A DNA stretch of 61,259 nucleotides, taken from the NCBI GenBank assembly GCA_001915065.1, contig MNDT01000020.1, positions 1 to 61,259 of the forward strand, read 5' to 3'. A program made the position numbers and the translations under genes. Every line of letters begins with the position of its first letter. Position 1 is the stretch's first letter. The notes under the pieces were generated by a model, which had not been told where the DNA came from, did no database searches, and saw only the letters and a program-made list of their open reading frames with translations. This DNA comes from an archaeon 13_2_20CM_2_53_6 (lineage in GTDB: Archaea > Thermoproteota > Bathyarchaeia > 40CM-2-53-6). Below are positions 1 to 61,259 of the stretch, one piece after another.

Positions 1-83
1 CATAGACTGACAGGAGCGCGTTACCAGGCAAGCCTCTCACATTGAGAGCCTATCCCGGACTATTTTAGCCTCGGCGGGACCAA

Positions 84-2651
84 TCACACGAGCTCCAGTG
101 CACGAGTGATCTCCATCCGAGACGCTCGCAGGGCAGGATATAGACTGCCAGCCAGAACGGCGACGATCGCGAGGACGAATGATTGGATGATCGCGTTGTA
201 GGGGACGACGAAGGGAATGAAGAAGCCTGCAAGGGCGGTGCTGTTTGTGGCTCCCTTCAGCAACAACAGTCCGCCTGGAATTGCGAGCAGGAATCCGAAG
301 AGGCCGAGAAGCGCTCCTTCACCAAGGAATAGTGCCATGATCTGTCCTCCGCTCATCCCTTGAGACCGAAGTAGTCCGATCTCCCGTCGCCGGTCTGACA
401 CATTCATTATCATCGTGGCTCCTATCCCGAGACTCGCGATCAGGAGGGCGAAGTAGAGTATCAAGAGTATCAGTGTAAATATTCTGTTGATCGTGTTGTT
501 GACGAGCGAGAGGAGTTCGCCGAGTGTTATGGAGTTCTTGCCGAGATCGTAGCGGGGGAACATGGTCGCGATGTCTTGAGCGATGCTAGTCGCCTGAGAC
601 TTGTATTGCGGTTTGAGGTCGACTAGGAACAAGGGGGATGTGTCGTCTCCTCCAAAATATTCGTGTTGCGCGGCGAAGGAGACAACGATCGAATCGCTTG
701 CAAAGTGTTCGCCGAACTGAATATACTGCAGCACTGGACCCGTAAAGACTCCGGCAACTGTAAAGGACACAATGAGATTGCTGTTCGCTGTGGAGTTTCT
801 TGTTAGAATTGAGAGCTGGTCTCCAGCACCGACATCAAGCTTGGATGCCAGCGAATCTGGTATCAATAGCGATTGATTGTCGGATGAGAGTTGAGAATAG
901 ATTTGGGACACTGGCGGTGAGTTGACAAAAGTATAGGAGATGATTGTTGGAAATACTGACGGGTCTACAGCTACAACTCCGATACTGCTAGTTGCGCTTT
1001 TTCCAAAGGCCTTGGCAGGGTGGAGACTTGGGGAAAGAGGTGTTGCGCTTGCAACTTGTTTTAGACTTGTGAGGCTGTCTGTGAAGCTGATTGGGACGGA
1101 CTGGTTTGCGACGAGAATTATGTCTGCTCCCAGTGCTTCTCGAATTCCCTGCTGGAGTGCGCCTTGGACTCCGCTCTGTATTCCACCTATCATTATCGCA
1201 AAGCTGAGAGTTATCGTTATCATCCCGAAACAGACACTGCTACGCAACAGCCTCTTCCTGCCGCTCTTTGACGCAACGTATAGCGCAGCGCCGGATAGCA
1301 GAAACAACGGCCGCGTCAGCGCGCTCCCGGTTTTTGCGAAGATCGCTGAGCCGAGCAGGACGAGACCGATCGGTACAAGGATCACATCCAGGTAATTGAC
1401 ATGGAAGGGGGTAAGTCGGAGGGATTCTCCGACTCCAAGGCCTAGCATGAGAACGCCTACTAGGCCGATGAGTCGTAGTGGGACCTGGCTCCTCGAGTTC
1501 CTGGCGGAGGGTCTGATGGCCTGTATGACGTTGATCCGGCTTGCTGATAGTGCGGGGTAGAGGGACCCTGCGATTACAGTCAGGAAACCTGCTCCAAGAC
1601 CTACGAGAGCAATGCTGAGGGTCAGCTGGGCGACGGGGAGGTTGGGAATGCCAAATGTAGTCTCGAACAAGTAGGTAAAGAGCCGGGCAAGTCCCAGTCC
1701 GCCAAGTAATCCAGCGACTGTTCCGAGGGTTCCGATTAGAGCCCCCTCGGCGAGGAATATCCGGAATATCTGGGCTCTAGAGCTTCCAACCGCTCGTAGA
1801 ATTCCGATCTCGTAGGTTCTCTCGCTGACCGTCATGAACAGCGTGTTGAATACAATGAAAGAGCATACGACTAGTGAGACTCCTATCATCACGTTGAGTC
1901 CTATCTGAAAGCCTGCGGTCTGTCCCTGGATGCGTTGGACGGCTTCTGCCTTAGGAGCGCTCACGTCGTAGGTTGGCAGAATCTTCTGCAGCGCATTCGC
2001 TGCATCTGTCGCGGTAGTGGGGTCGAGGAGGCTAGCGTAGACATGAGTGATCTCTCCTCGAAGTCCAACCTCGGACTGCAGCTCAGGCAGAGACATGTAG
2101 ATTGTTGAGCCAAGGCTACGGAGAGGATAGTTGATTCCAGCGATTTCGAGCAGGATCGATATCTGCTGACCTTGAGCAGTTAACGTTGTTATGTTTAGAG
2201 TGGACCCTACGCCTGTTCCGAGTTTCTCGGCAATCACGTTGTCGACGACTGCTTCGCCTTGCGAGAATTGACGTGTGCCGGTTACGTTGAAGGTTGCATA
2301 ATCGAAATCACTTGTCGTGTTTATTCCTGTTAGGAAGAAGGTAGTGTTATGCTCGGTGCTTCCGACTATTCCTCCCCATTCGAGTCTCTCCGCGGCCTGA
2401 CGGACTGGAATGTTCTTCTGTACTACTTTGAGTGTCTGGTTGGAGAATGGTAGTCCGTTGCCGGATGTTACGACGATATCGGTGGCTCCCCAGAACTTGT
2501 TGATGTAGATGTCGAATTCTCCGAGAGCGCTCGCAGTGGCCATATTGATCCCAACCAGCAGAGCAACGCCGAGAAAAACGGCGGTAACCGTGAGGAGTGT
2601 CCGAAGTCTTCTCTTCGGAAGGTTTCGCGAGGCAATCTTGGCAGATAGCAA
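84..2651 (-). CDS. ABC transporter permease with two FtsX/MacB-type domains
   Basis: 855 aa; two copies of the FtsX-like TM block (VMIGVSLVVCSFIVFNTLFMTVSERTYEIGILRAVGSSRAQIF and IGATMIMNVSDRRREIGLLRSQGMSGGQIMALF); adjacent ATPase gene. Confidence 0.9.
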   Translation of the reverse strand: MLSAKIASRNLPKRRLRTLLTVTAVFLGVALLVGINMATASALGEFDIYINKFWGATDIVVTSGNGLPFSNQTLKVVQKNIPVRQAAERLEWGGIVGSTEHNTTFFLTGINTTSDFDYATFNVTGTRQFSQGEAVVDNVIAEKLGTGVGSTLNITTLTAQGQQISILLEIAGINYPLRSLGSTIYMSLPELQSEVGLRGEITHVYASLLDPTTATDAANALQKILPTYDVSAPKAEAVQRIQGQTAGFQIGLNVMIGVSLVVCSFIVFNTLFMTVSERTYEIGILRAVGSSRAQIFRIFLAEGALIGTLGTVAGLLGGLGLARLFTYLFETTFGIPNLPVAQLTLSIALVGLGAGFLTVIAGSLYPALSASRINVIQAIRPSARNSRSQVPLRLIGLVGVLMLGLGVGESLRLTPFHVNYLDVILVPIGLVLLGSAIFAKTGSALTRPLFLLSGAALYVASKSGRKRLLRSSVCFGMITITLSFAIMIGGIQSGVQGALQQGIREALGADIILVANQSVPISFTDSLTSLKQVASATPLSPSLHPAKAFGKSATSSIGVVAVDPSVFPTIISYTFVNSPPVSQIYSQLSSDNQSLLIPDSLASKLDVGAGDQLSILTRNSTANSNLIVSFTVAGVFTGPVLQYIQFGEHFASDSIVVSFAAQHEYFGGDDTSPLFLVDLKPQYKSQATSIAQDIATMFPRYDLGKNSITLGELLSLVNNTINRIFTLILLILYFALLIASLGIGATMIMNVSDRRREIGLLRSQGMSGGQIMALFLGEGALLGLFGFLLAIPGGLLLLKGATNSTALAGFFIPFVVPYNAIIQSFVLAIVAVLAGSLYPALRASRMEITRALELV

Positions 2652-2666
2652 GCCTGTTTCGAGACT

Positions 2667-3440
2667 CTAGTTCGGCTGTGACAATGATCGTCCCGGCTCC
2701 GGCGGCACAGATTCTATAGCACGGATAGCATGTTTCTCACCAGTGAGTGGTTCGTGGACGATTTCGGTGATTCTTCCATCTCTCATCTCGAGAAGCCGGT
2801 CGGCCCTCTCGGCGATTATCGGGTCATGAGTAACCACCACGACTGCCGCGTGTTCCTGTCTGGCAACTTCGTACATCATACGGACCACCTCAGATCCTGT
2901 CTGCGTGTCAAGGTCTCCAGTCGGTTCATCGGCGAGAATGATTCGGGGTCGATTGGCGAGAGCTCTCGCTATCGCTACCCGTTGTTGTTCTCCGCCACTG
3001 AGCTCGTCAGGCAAGTGCCTAGCACGTTCTTTGAGGCCTACTCTGTCTAGAAGCTCGTTCGCGCGGTCTTCCGCCTCTCTACGTTTCGTTCTGGATGTTA
3101 GGAGTGGGAGCTGGACGTTTTCGAAGGCCGTCAGAACCGGGATTAGGTTGTGGAACTGGAAGACGAAACCTATCTTATGGCGTCTCAGCCTCGTAAGTTG
3201 TCCATCGTTCATCTTCGCAATGTCCTCTCCGTCTATGAGGGCTCGTCCCGAAGTGGGCTTGTCCAGGGTGCCGATTAGGTTGAGTAGTGTCGTCTTGCCC
3301 GAGCCTGAGGGTCCCATGACAACAGTGAATTCTCCCTCTCGCACGGTCAGGCTGACGCCTCGGAGAGCATGGACTGTCGTCTTTCCAAGCTGGTAGATCT
3401 TCTCAAGATTCTCCAGCTGCACAACGGGTGGCTTGTCCAA
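2667..3440 (-). CDS. ABC transporter ATP-binding protein (LolD/MacB type)
   Basis: Walker A GPSGSGKTT, signature LSGGEQQRVAIARAL, Walker B IILADEPTGDLD. Confidence 0.95.
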   Translation of the reverse strand: MDKPPVVQLENLEKIYQLGKTTVHALRGVSLTVREGEFTVVMGPSGSGKTTLLNLIGTLDKPTSGRALIDGEDIAKMNDGQLTRLRRHKIGFVFQFHNLIPVLTAFENVQLPLLTSRTKRREAEDRANELLDRVGLKERARHLPDELSGGEQQRVAIARALANRPRIILADEPTGDLDTQTGSEVVRMMYEVARQEHAAVVVVTHDPIIAERADRLLEMRDGRITEIVHEPLTGEKHAIRAIESVPPEPGRSLSQPN

Positions 3441-3540
3441 GCTGAGCTCCGGCTATCATTGTCAGATGTCGAGGCTGGGCTATGAAATCTGCGTTGCTAA
3501 AGGAAGCGATTTAGGATGGTCAAGTAGGTGCGAGCGGGCA

Positions 3541-4071
3541 ATGTCAAGAATCGTGTTCCTCGACTTGGAGACATCGTCTCTCGAAGCGGACGGCGGGATA
3601 ATTGTAGGAGCGGGGGTTATGTCGGAGGCTGGTGAGAGCGAATATTTCGAGGCTAAGAAGACTAGTCATGAGAAGCCTCTGCTCTCGGAGCTTCTCAAGC
3701 GGCTAGAATCCTCCGAGGTAATTGTGACCTGGAGTGGTCGAGGCTTCGACATTCCCTTCCTCACGACCCGGCTATTGAAACATTCAATGGATCCTCGTCC
3801 CGTGCTTGGTATGGTGCACCTTGATCTTAACGAGGTTGTGAAGTCTAGGCTTCGCTTGACCTTTACCTACTTGGATCACGTCTGTGACTTTTTCGGGATC
3901 AGACGCGAGAAGGGGCCAATGGGACTGGAGGTGCCGAGCTTGTTCGTCAAAGCGTTGGAGGGGGATGAGGCCGCTTTGAGGTCGATCCGAGATCACTGTC
4001 TGGATGATTTACGAGTGACCCGCGAGGTTTTCTTGAGACTCAGACCATTGCTAGAGGGGCAGCTCGCCTAG
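3541..4071 (+). CDS. RNase H-fold 3'-5' exonuclease-like protein (YprB/RNase_H_2 type)
   Basis: FLDLETSSLEADGG (DxE exo motif), VTWSGRGFDIPFL, C-terminal HCLDDLRVTREV; ATG at 3541 fits better than the 3433 start. Confidence 0.7.
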   Translation: MSRIVFLDLETSSLEADGGIIVGAGVMSEAGESEYFEAKKTSHEKPLLSELLKRLESSEVIVTWSGRGFDIPFLTTRLLKHSMDPRPVLGMVHLDLNEVVKSRLRLTFTYLDHVCDFFGIRREKGPMGLEVPSLFVKALEGDEAALRSIRDHCLDDLRVTREVFLRLRPLLEGQLA

Positions 4072-4745
4072 AACACGCCGAAGGGTAGAGGAGACCCGAG
4101 GACAGTGGCGAGGATGAAGAGGATGATGAGGTAGAGGCCGAAAAGTCCTATAGTTATCAGGAGGTTCTTCTTCCATTTCTGGCTCCAGGCGATTCCGAAG
4201 GGGATTCCGACTGTGAATCCGATGACGTGGGCAATGTAGGCGACGCTTGGGTCGAAGAGTCCCTGGCCGAGAATGGACGGGTCGGTGACTATGATCGCGT
4301 TGAGGGTGAAGTAGATGATTGCCACTAGTCCCTGTGGTGCAAGAAAGAGCCAGCTGAATTTCAACGGTGACATGAGCATGACGCATGCTGCCAGGGTGAA
4401 GATTGCCGCGCTCGCGCCCAGCATCCCAGTGTCGGGGCTGTAGATACCTACTAGGGGCGGTAGTAGGAAGCTTGTGAACCCGCCGATGAAGAAGACGAGA
4501 AGATGATTGTCTCGGCCAATCATCTTCTCAAGGGTGTTGCCGAAGACGAATAGGAACGGCATGTTTCCCAGAAGATGAGCTACGCTGGCATGGACGAAGA
4601 GTGCAGTAACCAGGGTCCAGAAGCGTCCGGCCAGGAGGTTGTTGAGGCTGAAGACCAGGTTCTGGTCCGCCCAGTTCGGGTCTTGCTGCCACGCGTAGAG
4701 GCTTGCAAGCACGCACCCGAGGATGAGGAACCAGTTGACGCGCAT
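4068..4745 (-). CDS. Rhomboid-family intramembrane serine protease
   Basis: 225 aa multi-TM; FVHASVAHLLGNM, GASAA around the predicted catalytic Ser, AHVIGFTVG with the predicted catalytic His. Confidence 0.8.
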   Translation of the reverse strand: MRVNWFLILGCVLASLYAWQQDPNWADQNLVFSLNNLLAGRFWTLVTALFVHASVAHLLGNMPFLFVFGNTLEKMIGRDNHLLVFFIGGFTSFLLPPLVGIYSPDTGMLGASAAIFTLAACVMLMSPLKFSWLFLAPQGLVAIIYFTLNAIIVTDPSILGQGLFDPSVAYIAHVIGFTVGIPFGIAWSQKWKKNLLITIGLFGLYLIILFILATVLGSPLPFGVF

Positions 4746-5129
4746 AGATCTCGACCTTGGATAACGAAGAGTCGCGAAGTTGGGCTATTTCAGAAATATC
4801 CTACCTTGGAGCGACCAGCAATGTGCAGTCGGTGATGAGAGTCTCTCGGCGGCCATCGGACGCCTGGTAACTTGTAAATCTCTTGATTTGTAGGGTGAGA
4901 AGTTGCCGGGGGAGTCTCGAATTCCTTTCGATCGGTCCTATTGTTACATCGGCTGATGACTTTGATTGGTTTGAATACACTCATCTGGCCTGCATTTTTC
5001 GCCGATCACAAATCTTGATCAGGATATCTGCGGCAGACAATAGGCCCTGTTGTCTATCTCAGGTTCATCGAGCTTGAGAGTCCTGGTTGAGCCCATCCAA
5101 AATATTATATGCCGATAGCCGGGTTAGCG

Positions 5130-5500
5130 GGGAAGTGAGCGATGGATAAGTGTGGACCGCTATGCGTTGAAAATGTGGCTAATCGCGATGCTAGTCTACA
5201 GCTTGTTCTTCTGACCCTCTTATTGCACCGCTCGGGTGGACGAACTTCGAGGGACGCGCCTAAGCGTTATCCTTCTCACGAAGTCGAGTCTGAGCTTCAA
5301 CAGATGAGACCGAATGCTACGGGTCTCGCCCATCTGTCCGGAGTCTCGTAACTGCTTGACGGAACGTCGAGTTCCGTCGATTCATAGTGTTGGGGATAAG
5401 AAGGCCCCCAGGGAAGAAAACCCGAACCAAGAGGAGCTTTGGGCTCTCTTGGGTGGTCATCAGGTTAAGATTCCTGGGGACCCTCTGTACCATTTCATTT
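5130..5500 (+). ncRNA. Candidate structured non-coding RNA, family unknown
   Basis: TATA-like AATATTATATG at about 5100-5110; hairpins 5301-5336, 5356-5380 and nested 5406-5479; T-rich tract after about 5490; no convincing ORF. Boundaries approximate. Confidence 0.4.
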
Positions 5501-5646
5501 CTTATCTATAATAGATTACCCCTCGTATAGATATCGCTGGATTTCGACCGGAAGAGATTTCTTTCCCTTAAAAACGGACGAATTTTCGGGTGGGATTGTT
5601 CGGACAGTTTCTTGGCTGTTGCTACATGTATGCGCTTGTACCACAA

Positions 5647-5689
5647 GACAACACAGTTGTCACAAGTCTTATATCTTGTATTCAATACA
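5647..5689 (+). promoter_or_regulatory. Putative regulated promoter: TATA box flanked by two palindromes
   Basis: GACAAC-ACA-GTTGTC (5647-5661), TTATAT (5669-5674), TGTATT-C-AATACA (5677-5689), upstream of the phosphoesterase/PKD gene. Confidence 0.5.
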
Positions 5690-5775
5690 TAGGGCGTTTG
5701 GTCATCGGGTTGAGGATGAGTACGAGAGTTGTTTTCGGGTAAGACTCTCCGGATAGCCCTTCACGGTAAGGTTCT

Positions 5776-5810
5776 GTTCGCCTTCTCCCTGCCGCCGGGA
5801 GAAGGTGAGC
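5776..5810 (+). promoter_or_regulatory. Leader hairpin overlapping the putative Shine-Dalgarno of the phosphoesterase/PKD gene
   Basis: GTTCGCCTTCTCCC-tgccgcc-GGGAGAAGGTGAGC: 14-bp stem including 2 G-U pairs; contains GGTGA at 5804-5808. Confidence 0.55.
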
Positions 5811-5868
5811 GCTGAGCAAGCACACAACAAGGAGCCTTAGGGCTCTCCTCCTCTGTACGGCCGTTCTG

Positions 5869-8800
5869 ATGAGTGCCACGCTGGCAATCCAGTTATTGGC
5901 ATTGCCGGAATCAACAACTGGAAACGGGTCGAGCTTCAACCACAGCGTCCTAGAGTCAAGCGCTTCTACTACGGTCGGGTTCAACTGTACGGACTGGAAT
6001 TGCAACCCTAGTAATGGTCAGTCTTTGACTGTGGCAGGCAACGGGACGATGGAAGTTCGACAGACGAATACCGCCTGTGGATGGAATGGGACTTACTATG
6101 ATAGCGCGGTGAGAGGTACGCCGCCCCCAGCACAAGGCGGCCCTCAAGGAACGCCTCTTCCACCCGGGCTCTCCACGGTCTCGGTACAAGTAAAGTACCT
6201 GGGAAGTAGGTCAAGCAGTTCCAGCTGTGAAGAATATCACCTATTTGTTTCAATGTATTTCCGGTTGTCTCAAAACGTGACACTGTACTGTTCAGAAGGT
6301 GGAAGAACAGAGAGCTCGAATTATCTCGATACTCAGGTAAGACTTGACAATGTTAACGGTACTGACCGACCACAGCTTTCGAGCCCTGCCTATTGTGGCT
6401 CAGCCGTGGGGGCCTGGGGTTGGAGCAACAATGTCCTTTCCCTATCTCCCGGTCAGGATGGTACACTGACAGCAAATGCAACAACACAGTGCCAGCAGGC
6501 CGAGGCTGCCTGGGGCATCTCTGGAATCCCATGCACGCTGACTGGAATAGAGATAGGGACAGAAGGCTACGGAATCTCCTCGCTAGATACGAACTGGTAC
6601 AGTGTGACATATTCCCTACAGAGCTCTGCTGTTCCTTCCGGTAGCAGTTTCGACCACATTGTCATGATCGCTATGGAAAACCAGTACTACTCGACGGTTC
6701 TCGGCACTGGGACGGGAGCTTCATGCTGTCCGTTTCTAACAAGCCTCCTTCCATACAGCGCTACTATTCCCAGCTTCCACAACTACGGAGCCAACGATTT
6801 CTCAGGGGACACCATCAGCGGCTGTTCGGCTGCCTGCTATACTGCCGAGACATCAGGAGGAACCTACGGTGTATCGGACGGTCTTGCAGGTGGAAGCGTA
6901 AGCGCGACCAACATATTCGACAGGCTGACAGGAGCAGGATTGACATGGAAGGGCTTCTGCGAGGACAACTGCCCACGCAACGCTGACCACTTCCCACTCC
7001 TACAGTACGCTGACACTTACCAGAGCACGTGCGCGGCCGCGTCATCGGAGAACTGTTTCCTCTACACCTGCACAAGCTGCACAGCGGCGGATGTCTCTGA
7101 TTCGCAGCTAATCGCAGAGCTCAACTCTCCCAGCCCAGCCAACTACATCTGGTTCACTCCAACAGATGAGCATAACATGCACAATGTCCCACCCTCATCG
7201 GGAGACGCTTATCTCAAGCAGATCCTCGTCGGAACAGGCACCGTCTCCAGTCCTTCCCCCGGTAGCATGCTCAGTACAACAGCCTTCACTTCGGGCCATA
7301 CCCTCCTCTACATCTGGTTCGACGAGTATGATCCCTCTCCAAACCTTCTCTACGAGCCAGGCATAGTCCGTTCAGGTTTCATCTCGACAGCTAACAACTA
7401 TGACGAATACGCCAGCCTCCACACCATAGAGAACAACTGGAGCCTGCTAGGTCTAAACCTTGATACCAACGCTCCTCTCATCTCAGACATTTTCAGCCCG
7501 ACTACTTCCATGTCCGCGGCTTTCACCTACACTCCACCCGTGCCTACCGCGGGAACCGCCGTGACGTTCGTGGCCTCGGCTATTGGAGGAACGCCAGTGT
7601 ACACATATTCGTGGGACTTTGGCGATGGAACAAGTGGAACAGGATCATCCAGCACACACGCCTATTCATCAGCAGGGTCATACAATGTTCTAATGACTGT
7701 CAAGGACAACGGTTCACCACAACAGACAGCACCGTCCCAACAGACCGTCACAGTCACGAGCCCACCTCCGCCTCTCAGCGCCAGCTTCACATTTAGTCCC
7801 TCATCACCTGCGACGGAACAGCAGGTCACATTCACCGCCTCATCAACTGGTGGAACTGCTCCGTACAGTTACAGCTGGTCTTTCGGCGATGGGTCGATAG
7901 GAACAGGCTCTACCTCAACGCACGCTTACTCATCCGCAGGAAGCTTCACTGTGACTCTGACTGTGAAGGATACTGGTTCGCCTCAGCAGACGGTAACGTC
8001 TCAGAAAACCGTCACAGTCACAAGTCCGCCTCCCACCCTGACCGCCAGCTTCATCTATAGTCCGTCTTCGCCCCAGACGGGTCAGCAGGTAACCTTTACC
8101 GCCTCGGCGGGTGGTGGTACAACACCCTATAGCTTCAGCTGGTCGTTTGGAGACGGATCAACCGGAACAGGCGCCTCGGTAACACACGCATACTCGTCGG
8201 CAGGGTCCTTCACTGTCACCCTGACTGTCAAAGACAGTGGTTCGCCCCAACAGACAGTCACTTCACAACAAACCGTCTCAGTCAGCAACCCTCCTCCGGC
8301 TCTGACAGCAAGCATCACCTATAGTCCGTCCTCTCCGCAGGCTGGACAGCAAGTCACGTTTACCGCTTCAGCCAGTGGTGGAACCGCGCCCTATTCTTTC
8401 ACATGGGACTTCGGTGACGGCTCAACCGGAACAGGCTCGTCTGCTGCTCACACCTACTCGTCGGCGGGAACCTTTAACGTCGCTTTGACCACCAGAGATA
8501 GTGGTTCTCCTCAACAGACTGCGAATTCGCAACAGCCTGTGACTGTGACCATCACCACTCTAACTGCCAGCTTCAGCTATGATCCTTCCTCACCCCAAGT
8601 TGGACAAGTTGTAACGTTCACAGCCTCTGCCAGCGGCGGGACGTCTCCGTATGCCTTTAGCTGGAATTTTGGCGACGGATCCACGGCTGTCGGCTCATCA
8701 GCTACCCACGCTTATTCCTCTCCAGGCAGCTTTAATGCTGTTCTAATAGTCAACGATAGCGGTGTTCCAAACCAGACGGCTAGTTCTCGCCAGACCGTCA

Positions 8801-10686
8801 GCGTCACTCCTCCTCTATTGACAGCCAATTTCACCTACAGTCCATCCTCACCACAGGCCGGACAGCAGATCACATTCACAGCCTCAGAATTGGGAGGGAC
8901 AGCACCCTACTCCTTCAACTGGACGTTTGGTGACTTATCAAATGCTACAGGGTCAACGGCAGCTTACACATACTCATCGACAGGAAATTTCAGCGTCACA
9001 CTGACCATCAAGGATAGTGGCTCGTCACAGCAGACGGCCACCTCCTCCACAACAATAGATGTCTCTCCGACGCCTACTTCTACGGCTGTAGCTTGTCCAG
9101 GAACGGGCATCGTCAGTGTAAGCCTGATATGCAGTGTCACAGTCGCCGACACCGCGTTTGGGATTATCAGCATGCCAACCGGTTTCGTCTCGGTTAATTC
9201 GAGTATCGGTTGCTTCCTCTCTAGCGGCTTATGCACTGTGAACATAACCTCATCAGTCTCAGGTAGCCTCGACGTATCCGCAAGCTACGGAGGAGATGCC
9301 GGACATCTCGCCAGCATCAGTCCTCCCGTACTAGTAAGGATCAATAGTCGTGAGACTTCAATGGTGGTTACTTGTGCTCCGTCGACTCTGACGCTAGGCC
9401 AGGACACTACCTGTTCCGCTACTGTGACTGACACGTCGCCTGGTATGACTAATACCCCATCCGGCAACGTGACCTTCACTCCTATCGGCGTCTTTGCACT
9501 AACGGGCACTGGAGCTTCGGCCAGCTGCTCAACAAACATCGCTACAACTGCCGTAGGGAAGCTGTCGATCTCCGCCGCCTACCTCGGTGACTCGAATCAC
9601 AATGCCAGTTCGGGAATCACGACGGTCGATGTGCTCCCGCTTCCGCCACCACCCTTCGTGGCCGATCTTGCCTTCATTCCCAACAGCCCTGTAACGGGTC
9701 AAACGGTCAACTTCACAGCGACCGTTACCGGCGGATCGCCCCCCTACACCTACTCTTGGAGCTTCGGCGACGGCACCATAGACTCTGGAAGCCCTACCAG
9801 CCACACGTATGAAAACGTCAACACCTACTCCGTCGTCCTGATCGTGACGGACGCGAACCGAACAACCTTCTCTGACACTAAATTACTCGCCGTAAAAGTC
9901 ACACCAAATCCCCCCATTATCCTTACAGTTCCAAGCAACCAGTCGATCGATCACGGTTCGAATCTAACATTCAACGTGACAGCGGTGGAGGACTCGCCAC
10001 AGCAGATTAGCATATCATGTGTGTCCTGCCCTAGTCTAGGCGCGGATTTCACATTCAACAGCGGCCCCGGTGCCGCGTATGGAACGTTCAGCTGGACCCC
10101 TTCCGAAGCGCAAGCCCCGGGAATATACTTTGTAGTCTTGTCCTCAACGGATGGAACACAGATCGTAAACGCGACCGCTACAGTAACCGTCAACGAGTAT
10201 AACGTACCCCCGGTTTTACATGTCCCTGACACTCTTACCGTCCGGGACGGAGAGACCCTTCAGTTTACAGTGAACGCAACAGACTCTGATGCTCCATTCG
10301 AGAATGTCACTTTGACAGCCATCGGGCTTCCAGATGGCGCGTCGTTCGACCCCGAGACAGGGGTCTTCTACTGGCCCATCCAAGGAGTCCAGCCTGGCCC
10401 GTACACTCTCACTTTCACGGCCACGGATAATGGCGTTCCGGCTCTCCAAGATTCGCAGATCGTCGTAGTCCATGTGAATAATGGGAACGGCCGATGTTTC
10501 ATCTGCGAGATGTTTCTTGAATCGCAGCTGGGCGTGAACCCGAGCCCATTGATCCTCATCCTGCGGGCGATGGTTGCGTTGATGGGATTTCTCTCGGTAA
10601 TAACAATGAAATATTTGAAAGATCATGGACGAGAGAGGGTCAAACGCACGGTCCAACATTCTGGCGATGTCGAGAACGCATCATAA
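5869..10686 (+). CDS. Giant secreted/membrane-anchored phosphoesterase (phospholipase C/acid phosphatase-like) with multiple PKD and Ig-like domains
   Basis: 1605 aa; FDHIVMIAMENQYYSTVLG, TPTDEHNMHN, WFDEYDPSPN, YASLHTIENNWSL (phosphoesterase family); at least 6 PKD repeats (YSWSFGDGSxGTGSxxTHAYSSAGSFTVTLTVKDSGSPQQT); C-terminal TM then basic tail. Reading frame extends upstream to a CTG at 5812. Confidence 0.85.
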   Translation: MSATLAIQLLALPESTTGNGSSFNHSVLESSASTTVGFNCTDWNCNPSNGQSLTVAGNGTMEVRQTNTACGWNGTYYDSAVRGTPPPAQGGPQGTPLPPGLSTVSVQVKYLGSRSSSSSCEEYHLFVSMYFRLSQNVTLYCSEGGRTESSNYLDTQVRLDNVNGTDRPQLSSPAYCGSAVGAWGWSNNVLSLSPGQDGTLTANATTQCQQAEAAWGISGIPCTLTGIEIGTEGYGISSLDTNWYSVTYSLQSSAVPSGSSFDHIVMIAMENQYYSTVLGTGTGASCCPFLTSLLPYSATIPSFHNYGANDFSGDTISGCSAACYTAETSGGTYGVSDGLAGGSVSATNIFDRLTGAGLTWKGFCEDNCPRNADHFPLLQYADTYQSTCAAASSENCFLYTCTSCTAADVSDSQLIAELNSPSPANYIWFTPTDEHNMHNVPPSSGDAYLKQILVGTGTVSSPSPGSMLSTTAFTSGHTLLYIWFDEYDPSPNLLYEPGIVRSGFISTANNYDEYASLHTIENNWSLLGLNLDTNAPLISDIFSPTTSMSAAFTYTPPVPTAGTAVTFVASAIGGTPVYTYSWDFGDGTSGTGSSSTHAYSSAGSYNVLMTVKDNGSPQQTAPSQQTVTVTSPPPPLSASFTFSPSSPATEQQVTFTASSTGGTAPYSYSWSFGDGSIGTGSTSTHAYSSAGSFTVTLTVKDTGSPQQTVTSQKTVTVTSPPPTLTASFIYSPSSPQTGQQVTFTASAGGGTTPYSFSWSFGDGSTGTGASVTHAYSSAGSFTVTLTVKDSGSPQQTVTSQQTVSVSNPPPALTASITYSPSSPQAGQQVTFTASASGGTAPYSFTWDFGDGSTGTGSSAAHTYSSAGTFNVALTTRDSGSPQQTANSQQPVTVTITTLTASFSYDPSSPQVGQVVTFTASASGGTSPYAFSWNFGDGSTAVGSSATHAYSSPGSFNAVLIVNDSGVPNQTASSRQTVSVTPPLLTANFTYSPSSPQAGQQITFTASELGGTAPYSFNWTFGDLSNATGSTAAYTYSSTGNFSVTLTIKDSGSSQQTATSSTTIDVSPTPTSTAVACPGTGIVSVSLICSVTVADTAFGIISMPTGFVSVNSSIGCFLSSGLCTVNITSSVSGSLDVSASYGGDAGHLASISPPVLVRINSRETSMVVTCAPSTLTLGQDTTCSATVTDTSPGMTNTPSGNVTFTPIGVFALTGTGASASCSTNIATTAVGKLSISAAYLGDSNHNASSGITTVDVLPLPPPPFVADLAFIPNSPVTGQTVNFTATVTGGSPPYTYSWSFGDGTIDSGSPTSHTYENVNTYSVVLIVTDANRTTFSDTKLLAVKVTPNPPIILTVPSNQSIDHGSNLTFNVTAVEDSPQQISISCVSCPSLGADFTFNSGPGAAYGTFSWTPSEAQAPGIYFVVLSSTDGTQIVNATATVTVNEYNVPPVLHVPDTLTVRDGETLQFTVNATDSDAPFENVTLTAIGLPDGASFDPETGVFYWPIQGVQPGPYTLTFTATDNGVPALQDSQIVVVHVNNGNGRCFICEMFLESQLGVNPSPLILILRAMVALMGFLSVITMKYLKDHGRERVKRTVQHSGDVENAS
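7510..9060 (+). repeat. Tandem about 260-bp repeats encoding PKD domains
   Basis: Recurring DNA/protein unit (SFTYSPSSPQAGQQVTFTASASGGTxPYSFxWxFGDGSTGTGSS...) at about 260 bp spacing. Confidence 0.85.
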
Positions 10687-10810
10687 GGCGGCCTCTCCCT
10701 TTCTAGGTTCCTCTAAAGTGCTCGTGATATGAGCGATTTCCGGGCCCTAGTCAGTCCTGTCTCCGACAGCAAGGAACCAGTCTGTACAATAGTCATACTT
10801 CTGAGAATAG

Positions 10811-11749
10811 TTGCCGCTAAACCCTTTTACCCGCGACCTCCAAACCTCGTCCGTCGCTGAATTGCAGATCCACCGGCCCAGCACTGTCAGTTCGTATTGG
10901 GAACTGATGAAGCCGAGAATTGTTCTCCTGCTGGACTTTACTGCTTTGGCTGCGTTTCTCGCCACGCCTTCAAGCATCGACATTCTTCGACTGGTGGCGG
11001 TCATTGCGGCGGGCACGCTTGCTTCAGGAGGAGCAGGGGCGCTCAATAGCTACCTCGACGAGGACATCGACAGGTCGATGGGACGAACCAGTCGTCGGCC
11101 CATCCCTCAGGGAGATATCTCCCCCTTCAAGGCGCTGATCTTTGGCCTCGCGTTGATAGGTGGAGGATTGGTTATATCTGCTCTCTATCTGCCGTTACTT
11201 GCAGGACTCTTCATTCTCCTAGGGGCCGCGATCTACGTCCTCTTCTACACGAAATACTTGAAGAGAAGAACCAGTCTCAACATCGTCTTGGGAGGCTCGG
11301 CCGGGAGCTGTGCGCCCTTGGCCGGGTGGGCCGCGGCAACGGGAAATCTCTCAAATGCTGCGCCGTGGTTGATGGCCCTACTCGTCTTCGTCTGGACCCC
11401 CAGCCACTTCTGGGCACTCGCTATGAGAGCGGTCAGCGATTACACCAGGGCTCGGATTCCCATGCTACCCGTGGTGGTTGGAGAAAAGAGGACAGCACAG
11501 TACATAGCGCTGAACACCTTTCTCCTCGTTCCGTTATCGCTGGCCTTGGTTTGGTTCGGCTTCGGTCTGCTCTATCTGGTCGTGGCCGGTCTTTTGGGAT
11601 TCGGGATGATAATGGTAGACGTGAAACTGGCAATGAATCCGACCAAAGCCCGGGCATGGACGGCGTTCAAGTTTTCCAGCCCGTACTTGGCCATTGTTTT
11701 TCTTGCTATGGCGCTTGATGTGAGGCTGCTCCCTCACTATCTTGTCTAG
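10811..11749 (+). CDS. ctaB: Protoheme IX farnesyltransferase (heme O synthase)
   Basis: UbiA-family: YWELMKPRIVLLL, GALNSYLDEDIDRSMGRTSRRPIPQG, YTKYLKRRTSLNIVLGGSAGSCAPLAGWAA. Confidence 0.92.
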   Translation: MPLNPFTRDLQTSSVAELQIHRPSTVSSYWELMKPRIVLLLDFTALAAFLATPSSIDILRLVAVIAAGTLASGGAGALNSYLDEDIDRSMGRTSRRPIPQGDISPFKALIFGLALIGGGLVISALYLPLLAGLFILLGAAIYVLFYTKYLKRRTSLNIVLGGSAGSCAPLAGWAAATGNLSNAAPWLMALLVFVWTPSHFWALAMRAVSDYTRARIPMLPVVVGEKRTAQYIALNTFLLVPLSLALVWFGFGLLYLVVAGLLGFGMIMVDVKLAMNPTKARAWTAFKFSSPYLAIVFLAMALDVRLLPHYLV

Positions 11750-11761
11750 CGGAGCATCGAG

Positions 11762-12364
11762 CTAGGATTTTGCAACTAGTCTCACGAAGTTCTGAATGAT
11801 TAACTGTCCGTGTGGATTCTTATCATCTGATCTCTCGGGATGAAACTGGAGCCCGTAGATCGGACGAGTCTCGTGGGCGATGGCTTCTACTCGCGAGGTG
11901 GACGATTCTGCGAGGTGGCGGAATCCCTTCGGGACATTCGAGAGGGCTTGTCGGTGAGACTCGGATACTTGGATGGTTTCAGGTAGCCCATCAAAGATAG
12001 GATCTTTGGCTAGCAATTTTACCTCCTTGAGAGCTCTGATGGTCTGGCCGAGGTCGTTAACCTCCGCGCCATAAGCGGCGCCTATGAGCTGGTGACCGAA
12101 GCAGATTCCGAGAAATGGAATGTCAAGTTTTCTGACAAGGTCCATCTCCTGCTGGAAGACTGTTTTGGTGTCAGACTTGGATAGCATGAAGTTGGAGCCA
12201 GTGAGAATCGCGAGGTCAGGGGATCTGTGAGTGACCATGTCTAGCAGGCCTCGCGACCTGTAGTCCAGCATCTCTACTCGTTGCCCAGTACATCTTGTCA
12301 GATTGTGAAGTGCCTGTCCCGCCTTTTCGTCTTCTTTGTAGTTATTGATGACAATGATTTTCAA
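11762..12364 (-). CDS. Class I glutamine amidotransferase (GMP synthase subunit A-like)
   Basis: FLGICFGHQLIG (nucleophile Cys), YGLQFHPERSD (His/Glu). Confidence 0.85.
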   Translation of the reverse strand: MKIIVINNYKEDEKAGQALHNLTRCTGQRVEMLDYRSRGLLDMVTHRSPDLAILTGSNFMLSKSDTKTVFQQEMDLVRKLDIPFLGICFGHQLIGAAYGAEVNDLGQTIRALKEVKLLAKDPIFDGLPETIQVSESHRQALSNVPKGFRHLAESSTSRVEAIAHETRPIYGLQFHPERSDDKNPHGQLIIQNFVRLVAKS

Positions 12365-12373
12365 ACGGTGAAC

Positions 12374-13531
12374 TCACAGAGCCGCGAGAAGCTTGTCGAT
12401 TTCCTCTTCTGTATTGTAGTAGTGTGGCGAGACGCGTATAGCTTTGACTCTACTCGCGACGGTGATGTTTAGTGACTTTAGTTTGTTGAAGGTCGCTTGA
12501 GGGTCGGGGTCTTCGAAGACAACTATTCCGCTCCTGCGGTCAGACGCTAGTGGTGTGACTATTTTTCTTCCTTTCTTCTTCAGGCCCTCGATCAGGTGAT
12601 CGGTTATCTTGAGGACACGATGATACCTCTCCTGCTGGTCATGCTTGAGTGCATATTCTAGGGCGGCTTTAGCTCCGATGATGGAGATGACCCCCCAGCT
12701 TCCCCCTTCGAAGCGGGTCGCATCTTTGGCCGGTTCAACAACTTCGATGTTGAATGGTTTGCCGAACAAGTCTTGTTGCGTTGACAGTCTCCGGACTACC
12801 GAGTCTTCAACGCCATGCCAGCCGATATAGTTGGGGTCGAGATCGTTGAGCCGGTCGTTGCGAGTGTAGAGGAATGCCGCTCCGTGGGGTCCCTGCATCC
12901 ACTTGTACATTCCACAGACTAGCGCGTCCACGTCGTCCTGTCTGGCATTTATGGGGAAGACTCCCAACCCGTGGAACGAGTCTGCGATGATGAAGGCATT
13001 GTGTTCATGCGCGAGCTTTGCTATCTCGCGAACCTTCTCTCGACAGCCGTTCGTCCAGGAAACATAGTCGACTGAGACGATCGAGGTGTTGTCATCGATC
13101 GCTTTCTCCCAGTCGTGTAGCGGGATAATGCCGTTGCTGTCTTTGCGGAGGAGTCGGACTTCGCTCGCACGCCCGTGTCTCTTCTGGAGATGCCACATGT
13201 AGATGTTGGTGGGGAAATTCAGCTCGCTGATGACGATGTTGCCGTTGGGCTTGTATTTCATGCTGCTCGCCAGTGCTGTCAATGCAGAGGTGACGTTCGG
13301 CACGCTAGCCACCTCGTCCAAGCCGGCCCCGATCATCTTTCCGAAGAGTCTACGGGACTCGATTATCATGGGAAGCCATTCTTCCCAGTTCTCACCGTAG
13401 TCACGCCAGTCGGTCATGTATTCGTGAATGGAGTCGAGGACATGAATCGAGGGAGGGCCAGTCCCGGCATTGTCGAAGTATGCGCGTCGAGAAGTTACCG
13501 GGATCTCCTTCCTAACCAAGTCGATATTCAA
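12374..13531 (-). CDS. PLP-dependent class V aminotransferase (cysteine desulfurase/kynureninase-like)
   Basis: AYFDNAGTGPPS, ADSFHGLGVFPI, VCGMYKWMQGPHGAAFLY (PLP Lys). TTG at 13531 preferred because a TATA-like TTTATACC lies inside the longer ORF. Confidence 0.85.
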   Translation of the reverse strand: MNIDLVRKEIPVTSRRAYFDNAGTGPPSIHVLDSIHEYMTDWRDYGENWEEWLPMIIESRRLFGKMIGAGLDEVASVPNVTSALTALASSMKYKPNGNIVISELNFPTNIYMWHLQKRHGRASEVRLLRKDSNGIIPLHDWEKAIDDNTSIVSVDYVSWTNGCREKVREIAKLAHEHNAFIIADSFHGLGVFPINARQDDVDALVCGMYKWMQGPHGAAFLYTRNDRLNDLDPNYIGWHGVEDSVVRRLSTQQDLFGKPFNIEVVEPAKDATRFEGGSWGVISIIGAKAALEYALKHDQQERYHRVLKITDHLIEGLKKKGRKIVTPLASDRRSGIVVFEDPDPQATFNKLKSLNITVASRVKAIRVSPHYYNTEEEIDKLLAAL

Positions 13532-13700
13532 ATGAACACCAGATGCAGGATTATCGGATAATTTCGAGTCACGGGTATAAAGAGAGTGCTCGCGGATTAT
13601 CATTCGGTTGCCAATATCTAGGCTTCTCTTCGAGCTTCCTATTCGAAACGTAAGGTTCACAATGTCCTGAGCCTCTCGATGACACAACTGGAGGGACGGG

Positions 13701-14789
13701 ATGGGTCTTCCTGAGAAGATTAAGCAGATCGAGGAGGAGATGAAGAAGACCCAGATCCACAAGCATACAGAGCATCATATCGGGCTCCTCAAGGCCAAGC
13801 TTGCGCGGCTGAGAGCGGAGCTGGAAGCGTCCACCAGCAAGGGTGGTGGACCTGCCTTCGAGATTCGGAAGGGAGGCGACGCTACAGTTGTTCTGATCGG
13901 TCTGCCAAGCGTCGGAAAGTCTACGATTCTGAACAGGCTGACGAACGCGAAGTCGAAAGTGGCAGCGTACGCGTTCACGACGCTAACCGTTGTTCCGGGA
14001 ATACTCCGTTACAACGGCGCTGACATTCAGATACTCGACCTGCCTGGAATCATCAGCGGCGCCTCGTCGGGAAAGGGTCGAGGGAGAAGGGTTCTCTCGG
14101 TAGCTCGGAACGCAGACCTTGCCATGCTGATCCTCGACGTTTTCCAGCCGGGTCAGCTCGACCTCTTGAAGCACGAGCTCAATGAGATGGGCATACGAGT
14201 CAACCAGAAGCCACCGGATGTCGTGATCACAAGGTCGAACAAGGGAGGGCTGGCCGTCACGTCGAGCGTCAAACTCACCAAGCTCTCCCTTGCAACTGTC
14301 AAGGGAATCGCCGATGCCTATGGCGTTAGCAACGGCAGCATTCTGATCCGTGAAGACATCAACGACGACCAACTTATCGACATATTGACCGGAAACAGAA
14401 GATACGTACCCGCGCTCGTCGTCCTCAACAAGGTAGACCTTGTCAACGAGCAGTATCTCGCGGCGGTGAAGAAACAGGTTGGAACCAGCTTCGTGCCCGT
14501 GTCTGCGGAGAAGGGGTTGAACATGGATGTGCTCGCGGACCGGTTATGGGAGACTCTGAATTTCATCCGTATCTATCTGAAGCGGCCTGATGGAGAGGCT
14601 GACTTCGAGAAGCCTCTCATCCTCCCCGCAGGCTCCAGTCTTAGAGATGTCTGCAAGAAGATCCACCCTCGATTCGTTGAAGGGGCCAAGTACGCGTTCG
14701 TAACCGGGTCCAGCGTAAAATTTGAAGGTCAGAGGGTCAGCCTAGACCACGTTCCCGCAGACAAGGACGTCGTGACGATAATGCGATAG
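13701..14789 (+). CDS. DRG-family GTPase with C-terminal TGS domain
   Basis: GLPSVGKSTILNRLTNAKS, DLPGIISGASSGKGRGRRVLS, NKVDL; C-terminal TGS-like VFVTGSSVKFEGQRVSLDHVPADKDVVTI. Confidence 0.93.
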   Translation: MGLPEKIKQIEEEMKKTQIHKHTEHHIGLLKAKLARLRAELEASTSKGGGPAFEIRKGGDATVVLIGLPSVGKSTILNRLTNAKSKVAAYAFTTLTVVPGILRYNGADIQILDLPGIISGASSGKGRGRRVLSVARNADLAMLILDVFQPGQLDLLKHELNEMGIRVNQKPPDVVITRSNKGGLAVTSSVKLTKLSLATVKGIADAYGVSNGSILIREDINDDQLIDILTGNRRYVPALVVLNKVDLVNEQYLAAVKKQVGTSFVPVSAEKGLNMDVLADRLWETLNFIRIYLKRPDGEADFEKPLILPAGSSLRDVCKKIHPRFVEGAKYAFVTGSSVKFEGQRVSLDHVPADKDVVTIMR

Positions 14790-14852
14790 CGCTAGGTTGG
14801 GCAGGTGGATGCCCATCGTCGGAGCTAGCGTCGGGTTCGATTCCATCACGAC
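14769..14852 (+). other. Nested inverted-repeat structure spanning the DRG stop codon (possible terminator, ncRNA or tRNA-like remnant)
   Basis: GTCGTGA/TCACGAC, CGCTAG/CTAGCG and TGGGCA/TGCCCA nested; T-loop-like GGTTCGATTCC at 14834-14844. Confidence 0.35.
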
Positions 14853-15062
14853 TTCTTATTCATATTGAACATCTATGGCGTGGACCAATTTCGTGACACT
14901 TAATATCAGAATTCTACGGGTCGTTCTGTCGACGAGAGTCTCAATCACTCTCTTCGCGCAGCCAGGCGGGTGCTCTCCAGAGAGCCTCAGAACACCGATT
15001 TCTCGAGCTTAGCAACTCAATAGTTCTATCGTCTTTTCTCCGCTTTCGAAGTGAATGGGTAT

Positions 15063-15818
15063 TCAGATCATTTTGAAGTCTGTCTGTGGAATGTCCGCTC
15101 TGACTACGCTTCCACTACTGCCGTCAATAATTGCATTGAAGTTTTTCCCCTTGTACTCGTACTGTATGAACCAGAGTGGTGCGTGCAGGTAGGTCGGCTT
15201 CTCCACGTCGAATGTCGTGTCGAACTTTGTCACCTGGTCTACTTCCTGTTTCAGAAGGAATCGTTGGTTGTCTTCAACCTCGTCCTTTGCATGAGCAATT
15301 GCCTCAGAGCTGTCCAGTTCGCTGTTCAGAAAATTGGCCTGGGGTTCCACCTTCGTGAAGTCAAACGGTATCTTACCTTCAGAGGGAACCTTGTAGTCTC
15401 TCGTCGGAAACTCTGCGGCCTTTCGTCCCAGTACCAGCCAGTCGTAGTCGTTCTGGATCGTCCCCTTTCTCTGGGTTGGGGGAGAGATTCTTTCCAATAA
15501 TCCCTCGTAGGTGCTGGTCGCGGTCAGGGGAACTAGCCAGAAAGGCAGGTATCTCAGCTCTAGCGTAGTGATCCGGCTCTTCTTCGCCAAGTCTCTAGGC
15601 TTCATGAACCCTGACCTCATCCATTCTTGGAGGTCCTGAGTTATTCTAGTGCTGTCAAGCTCGTTGAGTATGAGGCTGTGTTCCAGCTGGAATGGAGTGT
15701 TGGCTCCAACTACCGACGTGTAGCCGCAGTATCTGCATGTAGCTACAAGCTCCCCAGGGGAGAGCTTGAGGGGGGCTCCGCAGTTGGGGCACTCGATCTC
15801 TGAGACGATCCGGGACAT
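15063..15818 (-). CDS. Zinc-ribbon protein of unknown function, 251 aa
   Basis: N-terminal IECPNCGAPLKLSPGELVATCRYCGY; remainder unrecognised. Confidence 0.65.
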   Translation of the reverse strand: MSRIVSEIECPNCGAPLKLSPGELVATCRYCGYTSVVGANTPFQLEHSLILNELDSTRITQDLQEWMRSGFMKPRDLAKKSRITTLELRYLPFWLVPLTATSTYEGLLERISPPTQRKGTIQNDYDWLVLGRKAAEFPTRDYKVPSEGKIPFDFTKVEPQANFLNSELDSSEAIAHAKDEVEDNQRFLLKQEVDQVTKFDTTFDVEKPTYLHAPLWFIQYEYKGKNFNAIIDGSSGSVVRADIPQTDFKMI

Positions 15819-15892
15819 GACGCGTTCTCTCCTCGTCCTAGGATAGAATTAAAGAAGGGCCGAATTAAGTTCTCTAGGATCAGGAATGGATC

Positions 15893-16939
15893 ATGGCCGG
15901 ACTAGGCGCTTTGAAGCGTACGATGAGCTTCACGATCATCCTAGTCTTCGCCATATTCCTCGGGCTGATCTTCGTTGTCTCCTTCTTCTTTTTGGACCCT
16001 TTTCAGGGGCTGGTTCTTGCCATCGTGGGTTCCGTTTTCATAATACTGTTCCAGTACGCTATAGGACCCGTCATTGTTAGAGCTACCAGCCGGCTCCACT
16101 ATTTAGCCCCCGGCGAGAACCAGTGGCTGGAATCAAAGGTCGCCCAGCTAGCGTCACAGTCGAATATTCCCGTGCCTCGGATCGCGATATCGCCTGATCC
16201 AACGCCCAACGCTTTCGTCTTCGGTCGGACTAGTAAGGGCGCAACCCTGGCAGTTCATCAGGGACTGTTACAGCGTTTGAACGAGGATGAGATAGAAGGC
16301 GTGATCGGCCACGAGCTCGGCCATGTGAAGCATCGCGATTTTATCGTTGTCACTATGATCTCGGCGATTCCCCTTGTTGCGTATCTGATCGCCCGGGCTG
16401 TTCTCTGGGGAGGCTATGCCAGCGGTTCTAGCAGGCGTGGCTCCGGCAAGGACAATAGCGCTGGCGCGCTGATCATCATCGCAGTCGCGGCCTATCTTGT
16501 CTACATCTTGACAACTCTGCTAGCTCTCAGGCTTACGCGTCTCCGAGAGAGCTACGCGGACGCCTACTCCGCATTTCTAACCCAGAGACCGAGAGAGCTT
16601 GAGAGTGCGCTGACAAAGATCGCCTATGGCCTATCTATCGCGCCGGGCGAGCCTAATGGTGCCCGTGCCTTCTTCATCGAGGATCCTGCTCAGGCGAAAC
16701 ATGATGTGGCACGGATAATTGATCAGAAGTCGAAGTATGATCTTGACCATGACGGTGTCCTGAGCGAACGGGAGCTGGAGTTGGCTATGGAGGCCGACGC
16801 CAAGTCAAACTGGAGGAAGGCGGCTGAGCTGTTCATGACCCATCCGCCAACCTACAAGAGGATTCTCATGCTGAGGGAGATCGAGCAGGATATGAATACT
16901 GGAAACTTCCAGCAGTCAAACATCTACAAGCACGTCTGA
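15893..16939 (+). CDS. htpX: M48-family membrane metalloprotease (HtpX-like)
   Basis: GHELGHVKHRDF zinc motif, N-terminal and internal TMs, RLRESYADAYSA. Confidence 0.93.
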   Translation: MAGLGALKRTMSFTIILVFAIFLGLIFVVSFFFLDPFQGLVLAIVGSVFIILFQYAIGPVIVRATSRLHYLAPGENQWLESKVAQLASQSNIPVPRIAISPDPTPNAFVFGRTSKGATLAVHQGLLQRLNEDEIEGVIGHELGHVKHRDFIVVTMISAIPLVAYLIARAVLWGGYASGSSRRGSGKDNSAGALIIIAVAAYLVYILTTLLALRLTRLRESYADAYSAFLTQRPRELESALTKIAYGLSIAPGEPNGARAFFIEDPAQAKHDVARIIDQKSKYDLDHDGVLSERELELAMEADAKSNWRKAAELFMTHPPTYKRILMLREIEQDMNTGNFQQSNIYKHV

Positions 16940-17012
16940 CTTGGGCCTTCGCCAGCCGTCCGAGTGCAATAGGACTATAAACAGGGAAGGTCCGAGATTT
17001 ATCGAGTCTGCA

Positions 17013-17393
17013 ATGAATCGTCTTCCTTGGGCGCCTCTTAACGCTGGCGTCTTCCTGATAATCTTCGGAGGACTGATCCTCGTCTCATTCTTCAACTTCG
17101 CCGGAATCAACCTTTTCACGGTCTTCCCTCTCATCTTCGCCGTTTTTGGAGCATGGCTCGTCGTCGAAGCCTTTGTCATCCCGCCCGCCGATGCATACGC
17201 GCCTCCCAAGATCATGATTGTCGGCTGGGGCGCACTCATCTCTGGTCTCGGTATTCTCTGGTACATTGGAGCGACAGCCGGGCCACTCTTGCCATTGGCG
17301 TTCGCGGTGATGCTGGTCATAGCTGGAATAGCCGCTGTAGGCTACAGCTTCGCGAAGGCTGGTCCAAGTACTCCAAAGACTTCCACGTCCTAG
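17013..17393 (+). CDS. Small integral membrane protein
   Basis: About 4 TM segments from ATG 17013 (MNRLPWAPLNAGVFLIIFGGLILV...). Confidence 0.6.
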   Translation: MNRLPWAPLNAGVFLIIFGGLILVSFFNFAGINLFTVFPLIFAVFGAWLVVEAFVIPPADAYAPPKIMIVGWGALISGLGILWYIGATAGPLLPLAFAVMLVIAGIAAVGYSFAKAGPSTPKTSTS

Positions 17394-17396
17394 CCC

Positions 17397-18107
17397 GTGT
17401 TTGACGCAAAGGCCCGGTATGTCCGGAGCCTCTTCTCAAGGGTCCCGCTGGAATATGACATTCTTCTGGGCCTGCTATCTTTCGCTCAAGACCGGCGATG
17501 GCGGGGCTACGTTGTAGGACGAGCCAGACCGTCAGAAGGCGGGCGAGTTCTCGATGTGGCCACTGGGACTGGACTGTTGGCAGCTGATTTCGCCCGGACA
17601 CTCTCCGGATACGGTTACGTTGTAGGTGTCGACCTTACTCTATCGATGCTGAAAACTGCTCGATGGCGGTTGAACTCGAAAGGACTGGGACACAGAGTGG
17701 ACTGGGTGCTGGCCAGGGCTGAGAATCTTCCATTTCGCGACGAGAGTTTTGGTGGCGCATCCATCAGCCTTGCGCTCAGAAATGTTTCCGATGCTCAGAA
17801 AACTTTCGGAGAAATGACCAGAACTACTGGACTAGGAGGGACAGTGATATCACTGGACTTTGCCCGTCCGCCGAATCGTCTCTTCCAAATCTTCTACTAC
17901 GACTATCTGCTCGGACTATTCCCACTCTTCGGCCGCATGGTCTCGGAGGACTGGGGACGAACATTATCCTATCTAGGACGGTCCATACTGCGTGCTCGAA
18001 CCGGGAAACAGATCGCTGGCCTCCTGAGCCGGGAGGGACTGGCTGATGCAAGCTCGGTCCCGTTGACTGCTGGAATCGTCTGCGCCGTCTACGGAAAGAA
18101 GCGATAA
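17397..18107 (+). CDS. UbiE/MenG-like class I SAM-dependent methyltransferase
   Basis: GTG start; VLDVATGTGLLAADFA, VDLTLSMLKTAR, ALRNVSDAQKTFGEMTR. Confidence 0.85.
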   Translation: MFDAKARYVRSLFSRVPLEYDILLGLLSFAQDRRWRGYVVGRARPSEGGRVLDVATGTGLLAADFARTLSGYGYVVGVDLTLSMLKTARWRLNSKGLGHRVDWVLARAENLPFRDESFGGASISLALRNVSDAQKTFGEMTRTTGLGGTVISLDFARPPNRLFQIFYYDYLLGLFPLFGRMVSEDWGRTLSYLGRSILRARTGKQIAGLLSREGLADASSVPLTAGIVCAVYGKKR

Positions 18108-18165
18108 CGTCGAGCGCGCTTGCGAACCGGCTCAGAATATTACAAAATCACACGACCGGGACTGG

Positions 18166-18861
18166 CTAGGTGGATCCCGTGATCAATGAAATAACTCCGC
18201 TTGTAAAGAAGATCAGACCGAACGACAGAAGCACGAGCCCCGCTATAATATCGAGTAGCCATCGCGGGACCCGCATCAGATAATCATAGGATATCGCTGA
18301 TACGATGATGAGCACGAGCAGGCTGACCCCGGCTCCGATCAGTGTCCACTGAAAATTGTATGCTCCAGCAGCCGCGAGCACGAGGCTTGCCTCGAACCCT
18401 TCGGTAAGAGTTATTGAAAGAACCGGTAAAGAGTTGGGGACTGAGAACGGGACCACCGAGAGCCTCGGGTCAGCGCCTTCTCGTCTCAAGTCCTTCTCGA
18501 CGACCTCGCGCTCCATCCGCTCCATCTTTTCCCTGAACGACTTGTGCCTGATCGCATACTTGACAAAGCCGCGCAGGAACCGACTAGAGAAATAGAACAG
18601 AACAATGGAGGTTGCGAAATCAATGATGATGACCGGCAGAAGGAGGAAGACCTGTCGCACCGCGAGGAAAGTGACGATCGAACCAAGTCCTCCCATAACG
18701 ACTCCGAAGAGAATATTGTTTCTGCCGAGCTGTTTGATAGTGGCAAGTGAGAGGATGGCGACCTCGCTTCCTTCGACGAGTATTGCCTTGAAGGCGAGAA
18801 GGAACGAACCGATTATGACAACCGTCGGATCAGTCAAGATTCCCTGAATTCCTATGTGCAA
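18166..18861 (-). CDS. Multi-TM membrane protein, possibly FTR1/GDT1-like (COG4280-type)
   Basis: Two related halves with VEGSEVAIL and TEGFEASLVL, REGLE-like acidic motifs. Confidence 0.6.
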   Translation of the reverse strand: MHIGIQGILTDPTVVIIGSFLLAFKAILVEGSEVAILSLATIKQLGRNNILFGVVMGGLGSIVTFLAVRQVFLLLPVIIIDFATSIVLFYFSSRFLRGFVKYAIRHKSFREKMERMEREVVEKDLRREGADPRLSVVPFSVPNSLPVLSITLTEGFEASLVLAAAGAYNFQWTLIGAGVSLLVLIIVSAISYDYLMRVPRWLLDIIAGLVLLSFGLIFFTSGVISLITGST

Positions 18862-18936
18862 ACGGTCCTGTTTGCCCGCGTGTCTTTAGAGTTTGTTAGA
18901 GTGGGCCTTCCCGGCTCCCTCTAGTCGTTTTTCCAG

Positions 18937-19545
18937 TTACCATCGGTCATAGTGCGTAAACTGTTCTAGAGGCTTCCGTCTTGGAGGTCCAAGTTTGACG
19001 GTAGGATATCCAAGATATACCAGACATGCTATCTTGACATGGTCAGGGATGCGGAGTATCTTCTTGACCTCGGGCTCGCCTCGGGTCGATGTGGACCCGT
19101 GGACAGTTAGGCATGTTCCCAGTCCCATCGCATGTGCGGCGAGCATTAGGTTCTGTACAGACGGCAAAATACTGGCATAGCGGACCTCTTCACTCTTGCT
19201 CACCCGGTTCAGGTCTATGCAGCAGTAGATTATCGCGGGAACCTTCTCAGTATTCCTCAGCATCTCGGTCGCGTCATCGTACACTTCCTTCATGCGGCCA
19301 GTCATTCTGGGTCCGCTGCTCAGCCTCTCCAGCCATGTCCTCAACATCGGTTCGGCGAGGCGAGCCTTCACTCTGGCGTCTCGAACAACCACGAACTCCC
19401 ATGGTTGCGTATTGCTACCGGAAGCAGCTCTGGTTGCGGCTTTGAGTATCGAACGAATGATCTCATCTGACACGGGGTCCTGTCTGAACTTGCGAACTGA
19501 TCTTAACGAGTTGATTCCGTGAAGCAGAGTCATCTCTTTCGACAT
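18937..19545 (-). CDS. Nitroreductase family protein
   Basis: SVRKFRQDPVSDEII, AASGSNTQPWEFVVV, ASILPSVQNLMLAAHAMGLGTC. Confidence 0.9.
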   Translation of the reverse strand: MSKEMTLLHGINSLRSVRKFRQDPVSDEIIRSILKAATRAASGSNTQPWEFVVVRDARVKARLAEPMLRTWLERLSSGPRMTGRMKEVYDDATEMLRNTEKVPAIIYCCIDLNRVSKSEEVRYASILPSVQNLMLAAHAMGLGTCLTVHGSTSTRGEPEVKKILRIPDHVKIACLVYLGYPTVKLGPPRRKPLEQFTHYDRW

Positions 19546-19606
19546 GGCGCTCTGCCGCTGTAATTCTCAAGGTTAAAGGCTCGCGCCAACATGGAATAAT
19601 CCCCGT

Positions 19607-20236
19607 TTGTCCAAAACGTCACCCGCTAGATTGAAGGTTGCAGTCGACCTGGACGGGGTCTTGGCAGAGTCGATGCTCGTCTGGTGCGACCGAGCCAACA
19701 AGGAATTCGGGACACACCTGAAAATGGAGGAGCTAGACAGCTGGTCCTCTTGGAAGAGATTCTCTATCTCCAAAGACGACTTCTACCGGCTCCTCGACCA
19801 GACTTGGATAGACTGGGAACAGATCCCGCCAACCGAGCCTGGACTCGCAGACAAGGTAGCGCGGATCGAGAAGTTTGGAGACATAGATATCGTAACCGGC
19901 CGTAGCAAGGGTACAGAAGCGGCCGCGAAGAGTTGGGTCGAGAACCAGAAAGTTCGATACCGCCATTTCGTCAGGGTCGCTGGTTGGCGAGACAAGATCC
20001 ATCTCAACTATGACGTCTATATCGACGATGCTCCCGACTTGATGCCGCTCGTCTCGCACAACCCGACGGCTTGGGCCATTCTCTACGACCGGCCCTGGAA
20101 TCGGGACGTGCCGCGCATGCGGAAGGTTCTCAAAGCCGAGAGGTGGAGGCAGATTCCAGGATTGTTGAAGAAGATACAGGAAGTCAGGATACAGAATGAT
20201 GGTTCCAGGAAACCAGACTCTTATACGAGAACGTGA
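19607..20236 (+). CDS. HAD-superfamily 5'(3')-deoxyribonucleotidase-like protein
   Basis: VAVDLDGVLAESMLVW, DIVTGRSKGTEAAAKSWV, DVYIDDAPDL. Confidence 0.75.
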   Translation: MSKTSPARLKVAVDLDGVLAESMLVWCDRANKEFGTHLKMEELDSWSSWKRFSISKDDFYRLLDQTWIDWEQIPPTEPGLADKVARIEKFGDIDIVTGRSKGTEAAAKSWVENQKVRYRHFVRVAGWRDKIHLNYDVYIDDAPDLMPLVSHNPTAWAILYDRPWNRDVPRMRKVLKAERWRQIPGLLKKIQEVRIQNDGSRKPDSYTRT

Positions 20237-20263
20237 CGCTGTCTAGAAATCGAGGGCATACTA

Positions 20264-20674
20264 TTGAAAGGCGAATACCAGGCCCCGAACGAGCTAGTCT
20301 ACACAAAGGAGCATGAGTGGCTCCGATTAGAGGGCGACAAATGTCGCATAGGCGTCACGGATTACGCCCAGGCCTCGCTCCACGAAATAGTATATGTTGA
20401 CCTGCCCAAGGTAGGGGCGAAGGTGGCTCAGATGCAGAGCCTCGGAACCGTGGAGTCAGTCAAGGCCGTGGCCGACGTATACAGCCCCATCGCCGGTGTC
20501 GTCCTCGAAGTCAACAATGAGCTCTCCGACGCCCCCGAACTTGTCAACAAGAGTCCCTACGAGAAAGGATGGATCACCGTAATCCAGCCGGACGATCTGA
20601 AGAAGGATCTCCCCTCACTAATGAAGCCCGAAGCCTACCGGGACTTTGTGAAGAAGATCACCGAGAAGAAATAG
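20264..20674 (+). CDS. gcvH: Glycine cleavage system H protein
   Basis: YTKEHEWLRLEGDKCRIGVTDYAQASLHEIVYVDLPKVG, GTVESVKAV lipoyl-Lys motif. Confidence 0.95.
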   Translation: MKGEYQAPNELVYTKEHEWLRLEGDKCRIGVTDYAQASLHEIVYVDLPKVGAKVAQMQSLGTVESVKAVADVYSPIAGVVLEVNNELSDAPELVNKSPYEKGWITVIQPDDLKKDLPSLMKPEAYRDFVKKITEKK

Positions 20675-20821
20675 CTGCCATTCTGCAATATGCGTCAACT
20701 GTTTGGTCTTCAACTCCGACCACTCTCAGGCTTCTCGAATCTGAACGCACTTTTGGGCACCTAGGAAGTTTATTTCTCAGAAGTACAATGCAATAGACCC
20801 TCAACCATCGGGGATCTCGCA

Positions 20822-23677
20822 GTGCAAGAAGCATTCACTCTACTCTCACCGCCCTTGAAGGGTCTTCTGCAAGAGACTGGGATCTCCGCCCCAACCCCTC
20901 CTCAGGCAGAGGCGATTCCCTTCATCGTTCAAGGCGAGAATGTCTTAGTCATCGCGCCAACTGGATCAGGGAAGACAGAGGCTGCTCTCCTACCACTCAT
21001 AGACAAGATGGTCCAGGACGGGAATCGACAAGGAATCTCGCTGCTCTACATCACTCCCCTCAGAGCACTAAACCGCGATCTCCTCAAACGACTCCAGGTC
21101 TGGTCAGCTAAACTAGGCTTCACGGTCGAGGTCAGGCATGGTGACACTCCTGCGGTTGATCGCCGGAGAATGGCCGGGAGACCCCCGGATCTTCTGATAA
21201 CTACTCCGGAAACACTGCAGGCAATCCTTCCTGGAAGGAGGATGAGACAGCACCTTCGGCATGTCAAGGCAGTAGTGGTCGACGAGGTTCACGAACTGGC
21301 GGGAGATCGTCGCGGCGTCCAGCTGACAGTTGGGCTAGAACGACTGAGAGAAGCGCGTCCGGAAGGGTTCCAGAGAGTGGGACTCTCGGCGACCGTTGGG
21401 AATCCCGAAGAGATTTCTCGATTTCTCGGCGGCTCTGAGCCGGTCAGGATTGTTCAGATTCCTCTTGGCAAAGATACACGGTACAAGATCGAGTATCCGC
21501 CCCCCGGTGAGGAGGATCAGGAACTCGCTCGACGCCTCTACACGGCCCCTGAGGCTGCCGCACGACTGGCCTTGGTATCTGATCTTGTCGAGGCGCACGA
21601 TTCGACTCTGATCTTCGTCAACAGCCGGGTCAACGCTGAGATGCTCGGCTCGAAGTTCAACATGATGGACCAGAAGATAATGGTCCACCATGGCTCGTTG
21701 CCCAAAGAAGAGCGGGTCCGGGCTGAGGAAGCCTTCAAGGCCCGCCAGATCAAGGGACTAGTCTGCACGAGCACCCTAGAGCTGGGCATCGACATCGGCT
21801 CCGTCGACCTCGTCGTCCAGTACATGTCCCCGCGGCAGGTAAACAGCCTCGTCCAGCGAGTAGGGAGATCCGGACACAGTCTGACCAGGACCTCACAGGG
21901 AGTTCTAGTATCTGTTTCGACAGAGGATCTCTTGGAGTCGATAGGAGTCATCGAACTAGCCAAGGAGGGCCGGCTCGAGCCAACAATCATCCACCACGGG
22001 GCGCTCGATGTCCTCGCGCATCAGATCGCCGGCCTATTGATGGACTCTGAAGGCAGCGTCTCCTTCACACACATCAAGCAGGTCCTGTCGAGAGCGTTTC
22101 CCTACTCTAGGCTTGAGGATGCTGAGCTGGAGAAGGTTGTCGAGTTCATGCGGAAGATGGGCTACCTCAAACGAGACGATCAGCATCTCTACCGGACTTC
22201 TCGGACGAGACTGTACTACTACGAGAACCTCAGCATGATTCCGGACGAGCGGCGCTATCCCGTGATTGATCTAACCAACCAGCAGTCGGTGGGGATACTC
22301 GGCGAAGAGTTCATGCTAACAATGGCTCATGTCGGCCTCAACTTCATCGTCAAGGGACGGGTCTGGCAGATGAAACAGATCACCGACGATGGGAAAGTGT
22401 ACGTCCTACCCGTGAACGATCCTACCGCGGCCATTCCCGGATGGGATGGCCAAATACTCCCGGTGCCGGGCACTCTTGCCGTCCGAGTTGGCGAATACCG
22501 GAAACAGATCGATAGGTTGTTGGACGAACACAAGGCCCGCGCTCCTGTTGTCGAGAAGTTCTCGCGAATATGGCCTGCGGACCCGTATGGAGTACGCAGG
22601 GTCGTTGAAGAGATAGAAACCCACAGAGCCACAGGCGCACCAGTCCCGACCAACGATCGGGTCCTGATCGAAGGATTCGACCGCTACATCATAATTCACA
22701 CCCACTTCGGAGACGTCCTCAACTTCACCCTAGGCGAGGTGATCGAGGAGCTCTTCCGACGCCAAGGCCTCGTGCGAATGTGGTGGTGGGACTCTTACCG
22801 GATACTGTACGAGATGACGGCGGACACGGCAGACCTGGATCTTGAAGATCTCTTCCTAAAACAGGTCTTCGGGGTTGACGAGCCAGTCCTGGGAGGCGCC
22901 TGTCACGGTGTCTTGCACCGACACTTTCCCTGGGAACTGCAGATGAAGCAGATCGCTGAGAGGTTTGGAGCATTGAGCCGTGGACGACTCATGTATGGTG
23001 GCGCAATGAAAGAGCTACAGGTCCGTTTCCGGCTGACCCCAATCTACGACGAGACCATTCGCGAGGCGCAAGTCGAACGGGCCGACTTTGAAGGAGTCAA
23101 GAAGATCTTCAAGCAGATCAAAGAACAGAATATGGAAGTCAGATTCTTCCGATCAAGAGACAAGCCGACACCACTAGCTTATCACATCCTCTACCGCCAT
23201 GTTGACATTCCAGAGCTGATTGCTCCGGAGAATTTTGCAGCCGACAATATGGCGCGGCTGCGGATCTCGATTGAAGGACGAGCCATCGACCTGCTCTGCT
23301 TCGAATGCGGGAGTCTCGCCACCGACATCACGATCGCCGATCTACCCGCTAATCCTTCCTGTCCGAAGTGTAGCTCCAAACTTCTAGCGCCTGTCTTCTG
23401 GTCTAGTGGTTATGTGGCAGGCGTTCTCCACAAAAAGCGAAACAAGCAAGCACTGGACGAGAATGAGCAGAAGGCGTTGACTAGGGCGCGCCGTTCAGGC
23501 GATCTGGTCATTGCATATGGGAAGAGGGCTGTTATCGCACAGTCTGTTTACGGGATTGGTCCTCAGACAGCCAGCAGGGTCTTATCGAAGATGCATGAGA
23601 GCGATGATGAATTCTACAGGGACCTCTTAGAGGCCAAGCTACAATTCATAACAACAAGACCTTACTGGAACAATTGA
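20822..23677 (+). CDS. lhr: Lhr-family superfamily 2 helicase
   Basis: APTGSGKTEAALLPL, VDEVHELAGDRRGVQL, CTSTLELGIDIGSVDLVVQ, QRVGRSGHSL; Lhr-type C-terminal extension with two Cys pairs. Confidence 0.93.
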   Translation: MQEAFTLLSPPLKGLLQETGISAPTPPQAEAIPFIVQGENVLVIAPTGSGKTEAALLPLIDKMVQDGNRQGISLLYITPLRALNRDLLKRLQVWSAKLGFTVEVRHGDTPAVDRRRMAGRPPDLLITTPETLQAILPGRRMRQHLRHVKAVVVDEVHELAGDRRGVQLTVGLERLREARPEGFQRVGLSATVGNPEEISRFLGGSEPVRIVQIPLGKDTRYKIEYPPPGEEDQELARRLYTAPEAAARLALVSDLVEAHDSTLIFVNSRVNAEMLGSKFNMMDQKIMVHHGSLPKEERVRAEEAFKARQIKGLVCTSTLELGIDIGSVDLVVQYMSPRQVNSLVQRVGRSGHSLTRTSQGVLVSVSTEDLLESIGVIELAKEGRLEPTIIHHGALDVLAHQIAGLLMDSEGSVSFTHIKQVLSRAFPYSRLEDAELEKVVEFMRKMGYLKRDDQHLYRTSRTRLYYYENLSMIPDERRYPVIDLTNQQSVGILGEEFMLTMAHVGLNFIVKGRVWQMKQITDDGKVYVLPVNDPTAAIPGWDGQILPVPGTLAVRVGEYRKQIDRLLDEHKARAPVVEKFSRIWPADPYGVRRVVEEIETHRATGAPVPTNDRVLIEGFDRYIIIHTHFGDVLNFTLGEVIEELFRRQGLVRMWWWDSYRILYEMTADTADLDLEDLFLKQVFGVDEPVLGGACHGVLHRHFPWELQMKQIAERFGALSRGRLMYGGAMKELQVRFRLTPIYDETIREAQVERADFEGVKKIFKQIKEQNMEVRFFRSRDKPTPLAYHILYRHVDIPELIAPENFAADNMARLRISIEGRAIDLLCFECGSLATDITIADLPANPSCPKCSSKLLAPVFWSSGYVAGVLHKKRNKQALDENEQKALTRARRSGDLVIAYGKRAVIAQSVYGIGPQTASRVLSKMHESDDEFYRDLLEAKLQFITTRPYWNN

Positions 23678-23693
23678 ATTCTGTTGCCTAGGG

Positions 23694-24593
23694 TCAGCGT
23701 GCTATTTTTGCGATAATCTGAGACGGTCTCTTGCTTCTTAGCCTCTCCGATCTAGGAATCCTATTCGTGTCCCTTCTGAACAGAAACTCAACCTTCCAGC
23801 CCGACTGAGAGTTACCAGCCAGTTTCTGTTTGATGATTTTTCCCAGTCCACGATCTATCTCGAAACCCCAGCTGCTACGCCCGAGTTCCTGGGCAACCTT
23901 CATGGTGGTTCCTGATCCGAGGAACGGGTCCAGAACTGTTTCGCCGTGAAAGCTGAAGAGTCTGATTAGCCGTTTCGGAATCTCTTCCGGGAATGCTGCT
24001 ACGCCCTTCTCCAAACGCTGGCCCATAGGCAGAACGTTTGTAATGTTCCACACAGTCAGAGCCCACCCCTCACCATTGTAGGCGTCTATCGGAATTCTCG
24101 ACTTCTCGAGCTCCTTTGCAGGGAGCCCTCGTAAGTATGAGTAGTCGAACTTCCCCTTCTGGAAGACGAGAATGCTTTCCTGAATATTGTCCGGATAATA
24201 GTACATCGGATAGGGGTGCTGAATTACGACCCCGCTACGACGGCTTATTCGTACGTATCCTTTCGGTTTGACCCATACGATCCTGTCTCTGTATCGAAAA
24301 CCTGCATCGAGCATCAGCCTCGTAACATCAGCAACAACGGGATACTTCTGACCCTTCACTAGCATATCGTCAGTGACGAAGCATGCTACCCGCCCAGGGG
24401 CCATCACACGATACAGATCTTTGGACAGATCTCGAACAAGTTGGAGGAACTCCTCGTATGTCTCGAAGAGGTCGGGATATTCGAAAGGTGCATTGTAGTA
24501 TGGTGGGCTCGTGACCATTAGGTGGATCGTGCCATCAGGGATTTCCTTCATAGTCTTGCAGTCGCCGAAGACAACCCGATGGAATGGTTTCAA
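23694..24593 (-). CDS. Site-specific DNA methyltransferase (beta class, N4-C or N6-A), orphan
   Basis: VTSPPYYNAPFEYPD (motif IV), DPFLGSGTTMKVAQELGRSSWGFEID (motif I); no restriction endonuclease nearby. Confidence 0.9.
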   Translation of the reverse strand: MKPFHRVVFGDCKTMKEIPDGTIHLMVTSPPYYNAPFEYPDLFETYEEFLQLVRDLSKDLYRVMAPGRVACFVTDDMLVKGQKYPVVADVTRLMLDAGFRYRDRIVWVKPKGYVRISRRSGVVIQHPYPMYYYPDNIQESILVFQKGKFDYSYLRGLPAKELEKSRIPIDAYNGEGWALTVWNITNVLPMGQRLEKGVAAFPEEIPKRLIRLFSFHGETVLDPFLGSGTTMKVAQELGRSSWGFEIDRGLGKIIKQKLAGNSQSGWKVEFLFRRDTNRIPRSERLRSKRPSQIIAKIAR

Positions 24594-24821
24594 TCGAGAA
24601 CGATGAGCCGATGTGGAGTTCCACTTTAAAGATTGATGACTTGTCTCGGAAGGCCACTTTCACATTGACTCCGCGGGTCCTTGTTCCCCCACTTATCCCA
24701 CTCTCTGCAAACAAGGAACCAGCGGGGGCTTGCCACCGATATTCCTCTCAAGCGAATCGGGTGTCTTTCAGGAAAGCGTTTTCTACGAGAATAGTAACTT
24801 GAAAGATGGGCGGCCGCATCG

Positions 24822-26978
24822 TTGCTCAATCCTCTAATATCCCATGTTCAAAGCGAAGCCTCCTCAAGCGCACAGCGCCATCATCTCAACAATCTCGCAC
24901 GAAAAGGACGTGGTAGCTCCAAACCAGAGACGAACTCGCAGATCACTCAGAGAGGCATAGCAAGAAGGTCAAGGTACTATCTTTGCGGAACCATCTTCCT
25001 CGTACTTTTTTTCTCGATTGCGAATGCGAGCGGCGGTCATGAAGCTGGGATTAAGGCCACTCTACCAGGGCCTATCCCTACCGTTGTAGGAGACTCTTCT
25101 TTCAGTTACTCTTCGCAGTGGGGCTCGTACGGCGGCCCGATAATGCCCAACGGAGTTACGGTGGACCCCTCGGGCAACGTGTACATCGCCGACGCCAAGA
25201 ACTATGCCATAGTCAAGCTGGCAAGAGACGGATCATTCGTCACCTCATGGGGATCCTACGGCACAGGACCCGGACAGTTCCGCAATCCAGAAGGGGTTGC
25301 TCTTGACGCTTCCGGAAACGTGTACGTTACAGATTCAGTCAACAACAACCTTGAGAAGTTTACGAACGCAGGCATTTTCATTACGTCCTGGAGCACTTGG
25401 AATACGACAAACGTCCTCAGGAACCCTATAGGTCTGAGCGTCAATGCTACCGGCTTCGTGTATGTCGCAGACCAGGGAAACCAGCGGGTGGAGATCTTCA
25501 GAAGCGACGGAACCTACGTAAGTTCGTTTGGTGGTCTAGGCTCGAACCTAGTTGGAAAGTTTCAGAGCCCCTTCGGGGTGGCAGTAGGGCCCACGTACGT
25601 CTACGTGAGTGACGCTTCATTTCAGTCGGGTAATATTACAGAATTCACGAAAACGGGAGGTTTCGTCTGCGCATGGGGGAGCAGCTCCTTGTTTCAGCCC
25701 GCGATGGTAGCCACGGACAACGTGTCCAACGTATACGTCACCGACAATCTTGAGAACGATGTTGTGAAGTTTAGCGCGTGCAACGACACGGCTGTCTGGA
25801 TTTCAGGCTCAACAGGCGGTTTCCCAGGACAGTTCAACAGTCCGGTTGGCGTGGCCGTCGACAGCGGGATGAACGTCTATGTCGGGGACTCAAACAACTT
25901 TAGGATTCAGAAACTATCAGCTGGCACAGGAGGCTACCTCTCGAGTCTCACATACCCAAGACCGGGCATGTTTTCTAATCCCTATGATGACGCATTTGAC
26001 GGCCTAGGCCACGTCTATGTTGCGGATGAGGGCAACAATCGGGTTCAGATGTTTTCACTAGCCGGAGTTTTTGTGCTGGCTTGGGGAACGACTGGAACCG
26101 GAAACGGCCAATTCAACGCTCCAGTCGGAATCGCGCTCGACCATGCTGGGAACGTCTATGTGGCCGACTCATCGAATAATCGAGTAGAGAAATTCTCTCC
26201 AGACGGCACCTTCATCACAACGTGGGGTACGTTCGGGGCCGGCAATGGACAATTCTATAGCCCGTTCGGCGTTGCGATCGACAGCTCAAACAATGTCTAC
26301 GTGACGGATTACTCCAATAACAGAGTCGAAAAGTTCGACAGTTCGGGAATTTTCCTGGCAAAATGGGGATCCTCCGGCGCAGGTAACGACCAGTTCAGCG
26401 GTCCAATAGGGATTGCAGTGGACGGCTCGAACAATGTGTATGTCAGCGACTCGTCCAACAATCGCGTCGAGAAGTTCACGAGTTCTGGTACTTTCCTGAC
26501 AACTTGGGGAAGTTTTGGTTCAGGAAATGGACAGTTGAATTTTCCGGGGCATTTGTCTTTGGATTCAGCTGGAAACGTGTACTTGGCGGATACTTACAAT
26601 AACCGGCTCCAAGAGTTTACCGGCAGCGGCACGTTTCTCACATCCTTTGGAACAGTGGGCTCGGGAAACGGCCAATTAGTCTATCCTGAGGGTCTAGCGA
26701 TTGACAATTCGGGAAATGTCTACGTCTCTGATACAGGCAACCCATCAGGAGTTGGCAATAGCCGGATTGAAGTCTTCGCCCCGGCATCGGGGAGCGTTGG
26801 CGGAGTTACAGTGCCAGTGGACAAATTTGCTTTGCTAGCTGTGTATCTAGGCCCTCTGCTGGCGGCCTTGGGAGCAGTGATCACACTAATCATTCTTGCC
26901 AACAGATACAGATACATGAAACAAGCGACAGCGGTCGGAAATTGTACAACGATTCCGCTGTTCCTAGCTCCGCATTGA
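24822..26978 (+). CDS. Secreted NHL-repeat beta-propeller protein with C-terminal TM anchor
   Basis: At least 10 repeats of GxFxxPxGIAVDxSxNVYVxDSSNNRVEKF; signal-like YYLCGTIFLVLFFSIANA; C-terminal TM. Confidence 0.88.
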   Translation: MLNPLISHVQSEASSSAQRHHLNNLARKGRGSSKPETNSQITQRGIARRSRYYLCGTIFLVLFFSIANASGGHEAGIKATLPGPIPTVVGDSSFSYSSQWGSYGGPIMPNGVTVDPSGNVYIADAKNYAIVKLARDGSFVTSWGSYGTGPGQFRNPEGVALDASGNVYVTDSVNNNLEKFTNAGIFITSWSTWNTTNVLRNPIGLSVNATGFVYVADQGNQRVEIFRSDGTYVSSFGGLGSNLVGKFQSPFGVAVGPTYVYVSDASFQSGNITEFTKTGGFVCAWGSSSLFQPAMVATDNVSNVYVTDNLENDVVKFSACNDTAVWISGSTGGFPGQFNSPVGVAVDSGMNVYVGDSNNFRIQKLSAGTGGYLSSLTYPRPGMFSNPYDDAFDGLGHVYVADEGNNRVQMFSLAGVFVLAWGTTGTGNGQFNAPVGIALDHAGNVYVADSSNNRVEKFSPDGTFITTWGTFGAGNGQFYSPFGVAIDSSNNVYVTDYSNNRVEKFDSSGIFLAKWGSSGAGNDQFSGPIGIAVDGSNNVYVSDSSNNRVEKFTSSGTFLTTWGSFGSGNGQLNFPGHLSLDSAGNVYLADTYNNRLQEFTGSGTFLTSFGTVGSGNGQLVYPEGLAIDNSGNVYVSDTGNPSGVGNSRIEVFAPASGSVGGVTVPVDKFALLAVYLGPLLAALGAVITLIILANRYRYMKQATAVGNCTTIPLFLAPH

Positions 26979-27087
26979 ATTAGGCCGCGACCTGGACGGA
27001 TCGAAGGCAGTGTCTACCGTTCTATTTTTGAGGCGTCTTACAAAAAGAGGGTTTGGGAGGATTCTCCTCCCCCGTCTTCACTTTAGC

Positions 27088-28518
27088 CTATGCTGCTGCT
27101 AGGTCGACGATCAGTTGGTCGACGATAGGTGAGCCGATGCCTGATGCGACATCATAGCCCGTTCCTGCCGAGAAACCAACAGATGAACCGACCAGTTGGT
27201 CGTTGCCCACGGTGATGTCATGGAAGTCGGTCGCATAGCGGGCGCTGTGGTAGATGCCATAGAGGACCGGGTTCAAGTCACCGATTGGACCCTTACCCAG
27301 GCTAGCGCGAGCCTGGTTCGCCAAAGCAATGATGCCAGCCCATTGCGGTGAGCCGGCACTGGTTCCCCCGACGATGAACAGGACTGGGCTTCCGAGGCCT
27401 CCATAAACCACTAGGACGCCGCCGTCGATGGCTGCGTTGTAGTCTACGTCTGGGCCTCTAGCTGATAGGCCTAGGCCGGTCTGGTATGATGGGACGCCGA
27501 AGATTATGCTGGGTGCTCCACCTGTGGCAGCTCCGAAGCTGGGCTCGTTCCAGATTTGTTCGCCGCCATAGCCGTCAGGAACGCAGTTTGGCGGGACGGT
27601 GCGGCCGAGGACGCATGGTCCGTGGTAGCTGGAGAGGCCTGATGTGCATGAGAAGGGTGTAGAGGTTGGGCAGGGAGTGAGGGTTCCGGTTGCATTGTAT
27701 GGAAGTCCCTGAGTGCCGGTTACGGCGGTGTTGTGGAGGTCTGAGGCTGGGAAGTTGGACATTTCAGTACCAAAGCCGAAATCTGCGCCGGTGTCGCCTG
27801 CTGATGCGAAGAACGTGTCGCCCATGGCGACTCCGTTCGCGTAGTTGGTCTGGGCTTGCATTATCTGGCCATTGTTGGCTGTTAGAAAGATCTCAGGTAT
27901 TCCGAAGCTTTGGGAGAAGATGGCGCCTGGAAAGGCGGCGATGGCGGCAGCTTCTGCCTCGTTGATTGCGTTTCCTGAGGAGGTGGCTGCTACGTCTAGG
28001 ACGATGTTGGCTCCTGGGGCCATTGCATGTGCGTATTGTACATCAAGGCTTGTCTCGATTGTCCATGAGAACACTCCGTGCATCGGATTCGTGTTAATGT
28101 TGACATGGGGACATGTGCTGGTGTCGAAGGGTTTGGGAGAGTTTCCGCAGAATATTGTGAAGGATGGCGGGGCCGGGATTCCGAAGAGCGAGTCAAACAG
28201 TGCCAGGTCACTTTCAACGGTGGGGCTTCCGAAAGCGTCGACGATGACGATCGTCTGTCCCGCGCCGTCGATGGTGGCGGTGGACGGGTACTCGTATGCT
28301 TTCTTGATGAATGATGGTGAGTAGCATACGATGCTACCGAGGGAAGCGTTTTTGCAGAGAGGAAGTCCCTGGGGCAGAGTTGTCAGGGGGCCGAGCTGAA
28401 CATAGCTCAGGTTCGGTGCGTAGTTGAAGTTGAGCAGGCTAGTTACGGGGCCTATGCTCATTGGGGTTAGCATTAAGGCGGCAATTGTTAGGGTTGATAT
28501 TGCGAGTATTTTCTTCAT
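27088..28518 (-). CDS. S53-family serine peptidase (sedolisin/kumamolisin-like), secreted
   Basis: IETSLDVQYAHAMAP (ExxxD), SAGDTGAD, FIVGGTSAGSPQWAGI; signal peptide MKKILAISTLTIAALMLTPM; TATA-like TTATATT about 26 bp upstream of ATG 28518. Confidence 0.88.
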   Translation of the reverse strand: MKKILAISTLTIAALMLTPMSIGPVTSLLNFNYAPNLSYVQLGPLTTLPQGLPLCKNASLGSIVCYSPSFIKKAYEYPSTATIDGAGQTIVIVDAFGSPTVESDLALFDSLFGIPAPPSFTIFCGNSPKPFDTSTCPHVNINTNPMHGVFSWTIETSLDVQYAHAMAPGANIVLDVAATSSGNAINEAEAAAIAAFPGAIFSQSFGIPEIFLTANNGQIMQAQTNYANGVAMGDTFFASAGDTGADFGFGTEMSNFPASDLHNTAVTGTQGLPYNATGTLTPCPTSTPFSCTSGLSSYHGPCVLGRTVPPNCVPDGYGGEQIWNEPSFGAATGGAPSIIFGVPSYQTGLGLSARGPDVDYNAAIDGGVLVVYGGLGSPVLFIVGGTSAGSPQWAGIIALANQARASLGKGPIGDLNPVLYGIYHSARYATDFHDITVGNDQLVGSSVGFSAGTGYDVASGIGSPIVDQLIVDLAAA

Positions 28519-28794
28519 GTTCAGGGCTTGGACCCTACTATCAATATAAGTTCTTGGCTTCTTGAAGATAGACATGGATACCTATGAGCTGAAAACCCTA
28601 GCCCCAGCTACTCTAAGGGTTTATTCTGCTAGGGCAAACATTCTCCCTTGAGAAGTCGCAAAACGGTTTCTAGCGTGTTCTAAGCCTGATGTTCTCAAAT
28701 GAACACGGTCTCCACCCCGTTCAAAGCTGTGCTTGATCGGTGATGGGGGCAGACAATGGTTAACTGATATTGGCCAGAGCTCCCCTCAACGACC

Positions 28795-29445
28795 ATGGTC
28801 TTGACGATGAAGAACCATACTATTGTGGTAGGCCGCTTGCAAACAAATTGCTACATCCTTCAATCCGGAGCAGAAGTGATGATCGTCGATCCAGGCGATG
28901 AGCCAGAGCGAATTGTGAGGTTCATCAAAGATATCAACGCCAGAACAACGCGGATTGTTGCCACGCATACTCACTTTGATCACGTGCTAGGCGTTGACGG
29001 GGTCCGGAAAGCAACCAAGACTCTGTTCTTGATCCATCCGGAAGACCTGCCTATACTACAGTCGATGCAGTCGCGCGTGCGCCAGTTCATGGGATTCGAA
29101 GTTCCGCCGCCGCCTAGGGTCGATGGCTACCTCAAGGACGGAGACTCTCTGAAGGTGGGAGATGAGACGGTCCATGTTCTCCACACTCCAGGCCATTCGC
29201 CCGGCAGCATCAGCCTGACCGGCGACGGATACGTCTTGACAGGTGACGCTCTGTTCAACCAGTCAATCGGAAGGACGGATCTTCCAGGAGGAGACCTCGA
29301 CACTCTCATCCGCTCCATCAGGGAGAGGCTGTTCAGGTTGGACGATGACACAGCAGTCTATCCTGGCCATGGACCTGAGACTACAATTGGCGATGAGAAG
29401 CTCGCAAATCCCTTCGTAGGAGAGGCTGCAAGGCCTATCAGATAG
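28795..29445 (+). CDS. Metallo-beta-lactamase-fold hydrolase (glyoxalase II-like)
   Basis: ATHTHFDHVLGVDGV, HTPGHSPGSISL, LTGDALF, YPGHGPETTI. Confidence 0.9.
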   Translation: MVLTMKNHTIVVGRLQTNCYILQSGAEVMIVDPGDEPERIVRFIKDINARTTRIVATHTHFDHVLGVDGVRKATKTLFLIHPEDLPILQSMQSRVRQFMGFEVPPPPRVDGYLKDGDSLKVGDETVHVLHTPGHSPGSISLTGDGYVLTGDALFNQSIGRTDLPGGDLDTLIRSIRERLFRLDDDTAVYPGHGPETTIGDEKLANPFVGEAARPIR

Positions 29446-29489
29446 GCAATCGTCTTATCCCACTATCGTTTCCCAGAACCGAAACAGCA

Positions 29490-29936
29490 TTGTCCAGCCT
29501 AGACTCGATCCTCAAGAACTCTCTGAGCCAAGCCAGCCCTCACACCAAGGAGGTGTACAGTCAGAATCCCCTAACTGCCAACGAGGTCATCGAACTCGCC
29601 AACAGTCGAGTCCTCACACTCGCAGCCACTGTAAGACCGGATGGCAGACCCCACCTCTCACCCACCGACCTCGTGGTTGTTGACGGAGTCTTCTATCTCG
29701 GAGTGGACATGTCCATGGCCCGTTACCGGAACCTCAGACAGAATCCCGCCGTGACCGTAATGCTGGCCGACGGCTGGAAGCGTCAGGCGATCCTCGAAGG
29801 AAACGCAGACTTTCTTGACATGAAGAGCGAGACAGCCAGGGGAGTCTTGGAGGCTCAGAAGAAGAAGTACGGCTGGGTTACAGACGCGCTGGCAGAATTC
29901 CGACCAGCGAAAGCGTTCACCTGGAAGACAAAATAG
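29490..29936 (+). CDS. Pyridoxamine 5'-phosphate oxidase-fold flavin/F420-binding protein
   Basis: VLTLAATVRPDGRPHLSPTDLVVVDGVFYLGVD...ARYRNLRQNPAVTVML. Confidence 0.75.
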   Translation: MSSLDSILKNSLSQASPHTKEVYSQNPLTANEVIELANSRVLTLAATVRPDGRPHLSPTDLVVVDGVFYLGVDMSMARYRNLRQNPAVTVMLADGWKRQAILEGNADFLDMKSETARGVLEAQKKKYGWVTDALAEFRPAKAFTWKTK

Positions 29937-29988
29937 ACACGGGCCACTCTGAGAAGAAAATCGCCCAGAATAAGCCTGGATCAGCAAT

Positions 29989-30036
29989 CTGGGACGGGGG
30001 TCCCAGGCGGCGCCTTTCGCACGCTTGAACGCCGCC
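29989..30036. other. Two adjacent perfect hairpins in an intergenic region
   Basis: CTGGGAC-gggg-GTCCCAG (29989-30006) and GGCGGCG-N17-CGCCGCC (30006-30036). Confidence 0.55.
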
Positions 30037-30326
30037 ACACGGCAACTATAGAAAACAGCCAATCAGCCCGTTCTGCGCGACAAACCGGAGTTCTCGCCCA
30101 GAAACGTTCCAGATAGCGAAAGACCCCTCCTAGAATTTAGAAAACAAAAATTTCCCGCGACACAAGAGTGCCCCTTTGGAAAACTCTCCATCCTGGAAAA
30201 ATCCGTCCCAGAACAAGGCCAGCTCCCGGACCTAGAAGGCCCCACCGCTCGACCCACGCTTCAATTCTGTTCCAACCCGCCTACCGGCGTCAGGCGTTAA
30301 AATAATGCCCAACGTCCCTAGAACTC

Positions 30327-30725
30327 ATGGTCATGAACAAGACAGACGAGGAATGGAAGAAAGAGCTAGACCCACAACAGTACAAGATACTGAGGAAGAA
30401 GGCCACAGAACCCGCCTTCACCGGCAAACTACTACACAACAAAGAAAAAGGAGTCTACACATGCGCAGGCTGCGGAACAGAACTCTTCTCCTCAGACTCA
30501 AAATATGACAGCGGCAGCGGATGGCCCAGCTTCTGGACCACGCTGGCCAAGGACAAGATAGTCGAAATACCAGACCGTACCGTGGGAATGGATAGAATCG
30601 AAATCATCTGCAAAAACTGTGGAGGTCATCTCGGCCATCTCTTCGACGACGGACCCCAGCCCACCGGAATGCGCTACTGCGTAAACTCGCTATCCCTCGG
30701 CTTCAAGAAAAAGGACGCTAAATAG
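30327..30725 (+). CDS. msrB: Peptide-methionine (R)-S-oxide reductase MsrB
   Basis: YTCAGCGTELFSSDSKYDSGSGWPSFW, CKNCGGHLGHLFDDGPQPTGMRYCVNS. Confidence 0.97.
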   Translation: MVMNKTDEEWKKELDPQQYKILRKKATEPAFTGKLLHNKEKGVYTCAGCGTELFSSDSKYDSGSGWPSFWTTLAKDKIVEIPDRTVGMDRIEIICKNCGGHLGHLFDDGPQPTGMRYCVNSLSLGFKKKDAK

Positions 30726-30788
30726 GCAACTGTTCAGATTCCAATAGTCTGTTGTCCATAATCGTCAGGGACCTCTCCAGAAGCTCCT

Positions 30789-31169
30789 CTACTGGCCAGA
30801 GCTTGTTCCAGTCTCGTTCCTCTGGTCCGGCTGGCTCTCTCCAAACACAGCCTCAGACAATCCCGAATAGGTCTCGGTGGAAGTGCCAAGAGAAGTATCG
30901 GGCGACGGCTGCCAAGCCGGCGAGGTTTCTGGAGCGGCCTCTGGCTTGATCTCTTGTTTTGTCTCAGGTCGCGTTTCAGAACCCAACTCCGCAGGCTTCT
31001 GCTTCCTTCCAGCTTTGACGTAGACAATTAGTATTTTGTAGGTCTCGTTACAGCTCTTGCATCGTCCAACCTGGACAGTCCTTTTCAGCTTCAGAGTATG
31101 GTTCTTGCAGACAGGGCAATCGGCAAAACGGCTTCTAGAGACAGCCTCCTCCGTCTTCACAGTCTTCAA
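30789..31169 (-). CDS. Zinc-ribbon protein with Pro/Glu-rich low-complexity tail
   Basis: CPVCKNHTLKLKRTVQVGRCKSC then acidic/proline-rich tail; TTG/GTG starts at 31169/31160 proposed, as the longer ORF overlaps the Ni/Co permease. Confidence 0.5.
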   Translation of the reverse strand: MKTVKTEEAVSRSRFADCPVCKNHTLKLKRTVQVGRCKSCNETYKILIVYVKAGRKQKPAELGSETRPETKQEIKPEAAPETSPAWQPSPDTSLGTSTETYSGLSEAVFGESQPDQRNETGTSSGQ

Positions 31170-31239
31170 TGCTGCCCGCCCGCATGTATGCGACGCCTGC
31201 GAATAGTCGTTCTGTAACCAGCAGATCGACAGAATCGAC

Positions 31240-32307
31240 CTAGAAGGATATTTTCGGATGGTGGACCTCGTCGTCAAGATGCTTGTACTTCCACACCGCC
31301 ATCGAGGCAAGCCATGATGCCACGAATATGCTAATAATCCCATAGCCGATCGTTTCAAAGTCAAGCCGAGCAAGCCAGCCCCAGAACGGGCCCTGAAGAT
31401 TCAGTTCCCCAGACAGCACCTGCAGAAGCTCAACACCGCCAATAACAAACGCGACGAGGACAGAGATGACCGTAATGGTCAGATTATAGTAGATCTTCCG
31501 GAGCGGCTTCACAAAAGCCCAACCGTACGCTACACACATAGTCACACCGTCAGTCGTATCGACAAGTACCATTCCCAGAGTAAACATCACCGGCAATATC
31601 AGAACCATCCAGACAGGAACTGTCGAGGCAACCCCAAAACTCACAGCGAGAGCAAAGAAAAGAATCTCACTCGCGGTGTCAAACCCCAAGCCGAAGAGCA
31701 CGCCGATCGGGTAGATCTGCCATGGCCGCTGGACTATCCGGAAGAGCCCCTTGAAGTACCGGTTGAGAAATCCGCGATTCTCCAGCAGATCATTCAGCTC
31801 AGACTCGTCAACACGTCCCCGTCTAAGATTCTGGAACATGCGGTAGACCCCTATCACGATCAGAGCGTTCACAGCTCCAATCAAGAACAGGAACAATCCG
31901 GACACGGTGGTTCCGATAACAGTTCCCGAAGTCTGCAGAAACGAACTATCCTGGACAACAATCCGGGTTGCAAGAACAAGCCCCACTGTGAGCCCCACTA
32001 CGATGGTTGAGTGACCGAGCGAAAACCATGTTCCTACGGTAACAGGTCTCTTCCCCTCATGCATCAGCTTCCTAGTAGTATTGTCAATCGCTACGATATG
32101 GTCAGCGTCCACCCCGTGGCGCAGTCCCAGAACGAAAGCAGCTATGCATAACCCGAAGAGTAGCGGCGAGGCCCGGCCGAGGACGATAGAGCCGATGAAA
32201 CCGAGCAGAGTCGCGATCGCCAGACCCGCATACAAGCCAAGAATGCTCGCCTTCTCCTCGCCAGTAAGTCCCAGCCTAGAACTGATTGGAGTGGAATTTT
32301 CAGACAA
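31240..32307 (-). CDS. Nickel/cobalt permease (NiCoT/HoxN-NixA family)
   Basis: LGLRHGVDADHIVAIDNTTRKL, GLGFDTASEI. Confidence 0.92.
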   Translation of the reverse strand: MSENSTPISSRLGLTGEEKASILGLYAGLAIATLLGFIGSIVLGRASPLLFGLCIAAFVLGLRHGVDADHIVAIDNTTRKLMHEGKRPVTVGTWFSLGHSTIVVGLTVGLVLATRIVVQDSSFLQTSGTVIGTTVSGLFLFLIGAVNALIVIGVYRMFQNLRRGRVDESELNDLLENRGFLNRYFKGLFRIVQRPWQIYPIGVLFGLGFDTASEILFFALAVSFGVASTVPVWMVLILPVMFTLGMVLVDTTDGVTMCVAYGWAFVKPLRKIYYNLTITVISVLVAFVIGGVELLQVLSGELNLQGPFWGWLARLDFETIGYGIISIFVASWLASMAVWKYKHLDDEVHHPKISF

Positions 32308-32508
32308 GGCTACAAGAGCCGCTAACCCAGACCGATCACGAGTTGCGATATAAACAGATGCTCAGACTCGAGTATAAGACAGAAGTGGAGATCGGGCACT
32401 ACGAGAAATGATCCCGTCACGCGATTTGCCAATCCCCGGTTTTGACACCCTTAAATAAGGAATTGAGAAAGGAAATCTTGGTCCCTAAACAGAGACGGGT
32501 TTGAAACC

Positions 32509-33048
32509 TTGAGTTCTACAACCAACCCCTACTTTGACAGAGTAAAATCACAGACCGGCATACTCGAAAAGATCGAGCTCCTCGTTCCCGGATTCCACGG
32601 CTACAAGGAGAAAGAGATGAGACGAGAGTCTGACAAGCTCATCCGAAACCAGATCTACCAGAAACTCTCCGATGCCGAAGGCCAGGCCAAAGACATCTAC
32701 CGCGCCCTCGTCAACCAGGGAGCAAACGACACATGGGACGATACCGACCATCTCCTCGCCCGTCTCGACCGAATAATGGAGAGAATCAACCACTCAGAAT
32801 ACGGATACGCAGGATTCTTCGACTCGACCAAGGTCAAAGAACCTGATCTGGACCGGATGATGGGCTACGACATGCAACTCATACAGATGGCCGACAATGT
32901 AACGACATCGATACGGTCGCTCAAAGACGTTCTCGATAACGACCGGCTCCAAGAAGCCAAAGGCAAAGTCAGTGAGGCCATGAAGGTTGTAGACGCCCTT
33001 GAAAACGCGTATAATGGCCGAAAACAGATTATAGTAGGAGTCCAGTAA
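32509..33048 (+). CDS. Helical protein of unknown function, first gene of an SPFH module
   Basis: TTG start, TATA-like CTTAAATAAG at about 32450-32459; alpha-helical 179 aa; stop 4 nt before the next ATG. Confidence 0.75.
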   Translation: MSSTTNPYFDRVKSQTGILEKIELLVPGFHGYKEKEMRRESDKLIRNQIYQKLSDAEGQAKDIYRALVNQGANDTWDDTDHLLARLDRIMERINHSEYGYAGFFDSTKVKEPDLDRMMGYDMQLIQMADNVTTSIRSLKDVLDNDRLQEAKGKVSEAMKVVDALENAYNGRKQIIVGVQ

Positions 33049-33052
33049 GATA

Positions 33053-34012
33053 ATGCCACAGGTAATAGAATGGAGAAACGCTGGACCAGACGACGTCGTA
33101 TGGCGCTATCCAGTCGAACAGATCATAACAGGCGCTCAGCTAGTTGTCCACGAGTTTGAAGCCGCTGTCTTCCTCCGAGATGGCAAGGCGTACGATGTCT
33201 TCGGACCCGGACGGCACACACTCACGACCCTAAACCTCCCGCTGATATCGAGAGCCTACGGCATATTCTTCGGCGGAAAAGACCCCTTCACGGCCATCGT
33301 CATCTATGTCTCCACCAAACAGTTCGCAGGCAAATGGGGCGCAAAGGCTCAGACGACCGAACTAGCACCGTTGATGGTGCACGGAACCGCCTGGTTCCGT
33401 ATCAAGGATCCGAACCTATTCGTAAACGAGGTGGTAGGAGGACAGGGAGCCTACACGACATCCCAAGTAGACGATTTCATCCGGGGCTTCATCAACGAGC
33501 GAGTCATAGACGTAATGTCAAAGTACGATCTGACTACCGCCTTCACCCAGCTGGACAAGGCGTCCACTGATGTCAAGGTCAACATCAACGATGCTCTCAA
33601 CAGGCTCGGAACCGACCTCGTCGACTTCAAGTTCGAAGGGATCGACACATCCGACCAATTCCGAGACCGCCTCTTCTGGATAAAGCAACACGCCGCAACT
33701 TCCGACGTCCTACGAATGGAGACAGCCAAGGACATCGGCCAGAGCCTAAGCACTTCCCAGGGAGGAGCCGGACTCGGCTCAGGAATGGTCCTCATCCCTC
33801 AAGTCATGAACGCTCCCATGCAGTCACCAATGATTCAGTCACAGACAGCCTTCGTCGCATGTCCGAAATGCGGCAACCAAGTCCAGCAAGGCGCGAGATT
33901 CTGCCCGAACTGCGGCGCCAACATGGCCCCGGCAACAAGTCCATGTCCCCACTGTGGAAAACCGGTTGCTGTTGGAGCGAAGTTCTGTCCCGAGTGTGGA
34001 CAGAAAATATGA
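33053..34012 (+). CDS. SPFH-domain protein with two C-terminal zinc ribbons (COG4260/YdjI-like)
   Basis: IEWRNAGPDDVVWRYPVEQIITGAQLVVHEFEAAVFLRDGKAYDVFGPGRHTLTT; CPKCGNQVQQGARFCPNCG and CPHCGKPVAVGAKFCPECG. Confidence 0.85.
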   Translation: MPQVIEWRNAGPDDVVWRYPVEQIITGAQLVVHEFEAAVFLRDGKAYDVFGPGRHTLTTLNLPLISRAYGIFFGGKDPFTAIVIYVSTKQFAGKWGAKAQTTELAPLMVHGTAWFRIKDPNLFVNEVVGGQGAYTTSQVDDFIRGFINERVIDVMSKYDLTTAFTQLDKASTDVKVNINDALNRLGTDLVDFKFEGIDTSDQFRDRLFWIKQHAATSDVLRMETAKDIGQSLSTSQGGAGLGSGMVLIPQVMNAPMQSPMIQSQTAFVACPKCGNQVQQGARFCPNCGANMAPATSPCPHCGKPVAVGAKFCPECGQKI

Positions 34013-34587
34013 TCAAGAAGCTTGACGGAACCTTCGTCGTTCCTGGCGAGAAACTCGGAGTGGTCGAAGAATTCGACCCTGGACGAGGAACAGTCGAGGT
34101 AGACGGCATAGTCTATTCCTCCCAGACCGGAACGGCCGCCCTCGACCCAAAGAGACACGTTGTCACCGTCAGACCCGCGACCGGGCCCCCGGTCGTCCCC
34201 GAAGAAGGCTCCTCGATCACAGGCATAGTCGAGAAGGTCCAGGAGAAAATGGCCATAATCAACATAGTAGTCGTGGACGGAAAAAAGATGGCGCTTCCCT
34301 TCACAGGGATGCTTCACATATCCAACTCTAGCCCACGCTTCGAACGAGTCATGGGCGAGGTATGCAAGCCCAACGACATCATCAGAGCAAAAGTAATCGA
34401 CACAAGCCAGCGGATACCTAAACTTACAACGATCGGCAGAGAACTGGGCGTCATCAAAGCCTACTGCTCCCGTTGCGGCAATGAGCTTGTCCTCTCGGGC
34501 CGGATACTAAGGTGCGGTGTCTGCAGAAACGTTGAAAGAAGGCGCCTAGCCGAGGACTTCCAGACAGAGACCGAGGTACAAAGTTGA
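34009..34587 (+). CDS. csl4: Exosome RNA-binding protein Csl4
   Basis: FVVPGEKLGVVEEFDPGRGTVEVDGIVYSSQTG, S1-like region, C-terminal CSRCGNELVLSGRILRCGVCRNVERR. Confidence 0.9.
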   Translation: MIKKLDGTFVVPGEKLGVVEEFDPGRGTVEVDGIVYSSQTGTAALDPKRHVVTVRPATGPPVVPEEGSSITGIVEKVQEKMAIINIVVVDGKKMALPFTGMLHISNSSPRFERVMGEVCKPNDIIRAKVIDTSQRIPKLTTIGRELGVIKAYCSRCGNELVLSGRILRCGVCRNVERRRLAEDFQTETEVQS

Positions 34588-34871
34588 AAATCAACATTCT
34601 GAAGAGATCCAAAGGACTGTTGAAGATAGAGGTCGAAGGAGAAGGACACTCTTTTGGAAACCTCATGCAAGAGACCCTACTCGAAGACAAGACCGTCGAC
34701 TGGGCAGGATATGACCAGCCCCATCCACTCTTCAGGCAATCAATAATTACCGTCCGGATGAAAGGAGAAGCGCAGGCTGACAAAGCTCTCGACAGGGCCT
34801 CCAAGAAGATTAGGTCTGACACTGAAGAATTCGTCGAGAAATTTTCATCCGCTATAAAGAACGAGAACTAG
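34584..34871 (+). CDS. rpoL: DNA-directed RNA polymerase subunit L (Rpo11)
   Basis: EGEGHSFGNLMQETLLEDKTVDWAGYDQPHPLFRQSIITVRM. Confidence 0.92.
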   Translation: MKINILKRSKGLLKIEVEGEGHSFGNLMQETLLEDKTVDWAGYDQPHPLFRQSIITVRMKGEAQADKALDRASKKIRSDTEEFVEKFSSAIKNEN

Positions 34872-35558
34872 CTGGAGCCCGCCGATCTGGCCAGAGGGCT
34901 CCTCTTCGACTTCGACGGCACACTCTACGGCGACTGGAGAATCTGGATCTCAATCATAGAAGAAACCCTCTCTGACTACCAAATATCAATCAACCCCCAC
35001 GATGCCCTCGAAAAAGCTCGAGCGATGATCGAGCACGAAGGAGGCTCAAACAGTACACTAAGAATCAGCAGCGTCGCCACAGCCCTGGCACGAGACAACG
35101 GCGTCGACCGAGACGATCAAATAAGAACACGATTTTTCGAAATACTCGACCAACGGATGGATGCGACGGGTCCGGGCAAGAATCTTGTCAAGATGTTGGG
35201 AAAATTCGAACATGAAGGATGTCGCTTGGGCATAGTGACGTTCGTGAGAAAGCCTCGTATCGCTCGAAGGCTGGGCGTCTGGAAGATCAAACAATACTTT
35301 CAAACAGTAATAACGCCGGACGATGTGCCAGACTTCAAACCTTCACCAGACCCGTTCATCAAGGCTATGGAGCAGTTAGGGGTCACGCCCAAACAGTGCT
35401 TCGTCGTAGGAGACGAACCGGTAGACATGATCGGGGGAAAGAAAGCTGGAGCAACTACAATCGGCCTTCCACAAGGATTCTTCAGACGAGAAGAGCTGGA
35501 AAAAGCCGGCGCCGATTACATTCTCCACTCCCTTGAGAATCTAACGGGTATCATATAA
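34872..35558 (+). CDS. HAD-superfamily hydrolase; start codon uncertain (CTG 34872 or ATG 35025)
   Basis: LLFDFDGTLYGDW (motif I) lies upstream of the first ATG and in frame; GDEPVDMIGGKKAG motif IV. Confidence 0.75.
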   Translation: MEPADLARGLLFDFDGTLYGDWRIWISIIEETLSDYQISINPHDALEKARAMIEHEGGSNSTLRISSVATALARDNGVDRDDQIRTRFFEILDQRMDATGPGKNLVKMLGKFEHEGCRLGIVTFVRKPRIARRLGVWKIKQYFQTVITPDDVPDFKPSPDPFIKAMEQLGVTPKQCFVVGDEPVDMIGGKKAGATTIGLPQGFFRREELEKAGADYILHSLENLTGII

Positions 35559-35594
35559 AATAGTGTCTGATGAAGAGTCCGTAGAGGCAGAGGG

Positions 35595-35960
35595 GTGCTA
35601 GATGATCAACATCTTGCAGGAGTCTTGACAGACCATGGACTAGCCCAGTTTGGCGATGCTCTTCTGAATTTCGCCTTCTCATTGGCACTGACAGAAACGA
35701 CCGGACATCCCAGAGGGACAAAAGTTTCAGACAAGACGCTCGCTGACGCCGCATTTAGGGCAGGCCTTAGAAAATACCTGCCGAGGAGGATAGGGCGCGG
35801 AGACGTGGCCAACAGCCTCGAAGCCCTGCTGGGCTTCGTCTGGCTCAAGAAGCTCTTGACTCTGGAAGAAATACTCAACTGCCTGAGAACCGAGAGTTTC
35901 ACGCACGTCCAAAACTTCGCCCAACTTGCAGAACTCGCGCTTGCGAGATTGAAACGATGA
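35595..35960 (+). CDS. RNase III-like domain protein (archaeal Ribonucleas_3_2-like)
   Basis: GTG start; LAQFGDALLNFAFSLALTETTG, LADAAFRAGLRKYLP, VANSLEALLGFVWL. Confidence 0.7.
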   Translation: MLDDQHLAGVLTDHGLAQFGDALLNFAFSLALTETTGHPRGTKVSDKTLADAAFRAGLRKYLPRRIGRGDVANSLEALLGFVWLKKLLTLEEILNCLRTESFTHVQNFAQLAELALARLKR

Positions 35961-36448
35961 GCGGGCCTCTTCGACACGTGAAAAAGGAGATACGCATCTT
36001 GGGTCTCGATGCATGCAATCCCAGTCTCACCGTTGGAGCTGTGGTCCGAGGAGGGCTTTACTTGGACGGCGTCATGACCTTCTCCCGAGATGCAGAGGAG
36101 GAAGCAGATCTGATAGCCAATAAAATCGCTAAATCACGCTACTTTCCAGAATTGAGAACCATAATGGTCCATGACCCTAAGAGCCTCCTAGATCCAAAGA
36201 TCATGCAGCAAGGTACCAGGTTGCCGGTTGTCAATATCGCTCTCGACAGTCGTATCAAGGCCGGAGGGTACCGGTTCTATGGGAAGGACCGACAACAATT
36301 GTGGATCAAGACAACGTTAGAATCACCGAGTCTAGAGAAGATTCTCTCTCTAACCAAATCACGTGGTAGGTTGCCGGAACCTCTCCGCATCGCCCATCTG
36401 CTAGCAAAACTAAATATCCCCAGAAGGCTTTCGCGGGATAAAGAATAA
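35957..36448 (+). CDS. DUF99 family protein (endonuclease V-like fold)
   Basis: ILGLDACNPSLTVGAVVRGGLYLDGVMTF, LPVVNIALDSRIKAGG. Confidence 0.8.
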   Translation: MSGPLRHVKKEIRILGLDACNPSLTVGAVVRGGLYLDGVMTFSRDAEEEADLIANKIAKSRYFPELRTIMVHDPKSLLDPKIMQQGTRLPVVNIALDSRIKAGGYRFYGKDRQQLWIKTTLESPSLEKILSLTKSRGRLPEPLRIAHLLAKLNIPRRLSRDKE

Positions 36449-36485
36449 ATTCGCGCAGACAGTCTCGCTCTGAGCTGAACACGTT

Positions 36486-36809
36486 TTGCAGTTTTGTCCG
36501 AAGTGTGGGTCTACCCTACTTCCTTCCAAGATGGAGAAGAAGGTCTTCATGGCGTGCGCAAAGTGTGGCTATACTAGCAGCCGGGCTGACAAGGTAATCA
36601 GTCGACTCTCCCACGAGAGGGAAAACATAATCGTTCTAGGCAAAGAAGAGCAGAAGATCCGCACCCTCCCCAAGACGAAGGCTGAGTGTCCAAAGTGCAA
36701 CAACCACGAAGCCTTTTATTGGCTCGTCCAGACGAGGGGTGCCGACGAGTCGTCCACGCAGTTCTTTAGATGTACCAACTGCGGGGCAACCTGGCGAGAG
36801 AATAGTTAG
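36486..36809 (+). CDS. tfs: Transcription factor S (TFIIS-like)
   Basis: FCPKCGSTLLPSK...CAKCGYTS; ECPKCNNHEAFYWLVQTRGADESSTQFFRCTNCGATWRE. Confidence 0.95.
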   Translation: MQFCPKCGSTLLPSKMEKKVFMACAKCGYTSSRADKVISRLSHERENIIVLGKEEQKIRTLPKTKAECPKCNNHEAFYWLVQTRGADESSTQFFRCTNCGATWRENS

Positions 36810-36813
36810 ACCA

Positions 36814-37629
36814 ATGTTGGAAAGCTCATTAGCAGAAACAACGAGCAAGAAAGAAGGAACGGCAAAACCAGCTTTGTTTAAGGCCACGATGAACGATGCC
36901 CGATTATTCAGAAACCTAATCGGAGCCATTTCGAGCCTAATCGAAGAGGCGGACTTCAACGCCACACCGGAAGGAATCAAACTCCGCTCCATGGATCCGT
37001 CACACATAGCGATGGTGGATTTCGAATGGCCGAAAGCGGCCTTCGACATCTACGAGTGCACCAGCCCAACAAAGCTGAGATTGAGCGTATCAAATCTCCT
37101 CAAGCTTCTCAAGAGAACTAGGAGTGACGAGTCTGTAGAGATCGTGTACGACGATGCGAACAAGAAGCTCAACATCACTCTGAAGAACAAGATCGTCCGG
37201 AAATTCATCACGCCGACACTAGAGCCCTCCACGGAAGAGGTGCCAACTCCCAAAGTCCCATTCAATGCGAGAGTAAAGATCACCGCGGTCAGCCTTAGAG
37301 ACGTTATCGACGACGCACAATCCATAAGCGACAACGTCAAGCTCGAAGTGAGTCCGGAAAAGTTCATTGTCAGAGCTACTGGCGAACTTAGCAGCGCGAT
37401 CATCGAAATGGACAAGGGAAGCGACGCGATACTAGAGCTAGACGCAAAAGAGGCCTGCAGAGCAACATACAATCTGAACTATTTTGGGGAAATCATACGG
37501 GCTGGCTCGGGCGCGTCAGAGGTAGCATCTCTAGAGTTCTCGACCAACATGCCAATCAAGGTCGAATTTGAGATGCCCCAGCAGGGCAGACTCCTATACT
37601 ATCTCGCGCCCAGAATTGAGCAAGAATAA
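36814..37629 (+). CDS. pcn: DNA polymerase sliding clamp (PCNA)
   Basis: GIKLRSMDPSHIAMVDFEWP, LAPRIEQE C-terminus; ATG at 36814, after the tfs stop. Confidence 0.94.
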   Translation: MLESSLAETTSKKEGTAKPALFKATMNDARLFRNLIGAISSLIEEADFNATPEGIKLRSMDPSHIAMVDFEWPKAAFDIYECTSPTKLRLSVSNLLKLLKRTRSDESVEIVYDDANKKLNITLKNKIVRKFITPTLEPSTEEVPTPKVPFNARVKITAVSLRDVIDDAQSISDNVKLEVSPEKFIVRATGELSSAIIEMDKGSDAILELDAKEACRATYNLNYFGEIIRAGSGASEVASLEFSTNMPIKVEFEMPQQGRLLYYLAPRIEQE

Positions 37630-37638
37630 GACGATGGC

Positions 37639-38691
37639 ATGCTAACAAGGGCTGACCTAGCAAAGTACCCCTTTGTCGCAGAAGCCACGGATTACGTTAG
37701 AGAACTAGGTTTCTCTATCGACGAGATAGCAACCCCAGAGTTCAGTCCAGTCTTGGACAGAGCGGAGAGACGCCTGGAAGAGGCGCTCTCTAAGAGCCAG
37801 ATCTCGGTTGAGGTCAGCAACGAAAGTGCCGAGATCCTCTCATTCCCTGTATCCAATCTAATCCTAGGTCTCATCGGAGATGAGAGGGCCCGGCGAAGGT
37901 TCGCTCTTGCAGAAGCGAAGAGAGCTTACGACCTTCTCAGACAAGAGAGCCCTGAGAAACTAGAACACATTGCAACCACCACATTCGGATGGAGACTCGA
38001 GAGGCTCGACATAAGGCTGGGACTGAGACTTTATGATTTCGGCCTCAATTTAGCAGACTTTCTTCGCAACTCAGTCCATCTCCGAGAGCCACGATGGAAC
38101 CTTCCAAACAGAGTTCTCAACCACGGGCTTGTATATGTCACACGTGAGGAGACCGCTCGCCTAATGGAGGAAGAAGTGAGAATGAGAGTTCTGGAGAGGT
38201 CTAGTAAGGTACCTGCGTCAGTCCCCCAACCCTTGGGATCAAAGGTGGAGAGGGCCAGGGGACTTGTTATCAAATGGCTCGGAATTCCTACTCAATATGA
38301 ACTCCCCAAGGTTCCCATGCCGGACGCGATGCCCCCGTGCATCAGGCATCTGATAGACAATCTGAATGAAGGAAAGAACGTCCAGCACATGGGAAGGTTC
38401 GCCCTAGCAGCTTTCTTGCTGAATATCGGAGCTGGCGACGAAGAGATCGTGAAAATGTTCAAGCCTGCAACTGACTTTTCGGAGAGGATGACTCGTTACC
38501 AAGTCGAGCATATCGGGGGAAAAAGAGGGGGCAGGACAAAATACACCTGTCCGATGTGCACCACCCTCAAGACCCATGGAGTTTGTTTCAAACCAGACAA
38601 AATTTGCGATACCATCAGGAACCCTCTAAGCTACTACAAGAGAAAATCACGGATTCTCTCAGGCAAAGGTCCTAGCCGTGAGTTCAGCTGA
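37639..38691 (+). CDS. priL: DNA primase large subunit PriL
   Basis: MPPCIRHLIDNLNEGKNVQHMGRFALAAFLLNIG; YTCPMCTTLKTHGVCFKPDKICDTIRNPLSYYKRK. Confidence 0.93.
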   Translation: MLTRADLAKYPFVAEATDYVRELGFSIDEIATPEFSPVLDRAERRLEEALSKSQISVEVSNESAEILSFPVSNLILGLIGDERARRRFALAEAKRAYDLLRQESPEKLEHIATTTFGWRLERLDIRLGLRLYDFGLNLADFLRNSVHLREPRWNLPNRVLNHGLVYVTREETARLMEEEVRMRVLERSSKVPASVPQPLGSKVERARGLVIKWLGIPTQYELPKVPMPDAMPPCIRHLIDNLNEGKNVQHMGRFALAAFLLNIGAGDEEIVKMFKPATDFSERMTRYQVEHIGGKRGGRTKYTCPMCTTLKTHGVCFKPDKICDTIRNPLSYYKRKSRILSGKGPSREFS

Positions 38692-39895
38692 ACACTTAAT
38701 CAAGCAAAAATTCCAGCAATTCTACCTAGAACGGAATCGGACGCTGTTCTCACCGCCAGCTGCTTCCCAACGAGAGTATGGGTTCCTCCTCTTCAAGGGG
38801 AAGTTCATGGTACGACATAGGACTTTCAAGAATCCAGAAACTCTCTTGACAGCAATAAGGGATCTATCGCCAGCTCATGTTTACTTCTCGACCGCTTACT
38901 ATCAAGATCCGACTGCTTCAATGGACCAAAAGGGTTGGCTCGGAGCGGATCTCGTCTTCGATATCGACGCCGACCACTTGGACACGCCTTGCAAAATAAT
39001 GCATGATAATTGGAAATGCAAAGCGTGCTCAACCGTGGGAAAGGGGAGTGCTCCCAAGACATGTCCAAAGTGCAAGAACGATCGAGTGGAAATCGAAACT
39101 TGGTTGTGCGATCGGTGTCTTCAGGAGGCCAAGGAAGAGACCATCCATCTATTGGAGATGATTTTTTCAGACCTTCAGATGGGGGATGCGAATCTGAGTG
39201 TTTACTTTTCGGGTCATCGGGGTTACCACGTTCACCTGCACTCCGAAGATTTCCGAATGCTAAGGGAAGAACAGCGTCGGGAGATAGTAGACTATTTGCT
39301 GGGAGAACAGCTAGATCCCTCACTTCAAGGCATGGAGGATGTTCCCGAAGGCGGCGTTTTGATTCTCAAGGGTCCCCAGTGGGGAGAACCAGGTTGGCGA
39401 GGGAGGATGGTCAGGGGAATATACGAGGTTCTGACGAAAGAAGGAGAGAACTTAGGCTTGAACCAAGCCCAACTCAAAGTGATCAATGCCTGGGACAAGG
39501 CCAACTTCTTTACTAAACCCTTCTGGAGTTCTCTCAAAGGCATTAACGCTGGAACTTGGAAGAATATTGTTCAACGTGCAGTCAGGGAAACTGCCGCAAA
39601 AATCGATTCGGTCGTTACCAGCGACGTACACAGACTTATTCGCCTGCCGGGGACCTTAAATGGACACACTGGTCTCCTTGGAGTAAACGTTCCACTCGAA
39701 AGGCTCGATGAGTTCGATCCATTCATCGAGTCTATTGCCTTTCCCGAGGGACAGGTGAAGATAACCGTCAAAGACTCCCCCGAATTTAGAATCGGGTCAC
39801 AGAACTTCGGACCTTTCCACGACGAGAAGATAGAGTTACCTACAGCAGCCGCGATGCTGCTACTTTGCAAGCATAAGGCTGAACCAACGAGCTAA
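38678..39895 (+). CDS. priS: DNA primase small subunit PriS
   Basis: ADLVFDIDADH catalytic motif, YFSGHRGYHVHLHSEDF, RLIRLPGTLNGHTGL. Confidence 0.95.
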   Translation: MSSAEHLIKQKFQQFYLERNRTLFSPPAASQREYGFLLFKGKFMVRHRTFKNPETLLTAIRDLSPAHVYFSTAYYQDPTASMDQKGWLGADLVFDIDADHLDTPCKIMHDNWKCKACSTVGKGSAPKTCPKCKNDRVEIETWLCDRCLQEAKEETIHLLEMIFSDLQMGDANLSVYFSGHRGYHVHLHSEDFRMLREEQRREIVDYLLGEQLDPSLQGMEDVPEGGVLILKGPQWGEPGWRGRMVRGIYEVLTKEGENLGLNQAQLKVINAWDKANFFTKPFWSSLKGINAGTWKNIVQRAVRETAAKIDSVVTSDVHRLIRLPGTLNGHTGLLGVNVPLERLDEFDPFIESIAFPEGQVKITVKDSPEFRIGSQNFGPFHDEKIELPTAAAMLLLCKHKAEPTS

Positions 39896-40058
39896 GGATC
39901 CCGTAATTGGGCAACGATTCAAAAAATGGTTTTCCCGGACTGAGAGTGGATGGTCAAGGAATCCTATACCTTACGGCAATGGGGCATGAATCTTCTGGAA
40001 AGGTCAAGATATTTAGAAGCAGTAAGAGGAGGAGCATTCGTCTGACGCTGGGAAAATT

Positions 40059-40622
40059 GTGACCGCTACATATGATGAGTTACATGAAGCTTGGAAACGA
40101 GAATTCCACAATCCCGAACTACAGCCGTTAAGGCCAGGCCTGTTCAAAGACCTATCATCCTACATCAAGAGGCTCAGAGAATCGCAGAAAAACCTGGATG
40201 CAAAGTCTCTCAAAGCAATCGTATTGGAAGAGGAAATGCTTCGCCTCGAGCAACTGTTAACCCAGTTCTTGGATCGAAGGCTCGAGAAGCTCTGGCTACA
40301 GACAGGTCTCGTTCAATCTACCAGCCTAGAATACACGGAGAAGCTGACCCATCAAGCAATCTCAGGGATCCTGAGAGACTACGACAAGATGAAACAAGAT
40401 CTCCTTCAGGGCCAGGAACCGTCTCATTCAAAGCCAAAGAATGGGGAATTTGTCTTGATACGGTTTGTAAAAGACGTTCCATCAATCATAGGAGTGGACT
40501 TGAAGGCGCACGGTCCATTTCACAAGGAGGACGTTGCGAAGTTGCCACAAGAAAACTCTGACAGTCTAGTCAGACGAGGGGCTGCCGTCGAAATAACCGC
40601 CTCGAACAGGGATAATGAATAA
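40059..40622 (+). CDS. GINS complex protein
   Basis: GTG start; helical A domain plus B-domain FVLIRFVKDVPSIIGVDLKAHGPFHKEDVAKLPQENSDSLVRRGAAVEI; next to priS. Confidence 0.85.
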   Translation: MTATYDELHEAWKREFHNPELQPLRPGLFKDLSSYIKRLRESQKNLDAKSLKAIVLEEEMLRLEQLLTQFLDRRLEKLWLQTGLVQSTSLEYTEKLTHQAISGILRDYDKMKQDLLQGQEPSHSKPKNGEFVLIRFVKDVPSIIGVDLKAHGPFHKEDVAKLPQENSDSLVRRGAAVEITASNRDNE

Positions 40623-40667
40623 AAGGCGGCTGGGCACTCCCCGAAGTCTTTCGCCGGTGTTAGAGAG

Positions 40668-40946
40668 TTGAAATTTCCGAAGGAGGTCAACACCTACTGT
40701 CCCAAGTGTGGACACCATACTGCCCACTCGGTCACGGTCTACAAGGCTGGAAAGGCCCGTACCATGGCCTGGGGAACCCGTAGGCAGGATAGACGGAAGC
40801 ACGGATACGGGGGACAGAAGTTTCCAGAACTGAAACGCACAGCCAAGACGACAAAGAAATCGCTCTTGCGACTAAAATGCAGAACATGCAATTATACAGT
40901 CATGCGTCTAGGCATTAGGCTGAGAAAATTGGAGGTAGGAGCCTAG
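40668..40946 (+). CDS. rpl44e: Ribosomal protein L44e
   Basis: TYCPKCGHHTAHSVTVYKAGKARTMAWGTRRQDRRKHGYGGQKFP...LKCRTCNY. Confidence 0.95.
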   Translation: MKFPKEVNTYCPKCGHHTAHSVTVYKAGKARTMAWGTRRQDRRKHGYGGQKFPELKRTAKTTKKSLLRLKCRTCNYTVMRLGIRLRKLEVGA

Positions 40947-41138
40947 ATGAGATGGGAACTGATCCCGAAGCCTCGAAGCGTATTCCTCCGGGTCAAATGT
41001 TTGAAATGCGCCAATGAACAGATTGTCTTTGAGAGAACAAGCAGCTACGTCAAATGTACAGTCTGCGATGAGCTCCTGGCTCAGCCCACCGGCGGAAAGG
41101 CCACGATTCGCGCAGAAATATTACAGTCATTAAGCTAG
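40947..41138 (+). CDS. rps27e: Ribosomal protein S27e
   Basis: PKPRSVFLRVKCLKCANEQIVFERTSSYVKCTVCDELLAQPTGGKA. Confidence 0.95.
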   Translation: MRWELIPKPRSVFLRVKCLKCANEQIVFERTSSYVKCTVCDELLAQPTGGKATIRAEILQSLS

Positions 41139-41157
41139 CAAGGTCCAAGGTCCAATC

Positions 41158-41949
41158 ATGTCCACCCAGGCCTCCCAGACAGTATTCCCGGAAGTAGGAG
41201 ACCTTGTCGTCGCGACGGTCACAAGGGTGGAAGACTATGGCGCGTACGTCAAACTCGACGAGTATGCCGGCATCGAGGGTCTAGTCCACATCTCGGAGAT
41301 TTCAACGACTTGGGTAAGGAACATCCGAGATCATGCCCGTGCGGGCCAGAAGCTCGTCCTCAAAGTCCTCAGAGTCAATCCACAACGGAACCAGATAGAT
41401 CTGTCTCTGCGACGAGTGACAGGCAGGGAAAAATCGGAGAAGATGCTCGAGTGGAAGAAGGAGAGGAAAGCAGAAGCGATTCTCAAGAGTGCCGCCGAAA
41501 AAATGCAGAAGCCGGAAGAGGATGCTGAGGTCATCAAGAACACTATTCTAGAAAAGTTCGGCGGTCTCTACCAGCCTCTGGAGGAAGCGATTGACGAGGG
41601 TCCGGAAGCACTGGTCAAAGCGGGGCTCTCCGAGGAATGGGCTCAGGCAATAGCCGAGGTTTCTAAGAGCAAGATTCGGCTCGAGAGGTCGAAGGTTCGA
41701 GGAACGGTCTCGGTAAGCTGTCACAAGCCTGGCGGTTTGGAGATCATTCGTCAGACTCTTGTCAGCGCCAAGAAAATACGCCGGCCTCGAGGTAGCGAGA
41801 TAAACATCTACACGATAGGCGCCCCCAAGTATCGGGTCGAGGTGGAAGCAGGCAGCTTTGAGGCAGCAGAAAAAACACTGAACCTCGTAATGGAGGATAT
41901 ACTCGAATCCATCAAGAAAGCCGGTGGGGAGGGGCGGAAGATTGGATGA
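41158..41949 (+). CDS. Translation initiation factor aIF2 alpha subunit
   Basis: S1 domain [33 protein letters not shown] plus C-terminal aIF2a domain. Confidence 0.95.
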
Positions 41950-42110
41950 AATGGTTGATGCGACGGTGCACGAAGTGTTGGCGATATACCCTCAAGAATC
42001 CCTGTCCCCATTGTGGCTCGCCGACTAGTATTCCGCATCCTGCAAAGTTTTCCCCAGAAGACAAGTACGCACGTTACCGAATCAAACGTTCTGAAGCCGC
42101 GACTGCCTAG
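41946..42110 (+). CDS. nop10: H/ACA RNP protein Nop10
   Basis: Own translation: [58 protein letters not shown] overlap with aIF2a; absent from the ORF track (54 aa). Confidence 0.95.
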
Positions 42111-42113
42111 AGG

Positions 42114-44546
42114 CTAGTGCTCGATAAGAGTCTGGTTACCACTCAATACCATATTCAAGTTGAGAGCGGGATCCCCATTCCACCAGCCCCCAACGGTTAT
42201 CGATCCCAACTGATTAGGAGGTGTCCAATCTCGAAATGTGAAAGTGCCCGAAGACGTGATTGTCGCATTTCCGATCAAGGTCCAGCCAGTACTTGTCGTC
42301 GCGTATTGGAGCACTACCGGCTTCACCGTGGTCAGTACAGGGAGTCCGCTCGGATAGGAGAGGCTCCCAGTTATGTTGGTGGTGCCTCCCTGAGGCATGT
42401 ACGGGTTGCTGAGAACGGTAGTAAGAGTAGGCGTCTGTGGATAGTTCACTTTATAGATCAGCACGTAGTTGTTAGACGAGGCAAAGACCCTGCCGAAGAA
42501 ATAGAAATTGTCGGTTATCACTGTACCATTGTCGGTTTTGCCTCCTATGGTGATGTACCTGTCGTAGACCGAAGCGCCGGTCTGCGCATTCTCGGTGACC
42601 TGTCGATAGGTTACGGTAGCTAGACCTAGCGGCGTGTTTATGACCGTTCCATTTCCTATGCGGACCATCCAGTACCATTTGCTGTCATCGCCGTAGCCGC
42701 ACACGGGAGGGCTTCCAGCGCCTGACGAGCAGAGACCCGATCCTCCCTGCTGGTAGTTGAAGCTGATGAATATTGCAACATGGGTCACGCCGTACTGGCG
42801 CAGAAGGTTGACGCCCATGGATTCGTTGAGCATCAGTCCTGTTGCGATAATCTGAATCTGCGTTAGATTTCCTGTTCCATTGTCGGCAAGAGTATGCAGT
42901 CCTGTGTTTACCGAAATCCAGTATCCGTAATCCCACCAAGCGAAGACGACGCTTGTGGAAGGTAGGTTGTTGTTCATCCAGGTTAGGGCCTGAATCCAGT
43001 CGGGATAGTAGCCTCGTACTGGGAGGCTGGCTGACGCTATGGTCGTCGGAGTATAGGCTGATTGGACCGCGTTTATGAACGTGGGAACCACAAGGATTAG
43101 GATGATTAGGAGTATGCCGAGGCTGAACTCTCGGCTCACTCTGCTTGTGAATCGCAACTTCCTTCTTGGGAATATGACAGCCTGTTGGATGATGTCCATT
43201 GCAGGCTTTCCAAGTTCGACAATAGTGATTGCTCCTAACGTAGCCACGGCGGGGGCGAGGATTAGTGTAAGTCTAACGAGGCTGGCAGCGAAATAGAAGG
43301 CTGTGACTCCGAAGATTATGAGGAGTACATCGCTGTCTCGTAATCGTTGAAAGGCAAAGAAGAAGCCGAAAACGGCCAGAAGTATGACGCTTCCTATTTC
43401 AAGGTAGAGGCTCGCCCATGTTGAAGGTCTATTCTCCGCGACGGAAGCCACAAGGGGAATACTGTTCCGGATGAATGGGTTTAGTGTTGCATAGAATTTT
43501 CCTCGAAGGCCTGCGGAAATCAGACCAGTGCTGACGCCGAGAATCGCCACCGCCGCGACACCAGCCACTGTGAGACCGGCTACTGCCAATCTTCCCCTAG
43601 AAGTCGGGGCAAGCCGGGCCAGTTCCATTATCGCGAGAACTCCCATCACACCCAACAGGGCAATTGTGGTGCTCTCCGTAAGGTAAGTATGCCCTAACAA
43701 CGGAAGTTCAGTTCCTGTGAATAGGAACAAGCCCATCGTAATCCCATACGAGAGCATGAGGCGTGGAGAGTATCTCTTCAAAACCACCAATGCCAGGGCG
43801 AAGAGTCCCAACACCTCCGCGGCATACCGGAAACTTCCCCAGGCGAAGGCCATGTAGATTAGGCTCATGCTGGAGAGTATGCTGTAGATGATCGTGGCCT
43901 TCAGCGACCGGTTCGCGTCGACAGCTCTTATGAAGAATAGAAATGTCATGACCATCGTTGGTATTCCAACGGCCTCGTTTCGGAAGAAGCCAAGGTCGGT
44001 ACGGCTGATCAAGCTCGAGCTGAACGCTGAGAGTAGGGCGGCCAATAGGCCAGCACTGTTACCCCAAATGTCTCTGGCAAAGAAGTAGATGACGAGTACT
44101 CCGAAAACGCCCAGAGTCACAGGGGCATAGACGGCCGCATCATAGAGACTAACATTGATACCTATTGCCTGGAGAAACATGTAGATGAGTGTCCCGGTGA
44201 AGCTGGTTCCGGGATAGCTCGTCGTGACCGGTGGTCTACCAAAGGGAAACCATGCCTTGAAATCTGTGTAGGCGTACCAGCTCTGCCAGCCACCAGAAGT
44301 TATCTGGCGCATGTCGTTGAAGTTGAAATATGGGTCGAACTCGCTGATGTAAGCCCCCCATCGCAGGGGAAGTAGGCGGATAATGGCGGCAAGTCCAAGG
44401 GTCAGGGTTAGGATGGAATAGTGAAGAACTGTGGCGCGGGGGATTCCGCCAAGTGTCTTTCTGATAGCTCTGAAACGGGCGGAAATGTTCTCGCGGCTAA
44501 GCCCTCCCCTTATTCCAGTGAATATGCCTTCAGGCTCGAGAGTCAT
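42114..44546 (-). CDS. aglB: Oligosaccharyltransferase STT3/AglB
   Basis: VVFAWWDYGYWISVNTGLHTLADNGT (WWDYG), EFDPYFNFNDMRQIT, multi-TM N-terminal half. Confidence 0.94.
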   Translation of the reverse strand: MTLEPEGIFTGIRGGLSRENISARFRAIRKTLGGIPRATVLHYSILTLTLGLAAIIRLLPLRWGAYISEFDPYFNFNDMRQITSGGWQSWYAYTDFKAWFPFGRPPVTTSYPGTSFTGTLIYMFLQAIGINVSLYDAAVYAPVTLGVFGVLVIYFFARDIWGNSAGLLAALLSAFSSSLISRTDLGFFRNEAVGIPTMVMTFLFFIRAVDANRSLKATIIYSILSSMSLIYMAFAWGSFRYAAEVLGLFALALVVLKRYSPRLMLSYGITMGLFLFTGTELPLLGHTYLTESTTIALLGVMGVLAIMELARLAPTSRGRLAVAGLTVAGVAAVAILGVSTGLISAGLRGKFYATLNPFIRNSIPLVASVAENRPSTWASLYLEIGSVILLAVFGFFFAFQRLRDSDVLLIIFGVTAFYFAASLVRLTLILAPAVATLGAITIVELGKPAMDIIQQAVIFPRRKLRFTSRVSREFSLGILLIILILVVPTFINAVQSAYTPTTIASASLPVRGYYPDWIQALTWMNNNLPSTSVVFAWWDYGYWISVNTGLHTLADNGTGNLTQIQIIATGLMLNESMGVNLLRQYGVTHVAIFISFNYQQGGSGLCSSGAGSPPVCGYGDDSKWYWMVRIGNGTVINTPLGLATVTYRQVTENAQTGASVYDRYITIGGKTDNGTVITDNFYFFGRVFASSNNYVLIYKVNYPQTPTLTTVLSNPYMPQGGTTNITGSLSYPSGLPVLTTVKPVVLQYATTSTGWTLIGNATITSSGTFTFRDWTPPNQLGSITVGGWWNGDPALNLNMVLSGNQTLIEH

Positions 44547-44715
44547 GTTGAAACGCTATTCTCGGTTTTTCCTGGAGCGGCGGAGACCGCGATTCCCAAC
44601 GTCTCGTTGTTAATATTCTTGTGGTTTGGAAATGATATGGCGCGGCACTGACCGACGAGGGGGGGACCTCTTCTGTTTATTGTTCCGCCCAAATTCGCCT
44701 GTGAGGAAAGTGTAG

Positions 44716-44983
44716 CCTAGAGCCTCGTTCCGCAGTCCTTGCAATAGATAGCGTGATCCGGGTTCTCAGCCTTGCACCCTGGACACATGCTTCGAACCAC
44801 GGGCATCCTGGGTATCGTGAACGTTTTGCTGGCTCCTTTGTAGAGGTTGAATTTGTCGCCGTTGTCACATCGGAACCGTGAAACGTGATAGTCTTGGAAT
44901 GTCCATTCTCGTTCGGGAGGATCGGAGACCGGGCCTCCGCATCGCGGACAGTTTAGGAAGAGCCACTCCCCCTTCGGTCGGGC
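44716..44983 (-). CDS. Double zinc-ribbon small ORF without recognisable start codon
   Basis: Own translation after in-frame TAG: ARPKGEWLFLNCPRCGGPVSDPPEREWTFQDYHVSRFRCDNGDKFNLYKGASKTFTIPRMPVVRSMCPGCKAENPDHAIYCKDCGTRL*. Confidence 0.45.
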
Positions 44984-45000
44984 CTAATGAAAAGTGATAT

Positions 45001-45396
45001 TTAAGACACGCCTGGAGGGAATTTGAATCCGTCTATCTTTCGCAGTTGCCACCGCACCTCATTGTTGCGCGAGTCTATCCAGATCAGAAAGGCCCGCCCC
45101 TTGTCATGTCCTCGGCTGTGGGAGTTCAATGCCTCCACTAGGCGAGGGTCTACAACCGCCTCCGCCGAGCCACCCTCTCCGGTGTTGGGATCCGCAAGGT
45201 CAAACCTGATCCGGGTGAACTCATTCTCTGGGATGGCCGAGTAGTGGAGAACATAGAAGCCTCGACCATCAAGACTCAGCAGCACGGGCCTCTCCTCGGC
45301 ATTTACAGTCAATCTGCCCTCAAAACAATATGCCTCTCCATACGCTATTAGCTGTTCTATGCATAGTACTCGAATCCAGATCGCTGCAACCAGCAA
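45001..45396 (-). CDS. Hypothetical protein
   Basis: 131 aa ORF with protein-like composition; N-terminal boundary unclear. Confidence 0.45.
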   Translation of the reverse strand: MLVAAIWIRVLCIEQLIAYGEAYCFEGRLTVNAEERPVLLSLDGRGFYVLHYSAIPENEFTRIRFDLADPNTGEGGSAEAVVDPRLVEALNSHSRGHDKGRAFLIWIDSRNNEVRWQLRKIDGFKFPPGVS

Positions 45397-45599
45397 TATT
45401 GCAGTGCGAGAACTAGGATCTTCCTAAGACCCCTTTACGGTCGCAGATTGAAGGGTCTTGAGCCAGAATCCTGTCCGCCATCTTATCTTTTCTTTTTCTG
45501 TTAACTATTCTTTTTCCGTTATCTTTTTCTCGACCCCCGGGGGGGCATACCAATACTCCAGAAACCCTTCACAGATTTCGTCCCGACGTTCGTCTTTTT

Positions 45600-45709
45600 T
45601 GGCGCCGGGAGTGGGATTTGAACCCACGAGGGCCTAAGGCCCATCGGATTTCCACACCCGGACCTCAGGTTTAGCAATCCGACGCCATACCTGGCTAGGC
45701 GATCCCGGC
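45600..45709 (-). tRNA. tRNA-Ser(GCT) with intron and long variable arm, CCA encoded
   Basis: Reverse strand GCCGGGA...TCGGA-TTGCTA-[intron]-A-TCCGA-TGGGCCTTAGGCCCTC-GTGGG-TTCAAAT-CCCAC-TCCCGGC-G-CCA; about 21-nt insertion (about 45650-45670) at canonical 37/38. Confidence 0.9.
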
Positions 45710-46100
45710 GTTCGTCGCTCTGGTCCTGACTGTTCTAAATAACTCTATACGATAATGATCGAACTCTCACGAAAGTCAGGTTTCGGAGAGGGAGCTTTTG
45801 ACGACTGATAGACGTGGAAAGGCTACTCGGAGGTCTCGAACAGAACCATTTCCAAAACCCAAACATTGAATGGTCGATGGCACCTAATTTGAACCATTGA
45901 GCTGTTCATCTTTGCACCTTGAGCGCTCAGCCAGCTTTAGGATGTAGCAAACCAACAGGCACGATATTACTCCTCGAAACTCGTCAGAAACATAGTTGTG
46001 GAGAAATGTTAGGTTTATTAAACCGGCGATTAGTTTCGCCAATCCAGCCTGGTAGGTCGGACCCTAAACCCCTCCGTCACCCTGAGGTAGCATCAAGTAC

Positions 46101-46370
46101 TTGGTCAAGAAGCAAAGCAAAGAGAAGGAACCCTCTTACGACGTATTCAAACACGAACTAGTACCGAGACACATTCTGCTCAAACCCGCCGAAGCGAAGG
46201 AAGTCCTGGAACGCTACCATATCAAACCCTTCCAGATACCCTACATCAAGTCCACAGACCCTGCAGTACGAGCGATCGGGGCTAAACCCGGAGATATCGT
46301 CAAGGTCGTTCGAAAGAGCGCCACGGCGGGAGAGTCAGACTTTTACAGGTATGTTGTAGAAGATTTTTGA
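46101..46370 (+). CDS. rpoH: DNA-directed RNA polymerase subunit H (Rpo5)
   Basis: TTG start; DVFKHELVPRHILLKPAEAKEVLERYHIKPFQIPYIKSTDPAVRAIGAKPGDIVKVVRKS. Confidence 0.95.
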   Translation: MVKKQSKEKEPSYDVFKHELVPRHILLKPAEAKEVLERYHIKPFQIPYIKSTDPAVRAIGAKPGDIVKVVRKSATAGESDFYRYVVEDF

Positions 46371-46395
46371 AAAAAATATTCTTGAAAGTGAGAGA

Positions 46396-49300
46396 ATGGC
46401 AGTAACAACAACCCAGCTTTGGAACCTCACCAAGGAGTTCATCCATGACAGCGGCTTAGTTAGACAACATATAGACTCGTACAACGAATTCGTTGAACGC
46501 GGCCTCCAAGCCATCGTAGATGAAGTCGGAGATCTGCCCATAGAAATCGGTGACTATCCCCTAAAAATCAAGCTAGGCAAGATCGAGATTGGAGCGCCCA
46601 GGGTAATTGAGGTAGACGGGACAGAACGATCAATCTATCCGGCAGAGGCGAGAATCAGGAACCTGACCTACGCCGCTCCTCTACATATGGAGATGATCCC
46701 GGTCATCGGAGAACGAGAAGGACAGCCGGAGATGGTCTACATCGGAGATTTGCCTGTGATGCTCAAATCTCGAATCTGTCTCCTATCCAAATTATCCCCG
46801 GATGACCTGATAGGCGTCGGAGAGGACCCTCTAGATCCTGGGGGGTACTTCATAGTCAACGGCTCAGAACGAGTAATTGTAGCTCTAGAAGATCTCGCTG
46901 CAAACAGGATACTTGTCGACATAGAACACACAGGTGTTAATCCCGCCTACAAAGCCAAGATCTTCTCTACGACCGTAGGATTCAGAGCCCGCATAGAGGT
47001 CACGCTCAAGAGCGACGCAGGCGTCTACGTCACAATGCCCGGCATTCCCAGCGACATCCCTTTCATGATTCTGATGAGAGCGCTGGGATTCGAAGAGGAT
47101 GCCAGAGTTGCTGAACTCGTCAGTCTAGATCCGTCAATCCAGAACGAGCTGGAGGGATCTTTCGAGAAATCGCTAGAAGCGACGAATCAGAGAGACGCGC
47201 TACTCTACTTGGGGAATAGGCTAGCACCTGGGCAGGTCGATGAATATCGACTCAGGAAGGCCGAATCCGTTCTTGACAGAAACTTCCTCCCCCACATGGG
47301 GCGTGTCCCGGGCGACAGGAGAGAAAAGGGGCTTTTCCTTGCCGAGATCGCGACGCGAATAATAGAGGTGAAGCTGGGAAGGAAGACTCCCGACGACAAG
47401 GATCATTATGCAAACAAGCGACTGAAGCTGGCAGGGTCGCTCCTCGCCGAACTGTTCAGAATCTCTTTCCGCAACCTTACTCGTGACCTGAAATACCAGT
47501 TGGAAAGGATAACCATCCGACGACACATCGAGTTCTCTATTGCCAACGCGATTAGACCGGGAATAATAACCGAAAGGGTCCAGCACGCCATCGCGACTGG
47601 GAACTGGGTGCGGGGAAGAATAGGAGTCACACAGCTGCTGGACAGAACCAACTTCGTCAGCACCCTAAGCCATCTACGCCGACTTCAGTCGCCACTCAGC
47701 AGAAGTCAGCCCAACCTGGAGGCAAGAGACCTCCATCCTACCCACTACGGAAGGCTCTGCCCCGACGAGACTCCCGAAGGGTCAAACTGCGGCCTAGTCA
47801 AGAACCTCGCACTGTCTAGTAGCATCTCCGTGGGAATCGATCCGAAAGAAATCGTTGACAAGCTTCATCGAATGGGAGTCACGCCCGTCGAAGAGTCTGA
47901 CAAGAGACTTCGCGCGACGGGTGGAAAGGTAGTAGTGGACGGTATCATTGCAGGATACTCAAAGGATCCTGTTGCCCTCGCTGATGAACTGAGAGAGTAC
48001 AGACGCCAGGGCAAAATGAGCTCCGAGATGAACATTGCATATCACCCGCCTGAAGTCGAGGATGGACGGAGAGAACTGTACATCAACTGCGACTCAGGGA
48101 GGGTTCGGCGTCCCCTAATCGTGGTGGACTCGGGCAGACCGAGACTCACCGAAGAACACTTGGCGTCGGTAGACGATGGACGGTTGAGCTGGCAGGACCT
48201 GATCCGGAATGGAGTGGTCGAGATGCTTGATGCCGACGAGGAGGAGAATGCTCTGGTGGCAATGTATGAGCACGAGCTGCGGAGAGATCATACTCACCTT
48301 GAGATCGCCCCGTATCTAATGCTCGGTATCGCGGCAAGCCTAATCCCATTTCCCGAGCACAACCAGTCCCCCCGCAACGCGTACGAGTCGGCAATGGCCA
48401 AGCAGGCTCTTGGCGTGTTCTCCACAAACTTCTTCACTCGTGTCGATTCTCGTTCTCATCTCCTGCACTACCCCCAGACTCCCATAGTTCAGACGAAGCC
48501 CATGGAAGTCTTCAACTATCTAGAACGGCCCTCCGGACAGAATGTTGTCGTCGCCATTCTATCATTCCAAGGATACAACATGGAGGACGCGATCATTATC
48601 AACAAGTCATCGGTGGATCGAGGCCTCTTCAGGTCCACATTCTACCGGATCTATGAAGCAGAAAGCCGACAGTATCTGGGAGGCCTCCGTGACAAGTTCG
48701 AGATACCAGAAGCAGGTATCCGAGGGTACAGAGGAGACCGCTACTACCGCATGCTAGAAGAGGACGGGATGATCTCCCCCGAGGCAGAGACCATGGGCAA
48801 CACCGTCCTGGTCGGGAGAACGAGCCCCCCGAGATTTCTCGAAGAATATCGCGAGTTTGAGGTGAAGGGCCCTACCAAGAGGGACTCGTCGGTCACCATG
48901 AGACCATCCGAGCAAGGCATCATCGATCAGGTGTTCGTGACAGAGTCGATTGAAGGCAGCAAACTAGTGAAGGTCAAAGTCCGAGACCTGAGGATCCCAG
49001 AGCTAGGCGACAAGTTCGCGTCCCGTCATGGACAGAAGGGCGTCATCGGGCTACTTGTCCCACAAGAAGACATGCCCTTCACCGTAGACGGCGTCGTTCC
49101 GGACGTGATAATCAACCCACACGCAATCCCGTCGCGAATGACCATCGGCCAGTTCGTAGAAACACTCGGTGGTAAGACCGCATCACAGATGGGCGAGATA
49201 ATGGACGGAACAGCCTTCGAGAACGTGGGCCCAGAGGCCATTGGGGAGATTCTCAACAAACTTGGATTCCAGAGTAGTGGGCGTGAAACACTCTACAATG

Positions 49301-49743
49301 GGATCACAGGCGAGAGACTCGCAGCCGACTTATTCATCGGCGTGGTATACTACCAGAAATTACACCACATGGTCTCAGACAAGATGCACGCAAGGGCTCG
49401 GGGACAGGTTCAGATGCTGACAAGACAGCCAACAGAAGGTCGCGCACGCGGGGGAGGTCTTCGATTTGGCGAAATGGAGCGCGACTGTCTAATCGGGCAC
49501 GGTGCAAGCGCACTCCTCAGAGACCGGCTACTAGAAGAATCCGACAAGTACGTGGCGTATGTCTGCGAAGTCTGCGGCACCCTCGCATACCATGATATCA
49601 AACAGAACAAGTACATCTGCCGGATAGACGCTGAGAAGGCCCAGATCTCGCCGGTCGCAATATCATACGCGTTCAAGCTGCTCGTACAAGAGCTCATGGC
49701 GCTCGGAATCGCTCCTAGACTGAACCTAGAGGAGAGGGCGTAA
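46396..49743 (+). CDS. rpoB: DNA-directed RNA polymerase subunit B (unsplit)
   Basis: 1115 aa; HPTHYGRLCPDETPEGSNCGLVKNL, GYNMEDAIIINKSSVDRG, GDKFASRHGQKGV. Confidence 0.98.
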   Translation: MAVTTTQLWNLTKEFIHDSGLVRQHIDSYNEFVERGLQAIVDEVGDLPIEIGDYPLKIKLGKIEIGAPRVIEVDGTERSIYPAEARIRNLTYAAPLHMEMIPVIGEREGQPEMVYIGDLPVMLKSRICLLSKLSPDDLIGVGEDPLDPGGYFIVNGSERVIVALEDLAANRILVDIEHTGVNPAYKAKIFSTTVGFRARIEVTLKSDAGVYVTMPGIPSDIPFMILMRALGFEEDARVAELVSLDPSIQNELEGSFEKSLEATNQRDALLYLGNRLAPGQVDEYRLRKAESVLDRNFLPHMGRVPGDRREKGLFLAEIATRIIEVKLGRKTPDDKDHYANKRLKLAGSLLAELFRISFRNLTRDLKYQLERITIRRHIEFSIANAIRPGIITERVQHAIATGNWVRGRIGVTQLLDRTNFVSTLSHLRRLQSPLSRSQPNLEARDLHPTHYGRLCPDETPEGSNCGLVKNLALSSSISVGIDPKEIVDKLHRMGVTPVEESDKRLRATGGKVVVDGIIAGYSKDPVALADELREYRRQGKMSSEMNIAYHPPEVEDGRRELYINCDSGRVRRPLIVVDSGRPRLTEEHLASVDDGRLSWQDLIRNGVVEMLDADEEENALVAMYEHELRRDHTHLEIAPYLMLGIAASLIPFPEHNQSPRNAYESAMAKQALGVFSTNFFTRVDSRSHLLHYPQTPIVQTKPMEVFNYLERPSGQNVVVAILSFQGYNMEDAIIINKSSVDRGLFRSTFYRIYEAESRQYLGGLRDKFEIPEAGIRGYRGDRYYRMLEEDGMISPEAETMGNTVLVGRTSPPRFLEEYREFEVKGPTKRDSSVTMRPSEQGIIDQVFVTESIEGSKLVKVKVRDLRIPELGDKFASRHGQKGVIGLLVPQEDMPFTVDGVVPDVIINPHAIPSRMTIGQFVETLGGKTASQMGEIMDGTAFENVGPEAIGEILNKLGFQSSGRETLYNGITGERLAADLFIGVVYYQKLHHMVSDKMHARARGQVQMLTRQPTEGRARGGGLRFGEMERDCLIGHGASALLRDRLLEESDKYVAYVCEVCGTLAYHDIKQNKYICRIDAEKAQISPVAISYAFKLLVQELMALGIAPRLNLEERA

Positions 49744-49745
49744 CC

Positions 49746-52700
49746 ATGGCGCTAGCAATGGTGGACGAAGCTGCCAAGATAATACAGAGCATCCGTTTCA
49801 GCCTACTCTCCCCGGGGGAGCTCCGCAAGCTCTCAGCAGTCGAGATACAAGCCGCCGACACCTACGACGAGGACGGAGTACCGATCGTCTCAGGTCTCAT
49901 GGACGGAAGACTCGGAACCCTCGAACCGCGACAGAAATGCAAGACGTGTGGGAATACCGCGTCTGCCTGCCCCGGGCATTTTGGACATATCGAACTCGCC
50001 GAGCCGGTGATACACGTGAGCTTTGCGAAACTCATCCATCGTCTCCTCTCGATCACGTGTCGAAACTGTGGAAGAATCCTCCTCACCGAAGAGAAGATCG
50101 AAAAGTACAGAGCCAGACACGCTGAGCTAAAACAGCGCCTGAACACGGTCCCAGACGCCTTTCTAGACGAGATTATCCGGGACGCAAAGAAGGCCCAGCA
50201 GTGCCCCCACTGCAGCCAAAAGCAGTATCCGATCGAGCATGGAAAGCCCACAACCTTCCACGAGATAGTAGCCGAAGGAGGGGCGGTGCGTCTAACCCCG
50301 AGCACCGTTAGAGAAAGACTTGAGAGAATAACCGACGACGACCTCATCCTGCTCGGTCTCGACCCGAAAGCAGCTCGGCCAGAATGGGCTGTGCTACAGG
50401 TAATGCCCGTTCCCCCTGTCTCTGTAAGACCAAGCATCACGCTAGAGTCTGGAATCAGATCAGAGGACGACCTGACCCACAAGCTCGTCGACATAATCCG
50501 GATCAACCAGAAGCTCAGAGAAGCCCTCGAATCCGGAGTACCCATCAACATAATCCAGGAGCTGCACGAGCTACTCCAGTATCACGTAACCACCTACTTC
50601 GACAACGAGGTCTCAGGTCTTCCTCCTGCCCGACACAGGTCAGGCAGGGCGCTGAAGACCCTCGTACAGAGGCTCAAAGGGAAGGAGGGTAGGTTCAGAG
50701 GAAACCTGTCCGGGAAGAGAGTCGACTTCTCAGCTAGGACAGTCGTTTCTCCAGATCCCAACCTGGACATCAACGAGGTCGGGGTCCCGCTCGACGTTGC
50801 GAGCAGGCTCACAATTCCCGAGAAGGTTACCGCGCACAACATGGACGAGATGAAGCGGCTCATCGACAACGGTCCCGACAACTACCCAGGGGCGTTGTAC
50901 ATCGTGCGTCCTGATGGGAGACGGGTTCGTCTAGAGTTCGTCACAGACAGGAAGGTAGTGGCGGAGGCTATGCAGCCAGGCTTTGTCGTGGAGAGGCATC
51001 TCCGGGATGGCGACATTGTCCTGTTCAACCGCCAGCCGAGCCTTCACCGAATGTCGATAATGGCCCATCGGGTTCGTGTCCTCCCGTACAAGACCTTCAG
51101 GCTCAACCCGACCGTGTGTCCGCCGTACAATGCGGACTTTGACGGGGACGAGATGAACCTGCATGTCCCGCAGGGAGAAGAGGCGCGCACTGAAGCTCGG
51201 CTATTGATGCAGGTGCAGGACCAGATTCTCTCACCAAGATACGGTGGACCCATCATTGGAGCGATACGCGACTCACTGACGGCGGGCTTCCTTCTTACCC
51301 AGAAATCGACGAGTCTCGATCTGCATGACGTGTCGAAGCTCTTGGCGGCCGCGGGCTATGAAGGGCCCGTGCCTGAACCTGCCTCGGCTCGGCCAGAGGA
51401 GAGATGGACGGGCAAACAGATCTTCAGCATAGTACTACCAAAAGGCTTCAACTTTGTCTCGAAGTCTAATCTTTCCAGCTACTACAAGTGCGAGGACTGC
51501 AACAGGGGAGTGTTGCACGACTGCCCCTTCGACGCGTTCATTGTTATCAAGGATGGTATCCTCGAACAGGGCGTCATCGACAAGGCCTCGATAGGAGCGG
51601 AAAAGTCTGAGAGCCTATTCCACCGTATAGTCAAGGACTATGGAGCCGAAGAGGCTCGCCGGTTCCTCAACGCGGTTACGAGACTCCTGGACAGGTTCAT
51701 GCTCCTCCGCGGATTCACATACGCGATGGACGAGCTGCAGACACCCGCAGCGGTCAAGGAGAAGATCTCTCGGGCCATAGCCAAGGCTGAGGAGAAGGTT
51801 GACGAGTACATCGACAACTTCCGGAAGGGTTCTCTTGAACGTCTTCCCGGCCAGTCAATGGAAGAATCGCTGGAGATATACATCATGAACGAGCTCTCCC
51901 GGGCTCGGGATGTCGCGGGGGACATCGCTGACCAGTACTTCCAGATGGACAACAGCGGGGTCATCATGAGCAGAGCAGGTGCCAGAGGGTCATCGCTGAA
52001 CATCGGCCAGATGACTGCCAACGTGGGACAGCAGTCCATCCGAGGCAAGAGGATCCTTAGAGGATACAGGGGAAGAGCGCTGAGCTTCTTCAAGCCTGGA
52101 GACGTGAGGGCTGCACCGCGGGGATTCGTCTATCACAGCTACCGTGACGGCCTTGAACCAATAGAGTTCTTCTTCCACGCCATGGGGGGAAGAGAGGGGC
52201 TGGTCGATACGGCTGTCAGGACCCAGCAGAGCGGCTACATGCAACGCCGGCTCATTAACGCGCTCGAACACTTGAGGGTCGAGTATGACTCGACGGTCCG
52301 AGACTCGCGGGGCAACATTATCCAGGTCAGATACGGAGAGGATGGGGTCGACACGGCCAAGAGCGACCATGGAAAGGCGGTGAACATTGACAGGCTAGTT
52401 GAACGTGTACGGCTCACTATGAAGAAGGGGACATCGGCGGGCAAGGAGTATGTCGAGGAGCAGGCCGAGAAGGCTAAGGAGGTTCTATCCCCACTCATCC
52501 TCAGTCGACTACGACAGACACTGCTCAACGCCAAGCTGACGAAGGCCGGCGTTGACGACGCGGTTGACGGTGCCATCGAGAACTACAAGCGAGCTCTCGT
52601 CGAGCCGGGCGAGGCTGCGGGAATAGTCTCGGCTCAGTCGATAGGCGAGCCGGGCACGCAGATGACCCTGCGCACTTTCCACTTTGCAGGCGTCAGAGAA

Positions 52701-53591
52701 CAGAACGTTACGCTAGGTCTGCCGAGGCTCATCGAGATAGTTGACGCTAGGAAGATTCCGTCAACACCGAACATGATTGTCTACCTGGACGCGAAGCACC
52801 GGATGAGCAGGGAGAAGGCACAGGAGGTTGCGACGCTGCTCACGCATACGACGCTCGGGGATATTGCGAGTAGTTTCGAGACGGACGTGACGCATATGCG
52901 TGTCGAGGTGAAGCTGAATCCTCAGGTGATGAGGGAGAGGGAGGTGACTGTCGCCGAGGTCCGGGAGGCGTTGACGCTGTCGAGCGCGGATGTGAAGGTC
53001 GAGTCTTACAATGTCGAGATAAAGGCGAAGGACCTGGAGATTCCCCAGTTCCGGAGACTTGTCACAAAGCTGAACGTTGCTCATATCAAGGGTATACCGG
53101 CGGTGAAGAGGGCACTGGTGGTGGAGGAGAAGGGCGAGTGGATCGTCCGGACGGAGGGATCGAGTCTCGCGCTAGCGCTTGAGGTGCCGGGGGTGGACAC
53201 GTCGCGGACGGTCAGCAACAGCATCAACGAGACCGCCGTGGTGCTCGGGATAGAAGCGGCCCGGAACGTTATCGTCAAAGAGGCGCTCGGGGTGCTCGAG
53301 GAGCAGGGGCTCGACGTCGACGTGCGGCATGTCATGCTCGTGGCGGACATGATGACCTCGTCGGGAGATGTTCTCCAGGTTGGACGACACGGAGTGAGCG
53401 GGGAGAAGGCGAGCACACTGGCCAAGGCGGCGTTTGAGATTACGATACCGACCATAGTGGATGCGGCGGTGAAGGGGATTACGGACACGCTGCGGGGCGT
53501 GGCGGAGAACGTGATAGTCGGGCAGCAGATCCCCATGGGGACTGGTCTGATCGAGGTCTCCATGTCGATGCCTCGCAGGACAGCGAAATAG
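49746..53591 (+). CDS. rpoA: DNA-directed RNA polymerase subunit A, A' and A'' in a single ORF
   Basis: 1281 aa; CPGHFGHIELA, NADFDGDEMNLHVPQ, and A'' hallmark EAAGIVSAQSIGEPGTQMTLRTFHFAG in one frame. Confidence 0.98.
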   Translation: MALAMVDEAAKIIQSIRFSLLSPGELRKLSAVEIQAADTYDEDGVPIVSGLMDGRLGTLEPRQKCKTCGNTASACPGHFGHIELAEPVIHVSFAKLIHRLLSITCRNCGRILLTEEKIEKYRARHAELKQRLNTVPDAFLDEIIRDAKKAQQCPHCSQKQYPIEHGKPTTFHEIVAEGGAVRLTPSTVRERLERITDDDLILLGLDPKAARPEWAVLQVMPVPPVSVRPSITLESGIRSEDDLTHKLVDIIRINQKLREALESGVPINIIQELHELLQYHVTTYFDNEVSGLPPARHRSGRALKTLVQRLKGKEGRFRGNLSGKRVDFSARTVVSPDPNLDINEVGVPLDVASRLTIPEKVTAHNMDEMKRLIDNGPDNYPGALYIVRPDGRRVRLEFVTDRKVVAEAMQPGFVVERHLRDGDIVLFNRQPSLHRMSIMAHRVRVLPYKTFRLNPTVCPPYNADFDGDEMNLHVPQGEEARTEARLLMQVQDQILSPRYGGPIIGAIRDSLTAGFLLTQKSTSLDLHDVSKLLAAAGYEGPVPEPASARPEERWTGKQIFSIVLPKGFNFVSKSNLSSYYKCEDCNRGVLHDCPFDAFIVIKDGILEQGVIDKASIGAEKSESLFHRIVKDYGAEEARRFLNAVTRLLDRFMLLRGFTYAMDELQTPAAVKEKISRAIAKAEEKVDEYIDNFRKGSLERLPGQSMEESLEIYIMNELSRARDVAGDIADQYFQMDNSGVIMSRAGARGSSLNIGQMTANVGQQSIRGKRILRGYRGRALSFFKPGDVRAAPRGFVYHSYRDGLEPIEFFFHAMGGREGLVDTAVRTQQSGYMQRRLINALEHLRVEYDSTVRDSRGNIIQVRYGEDGVDTAKSDHGKAVNIDRLVERVRLTMKKGTSAGKEYVEEQAEKAKEVLSPLILSRLRQTLLNAKLTKAGVDDAVDGAIENYKRALVEPGEAAGIVSAQSIGEPGTQMTLRTFHFAGVREQNVTLGLPRLIEIVDARKIPSTPNMIVYLDAKHRMSREKAQEVATLLTHTTLGDIASSFETDVTHMRVEVKLNPQVMREREVTVAEVREALTLSSADVKVESYNVEIKAKDLEIPQFRRLVTKLNVAHIKGIPAVKRALVVEEKGEWIVRTEGSSLALALEVPGVDTSRTVSNSINETAVVLGIEAARNVIVKEALGVLEEQGLDVDVRHVMLVADMMTSSGDVLQVGRHGVSGEKASTLAKAAFEITIPTIVDAAVKGITDTLRGVAENVIVGQQIPMGTGLIEVSMSMPRRTAK

Positions 53592-53594
53592 GCC

Positions 53595-53903
53595 ATGGTC
53601 GACGTTAACAAGCAGATAAGGAGAGCGGTCAAATCCGGCAAGGTCGGGTTCGGCTCGAAGGACGCGCTGTCGAGCGCTGCCTCTGCCCGGGCGAAGCTGA
53701 TCATACTCGCAAAGAACTGTAGGGAATCCGACCGCGAGGATATTCTTCACAACGCTGAACAGTCCGAGGTTCCAGTCTACATCTTCCCCGGCTCCAGTCT
53801 GGATCTCGGGGCCGTCTGCGAGAAGCCCTTCCCAGTGTCCGCGCTGGTCGTCCGCGAGGCGGGCGACTCGGAGGTCCTGAAACTGGTCGCTGAGAAAAAG
53901 TGA
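53595..53903 (+). CDS. rpl30e: Ribosomal protein L30e
   Basis: L7Ae/L30e family, VDVNKQIRRAVKSGKVGFGSKDALSS; position after rpoA. Confidence 0.9.
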   Translation: MVDVNKQIRRAVKSGKVGFGSKDALSSAASARAKLIILAKNCRESDREDILHNAEQSEVPVYIFPGSSLDLGAVCEKPFPVSALVVREAGDSEVLKLVAEKK

Positions 53904-54340
53904 TGCTCCAGCCCAAGATCAAGCTGACCAGTGAGGAGATGAAGTACATGGCCCTCTTCGAGAGCATCACCGGCGCGACAACCCAGGACTGTATTATCGA
54001 CGAGAAGCTTGAGAGGATTATTTTCGTTGCGAAGCCGGGAGACATGGGGCTCGCCATTGGCAAGGGCGGGAAGAACATCAACATGCTCCGCCGGATGACC
54101 AGCCGGCAGATAGAAGTGGTAGAGTATGCAGAGACTCCCGAGGCTCTTATCAGGAATAGTCTGGCGCCGGCGCGGTTGAAGGAGATCCGGGTGACGGAGC
54201 GGCCGGATAAGAAGATCGTCGTGGTCGAGGTGGACCCGCGCGACAAGGCGATTGCCATCGGCAAGAATGGCCGGACTATCGACAAGACGCGTCTGCTTGT
54301 GAAGCGCTACTTCGACATAGACCATGTAGTAGTCGCATGA
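53900..54340 (+). CDS. nusA: NusA-like KH-domain transcription factor
   Basis: Two KH motifs GLAIGKGGKNINMLRRM and AIAIGKNGRTIDKTRLL. Confidence 0.93.
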   Translation: MMLQPKIKLTSEEMKYMALFESITGATTQDCIIDEKLERIIFVAKPGDMGLAIGKGGKNINMLRRMTSRQIEVVEYAETPEALIRNSLAPARLKEIRVTERPDKKIVVVEVDPRDKAIAIGKNGRTIDKTRLLVKRYFDIDHVVVA

Positions 54341-54764
54341 AGCGGCGAGATTCGCATTATTGCGTCGCGAGACTCAACGCTTTTGAGATTTTTGGATAGG
54401 GCTCCCGCCTGTTGAACGCGATCTGGGGCGGGTCTCGCGATTCTGGGCTTGGAACGGGCGGGTCCGGCGTTTTAGAAGGCGCAAGTTATCCGCATGAATC
54501 AGCGTGAAAAAGTGTCGATTTGAAAACGCCTGCTTGAATCTTCGATCTGGGCTTATTCCGAACGATTTCAAGTGAACTATTCGCCGAGGGGCCGGGTGGC
54601 GGCGCGAGATGGAGCGATGGGGTTTTTGAAAAAAAGAATTCTTGCTTTCTTTTCGCGGTTTTGAAATTGAATGTTACGATTTTTTGGACGGGGTCTTGTT
54701 GGCGGGGCGTTATCCTTAGAAACAAGTCCGATGGCTACGCTCTACCTAACAAAGGTCGAGGATT

Positions 54765-55202
54765 ATGGGTAAGGCTTCGAGCGGTATGTTCGCGGGGCGG
54801 AAGTTGCGGAAGCGTCGGAAGGGCTTCCGTTGGGCTTATGCGCCCTATAAGCGGCGGATGCTCGGCCTCGACTACAAGGCCGACCCGCTAGAAGGGGCGC
54901 CGCAGGGCCGGGCAATCGTGCTAGAGAAGGTGGGTGTGGAGTGCCGGCAGCCTAACAGCGCCGTCCGAAAGTGCGTCCGTGCACAGCTCATCAAGAATGG
55001 CAAGGTCGTTACTGCTTTCCTGCCGGGCGACGGGGCGCTGAACTTCATAGATGAACACGACGAGGTGCAGATTGAGGGTATTGGAGGTGCCGAGGGCAAA
55101 GCCTACGGAGATCTTCCCGGGACAAGATACCGGGTCTACACGGTTAACGGTGTCAGTCTGGATGCTTTGTTGAGGGGTAAGAAGGAGAAGCCGCGCCGTT
55201 AG
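54765..55202 (+). CDS. rps12: Ribosomal protein S12
   Basis: [54 protein letters not shown]. Confidence 0.97.
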
Positions 55203-55346
55203 CAGTTATCGCTTAGGGTCCGGAGTTAGCTGTCCCATGTCCTGTCAACATATGGTTCGACTATCTTTTTGTGTAAAAAGAGTCCATACTTCTTTTCTAA
55301 TCAAGGCTAACCGATCTGAGAGATTACAGGAAGCGAATAGAGAAAA

Positions 55347-55496
55347 TTGGCGCTAGTCTGGGGAGCAGTCTGCACCGAATGCCAGCTACTGGCAGTCGAG
55401 AACTGCCCCCACTGCACGAGAGATCTATGTGAGAAACACAGCGGCCGCCACGACTGCGAAAGACTCAGATCCAGAGAATACGCAGTCGCAGGCTAG
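55347..55496 (+). CDS. Small zinc-finger protein (49 aa, TTG start), AN1/B-box-like
   Basis: Own translation: (M)ALVWGAVCTECQLLAVENCPHCTRDLCEKHSGRHDCERLRSREYAVAG*; below the ORF-track cutoff. Confidence 0.6.
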   Translation: MALVWGAVCTECQLLAVENCPHCTRDLCEKHSGRHDCERLRSREYAVAG

Positions 55497-55551
55497 AACA
55501 GAAAGAATAGATCCGTAAATCATCATCTCCTGCTCGTTGTCTACTCGGTTC

Positions 55552-56748
55552 TCAGTTCTGAGCCACCAGAGTCTTAGGATGTCCATGCCGAGTTCTGAAG
55601 TCCCGAAGCCCCATCTCCTCACCCATTACCACAACGGTGCTGTCGGATCGCCGCTGGTAGAATGGCATCCTCACAACACTGGCCGACACTCGCCGATCTC
55701 TAATCATGATCTCTAAAGATTGGCCTGGTTTTGAAACTCGGGGTGAGGCATAGCCCATCCCTATTCCAACCCCTAGTGTCGGAGACAAGGTGCCGCTCGT
55801 AACCCGCCCAATTCCGACGTCATCCGAACAGATCTCTTGGCCCTGTCTGGGGATTCCCTTGTCTGTAATCCGAAAGCCTGTCCGGACCCTCGAGGGGCCT
55901 CGCTCCTTCAGCTGTTTGATAGAAGCACGTCCGATGAAGTCGTCCTTCTTGTCCGAGCGGACAGCAAAGTTGAGCCTAGCCTCAACCGGCGACGTGTGCT
56001 CATCGATGTCGTTCCCGTAGAGACACATGCCGGCCTCTAGCCTCAACACGTCCCTCGCTCCCAGACCGACGGGCCTGAGTCCATGGTTCTTTCCAACTGA
56101 CAGGATCTTCTCCCAAACTTCGAGCGCGTCCTTTGGGTGCTCTGCACTAGTTTTCCAGATGTAGATCTCGAAGCCATCCTCGCCGGTGTAGCCGCTGCGA
56201 GTTATGAAACATGAGAGGCTTCCGACTTTAACGTCCCTGCCAGAATATCTCGCGATATCCTCCAGGGCAGTTCGAGAAATATCTCGAAGAATCAGCGCGG
56301 CCCTCGGTCCCTGGACGGCGAACATGGCCGACTCATCGGAAAGATCTGTCAGCGTAACATCTGCATCGCGATGCTGCTCGAGCCAGTTCCAGTTCTTCTC
56401 TCGATTCGCCGCATTGTAAACGACAAGGTATTTCGTGCTGTGAGTTCTGAAGATCGTAAGGTCGTCGATGATTCCGCCAGTCGGGTTGCAGAGTAGCGAG
56501 TAGTGGCCCTGTCCAACGGAGAGAGAAGATACGTCGTTGGTGGTTAGACGATTGAGGAATTTTTCCGCGTTCTTGCCTTCGACAGTTGTTCTTCCCATGT
56601 GGGAGACATCGAATAGGCCAACGCTTGACCTGACAGTTCTGCACTCGGGGACTATCCCTTCAAACCAGACGGGCAGATCGAATCCAGCATACTCGACGTT
56701 GTGGCCATGCTTCTCATGATACGAGTAGACCTGCGTCCTCTTCGCCAT
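55552..56748 (-). CDS. gcvT: Aminomethyltransferase, glycine cleavage T protein
   Basis: LFDVSHMGRTTVEGKNAEKFLNRLTTNDV, SGYTGEDGFEIY, RDVLRLEAGMCLYGNDIDE, ITSG-type VTSGTLSPTLG. Confidence 0.96.
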   Translation of the reverse strand: MAKRTQVYSYHEKHGHNVEYAGFDLPVWFEGIVPECRTVRSSVGLFDVSHMGRTTVEGKNAEKFLNRLTTNDVSSLSVGQGHYSLLCNPTGGIIDDLTIFRTHSTKYLVVYNAANREKNWNWLEQHRDADVTLTDLSDESAMFAVQGPRAALILRDISRTALEDIARYSGRDVKVGSLSCFITRSGYTGEDGFEIYIWKTSAEHPKDALEVWEKILSVGKNHGLRPVGLGARDVLRLEAGMCLYGNDIDEHTSPVEARLNFAVRSDKKDDFIGRASIKQLKERGPSRVRTGFRITDKGIPRQGQEICSDDVGIGRVTSGTLSPTLGVGIGMGYASPRVSKPGQSLEIMIRDRRVSASVVRMPFYQRRSDSTVVVMGEEMGLRDFRTRHGHPKTLVAQN

Positions 56749-56797
56749 TTTCCAGTTCCCTTAGAAAGGAAGCTCCGGACTGGATAGAAAAGGAGAG

Positions 56798-57061
56798 CTA
56801 TTGCGTCGGAGGAGTACTCTGCGGCTGGATCTTGAGATTCTCTATCGCAAAGCCCAGCTTCTTACCACACTTGGGACAGTAGCCGCCAAGACGCTGTATT
56901 GTCTCACTCGGCGTCTCCAGCTCTATTCCAGTATAGAGAGGTTCGCCACACTTTGCGCAAATGATCCGTTGAGGAGACAAAAACCGGCTAAGGCCTCGTT
57001 GAACGTCAGTTCTCAAATCCGGTATTAAAACAGTTCCAGAAATCGACCCTGCACATCTCAC
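56798..57061 (-). CDS. Small zinc-ribbon protein
   Basis: RIICAKCGEPLYTGIELETPSETIQRLGGYCPKCGKKL. Confidence 0.7.
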   Translation of the reverse strand: MRCAGSISGTVLIPDLRTDVQRGLSRFLSPQRIICAKCGEPLYTGIELETPSETIQRLGGYCPKCGKKLGFAIENLKIQPQSTPPTQ

Positions 57062-57135
57062 GTAAAGGATGACTTATTATCGAGGACTCAGACTCTTAAC
57101 ACGATAAGAAAGGCGGCCAAGGGGAAGAGGTCGAC

Positions 57136-57576
57136 TTGGGAGTGAAGACAGGTCTCTGGAAGCTGAAGAGGTCATTGAACAATCTGGCCTTCAGAATGAG
57201 CTTCGTAAGACTCGCGCCGGGCTCAAGCAGGCCCTTACTACCGATCGCCCAGTTTTTCATTGTAGGATTCACCATATTCGTCCTCGCAGGCGGACTCTTC
57301 GTGCTCGCCCAAGGCGGACAGGGACTCCTAAACGTGTCTAGGGGGCTGCAGTGGGTCTATCCCGGAGATGTGAACAACCAGACGACTCTGGAGGCGGTCT
57401 TCTCTGGACTAGTCTACATTCTAGGTTTCGTCGGTGTCTATATGATGTTCATGAGCACACGCTTCGTCTATCGTCCAAAGCGAGCCTACGGCTTTCTCGC
57501 TTTCGGCATGATGCTCATAATCATCTTCATCATATCCCTGTACTTCGTAATCTACGACAAGATAGGCCAACTATAG
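57136..57576 (+). CDS. Small three-TM membrane protein, tentatively OST-accessory-like
   Basis: Three hydrophobic segments, QGLLNVSRGLQWVYPGDVNNQTTLEAVFSGLVYILGF; family assignment is a guess. Confidence 0.6.
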   Translation: MGVKTGLWKLKRSLNNLAFRMSFVRLAPGSSRPLLPIAQFFIVGFTIFVLAGGLFVLAQGGQGLLNVSRGLQWVYPGDVNNQTTLEAVFSGLVYILGFVGVYMMFMSTRFVYRPKRAYGFLAFGMMLIIIFIISLYFVIYDKIGQL

Positions 57577-57587
57577 TCTGCGATTCG

Positions 57588-57770
57588 CTAAGCCCATCGT
57601 CCAAGGACTCGGCGACAATCTGGACAAAAACCGTGCTTCGCATCAACAGTCTTCTTCCCACATCTCGCACAAGTCCTCGGATTCTGACGGCCATGAACTG
57701 TCAGGGTCCGCCGAAAGCCAGGCCCAGTGTGATAACCAGGTGGCTTGACCATACGCCGTTTCCGAGTCAT
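57588..57770 (-). CDS. Very basic 60-aa zinc-ribbon protein
   Basis: MTRKRRMVKPPGYHTGPGFRRTLTVHGRQNPRTCARCGKKTVDAKHGFCPDCRRVLGRWA. Confidence 0.65.
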   Translation of the reverse strand: MTRKRRMVKPPGYHTGPGFRRTLTVHGRQNPRTCARCGKKTVDAKHGFCPDCRRVLGRWA

Positions 57771-57863
57771 TCCCCGCTCTCCTCATTCAGATGCGACTGA
57801 TTCGGGCAGCATTGACACTCGCATCGACCAGACATTGGATGCAACTCCAATACCGTATTAGGA

Positions 57864-58604
57864 CTAGCTGCCAGCCTGAGCGCAGTAACCGGTTGCGGAG
57901 GGAGCGGCGTTTCGCGTTACACCTACATTCGGATGCATAACCCCGGTGCCTGAGGCCACGTATACCGCTAGATAGTCGGCGCATCCCTCCCCCAGTGTGA
58001 ACAGGGTGAACTGTGGGGAGTTTGTAGTCGCAGGAATCGAGTTGTAGTATCCTGAGACACAGCTGACATCTCCATTGCAGACGCTGAACTGTACGAATTG
58101 CCCCATCGTGAAGAAGTAGACGGTCACGTTGACGTTGCTCGTGAAGGACACGTAGTAGTCGAACGTGTCAGGTACTGATCCTTCTCTCCAACCATTGGCA
58201 GTCATGCTGCAACCCGCGCTTTGACTTGATCCGCAAGCGTTCCAGATGATGTAGAAGGGAGATTGCGAAGTGATTGCGGGGGCTGGTTGGGAGTGTTGAA
58301 AGTCGGGCGGGTTAGCCAATTGGTAGTGGTTGGTTCCAAGCGAGAAGGGGAGACGGCCCGCTGAGGATTCGTAGTATAAGATTCCGAGAAGTACAATGAT
58401 TATCAATAGAGCCGCTACTATTGCTTTGTAGGCTCCAGTTGAAACGGGGGGTTGCGAGATGGGTGTGGGTCCATAGTAGCTTTGTTGCGTTTGGGTCGTT
58501 TGTGAGGATGACGATGAAGTCTTAGCGCCGCAATTGGCGCAGAAGCCGATGTGTGATTGGACCGGTGCTCCACAATTTGGACAGTATGAAATTCCTGTCG
58601 CCAA
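57864..58604 (-). CDS. Zinc-ribbon/TM-anchored protein with C-terminal extracellular domain
   Basis: SYCPNCGAPVQSHIGFCANCGAKTSSSSSQ; TM YKAIVAALLIIIVLLGILYY; Cys-containing beta-rich C-terminus. Confidence 0.75.
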   Translation of the reverse strand: MATGISYCPNCGAPVQSHIGFCANCGAKTSSSSSQTTQTQQSYYGPTPISQPPVSTGAYKAIVAALLIIIVLLGILYYESSAGRLPFSLGTNHYQLANPPDFQHSQPAPAITSQSPFYIIWNACGSSQSAGCSMTANGWREGSVPDTFDYYVSFTSNVNVTVYFFTMGQFVQFSVCNGDVSCVSGYYNSIPATTNSPQFTLFTLGEGCADYLAVYVASGTGVMHPNVGVTRNAAPSATGYCAQAGS

Positions 58605-58780
58605 ATTCTGTTCACCTTCAGTCTGTGGAAACGGTCATGCTTCTAAAGGCGGCGTCAAATCGTGAGGACATTATCGGTTACACAACTGATCCAAGATTTG
58701 TTCATCTAAGCAACAATCTGTTGACGATCGGGAACGTCCAGAGATTGACCGGTCTTCGATCTTGTTCTAGGTCTGTGCTC

Positions 58781-60085
58781 TCAGATCGTGGGTGGAGTAG
58801 CTGGACTGCCTCTATTCTTGCGTCTCCTAGCGACCCAAAGGCTTGTGCCGATGATTGCTATCAGGGCGATTGCAATGATCCGATAGATCCCGGGATCCAT
58901 GCCTGGGGATGGCTTTGGCGACGCTGATTGAGGTATGCTGCCTGGATTGGAGCCTGAGCCAGGTCTTGAATTAGGACCTTGATCATATCCGCCGGTACCT
59001 GTACCAGACCCTGATCTAGTCCCACTATCAGACTCGCTTCCTGTTTCCGAGCCAGATCCTGAGCCGGAGGCGGTTGTACTGCCCCCCGATGGGTCCGTAG
59101 GGACCAAGCGCTGGTCAAGGTTGAGACTGGTATTGGCAAGGATGAGTGACGCTTGGATGCTTAGTCCAGATTGGATGATGAGGGTCGAGCCAGAGGCGTC
59201 AGAGCACCAGGTTGTAGAGGTGGCTGTGGACGGATTGCATTGGTCTGTTTGATAGGTCGATTCTTCGAGGTACCCGACGTGTATGTCTGCGCTTGCGCTT
59301 AGGAGGAGGTCGCTTTGCTGGTCGTAGTTGAGTGCGAACGCCGCCTGAATTTTGTCTCCAGTTGGTATTGACGTCCCGGATGTTTCCTGCTGAGGTAAGG
59401 GTGTGGGCAGTGTGAGGTTGTAAGTCAGCGTCCACGCTGCTCGAGTCCCGAGGCTTCCAAGGTTCACGGTGGTTGAGCCTGTCACATTAGTTGGAAAGAA
59501 TAGGACCGGGATCGTCTGGTTCAGATGCAGTGGTCCGTTGGCCCACCACATTGTATGGATAGGTTGTCGCTCCATCATGTCTGATGTGATGATGTTTGCG
59601 GGAGTGCTCCAGCCCGTGCCCTGGGAAAGTGTCATGCCCATAATGTTCTGGGCAATCTGAAGTGCTTCGGACATTTCGGGTGTTACGAAGGGCACGATGT
59701 TGGCTATTCTAGTCGCGAGGTCGATTGACTCATTGAAGCTGTGCAAGCTTCTGAAATCAGTAGCGGCTAGACTGTCCCAGGATGAGGTTGTAACCTCTCG
59801 GACGACGTTCAGGACGGCCGTGGTGTTTGTGAGGTTCGTCGCAGTCCAGTCGAGGGTTCCGTTGATGTTGAAGGTTGGAGGTACAATGGCGATCATGGGA
59901 CAGTAGACGATCATCTGAGGGTCGGAAGAGGGACTTGTTTCGCAGAAGGGCGGCGAGAATGTAATCGAGAAGGAGAGAGTGTAGCTCGAGTTGCTGCCCA
60001 CTTTGAGCGCAGGGGCTCCGCTTACTGGAACGGCTACCAAGAGAATTAGGGTCAAAACTCCAACGGCTAGTTTTGCTGACCGCAA
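58781..60085 (-). CDS. Secreted protein with Ser/Gly-rich linker and C-terminal TM anchor
   Basis: Signal peptide AKLAVGVLTLILLVAVPVSGAPA; linker SGSGSGSETGSESDSGTRSGSGTGTGG; TM plus RRRK; many NxS/T sequons. Confidence 0.8.
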   Translation of the reverse strand: MRSAKLAVGVLTLILLVAVPVSGAPALKVGSNSSYTLSFSITFSPPFCETSPSSDPQMIVYCPMIAIVPPTFNINGTLDWTATNLTNTTAVLNVVREVTTSSWDSLAATDFRSLHSFNESIDLATRIANIVPFVTPEMSEALQIAQNIMGMTLSQGTGWSTPANIITSDMMERQPIHTMWWANGPLHLNQTIPVLFFPTNVTGSTTVNLGSLGTRAAWTLTYNLTLPTPLPQQETSGTSIPTGDKIQAAFALNYDQQSDLLLSASADIHVGYLEESTYQTDQCNPSTATSTTWCSDASGSTLIIQSGLSIQASLILANTSLNLDQRLVPTDPSGGSTTASGSGSGSETGSESDSGTRSGSGTGTGGYDQGPNSRPGSGSNPGSIPQSASPKPSPGMDPGIYRIIAIALIAIIGTSLWVARRRKNRGSPATPPTI

Positions 60086-60315
60086 TGTTGGAGTTCTCGG
60101 GCTCTTTTAGACTGTATGGCATAAAAAGGGTTAACGGTGTTCATCTCTATTGAACAGAGAAAATCAGATCAGCAACGATCGGTAATATGCGTCTACCGCG
60201 GGCAATCCCGGTCAGGGTCGCACTGTGAAGCTAAGACATTCTAAGGGCGACATGTTTCTCCGAATGGCTTTTAGAGGGTTCGAAGTGCTAAGGCCGGCCT
60301 CTATCGGCGAAGACT

Positions 60316-60480
60316 TTGCCAAGCAATAAGACGAAGTTTATGCAGATGCTTGACTCTCCGACCTATCGTCTTCTCCAGAAGGAGGCGCGTGAGAGGGGCG
60401 CTTCAGTCCAGGAGCTACTTAGGGCTGTCATAATTCCAGACTGGCTTACGAAGAATAGGAATAGAGAAAAGGCCAAGTGA
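60316..60480 (+). CDS. Small (54 aa) ribbon-helix-helix-like protein, TTG start
   Basis: Own translation: (M)PSNKTKFMQMLDSPTYRLLQKEARERGASVQELLRAVIIPDWLTKNRNREKAK*. Confidence 0.5.
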   Translation: MPSNKTKFMQMLDSPTYRLLQKEARERGASVQELLRAVIIPDWLTKNRNREKAK

Positions 60481-60482
60481 GA

Positions 60483-60881
60483 CTAGTCGAGCTGAGCAGC
60501 GGTCTGGGTCCCCGAGGGAGTCTCTTGAAGGTCCAGGCTGTCACTGCTTGGCAGAGGTTTCTTCAGGATTGTTTCAAGCGTCAGGACCTTTTTTTCCAGT
60601 TCAATTATCTTCTTGTGTTGGCCGAACAGCATTGAGATGAGCAGTGGAACTTCCTTGACGGGAGAGGCCATCGTGCTGGCATAGGGCGCATAGAGCTTGC
60701 ACTGGCCAAGGAGGTCGTGGAATACCAGCTTGTCTTCTACTCTGAGAAAGTCTTGGAATTTTTTCAATTTGGCGGTTTCTGCCTCCACAACCATCCGCCA
60801 TGAAGGAATTGTTCTACCCGAGCCCAGAGCCCCCAAAGATTCGAAGTCCTGTTCGTAGGATGATAGCGCGGATAATAACAA
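60483..60881 (-). CDS. Hypothetical protein with C-terminal coiled coil
   Basis: 132 aa, HKKIIELEKKVLTLETILKK; stop lies 2 nt past the convergent ORF's stop. Confidence 0.5.
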   Translation of the reverse strand: MLLSALSSYEQDFESLGALGSGRTIPSWRMVVEAETAKLKKFQDFLRVEDKLVFHDLLGQCKLYAPYASTMASPVKEVPLLISMLFGQHKKIIELEKKVLTLETILKKPLPSSDSLDLQETPSGTQTAAQLD

Positions 60882-60932
60882 GAGGGTGACCAGTAAGTGA
60901 AGGTCGAGATGGAGACCCGGTGAAAGTAGTTA

Positions 60933-61259
60933 ATGAATAGAGGCAGAACTAGCGGACTGGAGGCCAAGGATCCCTTCCTCATCGATTACAAGGAGAATCT
61001 GGAAGAATTAGTCAAGGGAATGAAGCGTGTTGGAGGGAGCGGATTCCGGCTTCTGATTGTTGAGATGATTCGGTCACGCTGGATCAAGGATCGGAGGACG
61101 ACTTACCCATACGAGGTTGCCTGGGTCTTTGACCGGGACGAGAAGGCTGTGTCGAAGCTCCTGAAGGAGCTTGAAGAATCGGGCGATATTGAGCTAGTAG
61201 GCTTGGGCCGTGGAAAGAAGGGGCTGGTCAAGCCTTACAAGCCACGAACTCTGAGAAAA
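60933..61259 (+). CDS. Winged-helix-like protein, truncated by the window end
   Basis: MNRGRTSGLEAKDPFLIDYKENLEELVKGMKRVGGSGFRLLIVEMIRSRW...VAWVFDRDEKAVSKLLKELEESGDIELVGLGRGKKGLVKPYKPRTLRK, no stop within window. Confidence 0.6.
   Translation, partial: MNRGRTSGLEAKDPFLIDYKENLEELVKGMKRVGGSGFRLLIVEMIRSRWIKDRRTTYPYEVAWVFDRDEKAVSKLLKELEESGDIELVGLGRGKKGLVKPYKPRTLRK

Follow-up and report, generated by a model that had tools for sequence, protein, structure and literature searches.

OrzO/zorO and IstR/tisB are type I toxin-antitoxin pairs with divergently encoded small RNAs (sRNAs), and OrzO pairs with its neighbour's mRNA over 18 nt, of which 15 are sufficient (PMC3919570). Identifying what intergenic archaeal sRNAs act on is difficult, and few of their mechanisms have been worked out (PMC5867862); our literature search brought up no target or mechanism for an intergenic sRNA of Bathyarchaeia. 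The locus described here resembles OrzO/zorO and IstR/tisB in that a small RNA lies divergent from its putative target gene and would pair with the target mRNA over a limited stretch (PMC3919570). It departs from them in several ways: the predicted target codes for a sizeable secreted enzyme and not for a small hydrophobic toxin; a hairpin houses the seed, and the complementary site occupies the mRNA's 5′ terminus; the host is an archaeon; and the two genes are co-directional in two genomes and unlinked in one. Because the predicted target, a phosphoesterase with PKD repeats, is no small toxin, we do not file the pair as a type I toxin-antitoxin system. Methanosarcina mazei sRNA162 is likewise an archaeal sRNA that pairs with a 5′ untranslated region and occurs only in close relatives, but it has three stem loops and other targets (PMC3510493). 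Haloferax volcanii sRNA132 is tied, as here, to phosphate-related genes, but its predicted sites fall in ORFs and 3′ UTRs across a large regulon, and no single adjacent gene is its partner (PMC6560208).

We analysed a stretch of 61,259 nucleotides (the window) from a soil Bathyarchaeota metagenome-assembled genome (MAG), together with relatives that include the MAGs BA_3, BA_4, BA_7, and BA_12. The evidence is genomic sequence throughout, drawn from incomplete MAGs whose RNA copies share ancestry. With high confidence, we propose that the window encodes a member of a new archaeal family of ~80-nt sRNAs, each with its own TATA promoter, predicted to base-pair with the 5′ end of one secreted phosphoesterase/PKD mRNA. 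A first-pass annotation had described an ORF-poor gap containing a structured RNA, and we indeed find no long ORF between the rhomboid gene (4068–4745, minus strand) and the phosphoesterase/PKD gene on the plus strand. A structured RNA is present in the gap, is conserved in relatives, and covaries; its strand, length, promoter, and extent are other than proposed. The RNA gene comprises the following features:

5403–5482, minus strand: sRNA gene of ~80 nt, with P1 (5473–5482/5403–5412) enclosing P2 and P3; covariance-model score of 90.9 bits, folding z-score of −4.40, covariation in P1 and P3.
5507–5513, minus strand: TATA box of the sRNA (TATTATA), ~27 nt ahead of the predicted start; a similar box at equal distance in 18 of 18 copies.
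5455–5466, minus strand: seed AACCUGAUGACC, made of the P2 5′ strand and most of the bulge UGACCAC; nearly invariant.

Several observations place the gene on the minus strand, where the first-pass annotation had read a plus-strand RNA of ~370 nt. The minus strand of 5403–5482 folds with −40.5 kcal/mol, a stability that none of 200 shuffled sequences equals, while the plus strand reaches a z-score of only −1.94. P2 carries an invariant U·G pair that becomes an A·C mismatch when read on the plus strand, and the apical helix is capped in three relatives by a cUUCGg tetraloop, again on the minus strand. All copies, even one that has diverged strongly, carry a TATA-like box ~27 nt ahead of the P1 base; this is the archaeal spacing between TATA box and start, and it fits a start at the hairpin base. 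Together, the strand-specific folding, the U·G pair, the tetraloop, and the TATA spacing point to a minus-strand RNA of ~80–90 nt whose TATA box occupies 5507–5513. By these sequence features, the gap RNA is a discrete small RNA gene with its own promoter, from which we infer that it is transcribed.

The longer plus-strand RNA has real features in its favor, since the TATA-like box at ~5100 and all three hairpins that had been assigned to it exist. The box, however, lies outside the conserved region, and only the 5406–5412/5473–5479 arm belongs to the conserved element. The other two hairpins, 5301–5336 (z-score of −2.2) and 5358–5378 (z-score of −3.6), are clear only in G007, a genome 92–94% identical to this one, with a possible weak counterpart of the latter in G011. 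When 5080–5540 was searched as DNA against 61 genomes, matches outside G007 were confined to parts of 5398–5540, and the conserved core shrinks to ~5417–5470 in more distant genomes. The T-rich sequence seen at ~5490 is the promoter region of the minus-strand gene, read on the opposite strand. With conservation, promoter, and folding all contrary, we dropped the 370-nt RNA, which we regard as scarcely credible.

A covariance-model search found 17 copies of the RNA in 13 soil Bathyarchaeota genomes, plus one divergent paralogue in G010. The RNA-bearing genomes are 12 of the 18 in the genus and one from another genus, all within one taxonomic family, and four of them carry two copies of the main type each. 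The model returned nothing credible elsewhere among 257 genomes of the class or 398 of the phylum, where a weak score in G191 looks like chance. Pattern and model searches of viral contigs gave matches without a convincing P1 that also look like chance, and the scattered bacterial matches to the exact pattern were discarded on the same ground. The check for covariation, which the first-pass annotation had called for, bears the structure out. P1 shows changes on both sides in seven of its ten pairs. P3 is wholly invariant in the main group, and in the divergent G010 copy (L095:1501–1578), which retains CCUGA..ACCA..UUCGGG, five of seven P3 pairs are swapped for other standard pairs. With this paralogue included, both-sided changes occur in 12 pairs of P1 and P3 combined, a covariation score matched by none of 500 shuffles and destroyed by sliding the pairing partner. 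Unlike these covarying outer and apical stems, the inner core of P2 and bulge hardly varies: the seed AACCUGAUGACC is constant across the 17 copies, save for a change of its first base from A to G in G008 and G010.

The divergent G010 paralogue (L159:7941–8018; G010:C67) has a different seed and P3 and is directly divergent from an HD-domain gene, with an integrase ~6.5 kb away; a search for a target matching its variant seed found none. The second copies in four genomes (L029:6120–6195, L030:13062–13137, L028:4213–4288, and L031:5631–5707) lie near a thymidylate kinase gene, have no target in their own neighborhood, and resemble the RNAs of G017 and G004 more than they resemble the companion copy of their own genome.

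Comparison with Rfam 15 gave no family match for the gap RNA at gathering score or with a significant E-value, consistent with the earlier view that it belongs to no known family. SRP RNA and RNase P RNA, whose signatures the first-pass annotation had not found, have no match at the locus, and the genome's own copies are on contigs C20 and C41. H/ACA and C/D guide RNAs were rejected on inspection of the aligned copies, which lack a 3′ ACA and show neither a box D nor GA pairs opposite UGAUGA, and by the lack of an Rfam guide-RNA match. A hammerhead-like CUGAUGA core was rejected by Rfam searches and inspection. Separately, Rfam identified a tRNA at 45603–45709 of the window on the minus strand (46.8 bits) that ARAGORN missed, and its 107-nt span suggests an intron.

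The invariant inner helices resemble binding sites, as would be expected if the RNA bound a protein or ligand, or served as the cis-leader of a downstream gene, and had no connection with the phosphoesterase. The genes downstream of the RNA, however, vary among genomes (rhomboid, thymidylate kinase, nadC, and others) and begin hundreds of bases away, for which reason a riboswitch or cis-leader was rejected. Such a role also gives no reason for a complementary site in 13 of 13 phosphoesterase leaders, and we consider it very unlikely. We favor a base-pairing RNA, in which P2 and the bulge are invariant because they are complementary to the 5′ end of the phosphoesterase mRNA; the seed gives no account of the invariance of P3. 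The features of the target gene are:

5668–5675, plus strand: TATA box of the phosphoesterase mRNA, aligned in 13 leaders.
5700–5711, plus strand: target GGUCAUCGGGUU, at the predicted 5′ end of the phosphoesterase mRNA; in 13 of 13 RNA-bearing genomes.
5781–5805, plus strand: leader hairpin CCUUCUCCC/GGGAGAAGG; relatives' leaders show similar arms.
5812–10686, plus strand: target gene, a secreted phosphoesterase with PKD repeats (Pfam PF04185); signal-peptide frame in relatives.

The phosphoesterase mRNA is predicted to start at ~5698, so that its 5′ end reads UUGGUCAUCGGGUUGAGG, and the target site lies ~220 nt from the RNA gene. Between GGUCAUCGGGUU and the seed there are 11 Watson-Crick pairs and one G·U pair, extended by the flanks to 17 contiguous pairs. 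The target consensus, GGTCATC[A/G]GGTT (GGUCAUC(A/G)GGUU in the mRNA), is found at a nearly constant distance from the TATA box in the RNA-adjoining phosphoesterase leader of 12 genomes. In the thirteenth, G002, no phosphoesterase lies beside the RNA; a genome-wide scan for the target sequence alone located it on a different contig, where it precedes a phosphoesterase-like gene whose promoter spacing, leader hairpin, and junction match those of the other genomes. One target-bearing phosphoesterase leader is thus present in each of the 13 RNA-bearing genomes, a raw count over genomes of shared ancestry. Among the matches inspected in eight genomes of the family that lack the RNA, no target copy is preceded by a TATA box, and a few stray 12-mers occur without one. 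The other genome-wide copies that were inspected also have no TATA box, and a reversed-pattern control gives a similar number.

The extent of pairing sets these leaders apart. Allowing G·U, contiguous pairing with the seed region reaches 14–17 bp in the 13 targets versus at most 12 bp in 108 controls, taken from the 450 nt upstream of other phosphoesterase domains. This comparison used the seed region only; with the whole RNA, a longest-helix control was confounded by the G/U-rich 3′ half, which pairs indiscriminately, and by stretches that contained the RNA gene itself. The phosphoesterase/PKD gene is the divergent neighbor of the RNA in most genomes (10 divergent, two co-directional, one unlinked). 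The complementarity is held across these arrangements, and therefore the conserved relation is most probably between transcripts and not a fixed DNA repeat. Two positions of the 12 bp vary (A/G in the target; A/G in the RNA of G008 and G010), and each retains a standard or G·U pair; across the copies, we saw only single changes tolerated by G·U and no double compensatory change. On this evidence, the locus has the attributes of a base-pairing sRNA: a discrete structured RNA with its own predicted promoter, and conserved complementarity to a target mRNA leader, spanning 14–17 bp in 13 of 13 genomes.

Alternatively, the shared 12-mer could be an operator in the DNA, recognized by a single transcription factor a short way downstream of each of the two promoters, with the hairpin incidental or serving another function. 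Its position near and downstream of the promoter in both genes, in a fixed orientation to each, would suit an operator. In the RNA gene, however, it falls exactly on the bulge and P2 strand, inside the surrounding covarying structure; its variants are those that G·U pairing tolerates, the complementarity runs beyond the 12-mer to 14–17 bp, and no other promoter carrying it was found in 21 genomes. We consider an operator improbable and retain RNA-RNA pairing.

The architecture suggests how the sRNA may engage its target. The unpaired bulge UGACCA would act as a toehold, making its initial contact with the mRNA's 5′-terminal UGGUCA. Pairing would then spread into P2, with the mRNA UC(A/G)GGUU displacing the RNA's own P2 3′ strand, UCGGGUU, to give a duplex of 14–17 bp over about +1 to +18 of the mRNA. 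The net dimer energy predicted by cofold is −1.1 kcal/mol in G000 (the genome of this window) and up to −15.7 kcal/mol in other genomes; the small value in G000 arises because P2 must open, and the modest net energy means that a chaperone or co-transcriptional pairing may matter. The duplex would most likely block ribosome loading at the 5′ end, or translation of the leader, and so repress the phosphoesterase.

The leader itself bears on the direction of control. The signal-peptide frame apparently opens at CTG 5812, with the first ATG at 5869, so that the target site is more than 100 nt from the apparent coding start. In eight of the 13 genomes, a leader frame runs uninterrupted from a UUG within the target site to a stop that adjoins the apparent signal-peptide start, the junction reading CUGA, or UAACG in G004. 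If pairing blocked this 5′-terminal start, the leader frame and the enzyme would be silenced together. A common hairpin and short reading frame were observed in the leaders of the window (5698–5815), L021, L022, L024–L027, L029, L030, L032–L034, and L284. The short frames end alike (e.g., FSLRPGD.., LSHLRLGD.., FSLKLGEG..), and their stop overlaps the CTG at which the signal peptide apparently starts in the −1 frame, with no fitting ATG, GTG, or TTG. A non-AUG start or coupled translation is possible at this junction.

Should pairing occur, we judge repression the likeliest outcome, at somewhat better than even chances. The main alternative is activation through the same pairing, with the RNA, for example, protecting and stabilizing the mRNA by shielding its 5′ end from exonuclease, or remodelling the leader to keep it translatable. 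The site at the extreme 5′ end, so far from the apparent coding start, makes direct masking of that start unlikely, and an archaeal sRNA of phosphate starvation has a positive effect on its targets (PMC6560208). Activation is harder to square with the eight leaders whose frame starts on the target, which pairing would block. A two-state leader, in which the target pairs with an arm of its own hairpin, was rejected: the positions are consistent, but the pairing is no better than in shuffled sequence, which also speaks against activation. We hold activation to be a possible outcome, though a rather doubtful one, and keep repression as the working model.

The enzyme behind the leader is variable. 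The target proteins range from ~640 to 1900 amino acids, and the RNA-linked phosphoesterases are spread over several clades in a tree of 120 sequences. G000 and G007 are 92% identical over 3718–5892, a stretch running from the rhomboid gene across the RNA and the leader into the signal-peptide start. Past 5892, barely within the gene, DNA homology ceases, and the encoded enzymes share ~43% identity. Similarly, the loci of G006 and G014 are 79–84% identical except for a catalytic-domain stretch too different to align as DNA. Coding sequences thus appear swapped or remodelled between near-identical loci (window 5869–10686; L021; L029 versus L030). By sequence comparison, the pair of RNA and leader is stable while the coding sequence behind it changes. 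PF04185 genes are strongly expanded in the 21 genomes of the family, with up to ~12 matches per genome, many of them with PKD repeats.

The conserved complementarity points to an RNA switch for the phosphoesterase gene. Its notable traits are a seed within a stem and bulge, a target site right at the mRNA's 5′ terminus, and a pairing that outlasts replacement of the coding sequence; as the RNA, promoter, seed, target site, and co-occurrence all come from sequence, the mechanism is directly testable. We tentatively suggest that the sRNA and the leader, with its short ORF and CUGA junction, form a fixed expression module in these uncultured archaea, one that persists as the secreted phosphoesterase behind it is exchanged or remodelled. 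In that case, the RNA would govern an interchangeable surface enzyme through invasion of a 5′-terminal, possibly leaderless, initiation site.
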